36,371 nt of DNA from a virus. Numbering within the stretch: position 1 is the first letter of the stretch; each line of letters starts with the position of its first letter. Location of the stretch: the IMG/VR virus record IMGVR_UViG_3300045286_000051, positions 1 through 36,371 of that record; one strand, 5' to 3'. Below, piece by piece: positions 1 to 36,371 of the stretch. Position numbers and translations under genes: made by a program. Below the pieces are notes generated by a model. The model was not told where the DNA came from. It saw nothing but the letters and a program-made list of their open reading frames with translations, and ran no database searches.

Positions 1-21
1 AAAATCGGGCTCTTTCAGACC
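1..21. repeat. 21-bp terminal direct repeat (genome junction)
   Basis: The first 21 bases are identical to the last 21 bases (36351-36371). This is seen directly. It most likely reflects a circular or circularly permuted molecule opened by an assembler, because genes continue sensibly across the junction: a gpZ-like gene ends at 57 and the small terminase begins at 36318 on the same strand. A true 21-bp physical terminal repeat is possible but would be unusually short. Confidence 0.85.
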
Positions 22-40
22 CGCGCCCGACCCCCCGCCC
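20..40 (-). other. G-rich run on the minus strand near the genome junction
   Basis: On the + strand there are C-runs at 20-22, 26-28, 31-36 and 38-40, so the minus strand carries at least four closely spaced runs of three or more G. That fits a three-tetrad G-quadruplex. It lies in the non-coding gap between the gpZ-like gene (ends 57) and the small terminase start (36318, through the junction). Packaging sites (cos/pac) commonly lie beside the small terminase gene, so this gap is the natural place to look for one. That role is inference. Confidence 0.3.
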
Positions 41-56
41 GGGAGGACCCGCCGGC

Positions 57-677
57 TCACACCACCCTCGCCATGCGGTAGCGAGCCTCGCGCTCGAACA
101 CCTCGGGCAGCTTGGCCTCGGCGAATTGCAGCACGGCAGCATTGATTTGCCGTTGATTGAACATGCTCGGCACGTAGATCGTGGCCACGCCCTTGATGGC
201 CTCGCCGTGTTGGGTGCCGGCATCCTTGGCACGACTGCGTGCGACGCTGCCGGGCACGCGCATGAACACGGTGCGTCCCTTGTTGCCGATGAAGGCTCCG
301 GGCAGCGTCGTCTTGCCCGAGCGCTTGATCTTGAATCGCAACTCGGTGTCGCCTGCCCGCATGCGCTTGCGATGCGCGGCCAGCGTGACCAAGCGCTCGA
401 CGAATCGAATCAGGTTGCGGCTGCGCTTGCCTTTGGCGAGCAGGGCGCCCTCCACCTTGCCTGGCACTGGGCGAGCACGCTCGATGACGAGCTCGTCTCG
501 CACGTCGCCTGCCTTGAGGTTGTAGCGCCCAGCCACTGCTCGGACCATCTGCGTGCGTGCTTGTTCGAGCGTCTTGTTAATCGCGCTCGACAGCACCTTG
601 TCGCGCAAGTCGGACGTTATGTTTTCGATGCCTCGGGCAACGTCCGGAAAGTTGGTTTTGATGGTGAGTGCAACCAC
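57..677 (-). CDS. Minor tail protein Z-like (gpZ family)
   Basis: About 206 residues, resembling the lambda gpZ / prophage minor tail protein Z family: an N-terminal segment with DVARGIENI, then an Ala/Arg-rich helix with NKTLEQARTQMVRAVA, and a basic middle region. In lambda, gpZ acts late in tail maturation, near the head-proximal end. I chose GTG at 677 because homologues begin just before ALTIK; ATG at 716 in the same frame is an alternative but overlaps the divergent promoter. Neither has a good Shine-Dalgarno. Its place just ahead of the terminase genes, away from the other tail genes at 12-26 kb, is unusual. Family confidence is moderate to good. Confidence 0.7.
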   Translation of the reverse strand: MVALTIKTNFPDVARGIENITSDLRDKVLSSAINKTLEQARTQMVRAVAGRYNLKAGDVRDELVIERARPVPGKVEGALLAKGKRSRNLIRFVERLVTLAAHRKRMRAGDTELRFKIKRSGKTTLPGAFIGNKGRTVFMRVPGSVARSRAKDAGTQHGEAIKGVATIYVPSMFNQRQINAAVLQFAEAKLPEVFEREARYRMARVV

Positions 678-699
678 GATTTCTAGAGTGTAAACCCTA

Positions 700-728
700 T
701 TGACTTTTGTGCGCATCGCGCGTACATT
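700..728 (+). promoter_or_regulatory. Sigma70-type promoter, rightward
   Basis: TTGACT (700-705), a 17-base spacer, then TACATT (723-728). It lies between the divergent gpZ-like gene and the small gene starting at 773, which has a good Shine-Dalgarno. The -35 and -10 matches and spacing are seen directly; activity is inferred. Confidence 0.6.
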
Positions 729-772
729 ATCTCTACCGGCTCAGACAGGCCGGGCAACTAGGAGATCAGATC

Positions 773-994
773 ATGACGACCAGCAAGAAGTACCAGACGG
801 TGATCGATCAGTTTCGGAACGCCGCCAACGAGCCGGCTGCTCGTGCCATAGCGCAAGGTTCCGGCCTGCGGTGCGCCATCAGGCCGCCCCGTGTCAACGG
901 CGGCGGTCTGGACTATTCCAGGCTCTGCGGCCAGCTCCGCGCACGCAATGGCGTGGTGTTGTGCCAGAGCAAGGCGTGGTCGGTCGTTGAATGA
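773..994 (+). CDS. Small protein of unknown function
   Basis: 73 residues starting MTTSKKYQTV. The start is set by an AGGAG about eight bases upstream, downstream of the promoter at 700-728. The protein is basic, with Cys at three scattered positions and a Gly-rich middle (NGGGLDY). I recognise no domain. It overlaps the next gene by ATGA (991-994), so the two are probably co-translated. With its partner it forms a separate promoter-driven unit divergent from the late operon, so either a regulator of late expression or an accessory (host-takeover or defence) gene would fit. Nothing in the sequence decides this. Confidence 0.6.
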   Translation: MTTSKKYQTVIDQFRNAANEPAARAIAQGSGLRCAIRPPRVNGGGLDYSRLCGQLRARNGVVLCQSKAWSVVE

Positions 995-1194
995 CCGCCC
1001 GGCAGAGCAGCGCGACCGAGCGCGGCCTGGCCCTGATCGCCGCCGGCCTGCCGCTTCGGCGTGCAGCGATGGCGGCCGGGGTGGCGCCGAGCACCCTGGT
1101 CCGGGCTCGAGCTCGGGCCGGACTGCCGGCGTTACAGCGCGGCCGCCCGCTACGTGACCACGGCCTCGACGAGCAGGGCGGTGGCCGCCCATAG
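991..1194 (+). CDS. Small helix-turn-helix-like protein
   Basis: 67 residues. Residues 12-42 read like a compact helix-turn-helix: LALIAAGLPLRRAAMAAGV, then APSTLVRARARAG, resembling the HTH of resolvase- or Mor-type small regulators. It is very Ala/Arg-rich. It is translationally coupled to the upstream gene (ATGA overlap). Its last 45 bases overlap the 3' end of the convergent gene at 1150-1548. A DNA-binding role is an inference from the HTH pattern; the target is unknown. High G+C makes spurious open frames common, but the coupling and the promoter support it as real. Confidence 0.5.
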   Translation: MTARQSSATERGLALIAAGLPLRRAAMAAGVAPSTLVRARARAGLPALQRGRPLRDHGLDEQGGGRP

Positions 1195-1548
1195 CGGCAG
1201 GCGAGGGTTGGCCTGCAGGTAGCGGGCCAGGCTGCCGGCGACTGCCTGCTCGGCCTGTTTGGGCGCGATCCCGCCGCGGCGCAGCAGAGTCCTGATGCGT
1301 GGCACGGTAGCCGGTTCGAGGTCCGACGGGATGCGGATGCCATGCTTCGTCAGAAATGATCGCATGTAGGTTTCGTCCGCCCATTTTTGACGCAAGTCAA
1401 GCCTGGACCACGCTTCGAGCTGCTTTGCCCGCGTTTCTCTGCCACGGCGCCGGTCATCGTCCGTCAATTCCGGGAGCTTGGACTGTTTCACGTGGGCGCA
1501 GAATTGTTTCACGGCGTTTTTTTCGTCGGGGAGTATCTGGGTAGCCAT
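1150..1548 (-). CDS. Hypothetical protein, last gene of the left early operon
   Basis: 132 residues, starting MATQILPDEKNAV. The start is chosen by a strong AGGAGG five bases upstream; a longer in-frame version (to 1605) lacks this. It is charged and helical, with a conserved-looking middle (TYMRSFLTKHGIRIP) and an Ala/Leu-rich C terminus. I recognise no family. A gap of 44 bases separates it from the RusA-like gene; elsewhere the operon genes overlap. Its position at the end of the replication operon suggests DNA metabolism or regulation, without proof. Confidence 0.6.
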   Translation of the reverse strand: MATQILPDEKNAVKQFCAHVKQSKLPELTDDDRRRGRETRAKQLEAWSRLDLRQKWADETYMRSFLTKHGIRIPSDLEPATVPRIRTLLRRGGIAPKQAEQAVAGSLARYLQANPRLPLWAATALLVEAVVT

Positions 1549-1592
1549 CTGGCCTCCTAAACGGTTTTCGGTCGCGAATCCCGGCACTCGGA

Positions 1593-1952
1593 TCACGCCT
1601 CGCACTCGATCACCACTTCCGCGGCGTACTCCAAGGGTTTACCCTTGCGCTGACGGTATCGCCAAGTGATCCGCTCGTCCGCGTCGTCGACCTGCAACCA
1701 CAGCGCCACGCCATCCCGCGCTGCCTTGAGCCCGGACTGCAGGTTGTCGCCGTCGAGCGCTCGAGGTGCGATCCGAGTGAGCGTCACGATGCACGGCAGC
1801 GAGTGCGGTGCCCGCGCTGCGCGCAGGCTGTACCAAACCGCCGTCTTGTGCTCACGCGCCCTCTTTGCGCGCTCGGACCAGTGCTCGCGCAGGTTGGCCA
1901 CGCTCTCGATCCGGATCGGCACGAGCACGCAGCAGACGACTGCGGCCGTCAT
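1593..1952 (-). CDS. RusA-like (Holliday junction resolvase-type) protein
   Basis: 119 residues. The C-terminal half has the layout of RusA-family crossover-junction endodeoxyribonucleases: DGDNLQSGLKAARDG at about residues 67-81, followed by a short Asp-rich turn (VDDADERI) and a basic strand. In RusA, Asp residues in equivalent positions bind the metal that cleaves four-way junctions. Many phages carry such a gene near replication or recombination genes to resolve branched DNA before packaging. The start overlaps the upstream stop by ATGA. The N-terminal half is less typical, so the call is moderate. Confidence 0.5.
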   Translation of the reverse strand: MTAAVVCCVLVPIRIESVANLREHWSERAKRAREHKTAVWYSLRAARAPHSLPCIVTLTRIAPRALDGDNLQSGLKAARDGVALWLQVDDADERITWRYRQRKGKPLEYAAEVVIECEA

Positions 1953-2437
1953 TCCCCGGCCTCCAGCGCCCGCTCGATCGCGTGCCCAGTATGCAGCGGG
2001 TATCGCCCGGGCGGCAGCGCCGCGAAGTAGGCCTCCGGCTCAACCGGCTTGCGCGCGCACCCGGCGGCGCACTGCACCACGCCATCCGGGCGGACGACTG
2101 TCGGCCAGGCGGTGATGGGCTTGCCCCACTTCTTCCCGCGCACGGTGTCCATGTCCTGGCTGCGCTTGGGCTTTGCCATCTCGCGCGCCCTGGCCGTTGC
2201 CTCGCCGTGCACCTTGGGCGCATAGCGCTTGAGCCAATACCGGCGCCTGTTGGTCGCGTAGTCCTTGGCCTCGTACACCCAGCGCAGGATGTCGCGCTCG
2301 GACGCCGCGTGCATCGCGGCCCGCACATGGGCATCCGACATCCCGAGCTCGGCGATCATGTCGGCTGTCGTCGCGCCCTGCCGTCTGCCGTGCAGCGCGA
2401 GCACGATCTTGTCGATGGTCTTGTCGAAGCGCGCCAT
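1949..2437 (-). CDS. Hypothetical protein with probable winged-helix N-terminus
   Basis: 162 residues starting MARFDKTIDK. Residues 5-60 resemble a winged-helix domain: KIVLALHGRRQGATTADMIAELG, then SDAHVRAAMHAASERDILRWVYEAK, a pattern of helix-turn-helix followed by a wing. The C-terminal part is basic and contains a Cys pair (CAAGC), perhaps half of a small zinc site. The start is fixed by TGATG overlap with the preceding gene; longer in-frame starts would bury that gene. A DNA-binding protein in the replication operon is a fair inference; the target is unknown. Confidence 0.55.
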   Translation of the reverse strand: MARFDKTIDKIVLALHGRRQGATTADMIAELGMSDAHVRAAMHAASERDILRWVYEAKDYATNRRRYWLKRYAPKVHGEATARAREMAKPKRSQDMDTVRGKKWGKPITAWPTVVRPDGVVQCAAGCARKPVEPEAYFAALPPGRYPLHTGHAIERALEAGE

Positions 2438-2637
2438 CAGAACGCCTCCAGCGCGCCGCCCTGCAGCGGCTCCGGCAGTTCGCCCGGCGACAATGGCCGA
2501 CCGAGCGGCGGATAGGCCGCCCAGAGCCGCGCATCGCGCATCACGGCCGCGCTGAACCGCTTGCCCTCGGCGCACTGATCGAGGATGCGCTGGCCAGCGA
2601 GCCGGAACAGTTCTCGTTGTTCGAGCGTTATGTTCAT
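2437..2637 (-). CDS. Small hypothetical protein
   Basis: 66 residues starting MNITLEQREL, with ATGA overlap to the helicase gene upstream and TGATG overlap to the winged-helix gene downstream. It is helical in the first half (LEQRELFRLAGQRILDQC) and Pro/Gly-rich after that. No family is recognised. The tight coupling to the helicase suggests a small replication accessory, but that rests on context only. Confidence 0.55.
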   Translation of the reverse strand: MNITLEQRELFRLAGQRILDQCAEGKRFSAAVMRDARLWAAYPPLGRPLSPGELPEPLQGGALEAF

Positions 2638-3566
2638 TCCTTCCTCATCGGGTAGGGTTGCAGACTCGATGTCCTGTCGTCGCAGAACCGCAGCGAGGCC
2701 TCGTCGAACCAGAGTTTGACTCTGCCCTCCCACGATCCGGCGCGCTGCTTCTCGACGGTGACGAGCGCGTCGGGCTCGTTGATTGCCGCCATGTCGTTCG
2801 GATCGGCTTCGAGCTTGCGTTGCTTTGGCTTGTTAGCCCAGACGGTGATGACGTTGTCCATCTGATCCGTGATGGCGGCCGAACCGCGCAAGTCGTGCTT
2901 GCTAGGTGGCTTTGACTCTTGGCCGTCTGCCGGCTTGCGGCAGTGCGCGACCAAGTGAACGTGCAGGAACGTCTCCTGCGCCAGCCTCACGAGATCCGTG
3001 GCGAGCTGCTTCTGCACGTCCAAGTGCTCCTCGCTCTCGCAGACCATCATCATCGAGTCGAGCACCACGTGGTGTCCGAGCTGGGTGTCGGCGAACCATG
3101 CGCAGGCCGCGCAGGCTAACTTCGGACTCAGGCGGCCTTGGAAATCGAAGAGCCAAAGGTATTGATTGCTCCACGCCAAGAATTCGTCGAGCCACTCTCG
3201 ACTCGGATGCTTGGTGCCGCTCATCTGCCGCGCGATACGGGCCAGCGTGACTTCGGGCCGCATCTCGAGGCTCACGATGAGCACGCGCTGGCGCTGCATG
3301 CAGAGGTCCGCCGCGACCTGGCCGACAAACATGCTCTTGCGGTGGCCCGAGTATCCGCACCATGCCGTGGTTCCGCTGCTGCGGAACACCATGCGGTCAC
3401 GGAGCTTCGTCGAGAACATGCTCGGCGTCGTGCGCTCGCTCTTGGCCGGATCGAGCTCCTTGTGCAGCAGGTCCGCGTACTCCTTGGCCCGCTTCGCGTA
3501 GGCGCTGAACTCCCCGGCGGCCATCAGGTAGGCGTCGAGATCGATCTTGCCGACGCGGTTTGCCAT
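2634..3566 (-). CDS. DnaB-like replicative helicase / RecA-fold ATPase
   Basis: 310 residues. The RecA-type core shows a Walker A-like GYSGHRKS at about 71-78, the DnaB-family hallmark VLIVSLEM at about 95-102, and a Walker B HHVVLDSM at about 165-172. A later segment (HVHLVAHCRKP, then RGSAAITDQMDNVI) matches the DnaB arginine-finger and DNA-binding region. The N-terminal primase-interaction domain of full-length DnaB is missing, as in many phage DnaC/DnaB-like ATPases. It should unwind or load at the phage origin together with the DUF1376-type protein, whose stop it overlaps by TGATG. I chose ATG at 3566, not the longer frame. Confidence 0.85.
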   Translation of the reverse strand: MANRVGKIDLDAYLMAAGEFSAYAKRAKEYADLLHKELDPAKSERTTPSMFSTKLRDRMVFRSSGTTAWCGYSGHRKSMFVGQVAADLCMQRQRVLIVSLEMRPEVTLARIARQMSGTKHPSREWLDEFLAWSNQYLWLFDFQGRLSPKLACAACAWFADTQLGHHVVLDSMMMVCESEEHLDVQKQLATDLVRLAQETFLHVHLVAHCRKPADGQESKPPSKHDLRGSAAITDQMDNVITVWANKPKQRKLEADPNDMAAINEPDALVTVEKQRAGSWEGRVKLWFDEASLRFCDDRTSSLQPYPMRKE

Positions 3567-4327
3567 CAGATCGCCCCCTCGAACACGTCCCCACTCCGCC
3601 CCCGGGCAGGCTTGCGTTCGGCCGCGCGCCGGCACCAAGTGCGCCAGGCTGCGTGCCAGTCCCGTTTGACAGACGTCGGGCCGGCGGCGGCTGTCCAGTA
3701 GTCCCGGAAGTTCTCGGCCTCGGCGCCCACAAAGACGTCGATGCCGCGCTGGTGCGCATACGCCCGGTCCTCTTCGTCGGGTTGCCAGTCCGAAGGCAGG
3801 CGAGTCCCGCGCCGAGCCGGCGCGGCTGCTTGCGCAGACCGACTAACGTTTGGCTCAGCCTCTCTTAATACCTTTGTGGTTGTGGTTGTGGTTGTGGTTG
3901 TACCCTTGGTATCTAGCTTGGTATCAACTCTGATATCAGAGTTGACATCAGAACAAGCGTTGATTTTGCTCAGCTTTTCGGCACGGATCTGGCGAGCCTT
4001 CGCGGCTCCGGCGACCTTGTTTTGATGCGCAACAGTGCCTTTTTCGATTTCTTGGTCAGCGCGGCGCTGATGCCACACGCTCGTTCCATCGGCGGATGGC
4101 AGCAAAGTGAAGTACTCGGCCATCACGCCTTCGAGGAGCTTTTGCTCCTCAGGCGATTGACATTGAGCAAGCCGGCGCAGCCTGTCGACGTCCATCGGCA
4201 GCGGTGTCCGGTGCTGGTAGTAGACGAGCAGAAGGCGCCAGTAGATGCCGAGCTCGGTATTCCCGAGGTGGTACGTGTCGGCCAAGAAATCCGTCGGATA
4301 GATCGGAAACCACGCCAGGCTTGTCAT
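3566..4327 (-). CDS. DUF1376/YdaU-type replication protein
   Basis: 253 residues. Residues 1-100 match the DUF1376 (YdaU) family, common in phage replication modules: MTSLAWFPIYPTDFL, then HLGNTELGIYWRLLLVYY, and DVDRLRRLAQC. After this comes a linker with nine consecutive Thr residues, encoded by a hexanucleotide repeat, then a C-terminal region with ARRGTRLPSDWQPDEED and FRDYWTAAAG, typical of initiator C-termini. It lies directly before the DnaB-like helicase, the usual initiator-helicase order. The start is fixed by an ATGA overlap with the nuclease gene. The DNA encoding the linker may contain the replication origin (see 3874-3945). Confidence 0.75.
   Translation of the reverse strand: MTSLAWFPIYPTDFLADTYHLGNTELGIYWRLLLVYYQHRTPLPMDVDRLRRLAQCQSPEEQKLLEGVMAEYFTLLPSADGTSVWHQRRADQEIEKGTVAHQNKVAGAAKARQIRAEKLSKINACSDVNSDIRVDTKLDTKGTTTTTTTTTKVLREAEPNVSRSAQAAAPARRGTRLPSDWQPDEEDRAYAHQRGIDVFVGAEAENFRDYWTAAAGPTSVKRDWHAAWRTWCRRAAERKPARGRSGDVFEGAI
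3874..3945. repeat. Hexamer repeat, direct repeats and 22-bp palindrome: candidate origin
   Basis: Inside the replication-protein gene there are, in order: nearly five copies of TTGTGG (3874-3901), two copies of TTGGTATC twelve bases apart (3906-3913 and 3918-3925), and a perfect 22-bp palindrome centred between 3934 and 3935 (arm TCAACTCTGAT, 3924-3945). The patch is clearly richer in A+T than its surroundings. Lambda and related phages place their origin inside the initiator gene, with repeats next to an A+T-rich stretch. The repeats are seen directly; the origin role is inference. Confidence 0.5.
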
Positions 4328-4902
4328 GCTGCGCAACCCAGTGAATGCATGCCGATCACCTCGTCTCTTGTGGCGATCAGTTGCAGCGACTCGTGCGCCC
4401 AGTAGACCATGCCGCTCGTCCCATGCCCGGAGTTTCCGCGCAGTGGGGGTGATCGGTGGTTCTCGGCTTTCACGAGCACGTCGAGCGAGCCGCCGAACAA
4501 TCCGACTGGACTCCGTTGCGGGCATCCGAGCGCAGCATCCGAAGACGACGGCATGTCGTCCAGGTGCAGGAACAACAGCCACACTGGCAGTTGCGAAATC
4601 CGAGAAACGTGGATGTAGTCCTGATAGTGCGAGAGATCGATGCCAGTTGTCCATCGTCCGGTAATGCGATGCCACGTAAAGACGGACTTCCGCTTCGCCT
4701 CGATCCACATGATTCCTCGCGACGTGAAGGCCATGACATCAGGCGCTGCGTGTCTCGATCCATGAGTGAAGAATTGCGGCCCTTTGCCATGCGATTTTTC
4801 GATCTCGTACGCGGGAATGATGGCATTGCCGCGCGCCATCAGCCAATTGGCAATAAGGCTCTCTGCAGCCCTGCCGATCCTCAGATTTTCGGCGAATGTC
4901 AT
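4324..4902 (-). CDS. PD-(D/E)XK-type nuclease-like protein
   Basis: 192 residues. An N-terminal helix (ENLRIGRAAESLIANWLM) is followed by a nuclease-like core with PD at about 54-55 and EAK at about 68-70 (APDVMAF, then GIMWIEAKRK), the classical D-(E)xK spacing of Holliday-resolvase and restriction-like folds. A downstream region is Trp/His-rich and ends in strands. The most likely role is processing branched or foreign DNA during replication. Start and stop are fixed by ATGA overlaps with both neighbours. The catalytic motif is visible; substrate specificity is not. Confidence 0.6.
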   Translation of the reverse strand: MTFAENLRIGRAAESLIANWLMARGNAIIPAYEIEKSHGKGPQFFTHGSRHAAPDVMAFTSRGIMWIEAKRKSVFTWHRITGRWTTGIDLSHYQDYIHVSRISQLPVWLLFLHLDDMPSSSDAALGCPQRSPVGLFGGSLDVLVKAENHRSPPLRGNSGHGTSGMVYWAHESLQLIATRDEVIGMHSLGCAA

Positions 4903-5792
4903 GCTGGCATAACCACGAAACCACGCGTAGCGAATTGGACGCGAAACTCGGCCACATTGGAGCCGAAATAGAAGAATGCCTGTCCCTGCGTAGCCGAGGC
5001 TTTGTCTCCATTCGGAGACCCGAATGCAATGCGTCCTCGAGTGAAACAGATGGCCGAACAGGCGTTTGCCGCACGATGAAACCATGCCGTATCGGTGTAG
5101 TTGTGCGTCAGCACGATGCCCTCCGTCACCCGGCCGGACGTGTATTCCGTGATCATCTTCTCGACGAATTGCCCGATGGCCGGCTGGGCGTACGGCGGGT
5201 TGAGCCACACGCGCCCGTGCCATTCCTGTTCGAGGCCGTTCTCGTCCTGCGTGAAGATGCGCTCGGCCCTCACGGTTTCGTTCGCCTGCTCGCTCGTCGC
5301 CGGGTCCAGATCGATCGAGCCGAGCACGGCCCTCGCCAGATCGACATCGGCCGCCGGCGTGTACCACTCGTTCTCGCCCGAGCCCTGCGCTCGATGGTTG
5401 TGCGCCAAGGCAGCGACTTTCCGCGCCGTGTCCACGAACTGCTGAACGTACTTCGGCTCATCGGCCAGCAACTTGCGCCACCGGGAAACCTGCTGGTGGC
5501 TGATGCTCGTCATGCGCTCGGCCTCGGCTGCCGAAATCGAGCCCCGGTCCGCGCTCGATTTATTCCCCCCACGGCCAGGTGATTGCCGAACCGTTACCGT
5601 GGCGTCCCACCATTCCACATGCTCGCGCTGCTCGGCGACCTTGTGCTCGGCGGCGCGCTCGAACTCGTCCCACAGTCCGAGTCGTGCCGCTCTCTGCATG
5701 CGCACATCCCACAGATCCTGGCGCGTTCTGGTCTCGTCTGCCCGAAAGACAGCGAGCTCGCCGCGCTCCGTTATCGCAAGATCGTTCTTCAA
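4899..5792 (-). CDS. Phage DNA N6-adenine methyltransferase (Dam-like)
   Basis: 297 residues. The C-terminal half matches the phage Dam family (DNA N-6-adenine-methyltransferase): EWYTPAADVDLARAVLGSI at about 142-160, DLDPAT just after, and the catalytic NPPY at about 198-201. This methylates adenine in DNA using S-adenosylmethionine, usually to protect phage DNA from restriction. The N-terminal half has a ParB/HTH-like segment (ISHQQVSRWRKLL, about 97-109). I chose the TTG start at 5792 because a GGAGG lies four bases upstream; GTG at 5831 lacks one. A large inverted repeat lies immediately upstream. Confidence 0.8.
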   Translation of the reverse strand: MKNDLAITERGELAVFRADETRTRQDLWDVRMQRAARLGLWDEFERAAEHKVAEQREHVEWWDATVTVRQSPGRGGNKSSADRGSISAAEAERMTSISHQQVSRWRKLLADEPKYVQQFVDTARKVAALAHNHRAQGSGENEWYTPAADVDLARAVLGSIDLDPATSEQANETVRAERIFTQDENGLEQEWHGRVWLNPPYAQPAIGQFVEKMITEYTSGRVTEGIVLTHNYTDTAWFHRAANACSAICFTRGRIAFGSPNGDKASATQGQAFFYFGSNVAEFRVQFATRGFVVMPA

Positions 5793-5808
5793 ACGTCCTC
5801 CATGCGAA

Positions 5809-5886
5809 CGAGCCCCCTCGACTGTCCCCACGCTGTGGCAGCAGCGTTCCGGCTAGGCCGGCAATGGGGACATGCGAGGGGGCTCG
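5809..5886. repeat. Large inverted repeat upstream of the methylase gene
   Basis: Arms 5809-5830 and 5865-5886 are reverse complements over 22 bases with two adjacent mismatches. The 34-base loop holds two further small hairpins: GCTG-tgg-CAGC (5832-5842) and CCGGC-tag-GCCGG (5849-5861). In leftward mRNA the structure would end eight bases before the Shine-Dalgarno (5797-5801) of the methylase. It could be a translational control element, an operator or part of an origin. The structure is seen; its function is not known. Confidence 0.6.
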
Positions 5887-5943
5887 ATGCTAGGCCGCGC
5901 CGCTGCCACGGCCAGGGAGTCATTGTGCGCTCAGATCGCGGCG

Positions 5944-6263
5944 AAGAAAAGCCCCGAGTCAGAACGTCGTCGGTTGAGCGATGCCGCGCAAAATGGCCAT
6001 GAAGCCCCGCTGCAGGTCGGTGGCGCCGATGCTCACCCACCGCTGATCGAGCGCCGGCAGCGCTCCGGGCAGGGTCGGCGCGGTGCCATTCGGACTTGCC
6101 AATGGGTGCGCGCGCAGTTTGGCGACCCAGGCGCCGCATTGCTCCGCGAGGGCTTTGCCCTCGTTCATCAGGGCAACCTCGGCCTCGCTGAGTTGTCGGT
6201 AGCCAGTGATCTTGGGCTGCGTGAACGTTTCCATATGATTCCTTTAGTCAAAGAAAAGCCCCG
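5944..6263. repeat. 13-bp direct repeats flanking acb2
   Basis: AAGAAAAGCCCCG occurs at 5944-5956, just after the acb2 stop, and again exactly at 6251-6263, just before its start. Only the repeat ends belong to this feature; the interval between them is the acb2 gene. On the minus strand each copy reads as GGGGC followed by a T-rich tract, so both may be remnants of terminators. Direct repeats around a single accessory gene suggest a recombination junction used in gaining or losing it; that is inference. Confidence 0.6.
5959..6234 (-). CDS. acb2: Acb2-family anti-CBASS cyclic-nucleotide sponge
   Basis: 91 residues, with the signature of the Acb2/Tad1 hairpin family at both ends: KITGYRQLSEAEVALMNEGK near the N-terminus and RWVSIGATDLQRGFMAILR plus a final AxP motif at the C-terminus. 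Acb2 proteins form hexamers that bind cyclic di- and trinucleotide signals and so stop CBASS abortive infection. The middle (APTLPGALPALD) is a Pro/Ala-rich linker between the two helical parts. It lies in the early leftward operon, as expected for a gene needed soon after infection. A 13-base direct repeat flanks it (5944-5956 and 6251-6263). Recognition is by motif memory, not by a search. Confidence 0.8.
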   Translation of the reverse strand: METFTQPKITGYRQLSEAEVALMNEGKALAEQCGAWVAKLRAHPLASPNGTAPTLPGALPALDQRWVSIGATDLQRGFMAILRGIAQPTTF

Positions 6264-6277
6264 GCGCGGGGGCGCCG
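6250..6277 (-). terminator. Candidate intrinsic terminator/attenuator before acb2
   Basis: On the minus strand a G+C-rich hairpin (GCCCC 6273-6269 pairing with GGGGC 6262-6258; an alternative 6-bp stem is CGGCGC with GCGCCG) is followed directly by TTTTCTTT (6257-6250). This is a standard rho-independent layout in the leftward direction, between the gene at 6339-6533 and acb2. It would reduce but probably not abolish transcription into acb2 and the replication genes unless an antiterminator acts. Confidence 0.55.
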
Positions 6278-6284
6278 AGGCAAG

Positions 6285-6326
6285 GCCCTGCCGGGAGGAG
6301 ATCAGCACTGACGTGCCGGGCAGGGC
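6285..6326. other. Second hairpin in the acb2 leader
   Basis: GCCCTGCC (6285-6292) and GGCAGGGC (6319-6326) are perfect inverted repeats around a 26-base loop, just upstream (in leftward transcription) of the candidate terminator. The two together could form an attenuator. This is seen as sequence symmetry only. Confidence 0.4.
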
Positions 6327-6338
6327 AGCAGGATTGTG

Positions 6339-6533
6339 TCACGACATCCCTCCAAGGGCCTCGATCGCCCGCTCCATGTAGACGTAGGCATCGTTCGTTG
6401 CATACGGATCGGACTGAAGCGCAGCCCTGGCACGTCGGAGGAGGTCGATGGCCTCGTCGATCGCGCAGACCGTCGCCTCGTACTCCTCGTCGGCCTCTTC
6501 GGCCAGCATTTCGGGCGTGGTCATCGGAACCAT
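6339..6533 (-). CDS. Small acidic hypothetical protein
   Basis: 64 residues, starting MVPMTTPEML. Very acidic in the first half (EEADEEYE) and helical throughout, with DLLRRARAALQ and a C-terminal YVYMERAIEALGG. No family is recognised. The start at 6533 overlaps the cro-like gene by 13 bases and has a weak GAGG; a longer in-frame start would run deep into cro. Placement right after the Cro-like regulator in the immediate-early leftward operon suggests a regulator, antiterminator or host-inhibitor role, without direct evidence. Confidence 0.5.
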   Translation of the reverse strand: MVPMTTPEMLAEEADEEYEATVCAIDEAIDLLRRARAALQSDPYATNDAYVYMERAIEALGGMS

Positions 6534-6673
6534 TTCGGCCTCAGTTCTCTCAGCTGATACAACCTCAGCGGCGGGATGCGCCGCCACCCATGCACCGCCT
6601 GCCGGGTCAGTCCGAGGATGCGCGCGAGCTCGGCCTTGCTGCCGGCGCGCTTGATGGCTGTCTGAAGATGCAT
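6521..6673 (-). CDS. Cro-like transcriptional regulator
   Basis: 50 residues. Residues 3-45 match Cro-type HTH proteins: TAIKRAGSKAELARILGL, then TRQAVHGWRRIPPLRLYQL, where QAVHGWR is the DNA-recognition helix and IPPLR is the usual continuation. It should bind operators in the divergent promoter region (6979-7094) and shut down early transcription. The start is set by TAATG overlap with the upstream gene. No CI partner is visible. At 50 residues it is short but within the range for phage Cro proteins. Confidence 0.75.
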   Translation of the reverse strand: MHLQTAIKRAGSKAELARILGLTRQAVHGWRRIPPLRLYQLRELRPKWFR

Positions 6674-6972
6674 TACTTGCCCTGCGCCACCAACCGTTCG
6701 AGCGTTACTCTCGATGTCAGCTCGCCATACTCCGAGATCAGGCATTCGGTTGGCCCGACATCTCGATGCCACTGCACGACCTTCGTGGCGCGATATCCGA
6801 TTTCGTCGCCCTTGAATTGGATCACCACATCCGACAAGAGCCCGGCAGGAACAATCAACTCTCCAGCCAAGCCGTGATCGACCCACACCGCGAGCGTCGC
6901 ATGCTCTGGGTTGCGATCCAGCACCCGCAGCGAAGTGATAGGGGGCCGAAGACGGTAGTAGGTTGTGCTCAT
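6673..6972 (-). CDS. Hypothetical protein, first gene of the leftward operon, probably leaderless
   Basis: 99 residues starting MSTTYYRLRPP. It looks beta-rich, with a helix near the end (LTSRVTLERLVAQ), and I recognise no family. There is no Shine-Dalgarno; the ATG at 6972 lies six bases beyond the -10 box (6979-6984), so the mRNA probably starts at or next to the ATG. Lambda cI is also translated from a leaderless message, but this protein shows no HTH, so I do not call it a repressor. It is the first product of the leftward early promoter. Confidence 0.55.
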   Translation of the reverse strand: MSTTYYRLRPPITSLRVLDRNPEHATLAVWVDHGLAGELIVPAGLLSDVVIQFKGDEIGYRATKVVQWHRDVGPTECLISEYGELTSRVTLERLVAQGK

Positions 6973-6978
6973 GCGCCG

Positions 6979-7008
6979 ATGATGCGCCCACTGCGCCGGC
7001 CCTGTCAA
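6979..7008 (-). promoter_or_regulatory. Leftward early promoter
   Basis: On the minus strand TTGACA (7008-7003), an 18-base spacer, then CATCAT (6984-6979). The -35 is perfect and the -10 is weak but identical to that of the divergent rightward promoter. The start codon at 6972 would be at the transcription start. It drives the Cro, Acb2 and replication genes. Confidence 0.65.
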
Positions 7009-7065
7009 GTCAAGTTCCCCTGACGTCGACTATCATGTGCGGACTGGCGATAGCGTAAGGTAAGG

Positions 7066-7094
7066 TTGACAGGCTGCGAGTCCTGGCGCATCAT
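7066..7094 (+). promoter_or_regulatory. Rightward early promoter
   Basis: TTGACA (7066-7071), a 17-base spacer, then CATCAT (7089-7094). It shares both the TTGACAGG start and the GGCGCATCAT -10 region with the leftward promoter, so one regulator probably reads both. The interval 7009-7065 between the two -35 boxes contains small dyads (GACGTC; CTATC with GATAG), candidates for the Cro operator, none of them strong. Confidence 0.65.
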
Positions 7095-7119
7095 GCCGGC
7101 TCGACACGAGGAGATGAAC

Positions 7120-7335
7120 ATGCCGCTAGTCAGACCCGTGCAATGCTGGTACTGCGGGCAGCCCCTGTACTACCTCGGGCAGCCGGAGTACGAGCCAGAG
7201 GTCCGCATAACCGTCGAGACTGGCGACACGCAAGAAACCACGTATTGGCATCTGCGATGCTGGAATGAATGTTCGGCCCCGCGCATGTTGGCGCCCGAGG
7301 AGGGAGCAGGCTCGACACAAGGAGATCACACATGA
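7120..7335 (+). CDS. Small zinc-ribbon-like protein
   Basis: 71 residues starting MPLVRPVQCWYCGQPL. A CxxC pair near the N-terminus and a second metal-ligand set (HLRCWNEC) about 40 residues later suggest a small zinc-binding fold. The start is the second of two close ATGs: AGGAG is six bases before 7120 but touches the ATG at 7114. It is the first gene of the rightward early operon and overlaps the next by ATGA. Nucleic-acid binding or host-protein binding are typical for such proteins; no specific function is visible. Confidence 0.6.
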   Translation: MPLVRPVQCWYCGQPLYYLGQPEYEPEVRITVETGDTQETTYWHLRCWNECSAPRMLAPEEGAGSTQGDHT

Positions 7336-7685
7336 CAGACGAGCATGACGAGTGCGCGCGCCAATTGCGCTTCGCCAGAGCAGACCTAGCGCTGCTGCGC
7401 GGCCAGGGTCTGCAACCAGCGCGCGGATGCCGCATCGCCCGCTTGATCCTCGGCGACGCGGATGCGCTGGTCGAGTACGAATACTTCGTCGGCAGTCCGG
7501 CGAACTACGACGCAGACTCGCCTCTCGTCGGGCCAGAGTGCCCGGAGGAAATCACGGTATTGCGCGTCTATCTCAACGGACACTGGTGCGACGTGCAGGA
7601 CTGCATCAGAGACGAGGTAATTGAGCGCTGGGCGGATGACATCCGCGAGATCGAGCGCGAGCTCGCCGAGGAGTTCGAGGCGTGA
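7332..7685 (+). CDS. Hypothetical acidic protein
   Basis: 117 residues starting MTDEHDECARQ, with AAGGAG upstream. Acidic overall, with an Arg-rich region (RGCRIARLILGD) and a highly charged C-terminal helix (DDIREIERELAEEFEA). No family is recognised. It is coupled to both neighbours (ATGA at its start, GTGA at its end). It belongs to the rightward early set that leads to recombination genes. Confidence 0.6.
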   Translation: MTDEHDECARQLRFARADLALLRGQGLQPARGCRIARLILGDADALVEYEYFVGSPANYDADSPLVGPECPEEITVLRVYLNGHWCDVQDCIRDEVIERWADDIREIERELAEEFEA

Positions 7686-8233
7686 GAGCGTGGCACTTCG
7701 TCGGCGCGAAATTGCGCGACGGTCGACCCATCCCGGCGGATGGCGTCGTCCTGCGGCACGACGGGCCGCTCGTCATGTGCGAGTCCGGGCTGCACGCTTC
7801 AGAACACCCGTTCGATGCGTTGCAGTATGCGCCGGGTCACACTCTATGCCTCGTTGAATGCGGCGGGGAAATCCTTCGCGCCGCGGACAAGCTCGTCTGC
7901 ACAGAGCGCACGGTCATTGTGCGCATGGACGCCTCGCCACTGCTTCGGCACTTCGCCCGGCAGCAGGCGCTGTCAGTAGTCCACCTGTGGGAGGCACCAC
8001 AAGTCGCGCTCGATTTCCTGATGGGCTACGACTGGGCACGAACGGCAGCGACGTTGGCGATGGCGGCTCATATGGAGGCGGATCAGACGTCGGCGTCGTG
8101 GGCGGCGAGATGGGCGGCGGCGGAAAACACCGAGTGGGCCGCGATGTTCGCGGCGAAGTGGGCGGCGGCGGAGGACACCGCGCGGGACGACTTTGCCGCG
8201 CTAGTCAATGAGGCGTTCGAGGACTGGCTATGA
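7682..8233 (+). CDS. DUF7666-like protein with Ala/Trp repeats
   Basis: 183 residues from a GTG start overlapping the upstream stop (GTGA). The N-terminal part resembles a widespread phage family of unknown function (DUF7666-like): RAWHFVGAKLRDGRP, then VMCESGLHASEHPFDAL. The C-terminal part is an Ala-rich helix with repeated W-A-A units (WAARWAAAENTEWAAMFAAKWAAAED), a pattern often seen in this family, perhaps as a growing and shrinking helical repeat. Function is unknown. It lies in the early rightward operon. Confidence 0.6.
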   Translation: MRAWHFVGAKLRDGRPIPADGVVLRHDGPLVMCESGLHASEHPFDALQYAPGHTLCLVECGGEILRAADKLVCTERTVIVRMDASPLLRHFARQQALSVVHLWEAPQVALDFLMGYDWARTAATLAMAAHMEADQTSASWAARWAAAENTEWAAMFAAKWAAAEDTARDDFAALVNEAFEDWL

Positions 8234-8400
8234 AACCGTCCCACTTCCGCGCGCCGCGCGAGTTGGCCGAGGCCACCTTCGAGGTAGGCCGTCCATCGAA
8301 GCATCTGCCCCGCCTGCAGCGCGAGGAGCGCATCCTCGACAGGCTCATCGCCGCGATGTTCGCGGCCTTCCTAGTTGCAGTGATTTTTGGAGTTATGTGA
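8230..8400 (+). CDS. Small membrane protein
   Basis: 56 residues starting MKPSHFRAPREL and ending IFGVM. A basic N-terminal half (HLPRLQREERILDRL) is followed by one hydrophobic segment (IAAMFAAFLVAVIFGV) at the very C-terminus. This is a tail-anchored or inner-membrane single-span layout, with the basic part on the cytoplasmic side. It is coupled by ATGA to the gene before and TGATG to the one after, which supports it as real despite its size. Confidence 0.6.
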   Translation: MKPSHFRAPRELAEATFEVGRPSKHLPRLQREERILDRLIAAMFAAFLVAVIFGVM

Positions 8401-8582
8401 TGACAGAAATACGTGAGCCACAGGCTCCCGCTACTTACATGGTGACTCTGCGCGACTACTTTGCCGCGCTGTCACTGCAAGCTCTAATTTCTAACAACAC
8501 GGACTTCTCGAATGACGAGATAGCAGAGTTGGCGTACGAATTCGCGGACAGAATGATCAAAGAAAGGGAATTGCCGAAATGA
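8400..8582 (+). CDS. Small conserved phage-type hypothetical protein
   Basis: 60 residues starting MTEIREPQAPATYMVTLRDYFAA in pattern. The arrangement TLRDYFAALSLQALI, then IAELAYEFADRMI, is common among small phage proteins of unknown function: two helices ending in a short charged tail. It overlaps its neighbours by TGATG and ATGA. It directly precedes the RecE-like nuclease, so it may be made with it, but there is no evidence for a physical partnership. Confidence 0.6.
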   Translation: MTEIREPQAPATYMVTLRDYFAALSLQALISNNTDFSNDEIAELAYEFADRMIKERELPK

Positions 8583-9409
8583 CCCCCGGCATCTACCCAA
8601 ACCTGCCCATGGCCGAGTACCTAGCCGCGCCGGCAATGTCCGCCAGCGGCCTGCGCCTGATGCGCCAGTCGCCGGCGCACTATTACGGCGCCGTCCTCGA
8701 CCCGGAGCGGCCACCACCCGCCGAGCCGAGCCCGCAGATGCGCAACGGGACGATGGTGCACTGCGCGACGTTCGAGCCTGCCGCTCTGGCACAGCGTTAT
8801 GTCGAGAGGCCAGACGGCATCGATTACCGCACGAAGGACGGCAAAGCATGGCGCGATGCCCAGACTGCCGAGATCGTCGAGCCGGCCGCGCTGGAGACAG
8901 CGCTGGCTCAGGCCGCCTCGCTTCGGCGCCATCCGGACATCGCCGGCCTGCTGCACAAGGGCTTGCCAGAGGTGTCGGCATTCTGGCGCGACGAGGAGAC
9001 GGGCGTCCTGTGCAAATGCCGCCCGGACTGGGTGTACTCGGTCAACTCAGGCGTGATCCTCGTCGACGGCAAGACATGCCGCGACGCATCCCGGGACGGA
9101 TTCGCGCGCCAGATTTGGCAGTACCGCTATGACCTGGCCGCGGCCTGGTACTCAGACGGCTGGCAGGCCGCCGGTGGCGCCGAGGTCAAGGGTTATGTGT
9201 TCGCGTGCGTCGAGAGCGCATGGCCGCACGTGGCCGCCGGCTACATGCTCGCGGACGACGAGCTCGACAACGCGCGCGCGGAATATCGGCGCCTGCTGCA
9301 CCTGTATGCAGACTGCGTGCGACAGGACCGATGGCCCGGATACCAGACAGGCATCCAGCAGATCAACCTGCCGCGATGGGCGGCGTACCAACAGGAGATC
9401 AGCGAATGA
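8579..9409 (+). CDS. RecE/exonuclease VIII-like 5'-3' exonuclease
   Basis: 276 residues, with the layout of phage RecE-type PD-(D/E)XK exonucleases: an N-terminal NLPMAEYLAAPAMSASGLRL, then SPAHYY and RNGTMVHCATFEP, a core with CRPDWV followed by VDGKTCRDAS (the D...DxK active site at about 150-165), and RQIWQYRYDLAAAWY, the QxxxY motif. It degrades one strand of double-stranded DNA ends and hands single strands to the RecT-type partner that follows at once (ATGA overlap at 9406). Together they form the recombination module. Confidence 0.85.
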   Translation: MTPGIYPNLPMAEYLAAPAMSASGLRLMRQSPAHYYGAVLDPERPPPAEPSPQMRNGTMVHCATFEPAALAQRYVERPDGIDYRTKDGKAWRDAQTAEIVEPAALETALAQAASLRRHPDIAGLLHKGLPEVSAFWRDEETGVLCKCRPDWVYSVNSGVILVDGKTCRDASRDGFARQIWQYRYDLAAAWYSDGWQAAGGAEVKGYVFACVESAWPHVAAGYMLADDELDNARAEYRRLLHLYADCVRQDRWPGYQTGIQQINLPRWAAYQQEISE

Positions 9410-10071
9410 CGACGACTCAAATCACCACACCCAGGCGAGCGAGCATCCTCGCCAAGATGGCAGACCGCTTTTCCGTCGAGCCGAACAAGCTCCTCGCCAC
9501 GCTCAAGGCCACGGCATTCCGATCCGAGCGCATCACGGACGAGCAGATGATCGCGCTGCTGATCGTCGCGGATCAGTACCGCCTGAACCCCTTCACGCGC
9601 GAGGTGTTCGCCTTCCCGGACAAGCAGTCCGGCATCATCCCTGTCGTCAGCATCGACGGCTGGAGTCGCATCATCAACGAGCACGAGATGTTCGACGGCA
9701 TGTCGTTCGTCTGCGAGCCGGACGGCAGCGCCTGTACCTGCGTCATGTACCGCAAGGATCGCGCGCACCCGATCGAGGTCACCGAGTACCTGGCCGAATG
9801 CCGGCGCAACACGCCTGCGTGGACGTCGCATCCGAGGCGGATGCTGCGGCACAAGGCCATGATCCAGTGCGCGCGCCTAACGTTCGGATTCGGCGGCATC
9901 TTCGACGAGGTACACGAGGCGCGCGAATTGCAGATCATCGACGAGGAGCGGCCGGCGCGCAGCATCGATGTCGTCAAGGCTGCCGTTACCCAGCCGGCCG
10001 ATGTCGTCGACGTGCCGGACGAGGAGCAGCAGGCCGATAATCAGGCTGCCGAAGGAGATGCGCATGACTGA
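9406..10071 (+). CDS. RecT/Bet-family single-strand annealing protein
   Basis: 221 residues. The central region matches the RecT/Bet family: YRLNPFTREVFAFPDK, then IIPVVSIDGWSRIIN, and MLRHKAMIQCARLTFGF. These proteins bind single-stranded DNA and anneal complementary strands. The C-terminal tail is acidic and Gln-rich (VDVPDEEQQADNQAAEGD), as in many RecT proteins, where it is flexible. The start is chosen by AGGAG and the ATGA overlap with the exonuclease. It overlaps the next gene by eight bases. Confidence 0.88.
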   Translation: MTTTQITTPRRASILAKMADRFSVEPNKLLATLKATAFRSERITDEQMIALLIVADQYRLNPFTREVFAFPDKQSGIIPVVSIDGWSRIINEHEMFDGMSFVCEPDGSACTCVMYRKDRAHPIEVTEYLAECRRNTPAWTSHPRRMLRHKAMIQCARLTFGFGGIFDEVHEARELQIIDEERPARSIDVVKAAVTQPADVVDVPDEEQQADNQAAEGDAHD

Positions 10072-10381
10072 CGATCGCGAGATCAGCGAAGACACGAGCC
10101 TCGAAATGCTTGGCCGGCTCCTCGTCTACGCCGTGGTCCTGGCCGCCATCATCCTGTCCATCGTCGGCTGCGCTGGCGGCCTGCAGGGGCTCTCGGCCGA
10201 ACAGCTGAAGAGCATGCCCGGCGTCGCGGCCTGCTCCAGCTACAAAGGCATGTACGGCCAGACGACGACTGTCGTGGTGGCCGCTGAAGATGTGCGCAAG
10301 GGCGCCACGTCCAAGGGCCGCGTCCAGATTGCTCCGGACTGCACGATCAGCATCGAGGATGCGACCGGAGTCGCGCCATGA
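10064..10381 (+). CDS. Probable lipoprotein in the recombination operon
   Basis: 105 residues from ATG at 10064 (AAGGAG upstream). A hydrophobic segment (LLVYAVVLAAIILSIVGC) ends in a lipobox, IVGC, which signal peptidase II would cut before Cys. The 18 residues before it are acidic, which is atypical; an internal ATG (10106) beginning MLGRLLVYAV would give a classical lipoprotein signal. The mature part has two more Cys and small beta-type motifs. Phage lipoproteins often act in superinfection exclusion or lysis; early expression favours the former. This is inference. Confidence 0.55.
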   Translation: MTDDREISEDTSLEMLGRLLVYAVVLAAIILSIVGCAGGLQGLSAEQLKSMPGVAACSSYKGMYGQTTTVVVAAEDVRKGATSKGRVQIAPDCTISIEDATGVAP

Positions 10382-10521
10382 GATCCTGGCTCTACATGCT
10401 CGCGCGCCTTCTCGGCGACATCAATGCAGTGAGCCGCGGGCCGTCGGCGATCGCGAAACGGATCGTGCGCAAGTCGGCGCTGCGAGGCGCCGGCTCCTTC
10501 ATCACTCGGCTGTTCAGGTAG
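10378..10521 (+). CDS. Small basic protein at the end of the rightward operon
   Basis: 47 residues starting MRSWLYMLARLLGD and ending FITRLFR. It is basic and helical, with an amphipathic look. Its start overlaps the lipoprotein stop by ATGA. Its last eight bases overlap the convergent membrane-protein gene at 10514-10717, so the two operons end tail to tail with no room for a terminator. No family is recognised. Confidence 0.5.
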   Translation: MRSWLYMLARLLGDINAVSRGPSAIAKRIVRKSALRGAGSFITRLFR

Positions 10522-10717
10522 CGTCCGGCGGCGTGCGCAGCGTCGGACTCACCACGCCGCGCGTGACGAACGCGAGCGCGGCCGCCGAAAACCCGAGCAG
10601 CAGGCCCATTGTCTCTTGCGTCAAGCCCGGCATCCAGCCGAACCCGGCCACGACTGCAAGCGCGGCCTGCACGAGCGCCTGGAACGCGACCGGCTCCTCT
10701 TTGATGAGCTCGAACAT
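10514..10717 (-). CDS. Small two-span membrane protein, holin candidate
   Basis: 67 residues starting MFELIKEEPVAF. Two hydrophobic segments (LVQAALAVVAGFGWM at about 15-29 and MGLLLGFSAAALAFVTRG at about 37-54) are joined by a short turn (PGLTQET), with a charged N-terminus: a class II holin-like layout. The start has a GGAG seven bases upstream. It is the last gene of the long leftward late operon, where lysis genes could lie. Similar small proteins in other phages are annotated only as hypothetical, so holin is a candidate call. Confidence 0.45.
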   Translation of the reverse strand: MFELIKEEPVAFQALVQAALAVVAGFGWMPGLTQETMGLLLGFSAAALAFVTRGVVSPTLRTPPDAT

Positions 10718-10727
10718 AACGCGCTCC

Positions 10728-10853
10728 CTACTCGGACAGCACCAACCCCATCAGCCAGACGAGCCAGGGCGGGATGCCCTCGCTCAGCACCAGGCCGGCG
10801 AAGGCTGCCTGCGTTGCCAGGGCGGCCGCAGCCGCGACGAGCGCGCGCTTCAT
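10728..10853 (-). CDS. Very small signal-peptide or membrane protein
   Basis: 41 residues, MKRALVAAAAALATQAAFA at the start: a positively charged N-terminus, Ala-rich hydrophobic core and AFA, which resembles a signal-peptidase I site. The short remainder (LSEGIPPWLVWLMGLVLSE) has a second hydrophobic stretch. It could be secreted, or a two-span protein. Start overlaps the upstream stop by ATGA. It lies among small membrane proteins that may include lysis functions. Confidence 0.5.
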   Translation of the reverse strand: MKRALVAAAAALATQAAFAGLVLSEGIPPWLVWLMGLVLSE

Positions 10854-11146
10854 GGCGTCGCGTCCGGGTTCAGATCGTCGGCAGTCTGCAGCGCAGCGCC
10901 GAGGCGCACGAGCGCGGCATCCATTTCCGGCGTGCTGTTGCCGGCGGCCTCGATCGCGGCCGTCAGCGCAGCCACTGCAGCGCGGATTTCGGCGACGATC
11001 TTCTCGGCCTGGGCGGCATAACTCTCGATCGCAGCGGTTACTTCGGCCTTGGTTGCCATGATGGTGGCCTCCATGTGGTGGAGGAGCGCGAGCAGCTCGC
11101 GGTCCTCCGGGTGGATGAAATGGTCAATGCGGAACGTCGTCGTCAT
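10850..11146 (-). CDS. Small coiled-coil protein
   Basis: 98 residues from ATG 11146. An N-terminal FIHPEDRELLALLHHMEATI segment resembles small phage proteins with an HP-D/LL-L pattern. It is followed by a long Ala-rich coiled-coil region (VTAAIESYAAQAEKIVAEIRAAV) and a tail ending DLNPDATP. An alternative start at 11059 (MATKAEVTA) has a much better GGAGG eight bases upstream and would give 69 residues; both products might be made. Function is unknown; helical oligomers near the end of the late operon would fit a minor virion or lysis role. Confidence 0.55.
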   Translation of the reverse strand: MTTTFRIDHFIHPEDRELLALLHHMEATIMATKAEVTAAIESYAAQAEKIVAEIRAAVAALTAAIEAAGNSTPEMDAALVRLGAALQTADDLNPDATP

Positions 11147-11333
11147 GATCGCATCTGCGCATCTCCCACCCAGGAAGCATCGGATGCAGCGGGGTGAGAA
11201 TGCCATGCGCATCGGCAGCATATCGCAGCGCCCGGCCGTGATCGATCATCGTTGCCCGGAACCCGTCTCCGGTGCATTCGATCAACCACGCTGCCGGCGC
11301 TCGAGGATCAAGAGGAGGAGGGGCTGCAGTCAT
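11124..11333 (-). CDS. Small hypothetical protein
   Basis: 69 residues starting MTAAPPPLDPRAP. The central WLIECTGDGFRATMIDHGRALRYAA resembles short phage proteins of unknown function, with a strand, a turn and a helix. It overlaps the gene before by ATGA and the one after by 23 bases if that gene starts at 11146. AGGAGGAGGG is absent on its own strand, so translation may depend on coupling. Function is unknown. Confidence 0.5.
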   Translation of the reverse strand: MTAAPPPLDPRAPAAWLIECTGDGFRATMIDHGRALRYAADAHGILTPLHPMLPGWEMRRCDHDDDVPH

Positions 11334-11665
11334 AGCGTGGTCGCCTCCAATTTGGCCAGCAGCACGATGACGGCATCGTGATCGAGGCCGCCCTTGTCGC
11401 GATCCTGCGCAACCTCGCGCAGCCTGGCCAGCACCTCGGCCAGGTGGATCGCCTGCACCTGCTGCTCGCTCAGGATGTCCGTCACCTCGACGCGCAGTCC
11501 GTCGACACCGAAGACCCGCGCCGTGGAATTCATGTCCGGCCCGACTGGCGACATCTTGTCGATGTTCTGCAGGACGGCCAGGGCGCGTGACAGGCTGTCG
11601 CCGTCCCCGATCGAGCTCGGGTACTCCTTGCTCGGGTAGATCGTCCGTGTTCTGGTCACTGGCAT
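11330..11665 (-). CDS. Hypothetical protein
   Basis: 111 residues starting MPVTRTRTIYPSKEYPS, with AAGGAG eight bases upstream. The first half is polar with Ser and Asp runs (SSIGDGDSLSRALAVLQN); the second half is helical (QVQAIHLAEVLARLREVAQDRDK). No family is recognised. It sits between tail genes and the small membrane genes, in the late operon. Confidence 0.55.
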   Translation of the reverse strand: MPVTRTRTIYPSKEYPSSIGDGDSLSRALAVLQNIDKMSPVGPDMNSTARVFGVDGLRVEVTDILSEQQVQAIHLAEVLARLREVAQDRDKGGLDHDAVIVLLAKLEATTL

Positions 11666-11688
11666 GTACGCTCTCCTTTGCGGTTATG

Positions 11689-12015
11689 TCACTTCGGTTC
11701 CCGCTGCTGCAAATGCGGCAGCACCGGACTGCGCGAACCGAGGATGCGGGCCATGCGCTCTGACTCCATCATCTGCTTGAGTTCGACGATGTCGGCGCGC
11801 ACCTCGGACTGGCGGTTTTCGAGCGTCGTGATGCGGCGCTCGTTGGCCAGCACGTAGTCCTGCAGTTTGTTCGCGAGCGTGAGCTGCGACGACGCGATGT
11901 CGGCAACGCTCGATCGCACGAGCGCGACGCCGACGGGCACGGCCAGGGACCAGAGCCCGAATGTCACGCCGGCGATCTTGAGCCAGAGGTCTGTGCGCAC
12001 GTCATCAATCGTCAT
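11689..12015 (-). CDS. Membrane-anchored coiled-coil protein
   Basis: 108 residues. One hydrophobic segment (IAGVTFGLWSLAVPVGVALV, about 14-33) near the N-terminus is followed by a long coiled coil (ANKLQDYVLANERRITTLENRQ, then EVRADIVELKQMMESE). This is the layout of inner-membrane spanins and of XhlA-type lysis accessory proteins. It is a late gene next to a holin candidate, so a lysis role is reasonable but unproven. No outer-membrane spanin partner is recognised next to it. The start has no strong Shine-Dalgarno. Confidence 0.5.
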   Translation of the reverse strand: MTIDDVRTDLWLKIAGVTFGLWSLAVPVGVALVRSSVADIASSQLTLANKLQDYVLANERRITTLENRQSEVRADIVELKQMMESERMARILGSRSPVLPHLQQREPK

Positions 12016-12107
12016 GGCTGCACCCCGCAGAACTTGGCCAGGATGTAACAGTGTGCAGCATCACATACGCCGTTAGCTACCTGTCAACTCCATCAGGGTG
12101 CACGATG

Positions 12108-15100
12108 TCACGTCCATACCGGGATGTAGCACGCGGCCCCATTGACGCTGATCGACATCCACTGGCACGTCGACGTGCCGCCCGGCTTGTTCGTGCCCGG
12201 GAAATTGGCGATGCCGGTCCCGGTCGCCACAGACTGCCCGGTGAGAGTCAATGCGGCCGTGAACGTGCTCGGTCCCTGCGCATAGAGAGCAGTGCCGCTG
12301 CCGATGGCCAGCGCATGTACGCCGATCGAGCCGGCCACGGCACCGGACAATCCCTGCACCCCGCGCGACGTCGACGTATTGGCACCGCTGCCTTGGACGC
12401 CGATGGCCTCGCCGGACGGAGCGCCGCTGCGACCGCTGACTCCGATATTGCCGTACCCGAGTACGCCGGCATAGCCGGTATTGCCAACGGCTGCAGTGCC
12501 AATGACGCCGTAGGCAGGGCCGAACGACGTGGAGTTGCCCCAGATGCCATTGGCCGCCGATCCGCCGGTATTGACGGCAGTTGCGGTGACGATGCCGCCC
12601 AACGTCGGCACGGTGAGCAGGCTGTTCATCCCGTCGAAGCGCGCCGATCCGGCGATCGTGATATTGGCCGTGCCGCTGATCGTGCCGGCCGTGAGTGTCC
12701 CCATGTTGGCAGTTATGGCCTCCAGGCTGCCGACCTTGAAATTCGAGAGGTACGGGACGCCCCATGTTGTCTGGTTGGTGACCGGGTTGTACAAGCCATC
12801 CGACTGGAACATGGCCTGGCTGCTGCCGGGCGTCTGGGTGTTGCTGCTCCAGGCCGTCGCGCTCGCCGGCGACCAACTGCCGGAACTCGGCAGCGAGGTG
12901 CCGGCGGTGACGACTGGCGAGCCGGTGACCGTTGGCGCGCTCGGGCTGCAGGTATAGAGCGCGTAGGCGCGCGCTGCCGATGTCCCGGACGTGCCGGCCG
13001 CGCCGGCCGAACTCTTGCCGATCGTGAACGTCCTCCGATACTGGATCGAGCCGCCGAGCGGGTTGGCGTATGTGGCCTGGAACGTGACGGTCGCGATCGC
13101 CGATGCCGGATCGACTGCGCCGAACACCTGATAGGAGCCGCTCGTCGCGTTGATCGTGATGTTGCCGGACAGCTGCGAGTTGCCGGGCGACGAGTAGGAG
13201 CCGGTGAACCCGGTAAAGCCAACGATGGTGAACGACAGGACGCCGACGCCAGTCAGCACCTGCGCGCCGCCGGCAACCACGATCATCGTGCCGTTGGCCC
13301 CGGTGTAGCTCGTGATCGTGCCGCCGGACGTGGCCGGCAGGACGATGCTGTCGTTGTCGAGATAGGCGCTCGAACCGTCGCGACTCTTGAAGATGGTGAT
13401 GTCGTCGGTATAGCTAACGCTCGACTCGAGGTGAGTGCAACGGAACGTCACGGTGTCCGTCGTCATCGCCGACGGCCCGAAGCTCGCGAACGCGCCGGTG
13501 ATGTTGTTGATGACGCTCAACGAGCCGGTGAACGTCCCCTGCGTCGTCGTCCACGTCGTCGTACCGTTGGTCGTCAATCCGCCCTGCAGGACTCGGCTCA
13601 GCACCATGCTCGACGGCGTCCACGTGGTGCCGCCGCCGGTCGCCGAGAAGACTGCCCCGCCGTTGCTCTGCACCTTGATGCTCGCGCCGCTCGTGCCGTC
13701 CGTGGCGATGAGTCGCGCCGCGCTCCAGTCGCCGGGCTCCACGGTATCCGTCGTCGTCGTGTTGTACACCAGCGCCTGTGTCATCCACAGGTATGCGCCG
13801 CCGCCAGACGGAACGGTGCTGCTCCAGACGCCTAACGCTCCAGTTAGTGCACCGGTTGCGAAGGCATAGGTGAGATTGGCCTGAGGTCGCGTCGGCGTCG
13901 AATTCGTCGGCGTGCGCGCGAACAGGAACACGGTAGCGCTGTAGGCACCGCCGGCCCCGCTCTGAACGCGCGCGATCGTCAGAGTCCCGGTGAGGCCGGA
14001 CAGGGTTGCGCTGACAACCGCATAGGCCGCGGCCGCGAACTGGCTAACAGTCAACGTGCGCGTATTGCCGGTCCCGCCGAGGGTGACCGGCCCGAGGCTG
14101 GCGCCCGTGGCGTCGTACAGGGTGCACAGAAACGTGGCAGTGCCGGCCAGGTTCGTGAGCTCGGCCACGAGGGTGATCGTCTGCGCCGCCGGACTGGCAG
14201 CGCCGCTGCCGTCGTAGCTGAACAGCATCGCCGTACTGCGCAGCAGCAGCAGCGGCTGCGCGCCGCTCGGCGGCGGCGTGGCGACGAGATGGCGCACCTG
14301 CTCGGACCACGGTCCGCGCACCCCAAAACTGTTGACCGCGCGCACGCGGAACAGGTAGTAGCGATCGGTGATCAGGCCCGGGATGAGCGCCGACTCCGCG
14401 CTGCCCTGCTCCTCCCAGCTCGGCCAGTCGTCTGCCGGCAGAGTGTCCGTAGCCTCTGTGTACTGCACCTCGATGTGCCCGCCGACGAGCACCGATTGCG
14501 TTGCCGGAGGCGTCCAGGAGACGCGCGTGCGCGTGATGATCGAGCCATCGGTGAGCTCGGCCGTGCCGCTCGCGACCGTGACGCCGACGATCTGCGGCAC
14601 GCTCCAGGGCGGCAGCAGATTGCTGTTCGGCGCCGGGTCGCGGCCCGTCAACGTGCCGATCGGCACGAAGATGTCGTCGGTGATCTCGGCGAGCCGGAGC
14701 AGGACGCCCTCTGTCGGACGCCAGCGCCAGCCGATCACCTCCATCGTCTTGGCGACCATGCCATACCGCGCGATCGAGACGGTCCCGACGTCGAACAGTT
14801 CGAGCTTGTATGCGCTGAGGTTGGACGTTATCTCCATCCGCAGCGCGGCCTGGCTCTGCCGGATCGCCACCTTGGCCAGGTGCTGGGCATGCGCGATCGC
14901 ATTGACGCCCTGGTAGTCGATGGCGACTGCGTACTCAGCGCCCTCGGCCGAGATCAGCGTCGAGTCCTCGACGGCCGGATACGGCAGGACCTGCCAGCGC
15001 TGATCCGGGTCGACACACTTGCCGGCGATGCGGTTGACCTTGTTCTCGCGCGGCACTCCGTTGGCGATGCGCACCACCGGCCCCTGATCCACTTCGCCGC

Positions 15101-16301
15101 TGGCGCCGACGCGCGCCGCGATCCAGCTTTCGTCTAGCGCCCATACCGGCGTCGCCATCCTGCCGCAGCGCATGCGCCATGTTCCGCCGGCCCAGCCCCA
15201 GCGCCCGGCCATCGTCTCCATGATCTCGTCCATCGATGCGCGCGGCTCGGCGGCGCTGCTGATGACGATCCCGCAGCGGTAGCGCGGCAGCGTGACCGTG
15301 GTCCCGCCGACGTCGAAGTCCGTGCTCATGTCGCAGAAATCGGCCGCGGCCACGATGTCGGCAATCCTGATCTCGCCGACAGGGACGGCCCAACCGTAGG
15401 CCCAGCGCGCGTAGTGATAGGCGTGCAGTGCCGGGTTCTCCGTCCAGGCCGTCGTGCTGTTGCGCGGATCCAGGCACTTCGCGCCGCGGAACGTCGCCGT
15501 TATGTTCGGGATGCCCTGCGGGTACACGTCCGGATCGAACGTCAGATCCACCACCGCGAGCGCGATCCCGGAGAACTTGTCGGACGCATCGATCTGCCCG
15601 GGATACTCGGACGCCAGCGCCGCGCCGACGTTCTGCGCATCGGTGCCGAGCCAAGTCCGGATGCGGGCCAGGCTCGTGCCGGTGCTCACCTGGTAGCTGT
15701 ACTGCGCCCACACGCTCGCCGGCCCGCCGCTGAGGGTGTAGTTCACGCCGCTGCCGGCGATGCCGAGAGCGCCCTCGGTCCTCGAGGTGCCGGTTCCGTC
15801 GTACCACGTCGCAGTGAGCGTTCCGGTGATCGGCACGCCCTGCAGGACGATCGAGGCGCCGCCGGCACCACTGAGTTGCACCGATCCGCCGAGGGTGTTG
15901 TTCGCCGTCTTCTGGTACGGCGCCGTCTGAACCCATCCGTCGTTGTCGAGCGTTAGCTGCTGATCGTTGAACCAGAACGATTCGAACCCGTCGATTTCGT
16001 GGCCGGCGAAGCTAACGATGAGAGTGAGCGTCTCGCTGTTCGTTCCGCTCGTCCACCGGCGCCGCACCCCCTCGACTGCTCGCACCCGCCCGAGCGCCAG
16101 CGTGCGCGGCGCGTCCGGCTGCAAATCCACCATCTGCAGGCGATCGCGCAGGCTGGCGTTGAATTCGTCGCGTGCCTTGTTGCGCGCCGAGCGTTCCTTC
16201 TCGGCCGCCACGCCGGACGAGAGAAACGCCGCCGCGAGCCAATACTGCTGGAAATACGTCGCGACGATCGCGCCGGCGTAGCTGAAAAAGGACTTGCTCA
16301 C
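12108..16301 (-). CDS. Tail tip / host-specificity protein (gpJ-like)
   Basis: About 1397 residues, the largest protein here. The N-terminal part has a hydrophobic segment (YAGAIVATYFQQYWLAAAF) and RSARNKARDEFNASL, as in tail-tip proteins of lambda-like phages. The middle has a fibronectin type III-like domain (TRVSWTPPATQ, then RYYLFRVRAVNSFGVRGPWSE). The C-terminal third is Gly/Ser/Thr-rich and beta-fibrous, ending in short G-x-x-A repeats, typical of a receptor-binding fibre. Start GTG 16301 gives GTGA overlap with the upstream gene; a frame reaching 16319 exists. It should form the tail tip and contact the host surface. Confidence 0.8.
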   Translation of the reverse strand: MSKSFFSYAGAIVATYFQQYWLAAAFLSSGVAAEKERSARNKARDEFNASLRDRLQMVDLQPDAPRTLALGRVRAVEGVRRRWTSGTNSETLTLIVSFAGHEIDGFESFWFNDQQLTLDNDGWVQTAPYQKTANNTLGGSVQLSGAGGASIVLQGVPITGTLTATWYDGTGTSRTEGALGIAGSGVNYTLSGGPASVWAQYSYQVSTGTSLARIRTWLGTDAQNVGAALASEYPGQIDASDKFSGIALAVVDLTFDPDVYPQGIPNITATFRGAKCLDPRNSTTAWTENPALHAYHYARWAYGWAVPVGEIRIADIVAAADFCDMSTDFDVGGTTVTLPRYRCGIVISSAAEPRASMDEIMETMAGRWGWAGGTWRMRCGRMATPVWALDESWIAARVGASGEVDQGPVVRIANGVPRENKVNRIAGKCVDPDQRWQVLPYPAVEDSTLISAEGAEYAVAIDYQGVNAIAHAQHLAKVAIRQSQAALRMEITSNLSAYKLELFDVGTVSIARYGMVAKTMEVIGWRWRPTEGVLLRLAEITDDIFVPIGTLTGRDPAPNSNLLPPWSVPQIVGVTVASGTAELTDGSIITRTRVSWTPPATQSVLVGGHIEVQYTEATDTLPADDWPSWEEQGSAESALIPGLITDRYYLFRVRAVNSFGVRGPWSEQVRHLVATPPPSGAQPLLLLRSTAMLFSYDGSGAASPAAQTITLVAELTNLAGTATFLCTLYDATGASLGPVTLGGTGNTRTLTVSQFAAAAYAVVSATLSGLTGTLTIARVQSGAGGAYSATVFLFARTPTNSTPTRPQANLTYAFATGALTGALGVWSSTVPSGGGAYLWMTQALVYNTTTTDTVEPGDWSAARLIATDGTSGASIKVQSNGGAVFSATGGGTTWTPSSMVLSRVLQGGLTTNGTTTWTTTQGTFTGSLSVINNITGAFASFGPSAMTTDTVTFRCTHLESSVSYTDDITIFKSRDGSSAYLDNDSIVLPATSGGTITSYTGANGTMIVVAGGAQVLTGVGVLSFTIVGFTGFTGSYSSPGNSQLSGNITINATSGSYQVFGAVDPASAIATVTFQATYANPLGGSIQYRRTFTIGKSSAGAAGTSGTSAARAYALYTCSPSAPTVTGSPVVTAGTSLPSSGSWSPASATAWSSNTQTPGSSQAMFQSDGLYNPVTNQTTWGVPYLSNFKVGSLEAITANMGTLTAGTISGTANITIAGSARFDGMNSLLTVPTLGGIVTATAVNTGGSAANGIWGNSTSFGPAYGVIGTAAVGNTGYAGVLGYGNIGVSGRSGAPSGEAIGVQGSGANTSTSRGVQGLSGAVAGSIGVHALAIGSGTALYAQGPSTFTAALTLTGQSVATGTGIANFPGTNKPGGTSTCQWMSISVNGAACYIPVWT

Positions 16302-16738
16302 GGCTTCGCCCGCCACCACCGATCAGCGGCGGCGAGTCGATGCACTCCGAGGCCGGAATCTCCCTGTGCGATGATCGCGCCGCGCCACAGGACGCCGAGC
16401 GCTCCGAGGCCCGGCAGCGGAGTCTCGTGCGCATGCGGCAGCAGCAGGCACACGTCGCCGTCGATGGCCGATGACGCCTCGATGGCCGGGCCGACGCGCG
16501 CCGCCGCCAACTCGGCTAACCCGCCATGCGCGCGGATGATGCGCAGTGCGCCGAGAGCGCTCAGGTATGCGCCGCGGAAGTCGGCCGCCGGATCGCGTCC
16601 GGTGACGGCCTCGACGCAGTCGGCCGCGAACAGCGCGCAGTCCCGAAAGCCCCAAGCGAACGGCATCGCATAGCGTTCGAGCAGCAGCGCCTGCATCCGG
16701 CTCGCGGCATGCGGCACCCTGCAATCCGAGATCCTCAT
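16298..16738 (-). CDS. DUF6950/NlpC-P60-like tail assembly protein
   Basis: 146 residues starting MRISDCRVPHAAS. The segment FAWGFRDCALFAADCVEAVTG resembles the catalytic-Cys region of NlpC/P60-type proteins (DUF6950 group) that sit directly before the gpJ-like gene in many siphoviruses, as gpK does in lambda. A later HETPLPGLGALGVLWRG could supply the His. In lambda such a protein helps tail-tip assembly and may cut peptidoglycan locally at entry. Start is fixed by ATGA overlap. This is the only peptidoglycan-hydrolase-like gene I recognise. Confidence 0.6.
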   Translation of the reverse strand: MRISDCRVPHAASRMQALLLERYAMPFAWGFRDCALFAADCVEAVTGRDPAADFRGAYLSALGALRIIRAHGGLAELAAARVGPAIEASSAIDGDVCLLLPHAHETPLPGLGALGVLWRGAIIAQGDSGLGVHRLAAADRWWRAKP

Positions 16739-17040
16739 CGACGCACCACGCGCAGCCATATCGTGCGTGAGTCGCTGCTGCCGCCGGCAGTGGCCCAGTT
16801 GAACGTCACTGGCATCACTTGCCCGAGCGTGCCGCCTCCGATGCGTGCGGTGACGATCCCGGATCCGACGCTCGCAGCGCCGGCCGTCAGCGTGCCGGCG
16901 GCCGAGACTGTCGCGCTCGTCACCACGTCGCCTGTCGCCTCCTGCCAAGCCGTCAAGTCGAGGCCGTACACCAGATCGGCGTCGACGTCCTTGTCGATCG
17001 TCGGCCGGCCGGCGAAAAGCTCGTAGGAGGAATCCGACAT
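16735..17040 (-). CDS. Fiber-tail adaptor-like protein
   Basis: 101 residues starting MSDSSYELFAGRP. The pattern DADLVYGLDLTAWQ, then SATVSAAGTLT and a C-terminal TIWLRVVRR, resembles phage fiber-tail adaptor proteins, which are small beta-sandwiches linking fibres to the tail. It lies between fibre-like proteins and the tail-tip gene, as expected. It is coupled to the next gene by ATGA. Family assignment is by pattern memory. Confidence 0.5.
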   Translation of the reverse strand: MSDSSYELFAGRPTIDKDVDADLVYGLDLTAWQEATGDVVTSATVSAAGTLTAGAASVGSGIVTARIGGGTLGQVMPVTFNWATAGGSSDSRTIWLRVVRR

Positions 17041-17050
17041 CGTGCTGCCC

Positions 17051-17494
17051 TCAACTAACTTCCAAAATGCGCCGCTCCGGCCGCACCTTGTACAGATACC
17101 CGCCTGTTGGCGCGACGCCGACAGGGATGGCCGTTATGCGCATGAGCAGCGCGTCGTCGCCATCCTCGATGTCGGCCACCACCACCGCAACCGTCTGGAT
17201 GGTGCCGATGGACACCGAGGCCAGGAACACGTCGTCGCCGACTTCGACGTCCGCGACCGTTGCCAGGATCGTCGAGTAGGTGCCGGTCGCAGCGCTGAGC
17301 GTCGGCGATATGGTGAGGCCGGCGACCGTCCCCTGGAATGCGGCCGTTCCTTGCCAGACTGCCTTCCACGCCGAAGCCTTCCAGACGGCCTTCCAGTTCG
17401 CGCCGATCGGCTGCTGAGGAACTGGAGGCGCGGATGTCCAGACGGTTTTCCAGACCGTCTTCCAGACTGCCTTCCAGTTCGAGCCGATCGACAT
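17051..17494 (-). CDS. Tail-associated protein with Trp-rich repeats
   Basis: 147 residues starting MSIGSNWKAVWKTVWKTVW. The first 50 residues contain two blocks of W-K-(A/T)-V-W repeats: NWKAVWKTVWKTVW at about 6-19 and NWKAVWKASAWKAVW at about 33-47, separated by a Pro-rich linker (SAPPVPQQPIG). The rest is a beta-type domain with acidic turns (VEVGDDVFL, then IEDGDDALL) that look like a duplicated unit. No family is recognised. The Trp/Lys repeats could bind membrane or carbohydrate, or interlock with a neighbouring fibre. It lies among fibre genes. Confidence 0.6.
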   Translation of the reverse strand: MSIGSNWKAVWKTVWKTVWTSAPPVPQQPIGANWKAVWKASAWKAVWQGTAAFQGTVAGLTISPTLSAATGTYSTILATVADVEVGDDVFLASVSIGTIQTVAVVVADIEDGDDALLMRITAIPVGVAPTGGYLYKVRPERRILEVS

Positions 17495-17508
17495 AACGTT
17501 TCAGTCGA

Positions 17509-18555
17509 TCACACACCGAACTCGGTGCCGCTCTGCCCGTTGCCGGTGATCAACACGTCGTTGATGCGTTGCACGTTGGCGTCCACCATGTTCGCCGAAG
17601 TGAACACGAGCTGATCCGTCTTCGTCTTGATCGCGCCGACGTCGCTGGCAGTCAGTCCGGTAACCGTGCTAACAGTCGTGATGGTGCCGCCGGTGATGTT
17701 CGCGGTGCTGGCCAGCGTCGCGCCCGTTGGAAACGTCACGGTGCCGGCGTTGACGACAGGGTTCGTCTTGATCGTGTCGACGTCGACTTTCTGCGTCGCC
17801 GCAATCGTGGTGCCGGTGAGGGCCAGCGTTGTAGTCGGAGCTCCGACGTTAGCCCAGTCGAGCCCGGCCTCCCCGGTCGCCGAGACGTCGAGCGTGCGTC
17901 CGGCCACCGTCGGCACGAGCGGCAGCGCCACGGTTGTCAGGCCGTTCCACAACGCGACGTTGACGCGCGGCAGGATCGAGATGTTGTCCTTCGCAGCCAT
18001 CGTGAAGATCCCCGGATCGGCCGCGAGCGTGACCGTCTTCGTGCTGCCGGTGTAGGCGCTGATCACGCCCATGGCGCACTGCACTGCAGAGGCTGCGTCG
18101 TGCACGTAGGCAGTACACCCAACGTAGGCGTTATTGTCCGCGCTGCCTGCCGTCAGGGTGAACGACGTCTGACTCGACAGTGTCGCGATCGTCGTGTCGT
18201 TGATTGCCTCCGGCAGTCCGATCGTGAACGAGCCGATCGGAAAGCGCATCGTTTGCGAGTCGATCGTCACGTCCGAAATGACAACGGTGTAGCGGCTACC
18301 CGCGGCGTAGAAGTCCGCCGTGGTGTTGTCGCTCAAATCGATGCTGACGTAGTTGACGCCAGTGAGAGCGTCGAAGTCCGCCGTGAACGTCACGCCGGCA
18401 GAGCTCGCGCGTTGCGTGGTGCCGCCATCCTTGTAGACCTGGATGTCGCCCGCGACGTTGTTCGTCATCGCCGCCGGCGCGCCCGTGGTGCCACTGAACG
18501 AGCCAAACGCGAATTCGACAGTCGAGCCTGGCTTGACTTTGCCGAGATTGATCAT
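17509..18555 (-). CDS. Tail fibre / baseplate upper protein-like
   Basis: 348 residues starting MINLGKVKPGSTVEFAFG. The N-terminal part (FGSFSGTTGAPAAMTNN, then DIQVYKDGGTTQRAS) matches a beta-sandwich common at the start of phage fibre and baseplate proteins. The middle includes LDWANVGAPTTTLAL, a segment shared with many fibre C-domains, and the C-terminus has VDTIKTNPVV and IKTKTDQLVF repeats typical of trimeric fibres. The start overlaps the next upstream stop by ATGA. It probably projects from the tail tip. Confidence 0.65.
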   Translation of the reverse strand: MINLGKVKPGSTVEFAFGSFSGTTGAPAAMTNNVAGDIQVYKDGGTTQRASSAGVTFTADFDALTGVNYVSIDLSDNTTADFYAAGSRYTVVISDVTIDSQTMRFPIGSFTIGLPEAINDTTIATLSSQTSFTLTAGSADNNAYVGCTAYVHDAASAVQCAMGVISAYTGSTKTVTLAADPGIFTMAAKDNISILPRVNVALWNGLTTVALPLVPTVAGRTLDVSATGEAGLDWANVGAPTTTLALTGTTIAATQKVDVDTIKTNPVVNAGTVTFPTGATLASTANITGGTITTVSTVTGLTASDVGAIKTKTDQLVFTSANMVDANVQRINDVLITGNGQSGTEFGV

Positions 18556-20330
18556 GCTGCTAACCTCCCGCCCACGAGGGCGCCAAGTCCATAGAGTCGA
18601 CTGTCACCACCGAGCGGCCCGACGAGCGCAATCGCGTCCGTGACCGCCTGCGCGAACACGTTGCCGATCCGCGTCGAGCCGCTGGCGTTGAGGTGAATGC
18701 CGTCGGACGCCAAGTCCGTGCCGGTGTTGAAGACACTGTGCACGTCGGCCAGGAACGCCTGCAGGCCATCACCCGACAGTGTGCTCACTGCGGCAGTTAT
18801 GTCGGTGTTGTAGTTGTCGGCCACGGCCTGCCCGGCGGCTTCGTTCGCGTATCCGTTCGTGGTGTACCCGCTCGCCGTCCAGTAATGGATCGTGCCGACG
18901 CCGACCTTGTTCTGCGATGACTGGTTGCCGATGCCGGCCACCCAGTCGATGTAGACCGTCGTGCCGCTGCTCGTCACCTTGATGACGACGGTATGGCTGC
19001 CGGCGCCGAGGCCCGTCAGGCGCAGCAGTTGCGGCCCGCGTGTCTGGCCGAGCACGGAGCTAATGCCCGTCTTCGTGCACGCCACGCCGCTGCTGACTGT
19101 CGTGCCGTCCACGATGACGTCGAACGTCCCGCTGCTGGCGTTGTAGCCGGTGTAGCCGATGTAGGCTATGTCGCCAGTTATGCTGGCGAACTGCAGCCCG
19201 TTGTTCTGCGTGCTGCTGCTGCACGTCGTCGCGCCATCGTACAGGGCGGCATTGGACCACGAGCCGCCGCCGGAACTGAACGTCGTTCCGGAAACCGTTC
19301 CCTTCGTCGCGGCTTGCGCTTTCGTCAGCGTCTTGCAGCATTGCTTGGCGATGAAGGCCATCAGGCACGACTTGAAGTATCCGCGCTTCGTCGCGTCGGA
19401 CCCATAGCTGCCGGTACTCATGTCGGCAGTCCCGGCGTAGATCAGGGAGGCATGCGACCCGTAGGTGTAGGCCTCCTCCGTCATGTCGACGCACTGCCGA
19501 CTGTTGATCCCGTGATTGACGACTGTCGAGGCTAACGTCGCACCTGCTTGTTTCGGCCACGGATCGGCCGTCGACATCCAGTTCATCGTGATCGAGTCGC
19601 CGTACGCATGCCACTGCGCCGGATACTCCTCGTCGAAGGACAAGTCGTCGAGTGCCGTGGTGTTGCTCGATACGCCGTTATAGAACAACCCGCCCGCCTT
19701 GGCGGCGGCCGCTGCGATGCTGTTGTCCCGCACGAGCAGCGCCAGCGCGTTGCTGATGTCCCAGATGCAACTCGGCGCGCTGCCGGCCGGCTGATACGTG
19801 GTGCGGATGTAGTATTTGTTGTCGCTCAAACGCTGGATGCGCAGCGCGATCCACCCGTCGTTGTTGCCGTCGTACCAGCGCCAGGCGTCGCAAACGTAGG
19901 TAATGTCCTTCGCAAAGTCTGTCGTGTGCCCGCCGCCATCAGTAGAGATCCCGGTCGCCGACGTCGATGCGACATATTTCCAGAGGCTGATGCCTGCCTG
20001 TTGGATGTCGCCGCAATCAATGCGGTAGCACGTGCCGCTGGCGCCGCCGCGCATGGTGCTTGTCACCTCGAGCAGGATGCTGGCGAGCGAGCGCGACACA
20101 GTGCCCGTCTTGCGCCACGAAAAGCTAACGTGCTGATTACCTGCACTCGACACTGCGCCTGCGGTGTCCCAGAACTTGACACTCGTCTGTGCACTAGCCA
20201 GAGAGTTAGCTCCGCTGATCTTCCACGCGGTGTCCGTGACGATGTTCGAGTCCACCGAGATGCTGGACGGGATCGCCGGCGCCGTGACGCCGTCGAAGCT
20301 CTCGGTTAGCACGTTGCTCTTGACTGTCAT
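18552..20330 (-). CDS. Tail protein with SGNH/GDSL hydrolase domain
   Basis: 592 residues. The C-terminal half has the SGNH hydrolase marks: GDSI with nucleophile Ser at about 246, and DGIH with Asp/His at about 543-546; a Gly/Asn pair lies between. Residues 1-230 form a beta-rich domain ending SFDEEYPAQWHAYGDS, and a Ser/Thr/Gly-rich insert (about 330-480) splits the hydrolase domain. Phage fibres with such domains often remove O-acetyl groups from host polysaccharide to expose a receptor. The family is visible; the substrate is inferred. Confidence 0.65.
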   Translation of the reverse strand: MTVKSNVLTESFDGVTAPAIPSSISVDSNIVTDTAWKISGANSLASAQTSVKFWDTAGAVSSAGNQHVSFSWRKTGTVSRSLASILLEVTSTMRGGASGTCYRIDCGDIQQAGISLWKYVASTSATGISTDGGGHTTDFAKDITYVCDAWRWYDGNNDGWIALRIQRLSDNKYYIRTTYQPAGSAPSCIWDISNALALLVRDNSIAAAAAKAGGLFYNGVSSNTTALDDLSFDEEYPAQWHAYGDSITMNWMSTADPWPKQAGATLASTVVNHGINSRQCVDMTEEAYTYGSHASLIYAGTADMSTGSYGSDATKRGYFKSCLMAFIAKQCCKTLTKAQAATKGTVSGTTFSSGGGSWSNAALYDGATTCSSSTQNNGLQFASITGDIAYIGYTGYNASSGTFDVIVDGTTVSSGVACTKTGISSVLGQTRGPQLLRLTGLGAGSHTVVIKVTSSGTTVYIDWVAGIGNQSSQNKVGVGTIHYWTASGYTTNGYANEAAGQAVADNYNTDITAAVSTLSGDGLQAFLADVHSVFNTGTDLASDGIHLNASGSTRIGNVFAQAVTDAIALVGPLGGDSRLYGLGALVGGRLAA

Positions 20331-20728
20331 GATGGTTGCGGCAGAGTGAGAGTGACCTGGCCGCTGGCCCAGGATGCGCCGCTCGTCAGCGGCGTCGTGT
20401 TGCTCGTCGCCGTGGTGACCGCGAGCACCTCGTTGCTCACGCTGTCGACGACGGCATAGTGCAGCGTCGTCCCGGCGTTGTTCGAGCCGATCGCGACGGT
20501 TTTGCTCGCGATCGTCGTCACGCGCGATGCCCCACTGGCGCCGGCCGACGTGATGTCGCCCGGCGCGAGGGCGGCGCTGCCGAGGCTGTCGGCAACGACG
20601 GTGCTGTACGAATCGCCGACGGTGTAGCCGCTGAGCAGGCGCGCCACGATCCGGCCCGGAGTCGCCGCGCGCAGGCGCAGCACGTCCGGGCCGCCGTCCG
20701 CGAGCGTGGTGCCGATGTACTTGGCCAT
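20327..20728 (-). CDS. Small virion structural protein
   Basis: 133 residues starting MAKYIGTTLADGG. Beta-rich, Ala/Ser/Thr-rich, with IVARLLSGYTVGDSYST and TTLHYAVVDSVSNEVLAV. No family is recognised. It sits between the hydrolase and a carbohydrate-binding-like gene, so a fibre or adaptor role is likely. Start is set by the 5' end just downstream of the gene before; longer in-frame starts would overlap it heavily. Confidence 0.5.
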   Translation of the reverse strand: MAKYIGTTLADGGPDVLRLRAATPGRIVARLLSGYTVGDSYSTVVADSLGSAALAPGDITSAGASGASRVTTIASKTVAIGSNNAGTTLHYAVVDSVSNEVLAVTTATSNTTPLTSGASWASGQVTLTLPQPS

Positions 20729-20732
20729 GATG

Positions 20733-21290
20733 TTATGCAGCATGCACCAGCGTTGGCGCCGGGCTGCCGCTGATCGTGACCGCGGCGCCGGCCGACAGGA
20801 CGAGAGTCGACGATCCGTTGTCGATCTGGATCGCCGCGCCGGCCGGGCAGACCCAGGCCCACGTGACGGTGTTGTCCGGGATGCTCGTGCTCGTGCCGCT
20901 CGGGCCGCCACCGATGTCCGATGTCCCGGCTTGCGTGCAGCGGTAGATGTTCGGGCCGTTCGTGCGGACGTTGCCGACCGAGTAGGACGTGCTCTGCGCC
21001 CAGGCCGGCGCGAGGCTTGCCGGCAGGCCGACGGTGAGGCCTGTCTTCTCGTCGCCTCCGCCGGAATTGGCGAAGCTGCCGCCGGCTGCCGTCCCGCCCA
21101 CCGAGGCCGCGACCGTCTTCGGGAAGCCGGCGAACGTGATGGTGTCGCCGCTGACGTTGCCGCTCGGGTTGCCGAGCGATACCGTGGCCAGCGTCGCGCC
21201 GACGCCGTCGAGGAGCTTCAGGGATCCGCCATTGAGCCGATCCCTGGTGACCGTCATCCTCGCCGTCTTGTGTGCAGTCGAGTAGGACAT
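20733..21290 (-). CDS. Virion protein with carbohydrate-binding-like module
   Basis: 185 residues starting MSYSTAHKTARMTVTRD. A segment at about 110-150 (WAQSTSYSVGNVRTNGPNIY, then RCTQAGTSDIGG) resembles small chitin-binding type 3 / carbohydrate-binding modules, where a Trp, a G-x-x-V and an aromatic-Cys pair form the binding face. Such modules are common in tail fibres. The first 90 residues resemble phage proteins made of small Gly-rich beta units. Carbohydrate binding is inferred from the pattern. Confidence 0.5.
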   Translation of the reverse strand: MSYSTAHKTARMTVTRDRLNGGSLKLLDGVGATLATVSLGNPSGNVSGDTITFAGFPKTVAASVGGTAAGGSFANSGGGDEKTGLTVGLPASLAPAWAQSTSYSVGNVRTNGPNIYRCTQAGTSDIGGGPSGTSTSIPDNTVTWAWVCPAGAAIQIDNGSSTLVLSAGAAVTISGSPAPTLVHAA

Positions 21291-21303
21291 TATGTCTGCG
21301 CCC

Positions 21304-21876
21304 TCACTGTTTGAAGAAGCTCGCCGCCGGCCATGCGATCGGCGCTGCATCGGTCGCCGGATCGATGTCCAGGCTCGTGTCGCCCGGGTAGCGGCGTTGC
21401 TGCTCGTCGTTGGTGTAGCGAGTCGGTTTCGGCCTCAGTGCGAGCATACCCCGATGCTCGGCGCTGACAAGCACTGTCGCCGTCGGCCCGTCCTCGATGC
21501 CCGGGACGTTGAGCGTGCCGGCCCAGGCTAACACTGCATCTGCGACCAATCCGGTGCCCGGATCCACGAGCGCGTCGTAGACCCGGACTGTCTTGCCCTC
21601 CACAGGCTCGACGAGAGCGATCGCGAGTTGCTCGGAGGTGACGCCCGGCATCGCGAACTGCAGCGCCTGCACCTCGCCACTGGCGTCCTCGATGGCCTCG
21701 ACGGAACCGAGGCCGGCCGGCAACCATGTGTGCCCGTTCCACGAGAGTTGGTGCCCGGCCGTCGTGAGGTAGATCGTCGACGTCAGTTGCATCTCGACGA
21801 GCTGCACGAGCGGAATCTGCTCGCCGGCCTGGATGCGCACCAGCAGAGCGGCAGCGGCGGAATTGAGGGTGCGCAT
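21304..21876 (-). CDS. Tail assembly protein (DUF2163-like)
   Basis: 190 residues starting MRTLNSAAAALLVR. The sequence QIPLVQLVEMQLTSTIYLTT, then HTWLPAGLGSVEAIED and VRVYDALVDPGTGLV, resembles distal tail proteins of siphoviruses that mount the tail tip (DUF2163/gpL-like group). Its place directly after the tape measure and one tail gene fits. The start is fixed by the TGATG overlap. The family link is a moderate guess from layout and motif style. Confidence 0.55.
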   Translation of the reverse strand: MRTLNSAAAALLVRIQAGEQIPLVQLVEMQLTSTIYLTTAGHQLSWNGHTWLPAGLGSVEAIEDASGEVQALQFAMPGVTSEQLAIALVEPVEGKTVRVYDALVDPGTGLVADAVLAWAGTLNVPGIEDGPTATVLVSAEHRGMLALRPKPTRYTNDEQQRRYPGDTSLDIDPATDAAPIAWPAASFFKQ

Positions 21877-22478
21877 CAGTAGGCCTCGACGAAGTTCACC
21901 TCGAGCGCCGCATGCCAGCCGGCGCGACCGATGCTGTAGCCGAGCACGTCGTCGGCGAGCTGGAACGTGCCGAGCGGGCCGGACCACGTGACGGCAGCGC
22001 CGGAGCTAACTGCCTTTCTGAGCGGCACTGCGAGCGGCACCGAGAGCACTCCGCCGCCGCTGGCCACGGCGCCGACGCTCGACACCATGATGAGCTGATT
22101 GTTCACCCCGAGCACGTCGCCGCCGAGCAGAGTGTCGCCGACCTGGCCATTGACGACGAGCGTCTTTGCGCCGGCCGCGGCATTGGCGCCGACTGTCGGC
22201 GAGCCGCGCATCGTGCCGTTCGGGATCTGCCTCCAGTGCGGCAGGCGCACCCAGTCGCCGCTCGAGGCCATGCCGATGAAGAAGGCCTCGCGGTTGGCAC
22301 CGTCCTCGGCGCTGCACGGGCGAAAGCGCACCATCGCACGAAAACGGTCGCCGAGATGACTGATGCTCTGCACCTGGCCCGTGAACGGCGCCACCCAGGC
22401 ACTCTTCGGCGTCGTCGGCGAAAAGATGATCGCGCTAACTCCGAAAGCGTTGCCACCGGGAAGATCGAGGGTTGCCAT
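21876..22478 (-). CDS. Distal tail protein
   Basis: 200 residues starting MATLDLPGGNAFGVS. It contains VAPFTGQVQSISHLGDRFRA and WVRLPHWRQIPNG, then a beta-rich C-terminal half ending GRAGWHAALEVNFVEAY. It lies immediately after the tape measure gene and overlaps the next by TGATG, the usual place of distal tail proteins that join the tube to the tip. The exact family is not certain. Confidence 0.55.
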   Translation of the reverse strand: MATLDLPGGNAFGVSAIIFSPTTPKSAWVAPFTGQVQSISHLGDRFRAMVRFRPCSAEDGANREAFFIGMASSGDWVRLPHWRQIPNGTMRGSPTVGANAAAGAKTLVVNGQVGDTLLGGDVLGVNNQLIMVSSVGAVASGGGVLSVPLAVPLRKAVSSGAAVTWSGPLGTFQLADDVLGYSIGRAGWHAALEVNFVEAY

Positions 22479-22479
22479 G

Positions 22480-24627
22480 TCAGGCCATCGCCCGGGCGCC
22501 GCCGGTCCTGATGCTCCGCGCAAGTTGCGCGTTATTCTGGGCGATCATCGCCCGCATCGCGTTGATCGTCTGCGAACTCACGTCGCCGTTGACGTTGAAG
22601 ACCTGCGTGATGTTCACGCCGCTGGAGCCGAGCGCGCGCTGCTGCGCCGGGTTCAGGACGGTGCCGTCACTGCCGGGCACAAACCACTCCTTGCCGTTCT
22701 CCTGCCAGCGAATGAGTTGTCCGGCGCGCACGTTGCCGCCGCTGGCCATCGCTCCGCCGCCGCCACCGGTACCGCCGCCACCGCCGCCGAACAGTCCGGC
22801 GAGCAGGCCGAAGAATCCGCCGCCGCCACCGCCGAAGATGTCCTGCATCCAGCGCAGGATCCCCTGGAACGGGTTCGCGCCGGAACCGAGCTCGCCGAGC
22901 TCCTTGCGGATCGCCGACACTGCGCTGCGCATGCTGTCGCGGATCGGATCCTCGATCAGTTCGCGCAGCACGTCGCGGCGAAACGCCTGAAACAGCGTGC
23001 CGAGGCTGCCGCGCCCCTCGACGACAAAGTCCAGCACGGCATCGGTGCTGCGATGCATCGCCACTTCGATCGCGTCGGCGAACTTGTCGGCCGCGGTGCC
23101 GGCGCCGGCCAGAGGCTGCGGCAGATCCTCCATCCGCTTGCGCAACTCGGCCATGCGTTCGAGGATCGCTTGCTGTACCTTCTTGTCGTCCGGGTTGCGC
23201 CGAGACAGTTGCAGCAGTTCGTCCACTTCGAATGTTATGCTCTGCCGGCGCATCGTCGGCGTATCCGAGATCATGTGCTCTTGGGCTATCAGACGCGCCA
23301 CCGCAGCATTGTCGATCGCGTCCAGGCGCTTCAAGCGCGCCGAAATCAGGAAGTCCAGATCGGCCTCGTTGCGCTTCTTTTCGAGCCCGAGCTGCTTTTC
23401 GAGATCGATCTCCTCCGCCAGCCGCAGCGCATTCGCCTGCTGCGCCGGGTTGAGATCCACCGTCTTGCGACGGATGTCGAGCAGCACTTGCTCTTCAGCG
23501 CTCAAGTGCTGGGTAGCGTCGACTTGCTTTTGCAGCGAGGCGAGATAACGTTCTGCCTCGGTGGCTTGGGCTCTGATCTGATTCGTGACATCGGGGAGCC
23601 TCGGCTTGCCGGGCAGATTGGCCTCCGGGTTTACGAATCCGCGCCCTGCTCCGGCGAACTCCTTCGCCGCCACCCCGGCACGAGTGTAGAAGTCGATCAG
23701 CTTTCGGACTCGATCAATCTCGCCCTGCAGATCGGCGCCGAGCATGCCGAGCGCATTCCCGGGCGTGCTCTGGAATCGCCGCTGCTGTTCCTGCAAGTCC
23801 TTCAATTTCTTGCTGTAGCGCTCGACGGCATCGGAAGCATCATCGAATCCGGCGTTAGCCAAGAGCGCACTGCCGATACCTCCGAACACGTCGCGCATTG
23901 CGCGAAACCGCTCGAACAGGTTGTTCAGGCCGGGGATCAGCGAGCTTGCAAGCGCACGCCCGGCCTCGTAGATGTTCGTCTGCAGCGCATACAGTTCCCG
24001 GTTGAACTTCTTGGCCTCCTCGGCCTGCTGCGCAGTCACCTGCGCATTGAGGCTGCCGGCCTGCACCAAATCGTGCAGAAACGGAGCCACTTCCTTCAGG
24101 CTCTTGCCGAATAACTCTTGAACTATGCGTGCTTTATTGCCATCGTCCGCGAACCCGTCCATCGCCCGCGCGATCTTGACGAGCGCATCCGCCGGATCGT
24201 CCTGTCGCAGTTCGGCAGCACTCAGCCCGAGCGCCTTCAGTGCCTCGGCCGCCGGACTGTTCGGCGTCGCCGAGATCAGCGCCTTGTTGAGCTTGACGAG
24301 GGACGTGGTGACGAGATCCAGGCTTCCGCCGTTGCGCCGCGCCACGTCTTCGAGCGCGCTGAGCTTCTCGACTGTCGAGCCCGTCGTCTCTGCGCTGTCG
24401 TTGAGCTCGGCGAGCGCGTGCGAGAGGCTCAGGAACCCGGCCACTGCGCCGGCCGCGCCGACTGAGGATCCGAATGCGATCTTGCCGATGACGTTGTTCG
24501 CCATCGACGCGGCGGAACTCAGCGAGCCGAAATGGTCCTTCGCCAGCGTGACATCGTTGCGCAGCGCAGCGAAGACGCGCGAGAACTTGTCCTCTGCGGT
24601 GATCTGGATCTTCGCTTCGTTGGCCAC
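22480..24627 (-). CDS. Tail tape measure protein
   Basis: 715 residues from GTG 24627. The N-terminal IQITAEDKFSRVFAALRND, then a hydrophobic segment (VGAAGAVAGFLSLSHAL), a long helical stretch with heptad-like regions (ALQTNIYEAGRALASSLIPG) and a Gly-rich hydrophobic patch (GGGGGFFGLLAGLFGGGGGG at about 590-615) are typical of tape measure proteins, which set tail length and pass into the host membrane. By the usual 0.15 nm per residue the tail would be about 100 nm. It follows the G/GT chaperone region, as expected. Confidence 0.85.
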   Translation of the reverse strand: MANEAKIQITAEDKFSRVFAALRNDVTLAKDHFGSLSSAASMANNVIGKIAFGSSVGAAGAVAGFLSLSHALAELNDSAETTGSTVEKLSALEDVARRNGGSLDLVTTSLVKLNKALISATPNSPAAEALKALGLSAAELRQDDPADALVKIARAMDGFADDGNKARIVQELFGKSLKEVAPFLHDLVQAGSLNAQVTAQQAEEAKKFNRELYALQTNIYEAGRALASSLIPGLNNLFERFRAMRDVFGGIGSALLANAGFDDASDAVERYSKKLKDLQEQQRRFQSTPGNALGMLGADLQGEIDRVRKLIDFYTRAGVAAKEFAGAGRGFVNPEANLPGKPRLPDVTNQIRAQATEAERYLASLQKQVDATQHLSAEEQVLLDIRRKTVDLNPAQQANALRLAEEIDLEKQLGLEKKRNEADLDFLISARLKRLDAIDNAAVARLIAQEHMISDTPTMRRQSITFEVDELLQLSRRNPDDKKVQQAILERMAELRKRMEDLPQPLAGAGTAADKFADAIEVAMHRSTDAVLDFVVEGRGSLGTLFQAFRRDVLRELIEDPIRDSMRSAVSAIRKELGELGSGANPFQGILRWMQDIFGGGGGGFFGLLAGLFGGGGGGTGGGGGAMASGGNVRAGQLIRWQENGKEWFVPGSDGTVLNPAQQRALGSSGVNITQVFNVNGDVSSQTINAMRAMIAQNNAQLARSIRTGGARAMA

Positions 24628-24628
24628 G

Positions 24629-25182
24629 TCACGTTCCCAATTCGCCCTGGTTCCACAATGCCCACAGTTCGTAAAACTCTTCCGCCGTCAACCGCTGCGC
24701 CACTTCGCTCGGCGTCCATCCCATCCTGAAGGCTAACGTCAGTTGAAAGCGGCGTTCCGGCCGCTCCGCTAGTTTTTTTGGACATCCTCCGTATTCATGC
24801 CGGACAGCCGCTCGACGATGGCCTGGAGCCTGTCGAGCAGTCCCGGGTATGCCTGGCCGGCAGTCTCCCACTCCTCGGCGCTGTAGAGCTGCAGCCCGTT
24901 GGCGATGCTCACTGCATGCGCGAGCATGTGGCAGACGTACTGCCCATAGGCCAGCAGTTCGTCGAAGTCGAGTGTTAGCATCGGCGCGTCGGCGCCATCC
25001 TTGGCAGCGCGCCGCTCGCGCATCGCGCGGGCTAACGCCTGTTGTCGGTATACGCTGACTGCGAACAACTCGGACGCGAGCAGGCCGCGCACGATGACGG
25101 ACCCGCCGAGCTCCGGCACGTCCACCGCCTCCTTACGACAGTGGACTTCCGGTGCCGTCTCCAGGAGCTTCAGAGTCGACAT
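24629..25182 (-). CDS. Tail assembly chaperone, G-T frameshift fusion
   Basis: The G reading frame (25182-24769, 137 residues) is a tail assembly chaperone and ends DVQKN-stop. A second frame, -1 relative to G, runs to 24629 and encodes a C-terminal extension beginning in the same A-run (KKLAERPERRFQLTL) and ending NQGELGT. A slippery heptamer A AAA AAC (minus strand 24778-24772) lies exactly in the codons before the G stop. The result is a GT fusion of about 185 residues, as in lambda, where G and GT wrap the tape measure protein and recruit tail-tube subunits. The next gene starts right after T. Confidence 0.8.
24769..25182 (-). CDS. Tail assembly chaperone G (unshifted product)
   Basis: 137 residues starting MSTLKLLETAPEVHC. 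The core VIVRGLLASELFAVSVYRQQ and MLTLDFDELLAYGQYVCHML matches gpG-like chaperones in overall layout: a beta N-terminus then helices. It stops at TAG (24771-24769) directly after the slippery site. Most ribosomes should make this form; a minor share makes GT. It sits between the major tail protein and the tape measure. Confidence 0.75.
   Translation of the reverse strand: MSTLKLLETAPEVHCRKEAVDVPELGGSVIVRGLLASELFAVSVYRQQALARAMRERRAAKDGADAPMLTLDFDELLAYGQYVCHMLAHAVSIANGLQLYSAEEWETAGQAYPGLLDRLQAIVERLSGMNTEDVQKN
24772..24778 (-). other. -1 programmed frameshift slippery site
   Basis: The minus strand reads CAA AAA AAC TAG in the G frame, so the heptamer A AAA AAC, one of the most efficient -1 slippery sequences in bacteria, sits two codons before the stop. 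After a -1 slip, the frame stays open to 24629. This is seen directly in sequence; the efficiency is not known. Confidence 0.75.
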
Positions 25183-25186
25183 CGCG

Positions 25187-25813
25187 TCAGAACGCGGTGC
25201 CGGCGCCGAGCAGCGAGATGCTCAGGTGAACCGTCTTCTTCTTGCCGCTAACGCCCGGCGCGAACGTACACACGACGTAGCCGTAGAAGATGAACTCGGA
25301 CGAGTCGCTGTCGAGGATCTGGAACACTCGCGGGCTGCGCAACTTGAACGCACTGTTCGCGGCTTTCAGCGCCGTGTCCGTCGGCTCGAAGTCGGCCGTG
25401 AACGAGTAACTCTGCGGGCTCGACGAGATGATCGCCTGCGTCTCCTGCGCGTCGTGAATCGTCGTCGTGTCCTCGAAGACGGGATCGCCGCCGCTCGCGT
25501 TCGGCTCGCGCAGGCTCGTGAACGAATTCCCGAGCGTGATCACCTGGAACGTCCCGGCGCTGAACGTGCTGTAGCCGCTCGTGTCCTCGCCGATGTTGAA
25601 CGTCGAGCCGCTCGCGCCGGCCACCTTGAAGACGCGGTAGTTGAGCTGCTGCATGCCGCTGCACAGGATCAGCACTCGGTCGCCGTTGCTCGGCAGCGTC
25701 CCGGATGTGGTCACCACTCCAGGGTTAGCCTTGCTGATGCCGGTGATGGTTTGCGTGGCGCCGATCGCCGACTGCATGTTGACGGTTTGGTTTGTCCAGT
25801 AGCGTAGCGTCAT
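25187..25813 (-). CDS. Major tail (tube) protein
   Basis: 208 residues starting MTLRYWTNQTVNMQSA. Beta-rich throughout, with PGVVTTSGTLPSNGDRVLIL, then SSPQSYSFTADFEPTDTALK and FIFYGYVVCTFAPGVS near the end, the general style of siphovirus tube subunits. Its place directly before the G/GT chaperone is the standard order (gpV-like). It should polymerise into the hexameric tail tube. Upstream it is separated from the tail terminator by ten bases. Confidence 0.7.
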   Translation of the reverse strand: MTLRYWTNQTVNMQSAIGATQTITGISKANPGVVTTSGTLPSNGDRVLILCSGMQQLNYRVFKVAGASGSTFNIGEDTSGYSTFSAGTFQVITLGNSFTSLREPNASGGDPVFEDTTTIHDAQETQAIISSSPQSYSFTADFEPTDTALKAANSAFKLRSPRVFQILDSDSSEFIFYGYVVCTFAPGVSGKKKTVHLSISLLGAGTAF

Positions 25814-25823
25814 GGCTAACCTT

Positions 25824-26291
25824 TCAAATGAGTGTCTCGGGGTCGTCGCTGGCGGTGCCGAAGAGCACCTCGAACGTCACTGTCGCGATCGCTGTCGATG
25901 CCTCGCCGCCGGACTGCAGTGCGCGCGTGATGCGCTGCGCCGCCACGTTGCAGGACTGCAGCGGATACAGGCTCGCGGCCTGTTGTGTACCTTCGAGCGC
26001 CAGCAGCACCTGCAGCGCGAGCCGCTCTGCCGCGGCCTCGGCGTCGTCCACGTCGCGCACGACGCAGCGCACGTCGGCCGTCAGCGCATGCGTTCGGGCG
26101 CGCGGAAACGTGATGTCGTCCTCGCCGTATGTGAGATCCTCGTCAGTCGCGATCACCTTGACGATCGGCAGCGTGTCCGCATCCTCGGGCCAGGCTCGGC
26201 CGACGTGGACGTTGGCACCAGCATCGGTGTTAGCCTGTGAGATGCGCGTCACGATGGCCTCCAGGACTTGGCGGGCTGCGAGCATGCTCAC
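25824..26291 (-). CDS. Tail terminator-like protein (gpU type)
   Basis: 155 residues from GTG 26291, GTGA-coupled to the gene before. The layout LAARQVLEAIVTRISQ, then LPIVKVIATDEDL, RTHALTADVRCVVRDVDDAE and a C-terminal ATVTFEVLFGT, is that of the gpU/tail-terminator fold, which caps the tail tube and joins it to the head. Position between head-tail joining and major tail protein fits. Confidence 0.65.
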   Translation of the reverse strand: MSMLAARQVLEAIVTRISQANTDAGANVHVGRAWPEDADTLPIVKVIATDEDLTYGEDDITFPRARTHALTADVRCVVRDVDDAEAAAERLALQVLLALEGTQQAASLYPLQSCNVAAQRITRALQSGGEASTAIATVTFEVLFGTASDDPETLI

Positions 26292-26551
26292 ACCTTGGCG
26301 AGCACGAGCCGGCGGATTGCGCCGTCCGGCGGTTGATCGAGCACCTGGCGAATGCGGTACGGCCTGCCGCGCACACGGCAGGTGTCGCCGGCCGCGGCCT
26401 CGACTTCGGCCGGCAGTTCGAGCGTCGGTGCCTGCACCACGATCTCGTCGAGCACCACTTCGTCGGCCAGGTTGACGATGGCGCGCGCGATCAGGCCGTT
26501 GACCGTGACCGGCTCGCCGAAGTCGGCGAAGAAGTGCTCGATCTCGTGCAT
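26288..26551 (-). CDS. Head-tail attachment protein (gpFII-like)
   Basis: 87 residues starting MHEIEHFFADFGEPVTVNG. Small and beta-rich, ending IRRLVLAKV, with the N-terminal helix and strand order of FII-type head-tail attachment proteins; lambda gpFII fills the same gene position. It lies right before the tail terminator gene. Longer in-frame starts upstream overlap other genes and lack support. Confidence 0.6.
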   Translation of the reverse strand: MHEIEHFFADFGEPVTVNGLIARAIVNLADEVVLDEIVVQAPTLELPAEVEAAAGDTCRVRGRPYRIRQVLDQPPDGAIRRLVLAKV

Positions 26552-26552
26552 C

Positions 26553-26936
26553 TCAAGGCACGTACTTCGGGTGACCGATGAAGCACACCGACACTTCCGC
26601 CGGGCCGGTGGCGACCGTGCCGACATACCTAACGTGCGATCTGAGCGCATTCGCCGCGACGACGATCTTCTCGATGGCCTGATCCGTCGAGGTGCCGCAC
26701 TGCGTGAACGTCGCGCCGGTAACGTCGGCCGCGCCGGCCCCGCCACTGCTCGTCGCGTCCTGGATCTTGCCGTCGATCGTGCCGGCCGTGACGGTGCCGA
26801 CGTGCTGAACGAACATGAGGTTTCCCTCGTACTTCGAGACGGCGATCCAACTGCCTGTCGCGCCGGCCGTGTTCGTCGCGTCGATCGGATCGAGCAGCGA
26901 CACCGCGTCGCATGCGTGAGCCATGTTACCGAGCAT
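26553..26936 (-). CDS. Small head-region structural protein
   Basis: 127 residues starting MLGNMAHACDAVSLLDPID. Beta-rich with AGATGSWIAVSKYEGNL, MFVQHVGTVTAGTIDGKIQ and a C-terminal EVSVCFIGHPKYVP. It resembles small proteins that lie after the capsid gene and may decorate the capsid or line the head-tail joint. The gene overlaps the one before by 11 bases. Assignment to a specific family is not possible by eye. Confidence 0.5.
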   Translation of the reverse strand: MLGNMAHACDAVSLLDPIDATNTAGATGSWIAVSKYEGNLMFVQHVGTVTAGTIDGKIQDATSSGGAGAADVTGATFTQCGTSTDQAIEKIVVAANALRSHVRYVGTVATGPAEVSVCFIGHPKYVP

Positions 26937-27180
26937 CTGAGCCTCCTTTGCCGCTCACGAGGGAGCCGGCCGTGTGGGTGGACATAACCTTGCGCTTGCG
27001 CGTCTGCGGGTTCGGTGCCTCTTGCCTGTCCTGACTGACGAGCAGTGCGGCGGTTTCGATGCGCTCGGCCTTGCCCACCTGCATGAGCTCGATGCCCATG
27101 CGATCCGGCACGTCGAGCGTTGCGCCGACGGGCTGCGCGAGCCCGTCGATGCAGAACATCCGCAGTACGCGCACCTGCAC
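26926..27180 (-). CDS. Small head-region hypothetical protein
   Basis: 84 residues from GTG 27180 (MQVRVLRMFCIDGLAQ in pattern), eight bases after the capsid stop. The middle IELMQVGKAERIETAALLV is helical and strand-like; the tail is basic (TRKRKVMSTHTAGSL). Similar small genes between capsid and head-tail joining genes carry capsid-cap or connector functions in other phages. No Shine-Dalgarno is clear; translation may depend on coupling to the capsid gene. Confidence 0.45.
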   Translation of the reverse strand: MQVRVLRMFCIDGLAQPVGATLDVPDRMGIELMQVGKAERIETAALLVSQDRQEAPNPQTRKRKVMSTHTAGSLVSGKGGSDAR

Positions 27181-27188
27181 GGTTATGC

Positions 27189-29066
27189 TCAGGTGATGCT
27201 GCTGGCGTAGGACCACGCCGCCGCGTAGCGGACGCCGACGTCGCAGGTGTACCAGCCGCGCACGGCGGTGAGGCCGCGCGTGAAGTCGGAGAACGGGTTC
27301 GTCATCAACTCCAGCACGCCCCACTCCGCCAGAACGACACTCGGCCACCAGCCGAACAGCATCGTGCCGGCCGTCATCTGCGCGCTCGACATCGCAGGCC
27401 AGTCGAAGATCGTGCCGCGAGCCAGGTTACCCTTCCAGATCCTCGTCGTCCCGGTGCTCGTCAGTTCCGGCCGATCGCACAGCAGGCTCGCCACCGTCGG
27501 CGTCGTGACGTAGGCGCAGCCCGGCTTGAGGGCATTGCCAGTCGCGACGTCTGCCTGTGCATTGAGCAAGCCGGCGGCCGCCAGCGACGTGCCGGTGAAT
27601 GCGCCGATACTGCCCGTGGTCACGATGCCAGTAGGCTGCCCGGTGTTGCCTGAGCCGCGCAGGATGCCGATGTCGACTGCCAGGCCGATGTCGCGCGCGA
27701 GCGAGCCGAGCACCAGCTGCTCAGCGTCCGGGGTACTCTGCTGCATCAACTGATGCGACAGTTCGGTGAGGGCCGCGACGTTCTTGGGCGTGAGAGCCAT
27801 CTGCCCGAGCGTCGGCTGGCTCTCGGTGATCTGCGTCGTCTCGTCACTGAGCCAGTACGCCGTGTTGCCGGCCGTCATCTTCGGGATCGTCACGTTGCCG
27901 ACGAGTCCGCTCAGGCGCTGCACGCCGAGAGTCAGCGCGACGCTTTCGTTCCGCAGCATCTCGATGAAACTGCCCGGCATGTTGTCCGTGGCGATCAGGT
28001 AGTTGCTGCCCGAACTGCCGGCGGCAGTCATGTCGCGCCGCGAGCGCTCCCGGCCCTCCATGAGCTTGTCGAGCGGCACGAAGAAACTCGTCTCGCTGCG
28101 CGGCAGGCGGTTCATCCGCCTGCTGATCTCGCGATTGCACTCGAGCTCGAGGCCAGCCTTGTCCCAGCTCTTGTTCATGCTGGCCCTGAGCGCGCGCATA
28201 ACGCTGTAGTTGCGCACATCGCTCGGCGGCATGTCCAGGCGCGTCGGCACTTGCGGGTTGTTGCGGCCGCGCTCTTCCATGATCTTGAGCGCCGCCTCGG
28301 CCACTGCCGCTAGGCTCGTGCCGTCCTCGATCCAGATCTGCGCCGCGCGCTCGTCGATCTTGTATCCGCGGCAGATGTTCCAGATCGCCGTCTTGCGCTC
28401 CGTTTCCATCTGCAGCGGCGTCGGCCGGTTGCTGTGGTCCGCGACGATCTCGATACGGGGCTCGGGCGTCGGGGTGCCCGCGGCGGCTTGCGTGTCAGCC
28501 ATGGTGTGGCCTCCTTGTAGAGCGGCAATCGCCGCGGGATCGGGCGCGCGCACGATGCGCACGGTTCGAGTGTTAGCGTCCGAACCTCGGCCGATGCCGA
28601 CGCTCGGATCTGCAGGGACGGTGACGATGCTCACTTCGAGCGGCGTCCATTCGGTGGCGGTGTACGTCTGCCGCTTGGCGTCCTCGGCGAGCGTCGCGAT
28701 CTCGTAACCGATCGAGACATTGCGCAGGCCGCCGTCGATCATGGTGGCCACTTCGGCGGCGCGAGCGGTGCCGAACAGGTGCGCGTCGACCATGAGTCGC
28801 CCGCCGTCGATGTGGCCGGCGTCGAGCATCCCGATCGGATCGTTCCAGTCGTGATTGAAGAGGAGCGGGACTGCGCCGGCCGTGATGCGCTCCATGCGCA
28901 CGGCATCCGGGGCGTGGCTAAGGATCTCGGTGCCGAACCAGCGCTCGACTGGAGCCTCCGAGCTCGCCGAGAACGTCATGCGCGTAACGTCGCCCTTGCG
29001 CTCGATGCGGATCTCGGTGGCCGAGACGTCGCGCAGCATGCGCGGCAGCTTGTTGCCGTCGATCAT
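27189..29066 (-). CDS. Fused prohead protease and HK97-fold major capsid protein
   Basis: 625 residues in one frame. Residues 1-165 match the HK97 U35-type prohead protease: PLLFNHDWNDPIGM with catalytic His at about 72, GGLRNVSIGYEI with Ser at about 118, and EVSIVTVPADPSVGIG. From about residue 290 on, the HK97-type capsid protein follows (AGLELECNREISRRMNR, then VGNVTIPKMTAGNTAYWL and GTMLFGWWPSVVLAEWG). The stretch in between is helical, a scaffold-like delta region. Such fusions are known in several phages; the protease should cut itself free during prohead maturation. Confidence 0.85.
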   Translation of the reverse strand: MIDGNKLPRMLRDVSATEIRIERKGDVTRMTFSASSEAPVERWFGTEILSHAPDAVRMERITAGAVPLLFNHDWNDPIGMLDAGHIDGGRLMVDAHLFGTARAAEVATMIDGGLRNVSIGYEIATLAEDAKRQTYTATEWTPLEVSIVTVPADPSVGIGRGSDANTRTVRIVRAPDPAAIAALQGGHTMADTQAAAGTPTPEPRIEIVADHSNRPTPLQMETERKTAIWNICRGYKIDERAAQIWIEDGTSLAAVAEAALKIMEERGRNNPQVPTRLDMPPSDVRNYSVMRALRASMNKSWDKAGLELECNREISRRMNRLPRSETSFFVPLDKLMEGRERSRRDMTAAGSSGSNYLIATDNMPGSFIEMLRNESVALTLGVQRLSGLVGNVTIPKMTAGNTAYWLSDETTQITESQPTLGQMALTPKNVAALTELSHQLMQQSTPDAEQLVLGSLARDIGLAVDIGILRGSGNTGQPTGIVTTGSIGAFTGTSLAAAGLLNAQADVATGNALKPGCAYVTTPTVASLLCDRPELTSTGTTRIWKGNLARGTIFDWPAMSSAQMTAGTMLFGWWPSVVLAEWGVLELMTNPFSDFTRGLTAVRGWYTCDVGVRYAAAWSYASSIT

Positions 29067-30664
29067 CGACTGCCTCCGATCGAAACGAGGCGCGCCGGCG
29101 CCGGGTTGTCGCCAGTGTTGTCGCCGCCGTCTGTGGCAGCAGGATCGGGGTTAGCATCCGCCGCTGTTTGTGCTGCGGGTGCGACTGGCGCTGCCGGGGG
29201 CTCTGGTACTGTGGTATCGAGTTCGATGTTAGCCTCGTCGAACATATCGAGCTCGCGCCGCCGCGTGCGCACCACGTCCTCGACGTCCATTCCGCCGCCG
29301 GTCGCGGCCACCACGTCCGTGATCGTCGTGAGGCCGGCCTTGATCGCCTCCTTGTACGCTGCCACTTCCTTCGTCGGATCGATCCAGGACCAACCGCGCG
29401 GCTTGAACAGCACTGCCTCGTATCGCAGCGCGTCATTGGCGTACTGATCGAGCGGCACCGCGGAAATCGCGCCGGCCAGGACTGCCTGGCGCAGCCACAC
29501 CTTGTGCAGCGGCTGGCGAAACGAGCGGATCCACCACTGCTGGACGGCCTTGTACAGGTCGCGGTCGTCGAGCAGCGCCATGCGCGACGAGCTGTAGTTG
29601 CTCTGCGAATAGTCGCGGCTCAGACTCTCGTAACTCGTGCCGCAGCCTGCCGCCACTTCACGGAGCATCGCGCGCATGAATGGATCGAGAGACGCATTTG
29701 GGCGGTTAGGTGCGTGGAACTGCAACGCTTCGCCCGGATCGAGCTGCTGAACCGTCAGCGGCTCCAGATCGATCACCTGTTTCTGCGAGCCCTCTTCCGT
29801 CGCGCTCGGAAAACCGTCCGGCGTCGGCGTCGTGATCGTGGCGAAGTAGGCCGCGCTGCCGCGCGCCGCCGTGACCTCCAGTTGCGTGTACTCGTTCATG
29901 TCGTCCAACTTGCGCAGGACGGAATGGAGCCACGGTTCGCCGCGCGTCTGCGGCCATCTGTCGATCAGACGCAGGTGGTAGATGTCGCTCGCCGGGACGC
30001 GCTCGAACCTGTCCGACTGCTGGCCGATGATCGTGTGGGTGTCGCCCGGGTGCATGCGCCGAAGCCAATAGGCCACCGGGCGCTGGAACGAATCCACCTC
30101 GACGCCCATGCGCACCTGATTGCCGGATGCCGTTGCGCCGGGCACCTCGATGAACTGATCGGCGAGCCGCTCGGCCTCGATGAGCTCCAGCACCAGCGGC
30201 ACGGTGCTGTCGCCGGCGGTGCGGTAGTGCTTGCGGATCAGGATCTCGCCGGCCTCGAACACTTGGCCGATGGCTGCGCGCTCCATGTCCGAGAAGTGAA
30301 GCTCGCCGCCGGTGTGGCAGGAGCCAGGCTCGCACCACTGCTGCCACGTAGACTCGATTGCGTCGTTAGCCCGCAGATGCAAGTCCCCGCGCGTGTTGGC
30401 CACCTGCGCCTGCATGCCAACGCCGGTACCGATGACGTTGTTCACGACGATCTGCTTCGCGCGCTTGGCATAGGCGCTGTCGCGCACCATCTGCCGGCTG
30501 CGGGCGCGCAGGACGCGCAGGCTGCTGTTGAGCTCCTGATCGGAACTGTTGTCCGCGCCGGCCCCGAATCCGATCGTGGTTCGCGTGTTGCGCGCACCGG
30601 CGTAGAGGCGCTGTCCGGCGATGATGCGCGCCAGGCCGAGGCGGATGCTGCGCAGGCTAGCCAC
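29063..30664 (-). CDS. Portal protein (lambda gpB type)
   Basis: 533 residues from GTG 30664. It matches the lambda portal family: SLRVLRARSRQMVRDSAYAK, then AIGQVFEAGEILIRKHYR, RPVAYWLRRMHPGDTH, IYHLRLIDRWPQTRGEPWLH, and a C-terminal FRQPLHKVWLRQAV. Twelve copies form the ring at one head vertex through which DNA is pumped and released. The gene follows the head-tail joining gene and precedes the protease-capsid gene, the standard order, with an ATGA overlap. Confidence 0.88.
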   Translation of the reverse strand: MASLRSIRLGLARIIAGQRLYAGARNTRTTIGFGAGADNSSDQELNSSLRVLRARSRQMVRDSAYAKRAKQIVVNNVIGTGVGMQAQVANTRGDLHLRANDAIESTWQQWCEPGSCHTGGELHFSDMERAAIGQVFEAGEILIRKHYRTAGDSTVPLVLELIEAERLADQFIEVPGATASGNQVRMGVEVDSFQRPVAYWLRRMHPGDTHTIIGQQSDRFERVPASDIYHLRLIDRWPQTRGEPWLHSVLRKLDDMNEYTQLEVTAARGSAAYFATITTPTPDGFPSATEEGSQKQVIDLEPLTVQQLDPGEALQFHAPNRPNASLDPFMRAMLREVAAGCGTSYESLSRDYSQSNYSSSRMALLDDRDLYKAVQQWWIRSFRQPLHKVWLRQAVLAGAISAVPLDQYANDALRYEAVLFKPRGWSWIDPTKEVAAYKEAIKAGLTTITDVVAATGGGMDVEDVVRTRRRELDMFDEANIELDTTVPEPPAAPVAPAAQTAADANPDPAATDGGDNTGDNPAPARLVSIGGSR

Positions 30665-31208
30665 GGGCTAACCGCACGAATACGCGGCCTCGCGGGGTGC
30701 CGATGCCGGCCGCGATCTGAGCGGCGGCGCGTTCACGGCGAACCTCGCCCTCCCAGTGGCGGATCACGCGGATGATGTCCGCGGGCGAGTTGAACTCCAT
30801 CTCGCGGTCGCCGATGCGGTAGCGCTTGCGCAGCGGGTTCCAGAGTTCGAGCGCCGCCCGGGCATTGGCCAGCGCCGTCTCGGCCGCCGATCGGGCATCG
30901 GCGCCGGCAACGGAGACGCGCGGATCGGGGGTTAGGGTGAGGCTGCCGGTGGCGACGCTGAACGACTCGCCGGCCCTGTCCACCCATGAGGCCCAGCTGT
31001 ACTCGCCGGGCTGCCACGATGCCGTCGTGCTCGCGCTCGCCGCAGCGACGTGCGCATCGCCGTCGGCGGTGCACGTGATATCGATCGCAGTGCCGGGCGT
31101 TTCACGTGGAACCAGCCGGTAGTGCAGCACCCAACCATCGCCAGCCGGGTAGTCCGGCAGCGTCGTCGATAGCGTGAAGGTATCGCCGGCAGCGAAGCGA
31201 TTGAGCAC
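30657..31208 (-). CDS. Head-tail joining-region protein (gpW-like C-terminus)
   Basis: 183 residues from GTG 31208 (MLNRFAAGDTFTL in pattern). The N-terminal 110 residues are a beta-rich domain (GWVLHYRLVPRETPGTAI, then SWQPGEYSWASWVDRAGE). The C-terminal part has RKRYRIGDREMEFNSPADI and VIRHWEGEVRRERA, resembling gpW-type connector proteins. It would lie at the neck. No Shine-Dalgarno is obvious. It is the first late gene downstream of the inserted cassette, so its transcription must come through the cassette from the terminase operon or from an unseen promoter. Confidence 0.55.
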   Translation of the reverse strand: MLNRFAAGDTFTLSTTLPDYPAGDGWVLHYRLVPRETPGTAIDITCTADGDAHVAAASASTTASWQPGEYSWASWVDRAGESFSVATGSLTLTPDPRVSVAGADARSAAETALANARAALELWNPLRKRYRIGDREMEFNSPADIIRVIRHWEGEVRRERAAAQIAAGIGTPRGRVFVRLARG

Positions 31209-31267
31209 GCGGGCATCGTGCCGAGCGGCTCAGGACAACATCAGGCGAGGATTTGTCCACCCGGCGC

Positions 31268-31295
31268 TTGACAGATAAGCAGCATTGCGTATCTA
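31268..31295 (+). promoter_or_regulatory. Cassette promoter
   Basis: TTGACA (31268-31273), a 16-base spacer, then TATCTA (31290-31295). The -35 is perfect and the -10 good. It faces rightward, against the late operon, and precedes an AlpA/Xis-like gene with GGGAG before ATG 31335. The -10 overlaps the first of three direct repeats, so the product may repress its own promoter. Confidence 0.65.
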
Positions 31296-31323
31296 CTAGC
31301 GCCATTGCGCGTCAGTGCGTATC
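31283..31323 (+). promoter_or_regulatory. Three direct repeats (iterons) at the cassette promoter
   Basis: CATTGCGTATC (31283-31293), CATTGCGCGTC (31303-31313) and CAGTGCGTATC (31313-31323) lie 20 and 10 bases apart, so on the same face of the helix. Lambda Xis binds adjacent direct repeats of this kind to build a bent filament; the AlpA/Xis-like gene that follows is the obvious candidate to bind here. Repeats are seen; binding is inferred. Confidence 0.6.
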
Positions 31324-31334
31324 AGGGAGCGACG

Positions 31335-31526
31335 ATGAAACAGGACTACGTCCGCATGGCCGAGTTGTCGAGCACCAAAGGCAGGCAGGGCTTGCTGCCG
31401 GTTTCGGCGTCGACGATCAGGCAGTGGATCAAGGCGGGCCGCTTCCCGGCGCCCGTCCGGCTCGGGCCGCGCGTCATCGCATGGCGGCTGCAGGACATCG
31501 AGGCGTTCGTTCGCAATGGGGGGTGA
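31335..31526 (+). CDS. AlpA/Xis-like winged-helix DNA-binding protein
   Basis: 63 residues starting MKQDYVRMAELSSTK. The pattern VRMAELSS, then VSASTIRQWIKAGRFPAPVR and RVIAWRLQDIEAFV, is that of AlpA / excisionase-type winged-helix proteins (MerR-like helix-turn-helix followed by a wing). ATG 31335 is chosen for GGGAG upstream. In other elements such proteins control excision or transcription of an adjacent operon. Here it lies directly after the promoter with iterons and before the first pentamer array, so it probably regulates the cassette. No integrase is present for it to direct. Confidence 0.7.
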   Translation: MKQDYVRMAELSSTKGRQGLLPVSASTIRQWIKAGRFPAPVRLGPRVIAWRLQDIEAFVRNGG

Positions 31527-31654
31527 GGCAGGCGGGGCGCGGCCCGGCAGGCGTGGCCTGGCCGGGCGCGGCAAGGCGCGGCGCGGCTGGGAGCGGCAGG
31601 CTCGGCCAGGCCAGGCCTGGAGTGGCCCGGATAGGCAGGGCACGGCAGGCACGG
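31527..31654 (+). repeat. GGCNN pentamer array 1
   Basis: About 130 bases directly after the AlpA-like stop consist of GGC every four or five bases with changing two-base spacers (for example GGCAAGGCGCGGCGCGGC). The + strand is extremely G-rich and carries almost no TAA/TAG/TGA. The remaining bases to 31734 (an 80-base leader before the next gene, with GGAG before ATG 31735) are not repetitive. The same kind of array, longer and with more order, follows the next two genes (32961-33455). Confidence 0.8.
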
Positions 31655-31734
31655 AGCAATACCCGACGCAGCGGGCACCTGCGACTGGTCATCGCGCGGC
31701 GCCAGCACAAGCCGCCGAACAGTGGAGTTAGCAC

Positions 31735-32433
31735 ATGGCAACAGCAAAGAGCGCGACCCCGACAGGGGCGCATGTTTCAATCACGCCGCCAGACTTCGGG
31801 CATCTCGAACTCATGATCCGCGGCACTGCGCCGCTGGTGATCGAGCGGTTCTCGAAGAAGGCCGAGCTCATGGCCAAGATGGAGCAGGGGTCGACCGCGA
31901 AAGGCAAGCGGGAGCGCACCGCTCGGGACTACGAGCGGGACGCCGAAGAGGCGCGCTATCGCAGCGCGGATGGCGGATGGGAGGGCATCAACGCCGCGGC
32001 CTTCCGGGCCGCGATGATCTCGGCATGCAGGCTCGTCGGCTACAAGATGACGATGATGAAGATGTCCGTCTTCATCGAGGCCGACGGGTTCGACGTCTTC
32101 GAAGGCCTGCCGCTCGTCCGGATCTACGGTGAGTCCGAGACCTTCACGGCGCACACCCGGAACGCGACCGGCGTCGTCGACGTGCGGGCGCGGCCGCAGT
32201 ATCGAGACTGGGCCGCGAAGTTGCGGATCGAATACGACAAGTCGCAGTTCAATGCCATCGACATCGTGAACTTGGTTTCGCGCGTCGGGCTGCAAGTCGG
32301 CATCGGGGCAGGACGCCCGGATAGCAAGGCATCGGCCGGTTGTGGCTGGGGGACGTTTGTCCTTATCCACGATGCCGAAGAGGAGGCCATTCGGGCCAGG
32401 TTCGATATCAAACGCGGAAAGGCAATGTCATGA
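31735..32433 (+). CDS. Cassette protein of unknown function (possible RNA-binding fold)
   Basis: 232 residues starting MATAKSATPTGAHVSI. The N-terminal strand DFGHLELMIRGTAPLVIERF, a basic segment (KMEQGSTAKGKRERTARDYE), the helix NAAAFRAAMISACRL, and near the C-terminus a Gly-rich loop (VGLQVGIGAGRPDS) before a strand (WGTFVLIH). Proteins of this outline occur in other phages as hypothetical. The ordering strand-helix-strand with a late G-rich loop reminds me of RAMP/Cas7-type RNA-binding folds, but this is an impression. It lies between the two GGCNN arrays and is coupled to the next gene by an ATGA overlap. Confidence 0.7.
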   Translation: MATAKSATPTGAHVSITPPDFGHLELMIRGTAPLVIERFSKKAELMAKMEQGSTAKGKRERTARDYERDAEEARYRSADGGWEGINAAAFRAAMISACRLVGYKMTMMKMSVFIEADGFDVFEGLPLVRIYGESETFTAHTRNATGVVDVRARPQYRDWAAKLRIEYDKSQFNAIDIVNLVSRVGLQVGIGAGRPDSKASAGCGWGTFVLIHDAEEEAIRARFDIKRGKAMS

Positions 32434-32954
32434 ACAGGTATGCACGAGTCAAGGCCGAGATCAAGCGCGAGCTCGATCGTCTGGCCGATTTGAACAACGG
32501 CCTGCGACCGTCCGAAGTCGTCGAGGCAGCGACGCCGAAGAAGTCCCCGCTGCACGAAGAATTCGAATGGGACGACAAGAAGGCCGGGCACGAATTCCGG
32601 CTGTTGCGTGCGCGGCGGCTGATCCGCATCGCCATAACTGTCGACACGAGCCCATCGGGCGATGAAGTCGTCACTGATCGGTACGTCCACGTTCCGCCGA
32701 TCCAGGCCGAGCAGGACAATCCGAAGGCCCGCGAGGGGGTGTACCTGCGGATGAGTGACGTCGTGAAGAACGACGATTACTTTTCCCGCGCGCTCGCGGC
32801 CCTCGTCGCCAACGTCAACCGAGCTCGCGCATCAGCGCAGGAGCTGCGCGACGCAGCGACGCATAGCAGCGCCGATCCGGACCGCATGGCGAGGATCGCG
32901 ATGGCCATCACGGCATTGGAGACCGCTGGCGCGGCGGTGGCCGCGCTCCACTGA
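32430..32954 (+). CDS. Cassette protein of a widespread phage family, unknown function
   Basis: 174 residues starting MNRYARVKAEIKREL. A conserved-looking core, PSEVVEAATPKKSPLHEEF, then EWDDKKAGHEFRLLRARRLI, is typical of a widely seen phage protein family (SPLH...FEWDD). The C-terminal third is helical and Ala-rich. Its start overlaps the previous stop by ATGA, so the two are a pair. It ends directly before array 2. Function is unknown; the paired occurrence suggests the two act together, perhaps with the arrays. Confidence 0.7.
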   Translation: MNRYARVKAEIKRELDRLADLNNGLRPSEVVEAATPKKSPLHEEFEWDDKKAGHEFRLLRARRLIRIAITVDTSPSGDEVVTDRYVHVPPIQAEQDNPKAREGVYLRMSDVVKNDDYFSRALAALVANVNRARASAQELRDAATHSSADPDRMARIAMAITALETAGAAVAALH

Positions 32955-32960
32955 GCGAGG

Positions 32961-33455
32961 AGTGGCACGGCAAGCCAGGCAGGCTAGGCCCGGCTTGGCG
33001 CGGCGTGGCCGGGCATGGCCAGGACTCGCAAGGCCGGCAGGACCGGAGTGGCGCGGCAAGGCTAGGCCTGGCATGGCGGGGATCGGCGCGGACCGGAACC
33101 GCAAGGCCGGCAGGCAGGGCCTGGCATGGCGCGGATTGGCGGGGCTTGGCATGGCGCGGCAAGGACTGGAATCGCAAGGCCGGCAGGCGTGGCAAGGCAG
33201 GGCTCGGCTTGGCAGGGTGCGGCGTGGAACCGCAAGGCAGGCAGGCTCGGACAGGCGTGGCCAGGATGGGAGCCGCAAGGCAGGCAGGCTCGGACAGGCG
33301 GGGCCCGGCGCGGCGCGGACCGGAATCGCAAGGCAGGCGAGGCACGGAGAGGAATGGCGGGGCGTGGCTTGGCCAGGAGAGGAACCGCAAGGCAGGCTAG
33401 GCTTGGCTCGGCGCGGCGTGGCGGGGCTTGGCCCGGCCCGGACAGGCACGGCAGG
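32961..33455 (+). repeat. GGCNN pentamer array 2 with anchor sequence
   Basis: About 495 bases of GGC-containing pentads on the + strand fill the non-coding interval between the gene ending at 32954 and the convergent Mor-like gene ending at 33459. An anchor, CGCAAGGC, lies at 33027, 33100, 33173, 33231, 33274, 33327 and 33386 (starts), so 73, 73, 58, 43, 53 and 59 bases apart. All but the last gap leave remainder 3 on division by 5. Around it the consensus is GGAAYCGCAAGGCMGGCAGG, in which two four-base steps (GGCM, GGCA) shift the register by two. GG every five bases (GGN3) allows two-tetrad G-quadruplexes along the whole array. Confidence 0.85.
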
Positions 33456-33458
33456 CAA

Positions 33459-33764
33459 TCAGCGCACGAGTCTGCGGACCGTGCGCGCGGACACTCCCTC
33501 GCGCTGAGCGATCAGCGTGGGGGACTCCCCGCTCTGCGAGGCCTGCAGGATGCGCCCTCGGCGAGCCTGACGCTCGGCAGCCGGCGTGCGTGGCGCCCAG
33601 ACTCTCACCTGTTCGCCACCGAATCGGGTGGACCACTCGGATTCCAGAACATAACTGGCGACCTGCAGGAACGCTTCGCGGTTCTCGGCAGGGACCTGCC
33701 AGCGCTCGGCCAGGCGCTGCGCTCCGGCAGCGAGGACGCGAGTCAGGATCGACGGCTGTCTCAT
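33459..33764 (-). CDS. Mor-like helix-turn-helix protein
   Basis: 101 residues starting MRQPSILTRVLAAGAQ. The C-terminal part, ARRGRILQASQSGESPTLIA, then REGVSARTVRRLVR, resembles the Mor/C family of phage activators: a basic helix, a short linker with G-x-S and a helix-turn-helix. The N-terminal VLAAGAQRLAERWQVPAEN is a helical dimerisation-like domain. ATGA overlap with the large terminase gene fixes the start. It ends four bases from array 2 on the opposite strand. It may activate late transcription, but a role in packaging is also possible, given its partner gene. Confidence 0.6.
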   Translation of the reverse strand: MRQPSILTRVLAAGAQRLAERWQVPAENREAFLQVASYVLESEWSTRFGGEQVRVWAPRTPAAERQARRGRILQASQSGESPTLIAQREGVSARTVRRLVR

Positions 33765-35761
33765 CTCGGCCCCCACGGGTTGCGCGCTCCGATCCGGCCG
33801 ACGCGGCGGATGCTCGGCCTCGGCTGCGGTGCCGGCTGCGCTTGCGGCGGCGGCAGCATCGGCCGTTCCGCCGGGATCGGCGGTGGCGGCGCATCCTCGC
33901 CCTCGAGGCGCTGCTGCCACTTGCGCCAGTCCCCCTCGCGCCACCGATCGATCCCGACGTAGTGCGCCGCTGCCAGCGCGTATACCGCGCAGTCTAACGC
34001 TTCGTTTCGGCGGCCCGGCGGCTTGATCCATTCGAGCTTCGGGTGTCCGCGCACGTAGCGAGTTATGATCCGCTCGGCCGTCAACTGATCGAACACGTCA
34101 TCCGGCAGTTCGCGCGTCAGGTGCACGTACCCTGGCCCCGGATCCTGGAGCCGGAATCGGCCGTAGAGTTCGGCCTTGGCCGTGTCGGTGCCGAGGGACC
34201 ACAGGCGAACCCCGCGCTTGATCGACTCGCCGCGCCATGAGATGTCCTGATACGTCGGCTTGCCGAGAATGGCCTTGCCGGACTCCGACGCCCCCTTGAC
34301 TGCGTGCACGTGCTGCGCCTGCCAGGCCCGGGTGTAGGCGTAGACGGCCTGCGTGTGATGTCCGCCGGAGTCGACGAAGCAGGCTAACACCGGAACTGCG
34401 CGGCCATTGGAATGCAGGACAGGCATCGCGCGGTACTCGGAGAGTTGCTGCCACGGACTGCCGGCCTCCGTCTCCGGGCGGGACGGATCGCCGTACAGGA
34501 TCGCGCGATCCAGCATCTGGCGTTCCATGCCGCGGCCCCACGCCCACAGGTACGCCTCGAGCCGATCGCCCTGCACGTCGACGCCGAGCGTCGCGACGTA
34601 CATGCCGGGCAGCAGTTGCCGCAGCGGCCAGCGGCCGGCGCGCCGACGCAAGGCGTGATCGTCTGCTCGGTCGCCCGTCTCCTCGAACGTCTCGGCGAGC
34701 CGAGTGTTGAGGAAGACGCGCAACAGGCTGACGTCGCCGTTACGCGCAGCGTGCGTCGCCGCGTGCCACTCGACGACGAGGCTCTGCCACGAGAGCCAGC
34801 CGAGCGGGCTGTAGAGGCTCGAGAGTTGGAACCCGCGAACCGCTCCGTTATGCGCTCCCGGGTTCTCCGCCACCCAGCGCCCGGCCGCGAGCATGCGCGG
34901 CTTGGCGTACTCGCCGATCTCGCCACCGCACGCGACGCAGACGTAGCGCACGCTCTGCGGGATCGGCACGCCGTTCGGCGTCCTGTCCCACTTGATCCCG
35001 TGCGGCTTGTCGGCGCCCCAGTCGAGCGGCTGCATGTGCTCGCAGTGCGGGCACGGGACGTGATATCGGCAGCGATCACTGTCCAGGTATGCGGCCTCGA
35101 TGCGACTCGTGTCGCGCGTCGTCGGCGTGCTCGTCTTGAGCGTTTTGGCGCGGCTGTACGTCGTCTGCCGGGCCTCGGCGAGCTGGCACGGTTCGCCCTC
35201 GCCGTCGACGTCCATCGGATAGTTGTCGATCTCGTCCAGGAACAAGTCACGTACCGGCATGCTGCGCAAGTCGGCCGCGCTGTTGGCACCGGCGATCGCC
35301 AGCATGCCACCGGCGAACTCCTTAAGTAGCATGGTATTTGCGCTGTCACGACTTCGGTTTTCACGCACTTTTCGGCGCAATACCGCGGACTCCAGCACCA
35401 TCGATGCAAGGCGCTGCCGGGAATTGCGCTTTGCCACGCTGATCGTCGGCCACACCACCATCAGGGGGCCGGGGTTGGTGTCGATGAGGTAGCCGAGCCA
35501 ATTGGTGCCGACAGTCGTCTTGCTCGTCTGCGCGCCCCACAGCAGGACGACGGTGCGCACACGGCTGTTGGCGCCGAGGCAGTCCATCGGCTCGCGAGCG
35601 TATGGCGTCCTGCTCACGCGATACGGCCCCGGTTCGGCGCTGTCCTTGCCGCTCAGGACGCGATTGGCCTCGGCCCACTGGCTAACAGTCAAAAGAGGCG
35701 GCGGCGCCAGGAACTCGCGAATCACTTCGGCGAGCAGCGGGGCGGCCGCGCACAGCGTCAT
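33761..35761 (-). CDS. Terminase large subunit (lambda gpA type)
   Basis: 666 residues starting MTLCAAAPLLAEV. It matches the gpA-like terminase family: LLWGAQTSKTTVGTNWLGYL with the Walker A-like loop at about 75-83, LFLDEIDNYP (Walker B) at about 173-182, a zinc-type CPHC...CVAC pair in the middle, and a nuclease domain beginning TLGVDVQGDRLEAYLWAWG. It cuts concatemeric DNA and pumps it into proheads. The C-terminus is Pro/Gln-rich. Start is fixed by ATGA overlap with the small subunit; a longer in-frame version would overlap it. Confidence 0.9.
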   Translation of the reverse strand: MTLCAAAPLLAEVIREFLAPPPLLTVSQWAEANRVLSGKDSAEPGPYRVSRTPYAREPMDCLGANSRVRTVVLLWGAQTSKTTVGTNWLGYLIDTNPGPLMVVWPTISVAKRNSRQRLASMVLESAVLRRKVRENRSRDSANTMLLKEFAGGMLAIAGANSAADLRSMPVRDLFLDEIDNYPMDVDGEGEPCQLAEARQTTYSRAKTLKTSTPTTRDTSRIEAAYLDSDRCRYHVPCPHCEHMQPLDWGADKPHGIKWDRTPNGVPIPQSVRYVCVACGGEIGEYAKPRMLAAGRWVAENPGAHNGAVRGFQLSSLYSPLGWLSWQSLVVEWHAATHAARNGDVSLLRVFLNTRLAETFEETGDRADDHALRRRAGRWPLRQLLPGMYVATLGVDVQGDRLEAYLWAWGRGMERQMLDRAILYGDPSRPETEAGSPWQQLSEYRAMPVLHSNGRAVPVLACFVDSGGHHTQAVYAYTRAWQAQHVHAVKGASESGKAILGKPTYQDISWRGESIKRGVRLWSLGTDTAKAELYGRFRLQDPGPGYVHLTRELPDDVFDQLTAERIITRYVRGHPKLEWIKPPGRRNEALDCAVYALAAAHYVGIDRWREGDWRKWQQRLEGEDAPPPPIPAERPMLPPPQAQPAPQPRPSIRRVGRIGARNPWGPR

Positions 35762-36318
35762 TCGACGAGCGCCGACAGGGCGGCGTGGATCTCCAGGCGC
35801 AGGACGTCGTGCACCTTGGCCTGATCGGGCTCGGCCGCGAGCACTGCCGCCAGGCGCGCCGGCAACTGGAGCAGGCCCTCGCGCAGGCCGGCGCAGCGCT
35901 TGGCCCACTCGTTGCGGGCGTCGGCAGTGCGCATGAGCTGGCCTTCGAGCTCCTTGAGCTTGAGCTCGGCCAGATCGGCCTCGGCTGCCTCCCGGCGCGC
36001 TCGACTGGCCTGATACGACTCGGCCGGCTCCGATGTCGCGTCGGATTGCGGCAACTGCGGAATTTCCGCGGTTGTTGTCGTTGCGAATGGTGATGGCGGA
36101 TCGGGCGCCCGCTTGCCCTTGTGTTTCTTCGCCCGGATGTGCACGCCGGGCTGCCGCTTGCGAGTCGTGGCCTCCCACAAGCGATCCGACTCGAACGCAT
36201 CGAGCATGCCGTCCGGGCCGAGCACGATCCGCTGATCCTCGAGCGCTTGCGAGACGGAGGCAGGATCGACGCCGCGATAGCGGGAATATTCTGTGACGGT
36301 GAGGCGCGGTCCGCCCAT
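35758..36318 (-). CDS. Terminase small subunit (Nu1-like)
   Basis: 186 residues starting MGGPRLTVTEYSRYRG. The N-terminal VTEYSRYRGVDPASVSQAL with VLGPDGMLDAFESDRLW is the winged-helix that reads the packaging site, as in lambda Nu1. A basic/Pro linker (RKRQPGVHIRAKKHKGKRAP) and a long coiled coil (RREAAEADLAELKLKELEGQ) follow. It would recognise the phage packaging site, likely near the gap to the gpZ-like gene. No clear Shine-Dalgarno precedes the ATG. Confidence 0.8.
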   Translation of the reverse strand: MGGPRLTVTEYSRYRGVDPASVSQALEDQRIVLGPDGMLDAFESDRLWEATTRKRQPGVHIRAKKHKGKRAPDPPSPFATTTTAEIPQLPQSDATSEPAESYQASRARREAAEADLAELKLKELEGQLMRTADARNEWAKRCAGLREGLLQLPARLAAVLAAEPDQAKVHDVLRLEIHAALSALVE

Positions 36319-36350
36319 GTTGGGGATTATGCCTATGTGGACTCTAGGGC

Positions 36351-36371
36351 AAAATCGGGCTCTTTCAGACC
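36351..36371. repeat. Right copy of the 21-bp terminal repeat
   Basis: Identical to 1-21. Between the terminase small subunit start (36318) and this end lie 32 bases, with a weak leftward promoter-like CATAAT around 36322-36327 (minus strand). See the entry for 1-21. Confidence 0.85.

Follow-up and report, generated by a model that had tools for sequence, protein, structure and literature searches.

Does a short minus-strand reading frame of an environmental phage encode a sponge for cyclic-nucleotide alarm signals of the Acb2 type, and what does its presence say about CBASS in the hosts of that phage? The frame lies in an IMG/VR virus contig, whose 36,371 bases are referred to here as the window (Table 1). 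An earlier note on this DNA had called an anti-CBASS acb2 gene at 5959-6234, which proved exact: the frame is intact, with an ATG start and a TGA stop (window 6234..5959, minus strand), and encodes 91 aa. The N- and C-terminal family signatures named in the same note were both found in the product, as KITGYRQLSEAE..LMNEGK and DQRWVSIGATDLQ.GFMA..RGIAQPTTF, respectively.

Table 1 Features in and around the acb2 gene of the window.
Feature	Position	Strand	Evidence or remark
Dam-type DNA N-6-adenine methyltransferase, downstream neighbour	4899..5831	minus	PF05869 3.9e-16; phrog_111 1.2e-41
acb2 gene, 91 aa, predicted Acb2-type cyclic-nucleotide sponge	5959..6234	minus	PF24729; 8h2j; 7uq2 profile; Foldseek 8h2x; dN/dS
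Ribosome-binding-like AAAGGA	6235..6245	minus	Direct sequence reading; few nt before the acb2 ATG
Terminator-like hairpin, 10 bp, 9 G-C, then TTTTCTTT	6258..6281	minus	Separates acb2 from the small gene upstream
ORF, 82 aa, function unknown, upstream neighbour	6339..6587	minus	No Pfam or PHROG match
Frame with Cro/YdaS-like HTH regulator in the C-terminal part, residues ~105-150	6521..6991	minus	PF15943 2.1e-7; phrog_409 3.7e-7

Reading frame and family

The acb2 product matches the Pfam family PF24729 (Acb2_Tad1_hairpin) over the full profile (1-58) with an E-value of 1.3e-13 and 51.3 bits against a curated cut-off of 27 bits, so the HMM search that had been proposed as a check came out in favour of the family. 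It also matches phrog_717, a family of unknown function, and PADLOC gave no model for it. When the product was used as a phmmer query, the crystallised Acb2 proteins 8h2j and 8ixz were found at approximately 2.6e-11, with no other credible match beyond these two. A profile built from 35 relatives reached 8h2j at 2.5e-24 and the T4 Vs.4/Acb2 protein (7uq2) at 1.5e-3, the T4 relation being reached through the profile only. The 35-sequence alignment contains 13 invariant columns (R13, L15, N24, K27, R65, W66, I69, G70, T72, Q75, M79, R83 and A86), and all 13 residues are present at the aligned positions of 8h2j in the phmmer alignment.

That the frame is spurious or decayed, as its overlap with a 169-aa antisense ORF (5872-6381) might suggest, is scarcely conceivable in view of the match to a curated profile, the at least 149 viral relatives, the intact length and the ribosome-binding-like site; AGGA- or GGAG-like sites also precede the start codon in most acb2 relatives. 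Pairwise NG86 comparisons with approximately 40 relatives gave dN values of ~0.15-0.33 and, where computable, dS values of ~0.64-3.7, corresponding to dN/dS ratios of ~0.06-0.38. We take these low ratios as evidence for purifying selection on acb2 and hence for the minus-strand frame being the real gene, the antisense ORF notwithstanding. A chance or artefact ORF is refuted by the conservation.

Predicted fold and ligand site

The AlphaFold2 monomer model of the product (pLDDT 84.4, pTM 0.67) is a hairpin of two long helices, residues 17-41 and 64-86, with loose ends of low confidence (66 at the N-terminus and 54 at the C-terminus), and the short N-terminal helix of Acb2 is absent from this prediction. 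Foldseek placed Acb2 chains from 8h2x and 8h2j at ranks 1-6, all with E < 1e-3 (8h2x at 1.8e-4), followed at ranks 7-9 by three T4 Vs.4 chains (7uq2). The TM-scores of these matches are moderate (0.53-0.66) and the rmsd values are 4.7-6.0, which we attribute to the loop and the ends.

Since PF24729 spans the hairpins of both Acb2 and Tad1, and Tad1 thus has the hairpin family in common with the acb2 product, one might think of a protein of the Tad1 type, acting against Thoeris by sequestering gcADPR. Tad1, however, carries an additional N-terminal antiparallel beta-sheet before its two helices (PMC12043709), whereas the acb2 product is predicted to have no such sheet, being only 91 aa long with ~16 residues preceding helix 1. 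In addition, the sequence and fold matches are all to Acb2, with no Tad1 structure among them, which leaves the Tad1 reading very improbable. Membership of Tad1 was rejected on this architecture, the sheet being missing from the AlphaFold2 model, and we conclude that window 5959-6234 encodes a hairpin-only member of a known family, Acb2-type and not Tad1-type.

Among the closest known systems is 8h2j, the Acb2 of Pseudomonas phage PaP2 (attribution in PMC11722364). The 8h2j/8h2x/8ixz Acb2 (p26) is likewise hairpin-only, with ~90 aa, the 13 invariant residues and the same N- and C-terminal motifs, but only ~35-40% of its residues are identical to the acb2 product, and its inter-helix stretch differs in sequence from the proline/glycine-rich loop found here. 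Its Y11 and K26 correspond to Y12 and K27; K26 of 8h2j, with which K27 aligns, is presumably a ligand contact. The T4 Acb2 (Vs.4, 7uq2) shares the fold, although identity in the structural alignment is below 20%. For the T4 protein it has been reported that Y8 is required for dinucleotide binding, which is disrupted by Y8A, and that F82C diminishes binding and abolishes activity (PMC12657218), while T68M lowers binding (PMC12657230). In the profile alignment Y8, T68 and F82 correspond to Y12, T72 and A86 of the acb2 product, so that both the tyrosine and the threonine of the dinucleotide site are conserved in it. The alanine in place of F82 is not contradictory because 8h2j, a proven binder solved with 3',3'-cGAMP, has an alanine there as well. 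The Acb2 identity proposed earlier is thus borne out by the profile match, the predicted fold, the relatives and the conserved ligand residues.

Ligand range varies from one Acb2 homolog to another, and the protein could be an Acb2 by descent that acts mainly against cA3 signalling (that is, type III CRISPR or NucC-type CBASS) or another nucleotide instead of against cyclic-dinucleotide CBASS. The di- and trinucleotide sites of Acb2 are separate and the affinity is higher for trinucleotides (PMC12043709); the subclade is marked by EGKALAEQCGA in helix 1, instead of EIKAxGxELG, and by a longer inter-helix loop, and CBASS was not enriched among carriers (see below). On the other hand, the kept Y12 and T72 and the match of every invariant column to cGAMP-bound 8h2j speak against such a shift, which we consider unlikely. 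The inter-helix region ranges from almost nothing to ~30 residues among the relatives. It is less likely still that, in the EGKALAEQCGA subclade with its variable Pro/Gly-rich inter-helix loop, the ligand range has shifted, for instance towards trinucleotides, so as to dodge decoy-nucleotide guards (such as Panoptes) or disarm the type III CRISPR of the hosts.

Our preferred reading is that acb2 very probably makes an Acb2-type sponge, and that its product, judged by homology, very probably sequesters cyclic di- and trinucleotides; this function is assigned with high confidence. By analogy with the family, the protomers would form a hexamer that binds cyclic dinucleotides where protomers meet head to head, and cyclic trinucleotides at the ends of the trimer-interface channel, and the alarm signals would be held without being cut. 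CBASS effectors and cA3-using type III CRISPR effectors would then stay off during phage replication. Acb2 has been suggested to be capable of blunting type III CRISPR signalling with cA3 as well (PMC12043709).

Surroundings and mobility of acb2

The acb2 gene lies in a same-strand run (7008 to 57) that contains the Cro/YdaS-like regulator and, downstream of acb2, the Dam-type methylase, a frame with primosomal-protein matches and a DnaB-like helicase, so the earlier placement in an early operon was fair. Exonuclease VIII and a Bet-like annealing protein are encoded across the divide from this run. The position among regulatory and replication genes suggests that acb2 may be expressed early in the lytic cycle. 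Co-transcription is not assured, as a terminator-like hairpin, whose stem was computed at -21.9 kcal/mol (z -2.5 over 56 nt), immediately precedes acb2, which for this reason may need read-through or a promoter of its own; the hairpin could also lower acb2 expression. It was not found upstream of 33 acb2 relatives. The gene is immediately flanked by an exact 13-nt direct repeat, CGGGGCTTTTCTT on the minus strand, at 5944-5956 and 6251-6263, the only two copies in the window, and this repeat could be an insertion scar or a pair of terminator tails.

Several other elements of the window were observed. A 22-nt inverted repeat with 91% complementarity (5809-5886; arms 5809-5830 and 5865-5886) is found just downstream of acb2 and overlaps the start assigned to the Dam methylase ORF, whose true start may lie further in. 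Where the leftward run of genes meets the rightward one (6979-7094), each strand carries a promoter-like site; the two point in opposite directions and have the same hexamers (TTGACA/CATCAT). On the plus strand, two genes of unknown function (31735-32433, phrog_4652, and 32424-32951, phrog_15946) interrupt the leftward terminase and head genes. A GC-rich, repetitive-looking stretch at ~32960-33440 yields GRARR-type repeat ORFs in more than one frame, and its blastn matches to Mycobacterium phages look like low complexity.

At least 149 viral contigs hold relatives of acb2, with full-length identities reaching 82%, and further relatives were found in 201 phage records (all below 60% identity; those among the relatives listed are annotated as hypothetical), 54 plasmid records, mostly from Klebsiella and mostly ~110 kb for the best listed, and 11 bacterial genomes. 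Relatives from Azonexaceae (69% identity), Aromatoleum (62%), Ideonella (57%) and a Klebsiella plasmid (55%) have the same termini as the acb2 product, but their loops are very variable in length and their neighbours are different. Many Klebsiella plasmids, mostly of ~110 kb and with relatives at ~52-55% identity, are probably phage-plasmids. One viral contig of 41,993 bases carries two similar, non-identical Acb2 copies at opposite ends (L023 and L024), reflecting either a duplication or the assembly of two strains.

Within the available flanks, only a handful of the 91 loci that bear a relative have a tested neighbour in common with the window. Near the close relatives we found genes for portal, terminase, DNA methyltransferase, primase, DNA polymerase and helicase, and the acb2 neighbours in annotated phages are equally scattered. 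Among 23 contigs with a terminase related to that of the window, only one has a PF24729 gene, although several of the others are 37-48 kb long. The terminase-sharing phages available for an empty-site comparison had no recognisable homology to the early region of the window, so that no empty site could be shown. We infer that acb2 behaves as a mobile single-gene cassette, accessory and exchanged alone; it looks like a freely exchanged cassette.

Acb2 carriage and host CBASS

The earlier note had further concluded that the hosts of this phage carry CBASS, which we found unsupported: the record comes without a known host, and in most carriers of near relatives no cyclase was detected. Five models were applied to the 11 genomes that harbour the nearest prophage copies, and a CBASS cyclase was confirmed in two, Alcaligenaceae CGII-56 and Pseudomonas cerasi, in each case adjoining a 2TM effector. 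In two bacteria that also bear an Acb2 relative, a CBASS operon pairing a CD-NTase with a 2TM (Cap15-like) effector was seen (L093 5603-7140 and L098 4521-6285).

A sample of 399 genomes from the order of Aromatoleum was searched with the union of two cyclase models. Eight of these genomes match PF24729 (seven over the cut-off) and 23 have a cyclase, and none of the eight carriers is among the 23; with an expected overlap of only ~0.5, this zero excludes nothing. The Pfam models SMODS and SAVED lacked the sensitivity needed for a verdict on CBASS: SMODS fell short of its cut-off on a cyclase scored at 1.8e-143 by PADLOC, and SAVED gave no match in any control. An apparent enrichment with the model PDLC00794 (2 of 11 nearest carriers versus 4 of 200 genomes) was set aside because the model had been picked after matching one carrier, and because one carrier is outside the order. 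An association of Acb2 with CBASS at the population level is neither shown nor excluded by these tests, which are weak. The presence of Acb2 does not show CBASS in the hosts of the phage, nor does CBASS follow from it for any one host.

The lesson for host biology is thus a negative one: from an anti-defence gene of a phage alone, the corresponding defence cannot be read into the host. For the family, whose members usually go by "hypothetical protein", the annotation of acb2 is sound, though of a familiar kind, and gives an environmental phage a well-supported Acb2.
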